Below, piece by piece: positions 1-21,487 of a stretch of 21,487 nt of DNA (positions are counted from its first letter, which is position 1; each line of letters starts with the position of its first letter). The DNA is taken from the IMG/VR virus record IMGVR_UViG_3300025652_000666, positions 1 through 21,487 of that record; one strand, written 5' to 3'. Both the position numbers and the translations under genes were made by a program. The notes below the pieces were generated by a model. It was not told the DNA's origin, did not search any database, and was given only the letters and a program-made list of their open reading frames with translations. The DNA comes from a virus.

Positions 1-237
1 CGCACATTTTGCAAGTTCTTCAATTTCAGCATCGGTATATTCAAATACAATGTTACCTCTTCTCAGAAATTGTTTACCTTCATAGAATGGCATGCTTACC
101 TGAGGCCTATAACCCTTGTCAAGCGCAACTAATAGGTCATTAATACTTTTCGTTGACCAGACAAGTTTTTGTGCCTCTTTATCTGAATCTCCTTTCGGAA
201 TCCATTTATTATCTCCAACATATCCTTCGTTTGCCAT
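1..237 (-). CDS. 17: Terminase large subunit, N-terminal fragment (gp17-like)
   Basis: Seventy-nine codons are visible before the gene runs off the window at base 1. The start is ATG at 237, a few bases after the preceding gene ends. The fragment holds none of the ATPase or nuclease motifs, so the call rests on position and N-terminal pattern. It directly follows a small-terminase candidate, as gene 17 follows gene 16 in T4. The visible end reads FEYTDAEIEELAKCA, which resembles the segment that precedes the DNA-translocating ATPase domain in T4-like large terminases. The family product is the packaging motor and headful nuclease that docks on the portal. The next few hundred bases outside the window should show a Walker A motif if this is right. 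Confidence 0.6.
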   Translation of the reverse strand, partial: MANEGYVGDNKWIPKGDSDKEAQKLVWSTKSINDLLVALDKGYRPQVSMPFYEGKQFLRRGNIVFEYTDAEIEELAKCA

Positions 238-242
238 ATCGG

Positions 243-527
243 TTATTTTAGTAGGTCCTCTCTGCCAAGTTGCTTATAAACCTCTATTCTGGTTTTTTCC
301 ATCTTCTCAGCGTATTTGGGATCGCTCTTTTTATTAAATCCTATTTGTTGGTTTAATGAACCTGTAATTTTACGCAAATCTTTTTTACGTGTTTTAATTA
401 ACCAGGCTGCAAGATCCTTTGGGCTTAAGTCTTTAAATCTACCCTCAGCATCAGGTGCATCCGAGTCATTCCACTCCAATCGATCTTTTTCAAATAAGAA
501 TTGTTCAAATAATTTTACGTGTTTCAT
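243..527 (-). CDS. Small protein with capsid-targeting-like N-terminus, between gp16 and gp17
   Basis: A 94-residue, charged, predicted soluble protein of unknown function. It starts MKHVKLFEQFLFEKD, matching the start of two other proteins in this window (at 12660 and 8432). It resembles the T4 capsid-targeting sequence (MKTYQEFIAE type), which directs internal proteins into the prohead and is removed by the gp21 protease after an L/I-X-E site; here LFE at residues 12-14 would fit. The rest has several Lys/Arg pairs (KTRKKDLRK) that could contact DNA. It sits 2 bases after the gp16 candidate and 5 bases before the large terminase, so it belongs to the packaging operon. It could be an internal head protein or a packaging accessory; the function is inference. 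Confidence 0.75.
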   Translation of the reverse strand: MKHVKLFEQFLFEKDRLEWNDSDAPDAEGRFKDLSPKDLAAWLIKTRKKDLRKITGSLNQQIGFNKKSDPKYAEKMEKTRIEVYKQLGREDLLK

Positions 528-529
528 AA

Positions 530-1180
530 TTAATCTTCAGTTATTTCAGCGTCTACGATATCATCTTCAGTATCATTAATACCCTGTCTAATCATTTTCA
601 TTAGATCCTTTGTTCCTCGTTGAGTATTTCCAAGTTCTGGATCTCCTCCAGCCTCTTCAATTTCTCTAACATCATCACGTTTCCTATAGATCTCAATATC
701 CCTGGCAATTCTCTTGGCACTTTCTTCAGTTGCCATTAAATACATTGTCTGAGATTTGATGATGTCTAGCATTGATTTCTGTAATGTGGCAAGAACTTCA
801 AACATTCTTGGTGCTACTTCTCCATCTTCGATTGCTTCTAATAAAGTCGTTAATGCTCTTTCACCTGCCTGTAATTGATAGACTAATGAACTCATTGTCA
901 TTTCATCCATCTTCTTTTTAGCAGAAATATATTCATCTCTTTCGATAATATCCTCATCGAGATAAAACTTCATCAGAGCTGTGATTGTTTTCTTTGCCTT
1001 TTTCGTTGAACTCTTTTTAAGTTCTGGAAATGATTTAAGTTTTTTATTTCTCTTTGCTGGAAGATGGGGATCAGTTTCAATAACATCCGATATTTCCATT
1101 GAAGTATCATCGCCTATCAACTCATCCAAGTCTTTACGTATATCTTCCGCCTGGTCTTTTATGCTTTTCCTTTCTGACAT
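530..1180 (-). CDS. 16: Putative terminase small subunit (gp16-like)
   Basis: A 216-residue acidic, helix-rich protein. The N-terminal third is highly charged (DELIGDD; then a Lys-rich stretch around residues 43-66). The middle (about 85-165) reads as long helices suitable for an oligomerising coiled coil, and the C-terminus is acidic and probably disordered (DTEDDIVDAEITED). T4 gp16 is about 164 residues with a central coiled coil that forms rings and stimulates gp17. This layout, and the place just upstream of the large terminase with only one small gene between, support the call. I see no diagnostic motif, so the name depends on synteny and architecture. The start at 1180 follows an AT-rich leader containing an inverted repeat and a promoter-like motif. 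Confidence 0.5.
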   Translation of the reverse strand: MSERKSIKDQAEDIRKDLDELIGDDTSMEISDVIETDPHLPAKRNKKLKSFPELKKSSTKKAKKTITALMKFYLDEDIIERDEYISAKKKMDEMTMSSLVYQLQAGERALTTLLEAIEDGEVAPRMFEVLATLQKSMLDIIKSQTMYLMATEESAKRIARDIEIYRKRDDVREIEEAGGDPELGNTQRGTKDLMKMIRQGINDTEDDIVDAEITED

Positions 1181-1193
1181 ATATTATTGTTTA

Positions 1194-1214
1194 TTAGATA
1201 GTATATTTATCTAA
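1194..1214. repeat. Perfect 7-bp inverted repeat upstream of gp16 candidate
   Basis: TTAGATA and TATCTAA flank a 7-base AT spacer. On the minus strand the spacer lies within an ATATACTAT string like the promoter-like motifs before the genes at 3595 and 8432. It lies 14 bases before the gp16 start, so it could be an operator, a small leader hairpin or chance in AT-rich DNA. Confidence 0.35.
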
Positions 1215-1220
1215 ATTATA

Positions 1221-3188
1221 TTATCTAGCGTTAGCGAACTTCTGGAATCCAAGTGATGGGATTGCATTATCAATTACAATTGCCAATTGATTATCTCTAA
1301 CGACATATTGATTTAAAACATTTGAATGTTGTTCAAATTCTATAGGTTGTTCAAATACTCTAATATTGGTCATGTACATATTATTTGCACGCAATCCATA
1401 ATTGGTTGATGATTGCCATGTAATTGGGGTTGACATATTCCTATTTTCATTAAACTCAAGAATAAGATTCATTGATGTTGGAGAAGATGTTTTTGTAATA
1501 ACATTGGAATTTGGATCAAGACTATAAAGACTAAGACTTAATTGTGAGAATACATTATTAACATTTACAACATAACCATACCATGTGTCATTTTGTAGTG
1601 TCATTCCATGTTGATATGACTCTGTCCATCCATTGACGCTTAGTTTAAATTCTGTATTGCTTATAGTTAATCTAAATCCACCTGATAATAATGCATCATT
1701 ATCTCCAAATAAATAATGGTCGACTGTAGAAGCTGCGTCAAACTTTGGAGAGAACCAACCGGTAAATGCTGCACTATTTCCTACTAGTACTTCTGACTTT
1801 GCAACATAACCAATCACGTTTGTATCAAATGTCACTGATGAAAGATCATAATAATTTTTACTAACTACCGTCCAACTGTTTTTTAGGTCATAATCGACAA
1901 TATTTAAACCTTTATTTAAGAAATCGCGTATACCATCCCTATATGATGATATAACTGACTTAAATTGTTCTGGTTTTCCGGATTGTCTGTATTCATTATT
2001 AATTTCTTCTCCAAATAATTCATCAATACCTGTTACTAATACATCGGTTGCAGCATCAAACGTTCCTTTGACAACAGATGTTCTGTCTTGATATTTAGTT
2101 AATTTAACTCTCCAATATGAATTTGTTTTATTAAATTCATCTGCAAGTGCGATTGAACTAATTTCATACATCTTATTAATAATAGGAATATACATGTAAT
2201 CTTTATTTCTTGGAGACTTTCCAGCACCAAATATTGATTCAAATTCTTCCGCAGTAATATGTACTTCAAAATCCTCAAGATCAATACCAAATATGTCATA
2301 TGTGTTTGCCTCTGTTGGAAACTCATTATCAGGTACTAAAACCTTTAAGCTTTTATTATCTACAACATTATGTAATGAATATTCCATTAAGATAACATCG
2401 CTTGTCCTTAAATCGGGTTCAGTTCTAAAATAATTTACCTCATGTCCAAATATGCCAGTTATCATACTGGTAAGTTGTTTATATATGTTGTTAGATTTCG
2501 TAAGATTATATGGATTAAATAAATTATCATCATCACATGAGACGATAATATTTGCGCATCCATTCATTGCAAATGGATCAGTACACTCTGTACAAAAATT
2601 AGGACAGGCTATAATTGTTCCTTCCCCTGTTTCTAATGTATGTGTTATTGACAAAAATGTAAGAGTATTAAGGTTTTGAATAGCCGCGACCTCCACCGTA
2701 GTATCAATATACACTGGTTTATTAACATCAAAGGTAATAGCTAGTAAATCACCATATCCAATATCCTGTGGTGGAATTGCTGGCTTAAGTGGATTAATTT
2801 CGGAGAAAACATCTCCAGTCTGAGACCATCTATACCCATACTCGAATCGGTTATCTGCGTTTTCGCTTCCATAGTATTGTGCCCCAGTTATGCTATTCGA
2901 GATAGTTTCTGCAACGCCTATTTCAAAGGATGATGGAATCGAATCTATTGTGTATTCAATATTACCCACAATTATCGTATCTCCAATACTAAATGCAATG
3001 TCAAGTTGTGTAAGGTTTCCTATAAATTCCCTAGTTCCAGCCTGGCCTGAAACAGTCCCAGTCATTGCAGGTGTTTTTAAACCAACTAGTATTTCCCAAT
3101 CAAGAACCATAATTACATTCCTATATGGTTCCTGTAATGAGGCGATAAAAAAGTCCCCATATGTGTCTGCAGTATATCCTCTTACCAT
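1221..3188 (-). CDS. Mosaic neck-like structural protein (gp14-type core) with LamG-like C-terminus
   Basis: A 655-residue protein with at least three parts. Residues 1-190 are beta-rich and unassigned. Residues 195-218 hold five cysteines (C195, C199, C202, C211, C218), a possible metal site. Residues about 225-400 resemble the T4 gp14 neck family: an early FGHEVNYFRTEP segment, then FGIDLEDFEVHI, DYMYIPIINKMYEI, a WRVKLTKYQ strand and LFGEEINNEY. Residues about 440-615 look like a concanavalin/LamG-type jelly roll (FTGWFSPKF, DTWYGYVVNVNN, SLSLYSL), a fold often used for glycan or protein contacts. T4 gp14 is about 256 residues, so this is far longer. The gene shares one base (TAATG) with the membrane-protein gene upstream and lies just before the gp16 candidate, near the T4 position 14-15-16. 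The virion role is likely; the gp14 identity is moderate. Confidence 0.55.
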   Translation of the reverse strand: MVRGYTADTYGDFFIASLQEPYRNVIMVLDWEILVGLKTPAMTGTVSGQAGTREFIGNLTQLDIAFSIGDTIIVGNIEYTIDSIPSSFEIGVAETISNSITGAQYYGSENADNRFEYGYRWSQTGDVFSEINPLKPAIPPQDIGYGDLLAITFDVNKPVYIDTTVEVAAIQNLNTLTFLSITHTLETGEGTIIACPNFCTECTDPFAMNGCANIIVSCDDDNLFNPYNLTKSNNIYKQLTSMITGIFGHEVNYFRTEPDLRTSDVILMEYSLHNVVDNKSLKVLVPDNEFPTEANTYDIFGIDLEDFEVHITAEEFESIFGAGKSPRNKDYMYIPIINKMYEISSIALADEFNKTNSYWRVKLTKYQDRTSVVKGTFDAATDVLVTGIDELFGEEINNEYRQSGKPEQFKSVISSYRDGIRDFLNKGLNIVDYDLKNSWTVVSKNYYDLSSVTFDTNVIGYVAKSEVLVGNSAAFTGWFSPKFDAASTVDHYLFGDNDALLSGGFRLTISNTEFKLSVNGWTESYQHGMTLQNDTWYGYVVNVNNVFSQLSLSLYSLDPNSNVITKTSSPTSMNLILEFNENRNMSTPITWQSSTNYGLRANNMYMTNIRVFEQPIEFEQHSNVLNQYVVRDNQLAIVIDNAIPSLGFQKFANAR

Positions 3189-3595
3189 TACTCTTCGTTG
3201 TTTTTATTGATTTTGTCCTGTGGTGTATAAACCTCCCCGGCAAGCCATGATGCAACAAATCCAGATAATGAAACAAAGTACATTGCAATATCAGATAGGT
3301 TACTACCAAGCCAAACGGCTGCTACACCAATAATTGCCCATAGAGCAACGACAGTGTATATCATTACCTCTCTTCTGGATTTTGGTCCTTTTTTGAGTAG
3401 TTTAGTCTTTGAACTAGGTCTTCTAGATTCAGCCCATATATATGTTGCTGCATACGCAGTTAAAGATCCAAAATAAATTGAAAGATCTGAGAAGTTAGTG
3501 TCCTTATAAACACCTAATACTCCTAAGATAACCCATAGCGCAACTATTATATAAACTAATCCCTCCCTCTTACCGAAATTACTTAAAATATTCAT
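3188..3595 (-). CDS. Membrane protein with duplicated two-helix unit
   Basis: A 135-residue protein made of two copies of a membrane unit. Residues 10-56 and 75-121 align at an offset of 65: REGLVYIIVALWVILG against RREVMIYTVVALWAIIG, and the second halves NFSDLSIYFGSL and NLSDIAMYFVSL. Each copy has two hydrophobic helices joined by an N-[FL]-SD loop, so four membrane helices are expected. The linker (57-74) is rich in Lys and Arg, and the tail (122-135) is charged. It overlaps the neck-like gene by one base. The function is unknown; a holin or inner-membrane effector is possible, but no holin motif is visible. A promoter-like motif lies just upstream. Confidence 0.75.
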   Translation of the reverse strand: MNILSNFGKREGLVYIIVALWVILGVLGVYKDTNFSDLSIYFGSLTAYAATYIWAESRRPSSKTKLLKKGPKSRREVMIYTVVALWAIIGVAAVWLGSNLSDIAMYFVSLSGFVASWLAGEVYTPQDKINKNNEE

Positions 3596-3610
3596 AATAC
3601 TACTTTTTTT

Positions 3611-3629
3611 CTATATAGTATATATATTC
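3611..3629 (-). promoter_or_regulatory. Candidate late promoter (GAATATATATACTATATAG)
   Basis: This AT motif lies 15 bases before the start of the membrane-protein gene and shares the ATATACTATA core with the motif before the gene at 8432. It resembles the T4 late-promoter element TATAAATA only loosely. It is a candidate by recurrence, not proven. Confidence 0.3.
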
Positions 3630-3637
3630 GATATTTT

Positions 3638-4291
3638 CTAGTAATCTGTAATAATTAATATTAATGTGTTCTCGGGTTGAAGTTTCGGTTGAAGTAGCTC
3701 TATAATGTCTATAAGTACATTTGTATCTTTTTCTGTGTCTCCTCTCTCCTCTAAGATTATAATAGATTGCTCGAGTATTTCCACAAGATCCATTGCCTTG
3801 ATTCTTACAAATGGAGAATTATCTGTTAAAATGCCCATCTCTTCTAAATATTGATTTACAATTGGAAGTTCATCTGTATCATATAAATCGGTAAGTCTTA
3901 AGGTTGCAGTAAGTACTTTAAACCCAAACTGAAGTACCTTATCCCCATATGAATCAATAGTCCTATCATAGCTTTTATCCATATTTAGATTTATCTTAAT
4001 GTATTTAACATTAATCATCTCGCTACACATCTTATAGAGGAAATAAATTGAATTTATTTCCTTGTAGATAACCTCAGACCCTAATGTTTTAATTTTATTA
4101 AGAGATGAAGCGTAGTATTTTTCAATAATATGTTCAAGCTGATTTTTAGAAATCATGATTGAATCTTTATCGTACTCAATATACTCGACATCGTTATGTA
4201 TTTGTGTCCATAGCTTATTATCAATATAATTGTATCTGTATAATGTAATATCTATTGCCGTTGGCATTTGACCTATATCAAATAATTGCAT
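3638..4291 (-). CDS. Hypothetical protein, 217 residues
   Basis: I do not recognise a family. The protein is predicted soluble, with long helical stretches (KNQLEHIIEKYYASSLNKIK; then LVEILEQSIIILEERGD near residue 170) and a hydrophobic C-terminal end (NTLILIITDY). The ATG at 4291 follows an A-rich leader (TAAAAAAAGAAAAGT), the usual initiation context in this window. It lies 12 bases after the gp62-like gene and is probably cotranscribed with the replication block. Its length equals that of T4 gp59, the helicase loader, but I see no sequence resemblance, so that name is not assigned. Confidence 0.75.
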   Translation of the reverse strand: MQLFDIGQMPTAIDITLYRYNYIDNKLWTQIHNDVEYIEYDKDSIMISKNQLEHIIEKYYASSLNKIKTLGSEVIYKEINSIYFLYKMCSEMINVKYIKINLNMDKSYDRTIDSYGDKVLQFGFKVLTATLRLTDLYDTDELPIVNQYLEEMGILTDNSPFVRIKAMDLVEILEQSIIILEERGDTEKDTNVLIDIIELLQPKLQPENTLILIITDY

Positions 4292-4303
4292 ACTTTTCTT
4301 TTT

Positions 4304-4732
4304 TTAATAGACCTTCATTGAATCTTCTAGCTGCTTTAACGTGGCATATAAATCTTCTTTCGCAAATTTTTCAAGTTCTTTATATTCTCTCTTGCCTATT
4401 TCATTCCTTTCCATAAAAAATTGAATAACATTTTCGGAAGGTATATAACTACTCTTCTTTGTAGCTACCTTTGCAGGTTTTTTGGTTTTTGTATAGATCC
4501 AGCCTGGAACACCAGTAAATCTCTTTGCAACCATTGCCCAACTATCAATAACTGGGATTGGATTAATACCATTCCTATTAAACATCTGTGCATTTGCAGG
4601 ATATTTAATAGCAAAGAACCTATTAATCATGAAGTGATGTCTCTTCTTATTATGATTTTTAACTTCATCGTATTTACCATTTCTACTAAATAGTATTTTA
4701 ATGAAATCAAAGAGTTTTGTTTCGTCTAGCAT
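4304..4732 (-). CDS. 62: Putative sliding-clamp loader small subunit (gp62-like)
   Basis: A protein of 142 residues with this start. It has an FDFIK segment near its N-terminus, a basic HHFMINRFFAIKYPANAQMF core, then a helical end with FFMERNEIGKREYKELEKF. This order resembles short gp62 proteins of marine T4-like phages (FDFI, then FMVNRGLSYF..., then a Y-G-x-S-R/K-rich helix). The partner gp44-type subunit lies one gene upstream, which supports it. In T4, gp44 and gp62 form a 4:1 complex that loads the gp45 clamp. The start is ambiguous: an upstream ATG at 4792 would add 20 residues but overlap the exonuclease gene by 50 bases. I prefer 4732, which leaves no overlap and starts close to the family-like segment. 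The identity is moderate. Confidence 0.5.
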   Translation of the reverse strand: MLDETKLFDFIKILFSRNGKYDEVKNHNKKRHHFMINRFFAIKYPANAQMFNRNGINPIPVIDSWAMVAKRFTGVPGWIYTKTKKPAKVATKKSSYIPSENVIQFFMERNEIGKREYKELEKFAKEDLYATLKQLEDSMKVY

Positions 4733-4742
4733 GTATCTTATA

Positions 4743-5975
4743 TTAAAATAATGTGGTTTGTTTACTCTGGCCTGGTAGTTCCTTTGAATCATTTGTCTTT
4801 AATCCTGCGAACGCGTCATATGACCTTGGTGCAGTATTACCTCGCTTTGTGCTTGTATTCCATTCAGTACCTTCAAGTATTTTTTCCATTTGAGTTAGAC
4901 CGTTAAGATTTGTTACAGCATTATAGTCATTTTCTATTTCAGTGTAGATACCTTTCTGAATTGAATCTGGGATAGTATTATAGTGAAGTAACATTAGATC
5001 TAAATTCTGGTTAAAAGCTACTCTGATTTCATCTCTGGTTGCCTTACCTACGATACTGTGAATCAATTCTACTATAATATCTACACGTGCCTTTGAAAAG
5101 AAATGATCGATCTTAAAATCACCTTCAGTTTCTCTGTATTTGGTTAGTATCTTATCACAATGTTTTTGTGTGATTCCATAATTCCTAACAGAGCCTGAAC
5201 TTGTTTCTTTAGTCCATCTAACAACTGACATGATATTATCACTCTTATCGCCTTGTAGTATTTTAGAGAATATAAAGTCATCACAATTGATTTCCTCAAC
5301 AGTTACACTATTTTTAAGCATCCATGCCTGAAAGTCTTGCTTGAGCTTATCACCCATAACCTCATCAGATGACATATTAAATAACATATCGTCATTGCTT
5401 AATGTTGCTGTACCTGCATTTTCTAATAGTGTGTTAAATCCTTCGAATGCAAGTAACTTTCTTTTAGAATTATAGTACCATAGGGTATACGCATCTGTTG
5501 CATTATTATAATTAACAAGTTGGATTAAATCTCTATCGCCAGTCCATACTATGCAGTTTTTACCTTCGTTATTTAATTGAGTAGACCAACCAAATAAAAT
5601 ATCATCTGCCTCTGCACCTGGTACTTTGTGAATAATAACACCCTGTTTGGCAAGTATTTTTTGCCATTCCTCATATGTGTCAAATACATTTGTCCAATTA
5701 ACAGAATCATCTGCGACCCTTGTACCTTTGTATGCTGCTTCTGGAAATAAATCCTTACGCCATGATTTTGAATCTATAGCTACTACTATTTGATCGATGA
5801 ACGGTGTCATTTTACGAACCTCTGATGCAAAATCAATGCACAGTTTTCTCATAAACTGTTCTTGGCCATCTCTATCGCCTAATAATGTTTCGCCTTTAGG
5901 TCTTGGTAGTACAAATAGTCTACTGTAGACGAAATAGTTACCGTCTATTATTAATGTATGCTTTCCTAATTTCAT
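4743..5975 (-). CDS. rnh: 5'-3' exonuclease / flap endonuclease, RNase H type (T4 Rnh-like)
   Basis: A 410-residue FEN-family nuclease that would remove RNA primers and 5' flaps from lagging-strand fragments. The metal-binding acidic residues are visible: D11 (IIDGNYFVYSR), D68 (VVAIDSKSWRK, with the basic gateway AAYKGTR), E122/D124/D125 (GAEADDILFGW), D147/D149 (TGDRDLIQL) and D243/D246 (LQGDKSDNI). T4 RNase H is about 305 residues, so this one has about 100 extra, mostly after residue 280. The last residues, KQTTLF, match the QxxLF type of sliding-clamp peptide. It lies between gp44 and the gp62-like gene, consistent with a replisome role. The exonuclease family is confident; the Rnh orthology is by context. 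Confidence 0.85.
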   Translation of the reverse strand: MKLGKHTLIIDGNYFVYSRLFVLPRPKGETLLGDRDGQEQFMRKLCIDFASEVRKMTPFIDQIVVAIDSKSWRKDLFPEAAYKGTRVADDSVNWTNVFDTYEEWQKILAKQGVIIHKVPGAEADDILFGWSTQLNNEGKNCIVWTGDRDLIQLVNYNNATDAYTLWYYNSKRKLLAFEGFNTLLENAGTATLSNDDMLFNMSSDEVMGDKLKQDFQAWMLKNSVTVEEINCDDFIFSKILQGDKSDNIMSVVRWTKETSSGSVRNYGITQKHCDKILTKYRETEGDFKIDHFFSKARVDIIVELIHSIVGKATRDEIRVAFNQNLDLMLLHYNTIPDSIQKGIYTEIENDYNAVTNLNGLTQMEKILEGTEWNTSTKRGNTAPRSYDAFAGLKTNDSKELPGQSKQTTLF

Positions 5976-6055
5976 AATGTGTGTTATTTATAGTTAAATA
6001 TAAACAAAATCTTTGACATAAAAAAACTTTTAGTCAATTATTTTTAATTTATTTT

Positions 6056-7006
6056 CTAGCCTCTTACTATTTCTTGGATTTTATAAACACAAGATAATAA
6101 TGTGATGACTGGATCTATTACTAATGTTCTCTGTGCTTGATGTTCTGCGACTGTAATTGCAATCTGTGGAATGAATCGAGCTGCTTCATGTCTTTCCGTT
6201 TGAATATACTCAATGAACTCTTCTCCTAGGGTTTGTAAAACATCATCAACTCTATTTGAATATTCACCAACTAATTGTTTATAATTCTTCACAGGATCGG
6301 TTTCATTAAAGATTAACTCAAACACGTCTTTATAGACTGAATTGAATTTCTTTACGTCTGCCACTGTAATGTTCTTTACGCCTTGGCTTTTATATCCCTG
6401 TAATTTATTAAGAGTACTTCTTAAATCTGGAAAGTTACGTCTAACAAATTCAACCAATGCTGGTTTCTCAATCGTCATTCCCTCTTTACCACAAATATCA
6501 TATACTCTCTTAATGTATTTTCTGGTTAGTTCGGACTCTTCTTCCTTGTCAAAATCAAAGTTAATTACCTCAAACCTTGAAAGAATTGGATCTGGTAATT
6601 TATTAATGTAATTACATGTTGCAATAAATCTTGAGTTACTTGCAAATGTTTCCATTGTTGCACGAAGTGCTTTAAAGAACTGATCACTTACTCCATCAAC
6701 CTCATCTAATATAACAACTTTAAATTTTCCTTGATCGTCAAGTATTGACATCGTTGAACAAAAATCCGTAATTCTAGTTCTAATAACATCAACGGAAGTA
6801 TCGGTTGAAGCATTAATATAGAGATATGGAAGTTCGAATTGCTGTACAATTGCCTTTGCAGTTGAAGTCTTTCCAGTTCCAGGGCTTCCGGCTAATAGCA
6901 TGTTTTGTGTAATTCCATCTTTGAATTTTGACATTACATTATCTGGCAATATTAAATCATCTAGATTTTTAGGTCTGTATTTTTCCGTGAAGAGAGTTTG
7001 AATCAT
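6056..7006 (-). CDS. 44: Sliding-clamp loader large subunit, AAA+ ATPase (gp44)
   Basis: At 316 residues this is close to T4 gp44 (319). The N-terminus has the clamp-loader opening TEKYRPKNLDDLIL. Walker A is GSPGTGKT (40-47), Walker B is VVILDEVDG (about 97-105), sensor 1 is ATCNYI (about 129-134), and the arginine-finger SRF lies at 143-145 (DPILSRFEV). A sensor-2-like arginine lies in FPDLRSTLNKL, near residue 192. The C-terminal third is the helical collar domain. The product uses ATP to open and load the sliding clamp onto primer-template DNA. The ATG at 7006 follows a run of nine A residues and a promoter-like TTATATAATATG. It is divergent from the plus-strand gene at 7073. Confidence 0.92.
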   Translation of the reverse strand: MIQTLFTEKYRPKNLDDLILPDNVMSKFKDGITQNMLLAGSPGTGKTSTAKAIVQQFELPYLYINASTDTSVDVIRTRITDFCSTMSILDDQGKFKVVILDEVDGVSDQFFKALRATMETFASNSRFIATCNYINKLPDPILSRFEVINFDFDKEEESELTRKYIKRVYDICGKEGMTIEKPALVEFVRRNFPDLRSTLNKLQGYKSQGVKNITVADVKKFNSVYKDVFELIFNETDPVKNYKQLVGEYSNRVDDVLQTLGEEFIEYIQTERHEAARFIPQIAITVAEHQAQRTLVIDPVITLLSCVYKIQEIVRG

Positions 7007-7028
7007 TTTTTTTTAGTTTATTGTGTTA

Positions 7029-7040
7029 CATATTATATAA
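7029..7040 (-). promoter_or_regulatory. Promoter-like motif in divergent region before gp44
   Basis: TTATATAATATG lies 22 bases before the gp44 start, inside the 66-base gap between gp44 and the divergent plus-strand gene. The same AT segment reads CATATTATATAA toward the other gene, so it could serve both directions. The evidence is position and similarity to other candidate motifs here. Confidence 0.3.
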
Positions 7041-7072
7041 AAGGAACCCAATAAGTTTCAAATAAATATAAC

Positions 7073-7573
7073 ATGGCATTCAATAATAAATACCCTAACA
7101 TTAGGCGAACTAATGGTCCATATCCAAGAAATAGATATGGTGTTTGTTATGAGGGTTTATCAAGGCAACAGCGTAGATTGCTATTAGAAAATCCCCTGCT
7201 CAAGGATCGAGCACAGGAAGATCAATTCCTACAAATATTATTTGAAGTAAGTAAGTTTAGTAATCAAACATCGAAGAAGAGACATTACTATGATTGTTCC
7301 ACTGGTGATTTCGTACAAATAGAAAAGTTGCAAGAAAGCTATGATACGCTAGATTGGACTTGCGCACTGTCAGGTGAACCCATCCGATCTAATATTAATA
7401 ACTTTACTCCTGCTAACTTTGTACACCCTGACTATCATGAAACGCTAGAGGGAGGCTCGGTAGACGGTAGGATATTACAATCATCTCTGGCCTTCCAAAA
7501 ATACGTAAAAAAACTCCTACTGAATCAACAGAAGGAGTTTTTAAGTCTTGCTCGTAAAAATTCTAATAAGTAG
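7073..7573 (+). CDS. Hypothetical protein on the opposite strand, 166 residues
   Basis: One of only two genes on the plus strand. The protein is basic at its N-terminus (RRTNGPYPRNRYG, then LSRQQRRLLLENPLL) and has a central aromatic segment with two well-spaced cysteines (YYDCSTGDF; DWTCALSGEPI), followed by an HPDYHETLEGG stretch. I recognise no family. A degenerate HNH nuclease was considered and not supported. The start ATG follows AAATAAATATAAC, the A-rich context seen elsewhere. It is divergent from gp44 and convergent with the putative internal head protein, ending one base before that gene's stop. A hairpin terminator lies inside its last 20 codons. The layout suggests an independently transcribed unit. 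Confidence 0.75.
   Translation: MAFNNKYPNIRRTNGPYPRNRYGVCYEGLSRQQRRLLLENPLLKDRAQEDQFLQILFEVSKFSNQTSKKRHYYDCSTGDFVQIEKLQESYDTLDWTCALSGEPIRSNINNFTPANFVHPDYHETLEGGSVDGRILQSSLAFQKYVKKLLLNQQKEFLSLARKNSNK
7509..7542 (-). terminator. Hairpin terminator inside the end of the convergent gene
   Basis: A 10-bp perfect stem, AAAAACTCCT pairing with AGGAGTTTTT, has a 14-base loop. On the minus strand it lies 33 bases after the stop of the gene at 7575-8432 and ends in a run of T residues, a typical intrinsic terminator. It is read within the coding end of the plus-strand gene; on that strand T residues also follow the stem, so it may work both ways. Confidence 0.65.
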
Positions 7574-7574
7574 A

Positions 7575-8432
7575 TTACATTAATCTAGTGAATGCGTCCT
7601 TTACTGAGTTAATTTGATACCTAGATTCGTTTAATACCATATCCGCCTCTGCTTTAGCTATAACCTTTTCGTATTTAGCTCTTAATACAGTGCCTTCTAT
7701 AATTTGCCAATCTAATTTAGATTCGATTTCACTTGCTAATTCGTTTAGACCTAGCGCATTCGCTCTAGTAACTAATGAATCTGAAACCTCAGCTTGAGAT
7801 GATTCCTGATCCTTTTGTAATCTTTTTCTTTCAGCGTCAATCGCTTCCTTATTCTTATCTTCAAGATCTTTAATTGCCTGTTGCTCTTCAGCATATTTAT
7901 TATTAAGTTCTCCCATTTTTGTTCTTAAATCAGATTTCTTACCTGGGTCATCTTCCATACCTGATGTTCTCTTTATAATTTCAAGTTGACCTTTAATCTT
8001 TTCCTTTTGCATTCTAGCGTCTACCATCTTTCCTTTACCTGCAAATTTATCATCAACTAAATTCTGTAGTTCAATTGCCTGTTGCTTTACTGCGTCACTC
8101 TTATCCATTAGCACCTTCTTCTTATCTCCCTCTGCATTCATTGCTGCAAATTCTAAATCAGCAGAATTCATTTTGATTTTATTGATTTTTTTTTGTGCCT
8201 TAGCAGCCTTTTTACTAATGAACCATGATTTTATAAAATCACCAGCTCCTTCATCTATATCATCATGTTCTATATCTTCTGATAATTCGTTTGCTAAAGT
8301 TTCTAAAGAATTAATTATAGTATCGACATCTGACCTTATTGGATCATTGGCTGTAGTAACTACGGTATCTATTGCTAGATCGTTCTCTGTCACACGTGAA
8401 TTGAAATCACTAAATGTTTTTAAGTTTTTCAT
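7575..8432 (-). CDS. Putative internal head protein with capsid-targeting-like N-terminus
   Basis: A 285-residue protein, coiled-coil-rich and strongly charged. It begins MKNLKTFSDFNSRVTEN, like two other proteins of this window and like T4 capsid-targeting tags; VTE at 14-16 fits a gp21-type cleavage site (V/L/I-X-E). The body has long Lys/Glu/Gln-rich helices (SKKAAKAQKKINKIK near residue 75, then repeated helices to about 210) and a C-terminal helical region. It is the next gene after gp23, separated by a terminator and its own promoter-like motif, so it may be made in large and separately controlled amounts. No catalytic domain is seen. A role as a packaged internal or core protein is inferred from the tag and place. 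T4 has gp24 after gp23, but this does not resemble a capsid vertex protein. Confidence 0.7.
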   Translation of the reverse strand: MKNLKTFSDFNSRVTENDLAIDTVVTTANDPIRSDVDTIINSLETLANELSEDIEHDDIDEGAGDFIKSWFISKKAAKAQKKINKIKMNSADLEFAAMNAEGDKKKVLMDKSDAVKQQAIELQNLVDDKFAGKGKMVDARMQKEKIKGQLEIIKRTSGMEDDPGKKSDLRTKMGELNNKYAEEQQAIKDLEDKNKEAIDAERKRLQKDQESSQAEVSDSLVTRANALGLNELASEIESKLDWQIIEGTVLRAKYEKVIAKAEADMVLNESRYQINSVKDAFTRLM

Positions 8433-8456
8433 ATTTTACTTTGTTTTTTATATAAT

Positions 8457-8473
8457 GTGTTATAGTATATATC
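8457..8473 (-). promoter_or_regulatory. Candidate late promoter (GATATATACTATAACAC)
   Basis: The motif lies 24 bases upstream of the internal-protein gene start and immediately after the gp23 terminator, where a new transcript is needed. It matches the recurring GATATATA-type motif. Confidence 0.4.
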
Positions 8474-8479
8474 AAAGAA

Positions 8480-8507
8480 AAAGGGAACTGATTTCTCAGT
8501 TCCCTTT
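8480..8507 (-). terminator. Intrinsic terminator after the capsid gene
   Basis: A perfect 12-bp stem, AAAGGGAACTGA pairing with TCAGTTCCCTTT, has a 4-base loop that reads GAAA on the minus strand. It is followed by TTCTTTGAT, giving a T-rich tail. It lies 59 bases after the gp23 stop. On the plus strand no T tract follows, so it acts mainly on gp23 transcription. Confidence 0.8.
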
Positions 8508-8566
8508 CCTAACATAGAAGTTTAACGTTCTATTTTGTATGTGTCTAACGTCTTAACGTTTAGCTA

Positions 8567-10048
8567 TTATGCTAATGTTAATAAGTTTTTAGTAGATAAT
8601 GTACCGATAGTTACCTTGAAAGTAACATATTGTGTTTCTGGGTGGAATCCAGCGTCAACTAATGCGAATCTAGACTTTACAGCAATCTTAGGAGCCATTG
8701 TTCCTTCAGCGATTGTTTGTACAGACTCAGCCATTAAGTAAGGCATGAATACAACACCAGGTCCGTTTCCGTCACCTTTTCTTCCTACAGTTACAGAGTA
8801 ATCTCCCCATGCCATTGTTGGATCAGTGTAAACATTGATTCCAGCAACAGATCCTAATGGGTAGATAGCTCCTGCAGCTTGTGCAAAAGTGTTAGCCATT
8901 GGGTTTGCAACGAATCCAGAAACTGACTGTAATACAGTTGCAGTTTGTGGTCCAACTACAGCGAAGTTACCAGCACCTCTTCTACCTCTGTTAGCAATTA
9001 AGTTAGCAGCTGCAAGAATTTGTGATAATATTCTTCTGTGTACTGATGGTAAAGTTTCACCACCACCACCTAACGCAGATGCTAAAGGTAAATCTAAATC
9101 GAAACCATTTACAACGAATGCAGCAGTTACGTTAGCCGTACCTAATGCTCTTAATCTCTTTAAGATATGTTGGTTGATTGATTGAGTTAATTCGTTAGTT
9201 AATACTGCTTCTACTTGAGCAACAGCATCTACACCGAATTGTTTTAAATCTTGTACTTGTTCTCTAGTAACTGCAGCAGCAACTTGGAAAGTTTCAGCAG
9301 CAACACTTTTAGAGAATAAAGAAAGACCCATTATTTTGTCAGCAGTAGATTCACCAGCTTCTCTTGAGTAAGGAGTTCCATCTTCGTCAGAAGCAGTAAA
9401 TCCTTTGATGTGATCTTCTAATCCTTTTACTAATTCAACAGTAACTCCAGCTCCAGCAGCATAAGCTTCTAAATCAGCAGCAACGTTTGCGTTAGCACCA
9501 TCGATAGAAACTACTTTAAAGATTGATTTACCATCAATTCTTGAAGATCCTACGAATGTATATTCACCGTTAGTACCAACTACAGCAGCGATATTTGCAA
9601 CTCCTAATAAAGTTTCATCACCTTTGATGTAAGTTGGAGCAACAGTACCGTCAGCACCGTTAGCGGTACCTAATGCACCACCTTCGTAAGTAAAGTCTAA
9701 GTAAGATAATAATCCCATTGGTCCAGCCATAGGAACTACAGGTACTAAATCTAAACCGATAGTTTGTGCAGCAACTTGCATTGCTAATGGTAATAATGAT
9801 GGAGCTTTGTCTCCTGAACCTCTTTGGTCAGCAAATGATACTGCCATGTTTGGAAGAGTTGTTGCACCCATACCAGCTAAGTTCATACCTGGATTTAAAG
9901 ACATTGTTGAAGCGTCTTCATATAGTTTGTGATTGTGACAGTATTCTGACATCCACGCTAATTTGTTAGCGTCTGTGATACCTGTCGCAGATTCGATGAT
10001 TGGAGACCAAGTTGCTTTGATCTCTGACTCGTTAATTAAATTTGCCAT
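8567..10048 (-). CDS. 23: Major capsid protein (gp23)
   Basis: A 493-residue protein; T4 gp23 has 521. The N-terminus (ESEIKATWSPIIESATGI) matches the start of gp23 proteins, where a helix with KWxPLLE precedes the cleaved propeptide. The body has the HK97-like pattern of the family: GLDLVPVVPMAGPMG, KSVAAETFQVAAAVTREQVQDL-like E-loop and spine region, NFAVVGPQTATVLQ, and a late VKSRFALVDAGFHPETQYV. The Gly/Ala-rich composition fits an abundant structural protein. Prohead protease sites fitting the family rule are IIE19-S20 and LYE44-D45. The gene follows the protease-scaffold gene, the T4 order 21-22-23. Its 182-base leader holds two hairpins, and a strong terminator follows the stop. Confidence 0.93.
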   Translation of the reverse strand: MANLINESEIKATWSPIIESATGITDANKLAWMSEYCHNHKLYEDASTMSLNPGMNLAGMGATTLPNMAVSFADQRGSGDKAPSLLPLAMQVAAQTIGLDLVPVVPMAGPMGLLSYLDFTYEGGALGTANGADGTVAPTYIKGDETLLGVANIAAVVGTNGEYTFVGSSRIDGKSIFKVVSIDGANANVAADLEAYAAGAGVTVELVKGLEDHIKGFTASDEDGTPYSREAGESTADKIMGLSLFSKSVAAETFQVAAAVTREQVQDLKQFGVDAVAQVEAVLTNELTQSINQHILKRLRALGTANVTAAFVVNGFDLDLPLASALGGGGETLPSVHRRILSQILAAANLIANRGRRGAGNFAVVGPQTATVLQSVSGFVANPMANTFAQAAGAIYPLGSVAGINVYTDPTMAWGDYSVTVGRKGDGNGPGVVFMPYLMAESVQTIAEGTMAPKIAVKSRFALVDAGFHPETQYVTFKVTIGTLSTKNLLTLA

Positions 10049-10080
10049 TTTGTTTTAAATTTTTATTTTTTTAATGGTTT

Positions 10081-10090
10081 GTTATATGTT
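10081..10090 (-). promoter_or_regulatory. Candidate late promoter before gp23
   Basis: AACATATAAC on the minus strand lies 32 bases before the gp23 start, at a spacing like the other candidate motifs. A second candidate, GATATATATTAATATT at 10155-10170, is more distal and lies at the end of the large hairpin; which of the two is used cannot be told from the sequence. Confidence 0.3.
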
Positions 10091-10116
10091 CGTGTTTTAC
10101 GATTTTCGATATAATG

Positions 10117-10139
10117 TCAGTTTTTTGCTTCTTAACTGA
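10117..10139. repeat. Small hairpin in the gp23 leader
   Basis: TCAGTT and AACTGA form a 6-bp stem around an 11-base loop. It is the second inverted repeat in the capsid leader and would be present in a readthrough transcript from the protease gene. Confidence 0.4.
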
Positions 10140-10165
10140 TGATCGATATGTTTTAATATTAATAT

Positions 10166-10216
10166 ATATCAGTATTATTTGATTAGCTTTTCGCTTTTTT
10201 TAAATAATACTGATAT
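10166..10216. repeat. Long 15-bp inverted repeat between protease-scaffold and capsid genes
   Basis: ATATCAGTATTATTT (10166-10180) and AAATAATACTGATAT (10202-10216) are perfectly complementary, separated by 21 bases that contain a short nested AGC/GCT pair. The repeat starts 15 bases after the protease-scaffold stop. On the minus strand it lacks a T tract, so it is not a classical terminator; it may protect or process the message or attenuate readthrough before gp23. Confidence 0.65.
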
Positions 10217-10230
10217 TTTTATTGATTCTA

Positions 10231-11670
10231 TTACTTTTTAAACCTTTTAGCTATCTCTGCACCTATTTCAGATGTATCATAACCTATAGTTTTTATTGGT
10301 TCTTTAGATTCTGTAACCATTGCTACTTTTTCCATAACAACTACAGTATCTCTAAGGTCTCTTGTTTGCCAAAAGTTAGCCACTTGGTAAGAAGTTTCTA
10401 ATTTAACCATTTTAGACTGTGCTAAAATTTGGTTTTTCTTTGCTTCTGATAATTTGTTCCATTTTGCATGGTATTCAGTTGGCATCATTGAAATTACATT
10501 TGGAGTGTTTGTTGTTTCAACAGCACCCATTAATGAGTTTTTCCATAATCCTAATATTTGTCCTTCAGTTAAATAACCTTTACCTTCGATTGCGTTAGCA
10601 ACTTTAGTTTTTTCTTCAGTATCTAATGCATTGAATTCGTTTACCTTTGCTTCAGATATAAATTTAAAGAATGATGGGTTTTCAGATTTCTTAGCATTTA
10701 CCTTTTCAACTAATGCTTCTAATTTAGAAGTAATTGAGTTTCTGTAAGCTTCCATTGCATCTTCTTCAGATTCTTCTTCAGATTCTTCTTCTTCAGATTC
10801 TACTTCTACTTCAACTTCAATGTTTGTTTCATCAATTTCTTCTCCCGCAGCATCACCTTCACCTTTAAGTTCTAAGTCAGCTTCAACGTCTTCTTTCTTT
10901 TCAGCATGCTCTAATTCATTTCCGTCAGCATCTACTGTTAGTTCAGTAACATCTACAGTTTCATCTTCTAATTCTTCAGCGGGAACTCCAGCTGAATCTT
11001 CTTTGATTTCTTCACCTTCAGCATCTCCTTCGCCTTCAAGCTCTAAGTCTTCTTCAGCATCTTTAGTTTCTCCGTCAATTACATTATCATCAGCATCGAT
11101 AACATCTATTGAAACGTCTACTGTTTCATCTTCCATGTCTTCAGCTTCGATTCCAGCCTCATCTTCTAATAATAAGTTAGAGTTTACTGTTTCAGCAACA
11201 TATTCAGTGTATTCAGTAACTTTCTCTAAGTTCTCTCTTAAATATTCAATGTACTTGGTCATGTTTTCATGAGTAGTAGCACCTTCATTATAAGATTCTG
11301 CTAAATAATTTGTGTAATTTTTGATTTGATCAACTCCTTCAGCAATATGCTCAGAATATTCAATAGAATTATCTAGTGTTTTTGCTAAGTTTTCAGAATA
11401 TTCAATAGAATTATCTAGTGTTTTTGCTAGTGATTCTGAATATGCTATTCCTTGATCTGCTTTTTCTGCAACATGCTCTGAATATGAAACTGATTCATCT
11501 AGTTTTTTAGCTAAATAATTAGTATATTCCTTTAGTGTTTCCATCTGAGATTTAGTAGATTCAGTATCGTCTGAAGTATTCATACCCTCTTTGATGGTTT
11601 TGATTTCTTCCGAAAGATACTGAGAGTACTTATTAAAATCCTCAACGGTAATAAATTTTGACTCTGCCAT
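10231..11670 (-). CDS. 22: Possible nested in-frame scaffold gene (gp22-like), internal start
   Basis: An ATG at 11670 in the same frame as the protease gene is preceded by TATAAACGAAACAAAA, closely matching the leader just before the gp23 start (ATTTAAAACAAA), and both continue ATGGCA. Initiation here would give a 479-residue protein, MAESKFITVEDFNKY..., containing all the scaffold-like region and none of the protease. The break falls exactly where a T4-sized gp21 would end. Lambda makes its scaffold Nu3 in this way inside protease gene C. It is listed as a second product of the same reading frame; whether it is made is inference. Confidence 0.5.
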   Translation of the reverse strand: MAESKFITVEDFNKYSQYLSEEIKTIKEGMNTSDDTESTKSQMETLKEYTNYLAKKLDESVSYSEHVAEKADQGIAYSESLAKTLDNSIEYSENLAKTLDNSIEYSEHIAEGVDQIKNYTNYLAESYNEGATTHENMTKYIEYLRENLEKVTEYTEYVAETVNSNLLLEDEAGIEAEDMEDETVDVSIDVIDADDNVIDGETKDAEEDLELEGEGDAEGEEIKEDSAGVPAEELEDETVDVTELTVDADGNELEHAEKKEDVEADLELKGEGDAAGEEIDETNIEVEVEVESEEEESEEESEEDAMEAYRNSITSKLEALVEKVNAKKSENPSFFKFISEAKVNEFNALDTEEKTKVANAIEGKGYLTEGQILGLWKNSLMGAVETTNTPNVISMMPTEYHAKWNKLSEAKKNQILAQSKMVKLETSYQVANFWQTRDLRDTVVVMEKVAMVTESKEPIKTIGYDTSEIGAEIAKRFKK

Positions 11671-12261
11671 TTTTGTTTCGTTTATATTTTCTATTTGTTT
11701 TTGTGTATCATTAGTATTATTTATCTCGTAAATAAAGAGATCGTTACCTTCGTTAAGGAAACCATAAGATTCGTTAACTCTTTTAAGTTCTGCATTTTCA
11801 AATCCAGGATCTGCAACTAAATCATACGTAAATAATTGTTTGATTTTTACAGTACCGTTAGATTCGACAGCTCCAGCTGCTCTTGAAGAAATTTGTAAAG
11901 GAACTCCTGCATCGACTAAAGCTTTAGCTTGGCGTCCAGCATCAGTATCTAATAATCTGATTCTTCCTTTAATTTGTTTAGTTTCCTTATCATATATCAA
12001 TTCCTCGATGATATGTGATACATTTTTAAGAGATACATCAAAGTTACTAGGGTGATCTAATTCACCAAGTAATTTTGAAGATTTAATTTTAGCCTGTAGA
12101 GCTTCAATTTGTGGTAGGTATTCGCCTTCAGTATAAATTCGGTTATTACGATTTTTCTTATCGATTTCTCCAAAGATACCCTCTAGAACATAGGTCCCAC
12201 CATCTTGTTTAAACTCTAATTCTGTGGATGATCTTTCTAGGATCAGTAAGTTATTAGTCAT
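10231..12261 (-). CDS. 21: Prohead protease fused to scaffold (gp21-gp22-like)
   Basis: A 676-residue protein. Residues 1-197 form a T4 gp21-type (peptidase family S78) serine protease: catalytic candidates are H70 (LLGELDHPSNF), S125/S126 (LQISSRAAG) and an acidic residue in DLVADPGF near 151. T4 gp21 is about 212 residues, so this part is a whole protease. From 198 on it is scaffold-like: a run of 14-residue coiled-coil repeats (about 246-364), two 55-residue acidic repeats (about 369-479), a Glu-rich stretch, and a helical end closing IGAEIAKRFKK, reminiscent of the T4 gp22 end (AKVASRF). No separate gp22 gene lies between it and gp23. Met198 has a strong start context, so a separate scaffold may be made too. 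The start at 12261 follows a candidate promoter. Confidence 0.88.
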   Translation of the reverse strand: MTNNLLILERSSTELEFKQDGGTYVLEGIFGEIDKKNRNNRIYTEGEYLPQIEALQAKIKSSKLLGELDHPSNFDVSLKNVSHIIEELIYDKETKQIKGRIRLLDTDAGRQAKALVDAGVPLQISSRAAGAVESNGTVKIKQLFTYDLVADPGFENAELKRVNESYGFLNEGNDLFIYEINNTNDTQKQIENINETKMAESKFITVEDFNKYSQYLSEEIKTIKEGMNTSDDTESTKSQMETLKEYTNYLAKKLDESVSYSEHVAEKADQGIAYSESLAKTLDNSIEYSENLAKTLDNSIEYSEHIAEGVDQIKNYTNYLAESYNEGATTHENMTKYIEYLRENLEKVTEYTEYVAETVNSNLLLEDEAGIEAEDMEDETVDVSIDVIDADDNVIDGETKDAEEDLELEGEGDAEGEEIKEDSAGVPAEELEDETVDVTELTVDADGNELEHAEKKEDVEADLELKGEGDAAGEEIDETNIEVEVEVESEEEESEEESEEDAMEAYRNSITSKLEALVEKVNAKKSENPSFFKFISEAKVNEFNALDTEEKTKVANAIEGKGYLTEGQILGLWKNSLMGAVETTNTPNVISMMPTEYHAKWNKLSEAKKNQILAQSKMVKLETSYQVANFWQTRDLRDTVVVMEKVAMVTESKEPIKTIGYDTSEIGAEIAKRFKK
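10825..11157 (-). repeat. Two tandem 55-residue acidic modules in the scaffold
   Basis: Copy 1 starts at 11157 and copy 2 at 10992, a period of 165 bases. Shared residues include AG..AE..EDETVDV, DAD.N, then DLEL.GEGDA.GEEI. Their strongly acidic composition recalls the scaffold and core fragments that remain in T4 heads after gp21 cleavage. Confidence 0.8.
11170..11526 (-). repeat. Tandem 14-residue (42-bp) coiled-coil repeats in the scaffold
   Basis: Six consecutive units of the form Y[ST]xxLAxxLDxSIx start at 11526 and recur every 42 bases, followed by a half unit and two weaker ones. The unit is two heptads. Two neighbouring units are nearly identical in DNA, sharing 37 identical bases (11351-11387 and 11393-11429), which suggests recent duplication. 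Confidence 0.85.
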
Positions 12262-12281
12262 AAGTTTTATTTTATATTATT

Positions 12282-12293
12282 TTATTATATATC
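12282..12293 (-). promoter_or_regulatory. Candidate late promoter before the protease-scaffold gene
   Basis: GATATATAATAA lies 20 bases upstream of the start at 12261. It is one of the closest matches to the recurring motif in this window. Confidence 0.4.
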
Positions 12294-12318
12294 ACGTTAA
12301 ATTTCGTAAAATTTTAAT

Positions 12319-12660
12319 TTATATGTCTGCCAATGGATCTAGGCCAGCATCACCTTCAGCTTCCTTTTCAGCTTCCTTTTCCTTTTCAGCCTGTTCCTCG
12401 GTATATTCGTTAAAATATTTTACCAATGTGGACATGTCCTCTGCCGTAAATGATCCATTTCCATACTGATCATAGAAGTATTGTGTAAATTCCTTTTCAG
12501 TCTTAGAAGATAAGATAGCTCCTAGAATTTCAGTTGATTTAATTTTATCTCCTGAATCCAGACTAGTATCATCTATTAATACTTTAGAATCATTACCTGC
12601 CTCTATTGCGTCCTCCTGTAGTGATCCAGTGAACTCCTCGAATGTTTTTATTGTATTCAT
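12319..12660 (-). CDS. Small acidic prohead-core protein (position of gp67/gp68)
   Basis: A 113-residue acidic protein lying between portal and protease, where T4 has the small core proteins gp67 and gp68. It begins MNTIKTFEEFTGSLQED, one of three capsid-targeting-like starts in the window; LQE at 14-16 would fit gp21 cleavage. The C-terminal third is a Glu/Lys-rich helix (TEEQAEKEKEAEKEAEGD), like T4 core proteins rich in acidic repeats. The middle (ILGAILSSKTEKEFTQYFYDQYG) is predicted helical. The role in prohead core assembly is inferred from position, charge and tag rather than clear homology. Confidence 0.7.
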   Translation of the reverse strand: MNTIKTFEEFTGSLQEDAIEAGNDSKVLIDDTSLDSGDKIKSTEILGAILSSKTEKEFTQYFYDQYGNGSFTAEDMSTLVKYFNEYTEEQAEKEKEAEKEAEGDAGLDPLADI

Positions 12661-12703
12661 ATCTTTATTTGTTTATAATTAGTTTTTTTGATTTTCTCAA
12701 AAC

Positions 12704-14296
12704 TTAAAAAGCCATTGGATTTTCTTCCTCAGGTTCTTCTGCCTTTGCAGCTGCACTTCTTGCTTTATATGCGTCGTTTGCTGCCTTATCATCAGGGCTT
12801 AGTTTTAAGTATCTATCGACAAGGAATTCCATATTAAAGAATGGTTCCTCTTCCATCGTTACAGGATCAACTTTCATTAATGAATCTTGCATACTGCCAA
12901 TGAAACTTAATCTCTTTTCCATTATTTCCATCTGCTTTAATTCAGCAAACATATTCTCTTCATTAAATTGTAATGAGATTTGAGTTTTAAATCCAGCGTC
13001 ATCCTTAAATTCAGGAAATTTAAGACACATTTGTAACCATAATGGTTTTACTAATATTTCCTGAAAAGAACTTCTTAATCTTGTAACGAATTTTGCAAAT
13101 TTAATTTCATCTCTAATCATTCCATCTGCTTCCATTGCAAAATCTCCACCACCATCTTCATACATAAATCTAGAGTATGGTATTTTTGAAACTGACTTAA
13201 GTTTATCTGAAAAGTATTTTAATGATTCGGTATCGTTTAATTCAGGTCCTTCTCCTCCTAGGGTTTCAATCTCAGGCTGTTCACCGTCCTTGCTAGGTAA
13301 CCAATATTCTTTATTGAATTGTAACATAGGTTTCCCATTAGTTGTCAGAGATGCACTGTCCCAATCAAAATCTACAACTTCCTTATAGTTATTCATTAAC
13401 TGTGAAAGCGATTGTTTTGCTCTTGTTTTAGATTTACCTCCAACTGGTATAATGAACTTCATTCTATAAGATGAGTTTGTAACAGCCCAAATAACTCTGG
13501 TATGTTCCATAATTCTCATCAGGTTAAATGATCTTACCAATCTTTCTAGGTAACTTACTCTCGATGCTGTGGTAATTGAAGAGTATGATATGTATACAAT
13601 CTGTGAATCATATAGCTTTCTCTCTTTCAGTGGATCATCTTTAAATTGTATCCATACCTTTTTACCATCTTCATGGTTATATGCCGGTAGTAACGTTACC
13701 GGGTCAATTTCCTTAAAACCAATAATTTCAGTTTGTTCAGGATTATAAATGATTTCAAATGATAAGTAACCATCAATCAACCATTTTCTAAAGAAGTACC
13801 ATACTGATTGGTCTGATGCAAATCCAAAATATTGATATATTTCTCTATATGATTTATTAAGATATTTCTGAACATCATCAGAAACTTCCATTCCAATAAT
13901 TTCAGGGTTAGCTATAAAATTCTTGTTATCAAATACGATAGATTCATCACATAAAATATCTAAGATGTCTTCTATCTCATCATGCTGTGAAAACTTTCTC
14001 AGCTCATCTCTTTTACCTTTATAATTCTGGTCAAAGAAAGGAATATTTTTACGCATTGTAGTATCAGCCATTGATAATGCTGCGAACGCGCCATACATAT
14101 CGTCGCTGTCTAATCCCTGTGGGTTCATTCCACCATATCCGAATTCGTCCTCTGCTGGACCAATTGCTTGTGACTGCCTAAGTACTAAATCATCATAGTA
14201 CATTCCAAAGGAAGATAGTTTTTTAAGTGAATCACTTAACGTAAATGCCCTCCTGTTGGTACTTAAAGGCCCGTTCCTTTCTACAAATCCTGCCAT
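12704..14296 (-). CDS. 20: Portal protein (gp20)
   Basis: A 530-residue protein, close to T4 gp20 (524). It carries the typical sequence track of the family: early KNIPFFDQNYKGKRDELRKF and EIEDILDILCDESIVFD, then WYFFRKWLIDGYLSFEIIYN, then the core segment VIWAVTNSSYRMKFIIPVG, and SRFMYEDGGGDFAMEADG with FAKFVTRLRSSFQEIL. Twelve copies form the head vertex ring through which DNA enters and to which the neck binds; it also nucleates the prohead. It lies upstream of the core protein and protease, the T4 order 20-67/68-21-22-23. A candidate promoter overlaps the end of the preceding gene. The C-terminus is Ala/Glu-rich and likely flexible. Confidence 0.92.
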   Translation of the reverse strand: MAGFVERNGPLSTNRRAFTLSDSLKKLSSFGMYYDDLVLRQSQAIGPAEDEFGYGGMNPQGLDSDDMYGAFAALSMADTTMRKNIPFFDQNYKGKRDELRKFSQHDEIEDILDILCDESIVFDNKNFIANPEIIGMEVSDDVQKYLNKSYREIYQYFGFASDQSVWYFFRKWLIDGYLSFEIIYNPEQTEIIGFKEIDPVTLLPAYNHEDGKKVWIQFKDDPLKERKLYDSQIVYISYSSITTASRVSYLERLVRSFNLMRIMEHTRVIWAVTNSSYRMKFIIPVGGKSKTRAKQSLSQLMNNYKEVVDFDWDSASLTTNGKPMLQFNKEYWLPSKDGEQPEIETLGGEGPELNDTESLKYFSDKLKSVSKIPYSRFMYEDGGGDFAMEADGMIRDEIKFAKFVTRLRSSFQEILVKPLWLQMCLKFPEFKDDAGFKTQISLQFNEENMFAELKQMEIMEKRLSFIGSMQDSLMKVDPVTMEEEPFFNMEFLVDRYLKLSPDDKAANDAYKARSAAAKAEEPEEENPMAF

Positions 14297-14320
14297 TATT
14301 TTTATGTTTTATTATTTTTA

Positions 14321-14330
14321 TTATATATTC
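14321..14330 (-). promoter_or_regulatory. Candidate late promoter before gp20
   Basis: GAATATATAA lies 24 bases before the portal start and overlaps the stop codon of the upstream gene. It matches the recurring motif, with AATAAAA following. Confidence 0.35.
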
Positions 14331-14920
14331 TTTTTAAAATAGTCCTCAAACTTAGTTAAAACTTCTCGTATATTTGTGTTATTTAACTCCATTAAGTCGC
14401 ATAATGCCATTTCAGGCCATTTCGAATAACTTATCACCACCTGATCTTTTTTGTTTGATGGTATATATTGTCTGAGAGCAAAATCATAACCAAATTTCTT
14501 CAGGTATTTTTTCATACCCTTATATGATATTGTAAGTTGACTCTCGTTTAATGGGTCCTTTGTTGTTGCATTCGTATTTTTAATAATTCCAGCCATTCTT
14601 TCATAAACGTCATCTAGTAACTGTTCCTTTACCTTGGTTGGAAGTAGGTTTAAATTAACTCCAAAGTCATTTTTTCCAACCTCTTCAATTGCAAGCACGA
14701 CTGGATTCTCATCAAACCATGGTAATTCTTTAATATATTTAGGAGAATAATTAAATGTGTATATCTTACCTACCTGAAACCTACCTCTAGTGGATTTGGT
14801 CTCAACTACCTTTTTATCATTAATAGATTCATTGAACCATTCTGTGATTTTAGTAGTGGCAGCTGCCCTGTTACCATATTCCCTAGTAAGTTCTCTTATT
14901 CTCTTTTTAACGTAGCCCAT
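14321..14920 (-). CDS. Probable virion or packaging protein, 199 residues
   Basis: It has a distinctive segment, GKIYTFNYSPKYIKELPWFD, followed by NPVVLAIEEVG and GVNLNLLPTK. This is a pattern (YxPKxxxxLPxxDxxPxVL...GxNLxxLP) I associate with a family of T4-like phage proteins, but I cannot fix its function. The N-terminus is basic (KKRIRELTREYGNRAAA). It overlaps the gp4-like nuclease gene by 14 bases and precedes the portal. In T4, gene 4 has gene 2 (DNA-end protector, about 274 residues) and gene 53 (baseplate wedge, 196 residues) as neighbours, so one of these roles is possible. I do not see gp53-like sequence. Calling it a gp2-type protein would be a guess from context. Confidence 0.7.
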   Translation of the reverse strand: MGYVKKRIRELTREYGNRAAATTKITEWFNESINDKKVVETKSTRGRFQVGKIYTFNYSPKYIKELPWFDENPVVLAIEEVGKNDFGVNLNLLPTKVKEQLLDDVYERMAGIIKNTNATTKDPLNESQLTISYKGMKKYLKKFGYDFALRQYIPSNKKDQVVISYSKWPEMALCDLMELNNTNIREVLTKFEDYFKKNI

Positions 14921-15395
14921 TCTTAATAGTATCTTCTGTCAAAACAATAAACTTCCAGCTTCTTTCAGTGGCGTATTGTTTTGCAGCATTATATTTATCT
15001 ATATTTTTTACGTACTGTTCTGCAAGAAATTTATATGATTTAAGTGCCTTTTTAGACATTTTAGTAGGGGGCTTTGGTTTTTGAATCTGTTGCTTTGGTT
15101 TTATTTCTGCCAAATACTCTTCAAACGTCCCATCTTGTTTTAATATCTTAAAATAGAAGTCTGGGTAATACGTTCGTTGTTTATTACCTTGTCTTGCCCA
15201 ATATTTAATTGCAACAGGTTCGCTAGACCATACTAATACTTTATCATTGGCATCACACCATATACAAAACTTATATTCCCATGAGCTTCTATATATAATT
15301 GGTTGTGGACCAGCGTATTTTTCAGGATTCTTAGGCACAAAGTACCCTTGATGGAATCCTGAATTTTTAGTAGGTTTAACGTTTTTAATTGACAT
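14907..15395 (-). CDS. 4: Head completion nuclease (gp4-like)
   Basis: A 162-residue protein of the T4 gp4 type, a TnsA/PD-(D/E)xK-like fold. Conserved features in order: GYFVPKNPEKYAGPQPIIYR, then SSWEYKF with E40, VWSSEPVAIKYW, YYPDF with the catalytic-type D79, and AEIKPKQQ giving E97-x-K99. These three positions match the nuclease core. In T4, gp4 (with gp50/65 synonyms) is needed to complete filled heads before tail joining. The gene starts 2 bases after the gp55 stop and overlaps the next gene by 14 bases, so it is translationally coupled to late functions. Confidence 0.85.
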   Translation of the reverse strand: MSIKNVKPTKNSGFHQGYFVPKNPEKYAGPQPIIYRSSWEYKFCIWCDANDKVLVWSSEPVAIKYWARQGNKQRTYYPDFYFKILKQDGTFEEYLAEIKPKQQIQKPKPPTKMSKKALKSYKFLAEQYVKNIDKYNAAKQYATERSWKFIVLTEDTIKNGLR

Positions 15396-15397
15396 TA

Positions 15398-15775
15398 TTA
15401 TATTGAATAGATTCCTCCACCTGAATTACCATCAGAAGACCCAGTAGATCCCATTGAAATAGTTCCCTTATATTTTTGTGGATGGATTTTATTCCAACCC
15501 TTAGCATATCCTCTTTTTGCAATCTCGGTAAAGTATGCAAATGCGTTTGGATATTCAGGGTTAAAGTTTTTCCAATACTTTAATAAATCTAACATTGCAA
15601 ATTGTAGACAGTCGTTCCTGTCATCCATATTAACATATGTCATTTTAAGTATGGCACGCTCAGCTAATAGTATTAGCATTTTCTCTGCAGTTACAGTTAA
15701 TGTACCTAATTCTTTAGATTCAGACATTGCAGCATGCAAGTCTTTATTGTTTAAATAGTTTTTCTTTCTAGCCAC
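15398..15775 (-). CDS. 55: Late-transcription sigma factor (gp55)
   Basis: A 125-residue protein; T4 gp55 has 185. The opening KNYLNNKDLHAAM parallels T4 gp55 (KYNYVNNKELLQAI). Residues 48-98 are a sigma region 2-like segment: MDDRNDCLQFAMLDLLKYWKNF, then FAYFTEIAKRGYAKGWNKIHP, which would bind core RNA polymerase and open the late promoter. The start is GTG at 15775, chosen because the conserved NNK segment lies before the first ATG-coded Met (17). The C-terminus is short and Gly/Ser-rich, ending GGGIYSI, and lacks the T4 clamp-contact tail (SLDFLYE type). It is divergent from the collagen-like gene and joined to the gp4-like gene by a 2-base gap. Confidence 0.82.
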   Translation of the reverse strand: MARKKNYLNNKDLHAAMSESKELGTLTVTAEKMLILLAERAILKMTYVNMDDRNDCLQFAMLDLLKYWKNFNPEYPNAFAYFTEIAKRGYAKGWNKIHPQKYKGTISMGSTGSSDGNSGGGIYSI

Positions 15776-15841
15776 GTTGTAATTATTTATTTAGAAATTA
15801 TATGAAAATATATGAATTTGTTTCATTCCGTTTTTTTAGAT

Positions 15842-15856
15842 GATATATATAATAAC
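15842..15856 (+). promoter_or_regulatory. Promoter-like motif for the collagen-like gene
   Basis: GATATATATAATAAC on the plus strand lies 22 bases before the ATG at 15879. It is the same motif type and spacing as the minus-strand candidates, which supports an independently transcribed plus-strand unit. Confidence 0.45.
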
Positions 15857-15878
15857 AAACAAAAAATAAATTTATAAA

Positions 15879-16235
15879 ATGGTAGGAATATTAATTAGTA
15901 TTGCAATTCTTATAGGTGGTGCATCTCTGTATCTGTCTATGGTGAATGCAAAGAAAATCAAAACAATGTCTATTACACAGGCTGGACCGGTTGGAAAAGA
16001 TGGTAAAGATGGTAAAGATGGAGTTGCTGGACCAATGGGAGCCCAGGGAATGACTGGACCTCAAGGTAAAGCTGGTATAGCTGGAAAAGCAGGAAAGGCT
16101 GGTAAAGCTGGAGTTGCTGGACCAATGGGACCAATGGATGATTCTTTAAGAACTGAAGCTGAAGAATTCGTTGAAGGAAGATTAAATGAAATCATCGTGG
16201 AACGTATCGAAGAACGTTTAAACGGTGAAGGATAA
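15879..16235 (+). CDS. Membrane-anchored collagen-like protein
   Basis: A 118-residue protein in three parts. Residues 3-22 are a hydrophobic segment (VGILISIAILIGGASLYL), a signal anchor or membrane helix, followed by a basic patch (NAKKIK). Residues 36-86 are 17 uninterrupted Gly-X-Y triplets, rich in GKD, GKA and GPM, the pattern of a collagen triple helix. Residues about 88-115 are a charged amphipathic helix (TEAEEFVEGRLNEIIVERI) that could trimerise. Collagen-like repeats occur in phage tail fibres and in surface proteins, but a membrane anchor is not expected in a fibre. It is one of two plus-strand genes, flanked by a promoter-like motif and a terminator, so it may be an acquired host-interaction gene. 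The function is unknown. Confidence 0.85.
   Translation: MVGILISIAILIGGASLYLSMVNAKKIKTMSITQAGPVGKDGKDGKDGVAGPMGAQGMTGPQGKAGIAGKAGKAGKAGVAGPMGPMDDSLRTEAEEFVEGRLNEIIVERIEERLNGEG
15984..16136 (+). repeat. Gly-X-Y triplet tract (collagen-like coding repeats)
   Basis: Fifty-one codons give 17 Gly-X-Y triplets. In DNA, short repeats of GGTAAAGAT and GGTAAAGCT-like 9-mers are visible, a substrate for slippage and length change. Confidence 0.85.
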
Positions 16236-16251
16236 TCGATAAAAACATATC

Positions 16252-16272
16252 ACTTAGGTAATTTGCCTAAGT
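16252..16272 (+). repeat. Short hairpin after the collagen-like gene
   Basis: ACTTAGG and CCTAAGT form a 7-bp stem with a 7-base loop, 17 bases after the stop codon. No T tract follows directly; it precedes the stronger hairpin terminator. Confidence 0.45.
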
Positions 16273-16284
16273 TGCCTGCAAAGG

Positions 16285-16316
16285 AAAAGGGACCAATTAT
16301 ATAATTGATCCCTTTT
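16285..16316. terminator. Bidirectional terminator between convergent genes
   Basis: A near-palindrome of two 16-base arms (AAAAGGGACCAATTAT and ATAATTGATCCCTTTT) has one C-A mismatch on the plus strand (a G-T wobble on the minus). T residues follow on the plus strand, and on the minus strand the stem ends in TTTT, so it can end both the collagen-like transcript and the convergent gene that stops at 16341. Confidence 0.75.
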
Positions 16317-16340
16317 TTAGTGCCTATATGTTAGTTTATA

Positions 16341-17102
16341 TTATAACCCTGTAGATTCGATTTTACCTTCCCATTCTTTAATTTCTTCATTAATTAAAGA
16401 TTCAGCGCCTTTGATAAATGCGTCGTCACGATCAGATTCTGCTAGTAAACCCTTTTGGTCTTTTAGGAATGCAATCATTGATTCGTATGTTTTATTTGTT
16501 TTGTTTCTTTCAGCCAATTTGGCAGTTTCACCTTCAAGCATTCCAGTAAGGAATTCAAGTGCAGATTCTCCAGTTTGTTCAGTAACATATTCTAATGCTT
16601 CATTTGCATTTGATGCCTTAAAGAACTTAGCTATTTTTGTTTCTTTATTAAATCTAGAAACATATACTGAATTTTCAGTTTTAAATAAATCTACTGTAGT
16701 ATTGTTTCCTTCATAACATGCAGTAAAATCAAGTGATACGAAGTTTTCTAATATGGTCGGTAACGATTCAAATAATTCAGCAGTTTGCTTTTCATTATAT
16801 CTTACTAATCCAGAAGTAATTACATGTGTTGAAAATGTGTTTCCTTCAATTAACATAGTATTATGTTTGAAATTTCCTTCTGTTAAATCGTATATAAACT
16901 TCGTAGGTCCATGGAACCACTTAATTGTATCATTAGAGAATTCAAAAGATTCAAATGCTCTGATAGCGTTGTTTAACGCCATGTTATTTGAAGATTCAAC
17001 CTCTTCAATTTCGTTTTCATTCATTTCAAAGATTCTTCCGTTTACATAAAACTGAAAAGATTCTTCTACATTCGCAAAGGGTGCAAGAATATTAGTTGTC
17101 AT
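16341..17102 (-). CDS. Hypothetical protein, 253 residues
   Basis: I do not recognise the family. The protein is acidic and soluble. The N-terminal half has beta-like segments (FQFYVNGRIFEM; DTIKWFHGPTKFIYDL), and the C-terminal half is helical (NEALEYVTEQTGESALEFLTG, then ALAESDR-like helices to the end). It stands alone between the gp15-like gene and a convergent plus-strand gene, with its own promoter-like motif 22 bases before the start and the shared terminator after the stop. The isolated promoter and neighbours suggest a late or structural protein, but that is only context. Confidence 0.75.
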   Translation of the reverse strand: MTTNILAPFANVEESFQFYVNGRIFEMNENEIEEVESSNNMALNNAIRAFESFEFSNDTIKWFHGPTKFIYDLTEGNFKHNTMLIEGNTFSTHVITSGLVRYNEKQTAELFESLPTILENFVSLDFTACYEGNNTTVDLFKTENSVYVSRFNKETKIAKFFKASNANEALEYVTEQTGESALEFLTGMLEGETAKLAERNKTNKTYESMIAFLKDQKGLLAESDRDDAFIKGAESLINEEIKEWEGKIESTGL

Positions 17103-17124
17103 ATTATTTTAATTTATTTCTTTT

Positions 17125-17135
17125 GTTATATATCC
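17125..17135 (-). promoter_or_regulatory. Candidate late promoter (GGATATATAAC)
   Basis: Lies 22 bases before the 253-residue hypothetical protein, with AAAAGAAATAAATTAAAATAAT between. The spacing equals that of the plus-strand motif at 15842. Confidence 0.4.
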
Positions 17136-17153
17136 AAGTGTTTGTTTGAATTA

Positions 17154-18095
17154 TTATTTATTGTTTTTTTCGTCGTCTATTATATTAGGATCAATTTGTG
17201 ATGAGCTAGTATTAATTGTATTTGCATGAATTTCAAACATTCTATTACTTAAATGTTTTTCAGTCGAATTTAATTTTCTAACACTAGGAATACCCAGTGT
17301 ACCGTCTTTGGCTGAACCTGTAACACCTTCGGCTCCTATTCCATTAATTCCATTAATTCCAGATGATGTTCCAGAAGATCCATCTCCATATATCGGAGAG
17401 TCTCCATATCCTCCCGTTGCTCCAATATCGAATGATGGTATGAATGAATGAACCTCTACAGGTAGGGTTAATTTATACTCTTCCTTATCATCAAATGTAA
17501 AACCTAAAGGTCTCTCCTGTGTGTATTCATCCGGCATTGCATAGTATGATGCTATTCGATAAGTTCCTTCCTCAAGATGACCTACCTCGACATTAAAATA
17601 ATTAGACTTATAAAGTCTTTTAACGATTGCTTCTGTAATTTTAAATGCGTCTAGCGTTGATGATACTACAATCTCGATATCAAATGAAATAACGATTGGA
17701 ATCATATTAAATTCCGCAGCATAGCCTTCCATGGCTCCTTCGCTATTCATTTTAGTATATGAACCTAGTGTTCTTTTATTAACAAGCTTGGAAGAATCTA
17801 TTGACATCGATTCAAGTGTTGCAACTCCTCGTGGGACTGCATCATAATTTGCATCTGCCGCAGCCTTATCAGGTGAACAGTCTGGTCCACTTGCTGTTGT
17901 AAACAAGAATTGGTCTCTTAGGAACTGATCATCGCCTGTGATTGAATAATAGAATGGAACGTCCACTGCTATTCTTTCGTCAGCATTAATTTGCCTATGA
18001 AAATATATCTTGTTATTTATATCTGCAAGAAATCCGACAATAATGTGCCTAAGTACACTATCATCTTTATTAAATTTTTGGTTATATGTTGCCAT
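17154..18095 (-). CDS. 15: Tail sheath stabiliser / tail completion protein (gp15-like)
   Basis: A 313-residue protein resembling T4 gp15 (272). Matching segments in order: GFLADINNKIYFHRQI followed by RIAVDVPFYYSITGDDQF (T4: GDLFSNIQIKRQL and IRVPITYASKEHF), the middle LESMSIDSSKLVNKRTLG, then FNMIPIVISFDIEIVVSSTL, AFKITEAIVKRLYKSNYF (T4: PSPIKMIYELSIFTRYEDD, FQIVEQILPYFQPHF), and late EEYKLTLPVEVHSFIP. T4 gp15 caps the finished tail and joins it to the neck. The C-terminal 80 residues are Gly/Ser-rich with short Gly-X-Y-like runs (GINGINGIGAEGVTG), not part of the T4 protein. The gene lies 12 bases after gp46. Confidence 0.75.
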   Translation of the reverse strand: MATYNQKFNKDDSVLRHIIVGFLADINNKIYFHRQINADERIAVDVPFYYSITGDDQFLRDQFLFTTASGPDCSPDKAAADANYDAVPRGVATLESMSIDSSKLVNKRTLGSYTKMNSEGAMEGYAAEFNMIPIVISFDIEIVVSSTLDAFKITEAIVKRLYKSNYFNVEVGHLEEGTYRIASYYAMPDEYTQERPLGFTFDDKEEYKLTLPVEVHSFIPSFDIGATGGYGDSPIYGDGSSGTSSGINGINGIGAEGVTGSAKDGTLGIPSVRKLNSTEKHLSNRMFEIHANTINTSSSQIDPNIIDDEKNNK

Positions 18096-18107
18096 ACATT
18101 ATATATC

Positions 18108-19781
18108 TTAATCTATTTTAACCACATCAAACTTTGAAAATCCATTCTCTCTATAAATCTGAACCTCTGCATCAAATATTTCTCTAGGCAGTGGGGTGTG
18201 GTTTATTACAAATGTATTTATCTTGTTTTCTTTGATAACCTGGCTTAATATCTTTAGTATGTTGTGTATTCCATCTGCGTCAACTGAACTTAATAGCTCA
18301 TCTAGAAATAATAGGTTCAATTGTGGGAATCTTAACTTAAGAATTTTAATGATTGCAATGATAATAATAAAGTCTGCCTTCTTACGTTCTCCTGTCGAAA
18401 GAGTCATTGGATTAATTTCTTCACCTAGATGATTGATAATACAATTAAACTTTTCATCAAACCTTAAATGGAAGTGCAAATGCATTGTTTGTGCCATGGC
18501 CGCGATATTAGCATTTAATCCTGGTAGAATAGTTTTAATGGCTAAGTTCTTTACACCATCTTCCCCTAGTACTTCCTCTATCATTTCAAGAAAAACATAG
18601 TCAGTTGACTTAACATCCTTAAGATCTTCTTTAGTATGCTCGTTTTCTTTGAAATCCTTTATGATTTGTTCAAGATGTGTAAAATCAGTACTCTGTTTCA
18701 TTGATTCACTTATCTTTATAAGCTCAGACTTAAGCCTTTTGATATTAGTATTAAGTGTTGTTGCTTTATCTCTTACTGCAATATCCTTTCCTCTTAATGT
18801 TTTGATTTGTTCTTCGATTCCTTTTACAATATCTGTTGCTTCTTCAAGTTTAGTTGGAAGTATTTCTAATTCCTTTTGCATTTCATTTTTTCTATCTTCA
18901 TGAAAATCTCCAACCAATTCACTCTCACATGTAGGGCATGTATTATTTTCGTATAGATCTAATTTCTTTTGTAAAGATGATAATTTATATTTAAGTTCTG
19001 ATTGGCTTAACGTCTTGTCCTGTAAATCTGCCCTAAAACTGCCAAGGCTTGCGCTGATCTTATTCTGTGCCTCTTCTATTTTAGTTTTATTTTCACCATA
19101 TGTTCTTAAAGAAGCCTTAAGATCTTCAATCCTAAGCTTGTCCTTTTCATTACTCTCAGTAACTAATATATCTAGTTTTTCTTTAACGGAATTTATGTTG
19201 CTATCAATTTGCTGTAATTCTCTTGTAAAATTATCGATTTCGTTTTTGAGAACCTTTCTTTCCTCTTTGATTGCGTATTGCATTTCATTAAGAATAGAAA
19301 ATCCAAACATCTTATCAATGATTTGTCTCTTATCATTATTGTTCATTGTTAAGAAAGATTTGAAGTCATTAACTGACAATATAATAATATTCTTAAATAC
19401 ATGATAAGGTATGCCAAATATTTCTTCTTCTAAATACTCTTGTACACTTCTCTTTCCTGCCTTGTCAAATTCAATACCGTTTAAGAATACTTTAAATATC
19501 CCTGGAGCAAGGCCTCTTTCAATAACGACTTCAGTTGATTTACATCTTAGTTTAATTCTTACCCAAAGTTCTTTATTAATTCTATTCGGAAGATCTGCCA
19601 TTCTAACTCCCTCTACTTTACCATATAAGGCAAAGACTATCGCGTTTGCAATAGTTGTCTTACCTTCTCCGTTTTTTCCTAATGTTAAAAATAACTCTGG
19701 TCTGTCTTCTTCAAATTCTATTTTTTGAACTTTATTACCATATGACGCAAAGTTTTTTAGTTCGATACTCTGTATTTTCAT
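18108..19781 (-). CDS. 46: Recombination endonuclease ATPase subunit (gp46, SbcC/Rad50-like)
   Basis: At 557 residues it almost equals T4 gp46 (560). It has Walker A GKNGEGKT (35-42), coiled-coil arms on both sides of a zinc-hook CPTC (282-285), the ABC signature LSTGERKKADF (from 461), and Walker B LLFLDELLSSVD (about 490-501). With gp47 it forms the nuclease-ATPase that resects DNA ends for recombination-dependent replication and takes part in host DNA breakdown. It starts 7 bases after the gp47 stop, as a coupled pair. Confidence 0.95.
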   Translation of the reverse strand: MKIQSIELKNFASYGNKVQKIEFEEDRPELFLTLGKNGEGKTTIANAIVFALYGKVEGVRMADLPNRINKELWVRIKLRCKSTEVVIERGLAPGIFKVFLNGIEFDKAGKRSVQEYLEEEIFGIPYHVFKNIIILSVNDFKSFLTMNNNDKRQIIDKMFGFSILNEMQYAIKEERKVLKNEIDNFTRELQQIDSNINSVKEKLDILVTESNEKDKLRIEDLKASLRTYGENKTKIEEAQNKISASLGSFRADLQDKTLSQSELKYKLSSLQKKLDLYENNTCPTCESELVGDFHEDRKNEMQKELEILPTKLEEATDIVKGIEEQIKTLRGKDIAVRDKATTLNTNIKRLKSELIKISESMKQSTDFTHLEQIIKDFKENEHTKEDLKDVKSTDYVFLEMIEEVLGEDGVKNLAIKTILPGLNANIAAMAQTMHLHFHLRFDEKFNCIINHLGEEINPMTLSTGERKKADFIIIIAIIKILKLRFPQLNLLFLDELLSSVDADGIHNILKILSQVIKENKINTFVINHTPLPREIFDAEVQIYRENGFSKFDVVKID

Positions 19782-19788
19782 AAGTTAT

Positions 19789-20901
19789 TTAGTCTGTTTG
19801 GTTATTATATGCATGAAAGTCATGTAGTTTCTTTAACCTATTTTTAATTTGGGTTTTAGTTGCATCATCATAATTCATACCATCAACATATAGGTCGCAT
19901 AAATGCAATATGTTATAGTTCTTATAGAGATCTTCAATTTGTTCCATATCATATGATTCCTCATCAAGAAATGAATCCTGCTCATAGATATTTGGATCTA
20001 TTTTTCTACTAATCTTTTGTATCTTATTAATAAGACGAGAAAGAGCAGATGATGTTGCAACGTTAGATGGAACAAAGAGATCTACATAATTATTACGTAT
20101 CTTATCCTTAAACTCACCTAGAGGCATGTTGTATAGCTGTGTTAAATAGAATCGAACAAACTTAGGAGATATAGTATTTTCATAGAAAGTCTCTGACATG
20201 TCCTCTAAATCAACCATATCAAACCCTTTAGTATTATCTATATCGGATCTTGTTAACTCGTATGGTGTACCTACCATTCTCAACCTTCCTCTCTTCTGTC
20301 TATAGTGAATATGCCCTGAATAAACTGCATCAAATCTATCATATGTAGAAGCTTCCACACCATGAAAGTTATCTACTTTTTTGTTTAATTTAATACCTCT
20401 GACTTCTGAATGACAAAATACTATATTTGAATTTGGGAATTCTGCAAGAGTTTCCTTTTCATGATCAGTGTCTCTTCTCCATGGCATTAATAAAACTTCT
20501 TTGCCTCCCCAATTAAATGTCTTAGGTTCCTTATAGATTGCAACATTCGGAATCCATTTTAACGCATCAATAGAACTTACATCGTTACTCTTCTTTGCCC
20601 ATATATCATGGTTTCCGCAAATAACATGCGTTGGCAAGATTTGCCCTAATCTTTCAAAAAGATCAACGGCATAATGAAGTACTTTAATATTGATACTTTG
20701 TCTGTTATCGAATGCATCTCCTACCTGAACTAATATATCACCTTCTTTATAGTTTTTTAAAAGTGTTGGGATGAATTGGTTATCGTAGAAATCCTTTTGC
20801 ATTTCCAGCCACTCCAAGGAATTAGAACGAACTCCCAGGTGCATATCACCTAAAATCCATATTCTTTTTACCTGTTCTTCTAAAATTGCATTTTCAATCA
20901 T
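19789..20901 (-). CDS. 47: Recombination endonuclease nuclease subunit (gp47, SbcD/Mre11-like)
   Basis: A 370-residue metallophosphatase-fold nuclease (T4 gp47 has 339). The metal-binding motifs are all present: ILGDMHLG (D19, H21), VQVGDAFDNR (D62), ICGNHDIW (N98, H99), FCHSEVRG (H164) and YSGHIHY (H197, H199). It partners gp46 in double-strand end processing. The C-terminal third is helical and probably contacts gp46 coiled coils. It begins one base after the gp33-like gene ends and is followed by gp46, the conserved 47-46 order. Confidence 0.94.
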   Translation of the reverse strand: MIENAILEEQVKRIWILGDMHLGVRSNSLEWLEMQKDFYDNQFIPTLLKNYKEGDILVQVGDAFDNRQSINIKVLHYAVDLFERLGQILPTHVICGNHDIWAKKSNDVSSIDALKWIPNVAIYKEPKTFNWGGKEVLLMPWRRDTDHEKETLAEFPNSNIVFCHSEVRGIKLNKKVDNFHGVEASTYDRFDAVYSGHIHYRQKRGRLRMVGTPYELTRSDIDNTKGFDMVDLEDMSETFYENTISPKFVRFYLTQLYNMPLGEFKDKIRNNYVDLFVPSNVATSSALSRLINKIQKISRKIDPNIYEQDSFLDEESYDMEQIEDLYKNYNILHLCDLYVDGMNYDDATKTQIKNRLKKLHDFHAYNNQTD

Positions 20902-20902
20902 A

Positions 20903-21340
20903 CTAAAATAATCTATTTATATTCTTTTTGCTCAGAATATTTGTCTTTTTATCAAGGGCCTCAATTAACTCCTCCTTAAATTTATTACCAAGTGATTGAT
21001 AAAATTTAGTAGGGTTCACGTTAAAGTAATCTGATAGTTCAGAAAATATATCTATTATAGAGAAATTTCGTCTTAACTCATCTGAGATATATTCAAATAC
21101 CTCATTTATTTCTATCTTCTTTAATTTTACAGTTTGTTGAAACTCATCAATGTTATTAAATTTCTTAAATCTAGAAACTTCTATCAGCCTGTGAATTTCC
21201 TTAAAAATCATTTCAGTTTCTATCTTTTCCTCTTCAGGTCTACTATCGCTAAACCCAGGTTGTACCGTAAACGTAAACGTAGGGTCTAATTCAAACTCTG
21301 TTTCCTCGAAGGTATTATTAAATATTTTATCTCTTGCCAT
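20903..21340 (-). CDS. Possible late-transcription coactivator (gp33-like)
   Basis: A 145-residue protein. The first 40 residues are acidic and low-complexity; the rest is helical (INEVFEYISDELRR, FSELSDYFNV, FKEELIEALDKKTNI), with a basic end closing NINRLF. T4 gp33 (112 residues) is a small helical protein that bridges RNA polymerase and the sliding clamp through a C-terminal hydrophobic tail (TLDFLL). The size, layout and terminal LF suggest a gp33 equivalent, but the match is weak and I cannot confirm it. Its ATG overlaps the stop of the preceding gene by one base (TAATG), and it is directly followed by gp47. Confidence 0.7.
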   Translation of the reverse strand: MARDKIFNNTFEETEFELDPTFTFTVQPGFSDSRPEEEKIETEMIFKEIHRLIEVSRFKKFNNIDEFQQTVKLKKIEINEVFEYISDELRRNFSIIDIFSELSDYFNVNPTKFYQSLGNKFKEELIEALDKKTNILSKKNINRLF

Positions 21341-21486
21341 TATAAGTTATGTATGTTTGAATTTGTTGTTTCATCGGTTTCTGTTAGTCGCATGTAGTTA
21401 TAATTAATGTCTAATTTACATTTAACTCCCTTTCCTTCTCCATCTCTAATTTTAAGTACTTTAAGCCAATACTCATTATTAGCACG
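21340..21486 (-). CDS. C-terminal fragment, possibly replicative helicase (gp41-like)
   Basis: Only the last 48 codons are in the window; the stop TAA overlaps the next ATG. The end reads YWLKVLKIRDGEGKG, then KCKLDINYNYMRL, then a Thr/Asn-rich tail. A Lys/Arg-rich strand followed by D-x-N/D-Y-x-x-MRL recalls the end of DnaB-type helicases of T4-like phages, where the RecA-fold domain closes. This is a weak call from a short fragment; another RecA-fold protein is possible. Confidence 0.5.
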   Translation of the reverse strand, partial: RANNEYWLKVLKIRDGEGKGVKCKLDINYNYMRLTETDETTNSNIHNL

Positions 21487-21487
21487 C

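Follow-up and report, generated by a model that had tools for sequence, protein, structure and literature searches.

The window analyzed here, a viral DNA of 21,487 nucleotides (IMG/VR record IMGVR_UViG_3300025652_000666, positions 1 to 21,487), carries what appears to be a conserved scaffold start nested in frame within a gp21-type prohead protease gene. In-frame nested scaffold genes are already known from phage lambda and from herpesviruses; what is new here is their apparent occurrence in a T4-type gp21 protease gene. No earlier description of a nested scaffold start with such a protease was found in the literature outside subscription papers. The phages involved form a large, widespread, uncultured T4-like group. 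Very probably, the best explanation of these sequences is that one late mRNA is translated from two in-frame starts, yielding both a fusion of protease and scaffold and the scaffold on its own, and that the protease cuts these products later.

The ORF in question is flanked by a portal gene of the gp20 type and a capsid protein gene of the gp23 type, which were recognized with the Portal_T4 and Gp23 profiles (Table 1). The original prediction read this single 676-residue frame as a gp21-type protease followed by a scaffold-like region, and database comparisons bear this out. Residues 22-135 match the Pfam family Peptidase_S77 (E 3.5e-11; 43.4 bits versus a cut-off of 27), residues 1-197 match the PHROGs family phrog_207 "head maturation protease" (E 4e-43), and there is also a match to T4 gp21 in its solved structure (5jbl; E 7e-4). 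The ORF contains the motifs GELDHP (His70), ISSRAAG (Ser125/126) and YDLVADPGF (Asp147/151), and GE[LF]DHP, SSRAAG and TYDxVADPGF are kept in 13 diverse relatives. By analogy with gp21, these His, Ser and Asp residues are putatively catalytic. The protease was also predicted to break off where a T4-sized gp21 would end. This is roughly correct, but the core ends near residue 165 and is followed by a 33-residue linker that leads to Met198.

Table 1. Features of the fused protease-scaffold ORF and its surroundings (positions in the window)
Feature	Position	Strand	Basis or remark
Fused protease-scaffold ORF, 676 aa	10231..12261	-	~76 kDa, pI 4.3
gp21-type (S77) protease domain, ~residues 13-165	11767..12225	-	Pfam, PHROGs, 5jbl, motifs of relatives
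Candidate protease release site, Val162-Asn163-Glu164	11770..11778	-	[VIM][NYQS]E[SAE] in relatives; cleavage by inference
Linker, residues 166-197	11671..11766	-	Junction peptides of relatives; low-confidence model
A-rich putative initiation leader of internal start, 15 A/20	11671..11690	-	Sequence composition
Putative internal start codon ATG, Met198	11668..11670	-	Conservation in relatives
Putative nested scaffold gene (gene 22 equivalent), 479 aa	10231..11670	-	Position before gp23 and composition
Helical region, residues 206-362	11176..11646	-	Prediction; low model confidence
Conserved C-terminal helical domain, residues 495-640	10342..10779	-	Best-modelled part of the prediction
GATATATA late-promoter-like element	12286..12293	-	24 nt upstream of fused ORF
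gp23 major capsid protein	8567..10048	-	Directly downstream of fused ORF; Gp23 profile
gp20 portal	12704..14296	-	Upstream of fused ORF; Portal_T4 profile
Small ORF, 113 aa, between portal and protease	12319..12660	-	Place of T4 genes 67/68; synteny only
GATATATA late-promoter-like sites	8466..8473, 10163..10170, 17127..17134, 18100..18107	-
GATATATA late-promoter-like site	15842..15849	+

The remainder of the frame, residues 198-676, is acidic (~54 kDa, pI 4.2, 26% D+E) and has no Cys. It is predicted to be mainly helical in an AlphaFold model of the full protein, the confidence of which is low (mean pLDDT 48.7), and residues 206-362 contain repeats of ~14 residues of the YSEYLAENLDNSI type. 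Searched alone, residues 198-676 match no informative PHROG family, and comparison with the gp22 proteins of 12 phages gave weak matches only (best E 0.005, Moby). The scaffold-like region has 21 [ILV]xE sites versus 16.8 +/- 3.3 in shuffled sequences, which is no clear excess. We name it a gene 22 equivalent from its position before gp23 and its composition, without a family match. No other ORF between portal and gp23 in the window is a candidate for a separate gene 22, and the 113-residue ORF located there matches no PHROGs family. The gp23 protein is presumed to be both the substrate of the protease and the partner of the scaffold. By a simple pattern count, ~14-residue repeats (YSEYLAENLDKNI type) number 10 in megaphages of 635-735 kb (L087, L088, L089 and L090), and 3-9, mostly 4-6, in other complete relatives; repeat number could be related to head size.

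To collect relatives of the fused ORF, IMG/VR contigs were scanned three times and bacterial genomes once, and megaphage records were added. These yielded 236 related ORFs including that of the window, 201 of them complete. Some represent the same contig fetched twice, so counts of distinct junctions are the better measure. The original prediction proposed that relatives be compared for conservation of Met198 and its A-rich leader and for division of the frame into genes 21 and 22. None of the 236 ORFs shows a clean split. Three frames that are complete but short (L172, L251 and L201) look truncated or damaged, and separate genes 21 and 22 occur only in more distant phages, for example T4, cyanophages, 121Q, Deifobo and Campylobacter phages. 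The arrangement of these split genes was considered as a trace of an old fusion, as genes 21 and 22 share one frame in 8 of 12 split T4-like phages. This count supports no conclusion, because some hits were picked for having a match that crossed the junction in one frame.

Each of the 105 distinct junction peptides matched by motif has a Met immediately ahead of the scaffold start. Since the motif search itself demands a Met, the count of failures is a fair measure of conservation: a clear junction Met is absent from at most 3 of 233 sequences examined. Seventeen sequences were unmatched by the motif, and in most of these the junction Met is present by eye. The exceptions are L201, in which the start is cut off, and the divergent L226 and L244, in which the choice of Met is ambiguous. 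The linker that leads to this Met (36 to 93 residues, measured from near the PGF motif of the protease core) is rich in N, K, E and T before the Met and forms a coil in the low-confidence model, and its sequence changes completely among relatives.

The leader of Met198 reads gaaaatataaacgaaacaaaaATGGCA, with gaaaatataaacgaaacaaaa preceding the Met. It is close to the ..ttaaaacaaaaATGGCAAAT leader of gp23 in relatives, in keeping with the predicted near identity to the leader of the gp23 start. At least 14 A residues in the 20 nt upstream are found in 0.12% of 1688 internal in-frame ATG contexts, and Met198 has 15, so its A-richness is more than chance. This feature is shared by relatives. The mean number of A residues per 20 nt is 13.5 in junction leaders and 7.8 in the leaders of 626 other in-frame Mets from these ORFs, and at least 12 A are present in 82% of junction leaders versus 3.5% of other in-frame Mets. 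The junction Met ranks first for its leader in 100 of 105 ORFs. Megaphages of 460-735 kb keep the Met with a less A-rich leader (9-12 A/20). Among the first 59 distinct junctions, ~95% of distinct leaders have A at -3, and the region from -20 to +20 is less paired at the junction Met than at other in-frame Mets (unpaired 0.66 versus 0.45). The context score of Met198 is modest, exceeding 98% of those for internal ATGs but lying only at the 19th percentile of presumed starts.

Bacteroidota do not use Shine-Dalgarno pairing for initiation, and in Flavobacterium johnsoniae, initiation is favored by A at -3, -6, -12 and -13 together with low structure (PMC6847099). The leader of the junction Met, A-rich, weakly structured and lacking a Shine-Dalgarno sequence, is by its composition of this Bacteroidota type. 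Bacteroidota are the apparent hosts of the phage group. This view draws on the type of leader, on kinship with Tenacibaculum phage PTm1 and on three bacterial-bin hits: L173 (Muribaculaceae), L174 (Bacteroidales) and L175 (Psychroflexus). L173 and L174 have the same layout as the window. These three are among four convincing hits in bacterial bins. The fourth lies in a SAR324 bin and is possibly a misbinned phage; a fifth hit, L176, is short and weak.

Synonymous divergence provides a further line of evidence. In the clade of the window (23 non-redundant sequences), synonymous divergence reaches its minimum for the 676-codon frame at codons 192-204 (family-wise permutation p=0.002), whereas the same test on five neighboring genes in the same clade gave p values of 0.15-0.68. 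In a second clade, the region of the Met is the third-lowest window (local p=2.5e-4), which is not significant family-wise, and in a third clade of four sequences the lowest window, codons 185-198, ends at the Met. Because silent sites are constrained at the Met and the linker is variable, these data indicate that nucleotides, rather than amino acids, are conserved around the junction Met. For another ORF, 14321-14920(-), silent divergence in the second-clade homologue is lowest at codons 186-198 (p 0.031). This dip adjoins the end of that ORF and the start of the portal gene, and is perhaps due to the overlapping portal leader.

Silent-site constraint alone does not reveal the function of an element, and the A-rich stretch might serve another purpose, such as RNA processing or regulation, with the Met being incidental. 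We regard this as highly improbable, since the constraint spans both the ATG and its leader, A occupies -3 with the frequency noted above, and the Met holds its place while everything around it changes. The same observations bear on the proposal that only the full-length fusion is made and is later cut by the protease, as with gpO of phage P2, with Met198 standing in a disordered linker by chance. AT-rich genomes easily yield A-rich linkers, PTm1 is a fused relative that lacks a junction start, and [V/I]xE-S sites beside the junction are conserved. However, a chance residue would not be expected to persist in 105 of 105 distinct matched junctions amid unconserved linker protein sequence, to have a leader far more A-rich than those of other in-frame Mets, or to sit at the center of a silent-site constraint that neighboring genes lack. 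A full-length product alone is thus improbable. The two products suggested by the original prediction, a fusion and a free scaffold, are the better reading of a Met and leader that persist, a linker that varies and silent sites that are constrained.

The free scaffold might instead be translated from a shorter mRNA of its own, with a promoter inside the protease region, which would be a variant of the two-product reading that resembles herpesvirus UL26.5. The sequence GATATATA resembles the late-promoter element of T4 and is a candidate for the late promoter of these phages. It occurs six times in the window, each time upstream of an ORF, and is found upstream of the fused ORF in all relatives whose leader was inspected, except PTm1. 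A related sequence, GATAAATA, differs from it by one base. Most inspected members of the window's clade have it 52-58 nt upstream of Met198, which would fit an internal promoter; in L005 it is at -27. Yet it is absent from the other clades checked, although Met and leader are kept there, and it also encodes the linker residues E-I-N. No exact GATATATA is present inside the fused ORF in the 14 sequences inspected. An internal late promoter, for which only GATATATA-type motifs were tested, is therefore not conserved among clades, and a separate scaffold mRNA seems unlikely. Because there is no conserved internal promoter, internal initiation on a shared late mRNA is the simplest reading and the likely mechanism. 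Elsewhere in the window, the ORF at 15879-16235(+) encodes collagen-like repeats (GKDGKDGVAGPMGAQG) on the strand opposite to the adjoining structural genes.

With internal initiation as the mechanism, transcription from the promoter 24 nt upstream would produce one late mRNA that is translated from two in-frame starts. Initiation at Met1 would give a gp21-gp22 fusion, the scaffold half of which may bring the protease into the growing prohead core. Initiation at Met198, by way of its A-rich leader without a Shine-Dalgarno sequence, would give free scaffold, presumably in excess. We infer this ratio from T4, whose proheads contain ~580 gp22 versus ~55 gp21 (PMC9958956). A fusion alone would provide equal amounts of protease and scaffold, whereas an internal start makes an excess of free scaffold possible. 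After the shell has formed, the protease would cut [V/I]xE sites. A cut at the conserved VNE164-S would separate the protease from its scaffold tail, and the protease would then trim gp23 and clear the core.

The sequence Val162-Asn-Glu164 is the best candidate for a release site. Of 105 distinct relatives, 104 have the motif [VIM][NYQS]E[SAE] after the protease core, T4 gp21 has ITE-S at a comparable place near its C-terminus, and gp21 cleaves Alt after ITE and LTE, with C-terminal autocleavage having been suggested for gp21 itself (PMC5694885). Another candidate, [IL][YF]E at residues 177-179, is kept in the clade of the window, but is IYR or IYK in distant relatives. It is more likely to be structural, and VNE164-S fits better.

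Among known systems, T4 genes 21 and 22 have the same place between portal and gp23 and an S77 protease, but a stop and 30 nt of intervening sequence keep the two genes apart. An annotated internal start in T4 gene 21 lies near the N-terminus of gp21 and yields no scaffold. In phage lambda, as here, the scaffold gene overlaps the protease gene, but lambda C belongs to another protease family (S49, ClpP-like) and a different capsid lineage. The lambda C/Nu3 pair was originally cited as the precedent, and is a fair comparison; the closer one is herpesvirus UL26/UL26.5, given the kinship of its protease with gp21. C and Nu3 are encoded by a single gene according to Shaw and Murialdo (1980), as cited in PMC8508860. 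Phage P2 (gpO) and phage Mu likewise have protease and scaffold in a single gene (PMC8508860); their capsid lineages are unrelated to that of the window's phage. The single ORF-300 of PTm1 (L004, 2929-4698) precedes gp23 and is annotated "prohead core scaffolding protein and protease." In contrast to the window's ORF, it lacks any ATG, GTG or TTG in frame at its junction and thus gives no evidence of nesting. A fused homologue without an initiation-like leader is also present in Streptococcus phage GXN1 (L098, 3001-4677), where the ORF is unannotated; neither fusion has an evident internal start.

As in the window, herpesvirus UL26 encodes a protease-scaffold fusion and UL26.5 is a 3'-coterminal, in-frame scaffold gene. 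A release site and linker precede the scaffold start in herpesviruses, as they do here if the putative release site is genuine. The pUL26C product is 21 residues longer than pUL26.5 (PMC4498786), and the assemblin protease is related to gp21 (PMC5694885). In contrast to the start described here, which looks translational and has no conserved internal promoter, UL26.5 has its own promoter and mRNA. The comparison covers layout and protease. Since PTm1 shows that fusion occurs without a junction start, common descent with the herpesviruses is not established, and independent origin of the two nestings is the default. It is rather improbable that the T4-like group, which includes relatives of marine megaphages, makes its prohead core from a UL26/UL26.5-like nested gene with a homologous protease in an arrangement that is ancestral. 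Inheritance of both would make the nested protease-scaffold gene an ancestral trait of tailed phages and herpesviruses alike, with the split genes 21 and 22 of T4 as a derived state.

A nested start may explain how an apparently Bacteroidota-infecting T4-like branch could have a supply of free scaffold although it lacks a separate gene 22. It also offers a route to finding scaffold proteins in giant phages, for which a gp22 counterpart was unconfirmed as of 2017 (PMC5694885). If true, a homologous protease would connect the T4 prohead with the design of herpesviruses. In addition, a translation start lacking a Shine-Dalgarno sequence apparently determines the sequence of a protein linker, and gene finders overlook starts of this kind. 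Finally, the hit in the SAR324 metagenome bin (L172; CAJJCY010000001.1, 593835-600347) is a close relative on a 606.7 kb contig, with 88% identity over the protease and a shortened ORF of 408 residues, and is possibly a phage contig that was binned with a bacterium.
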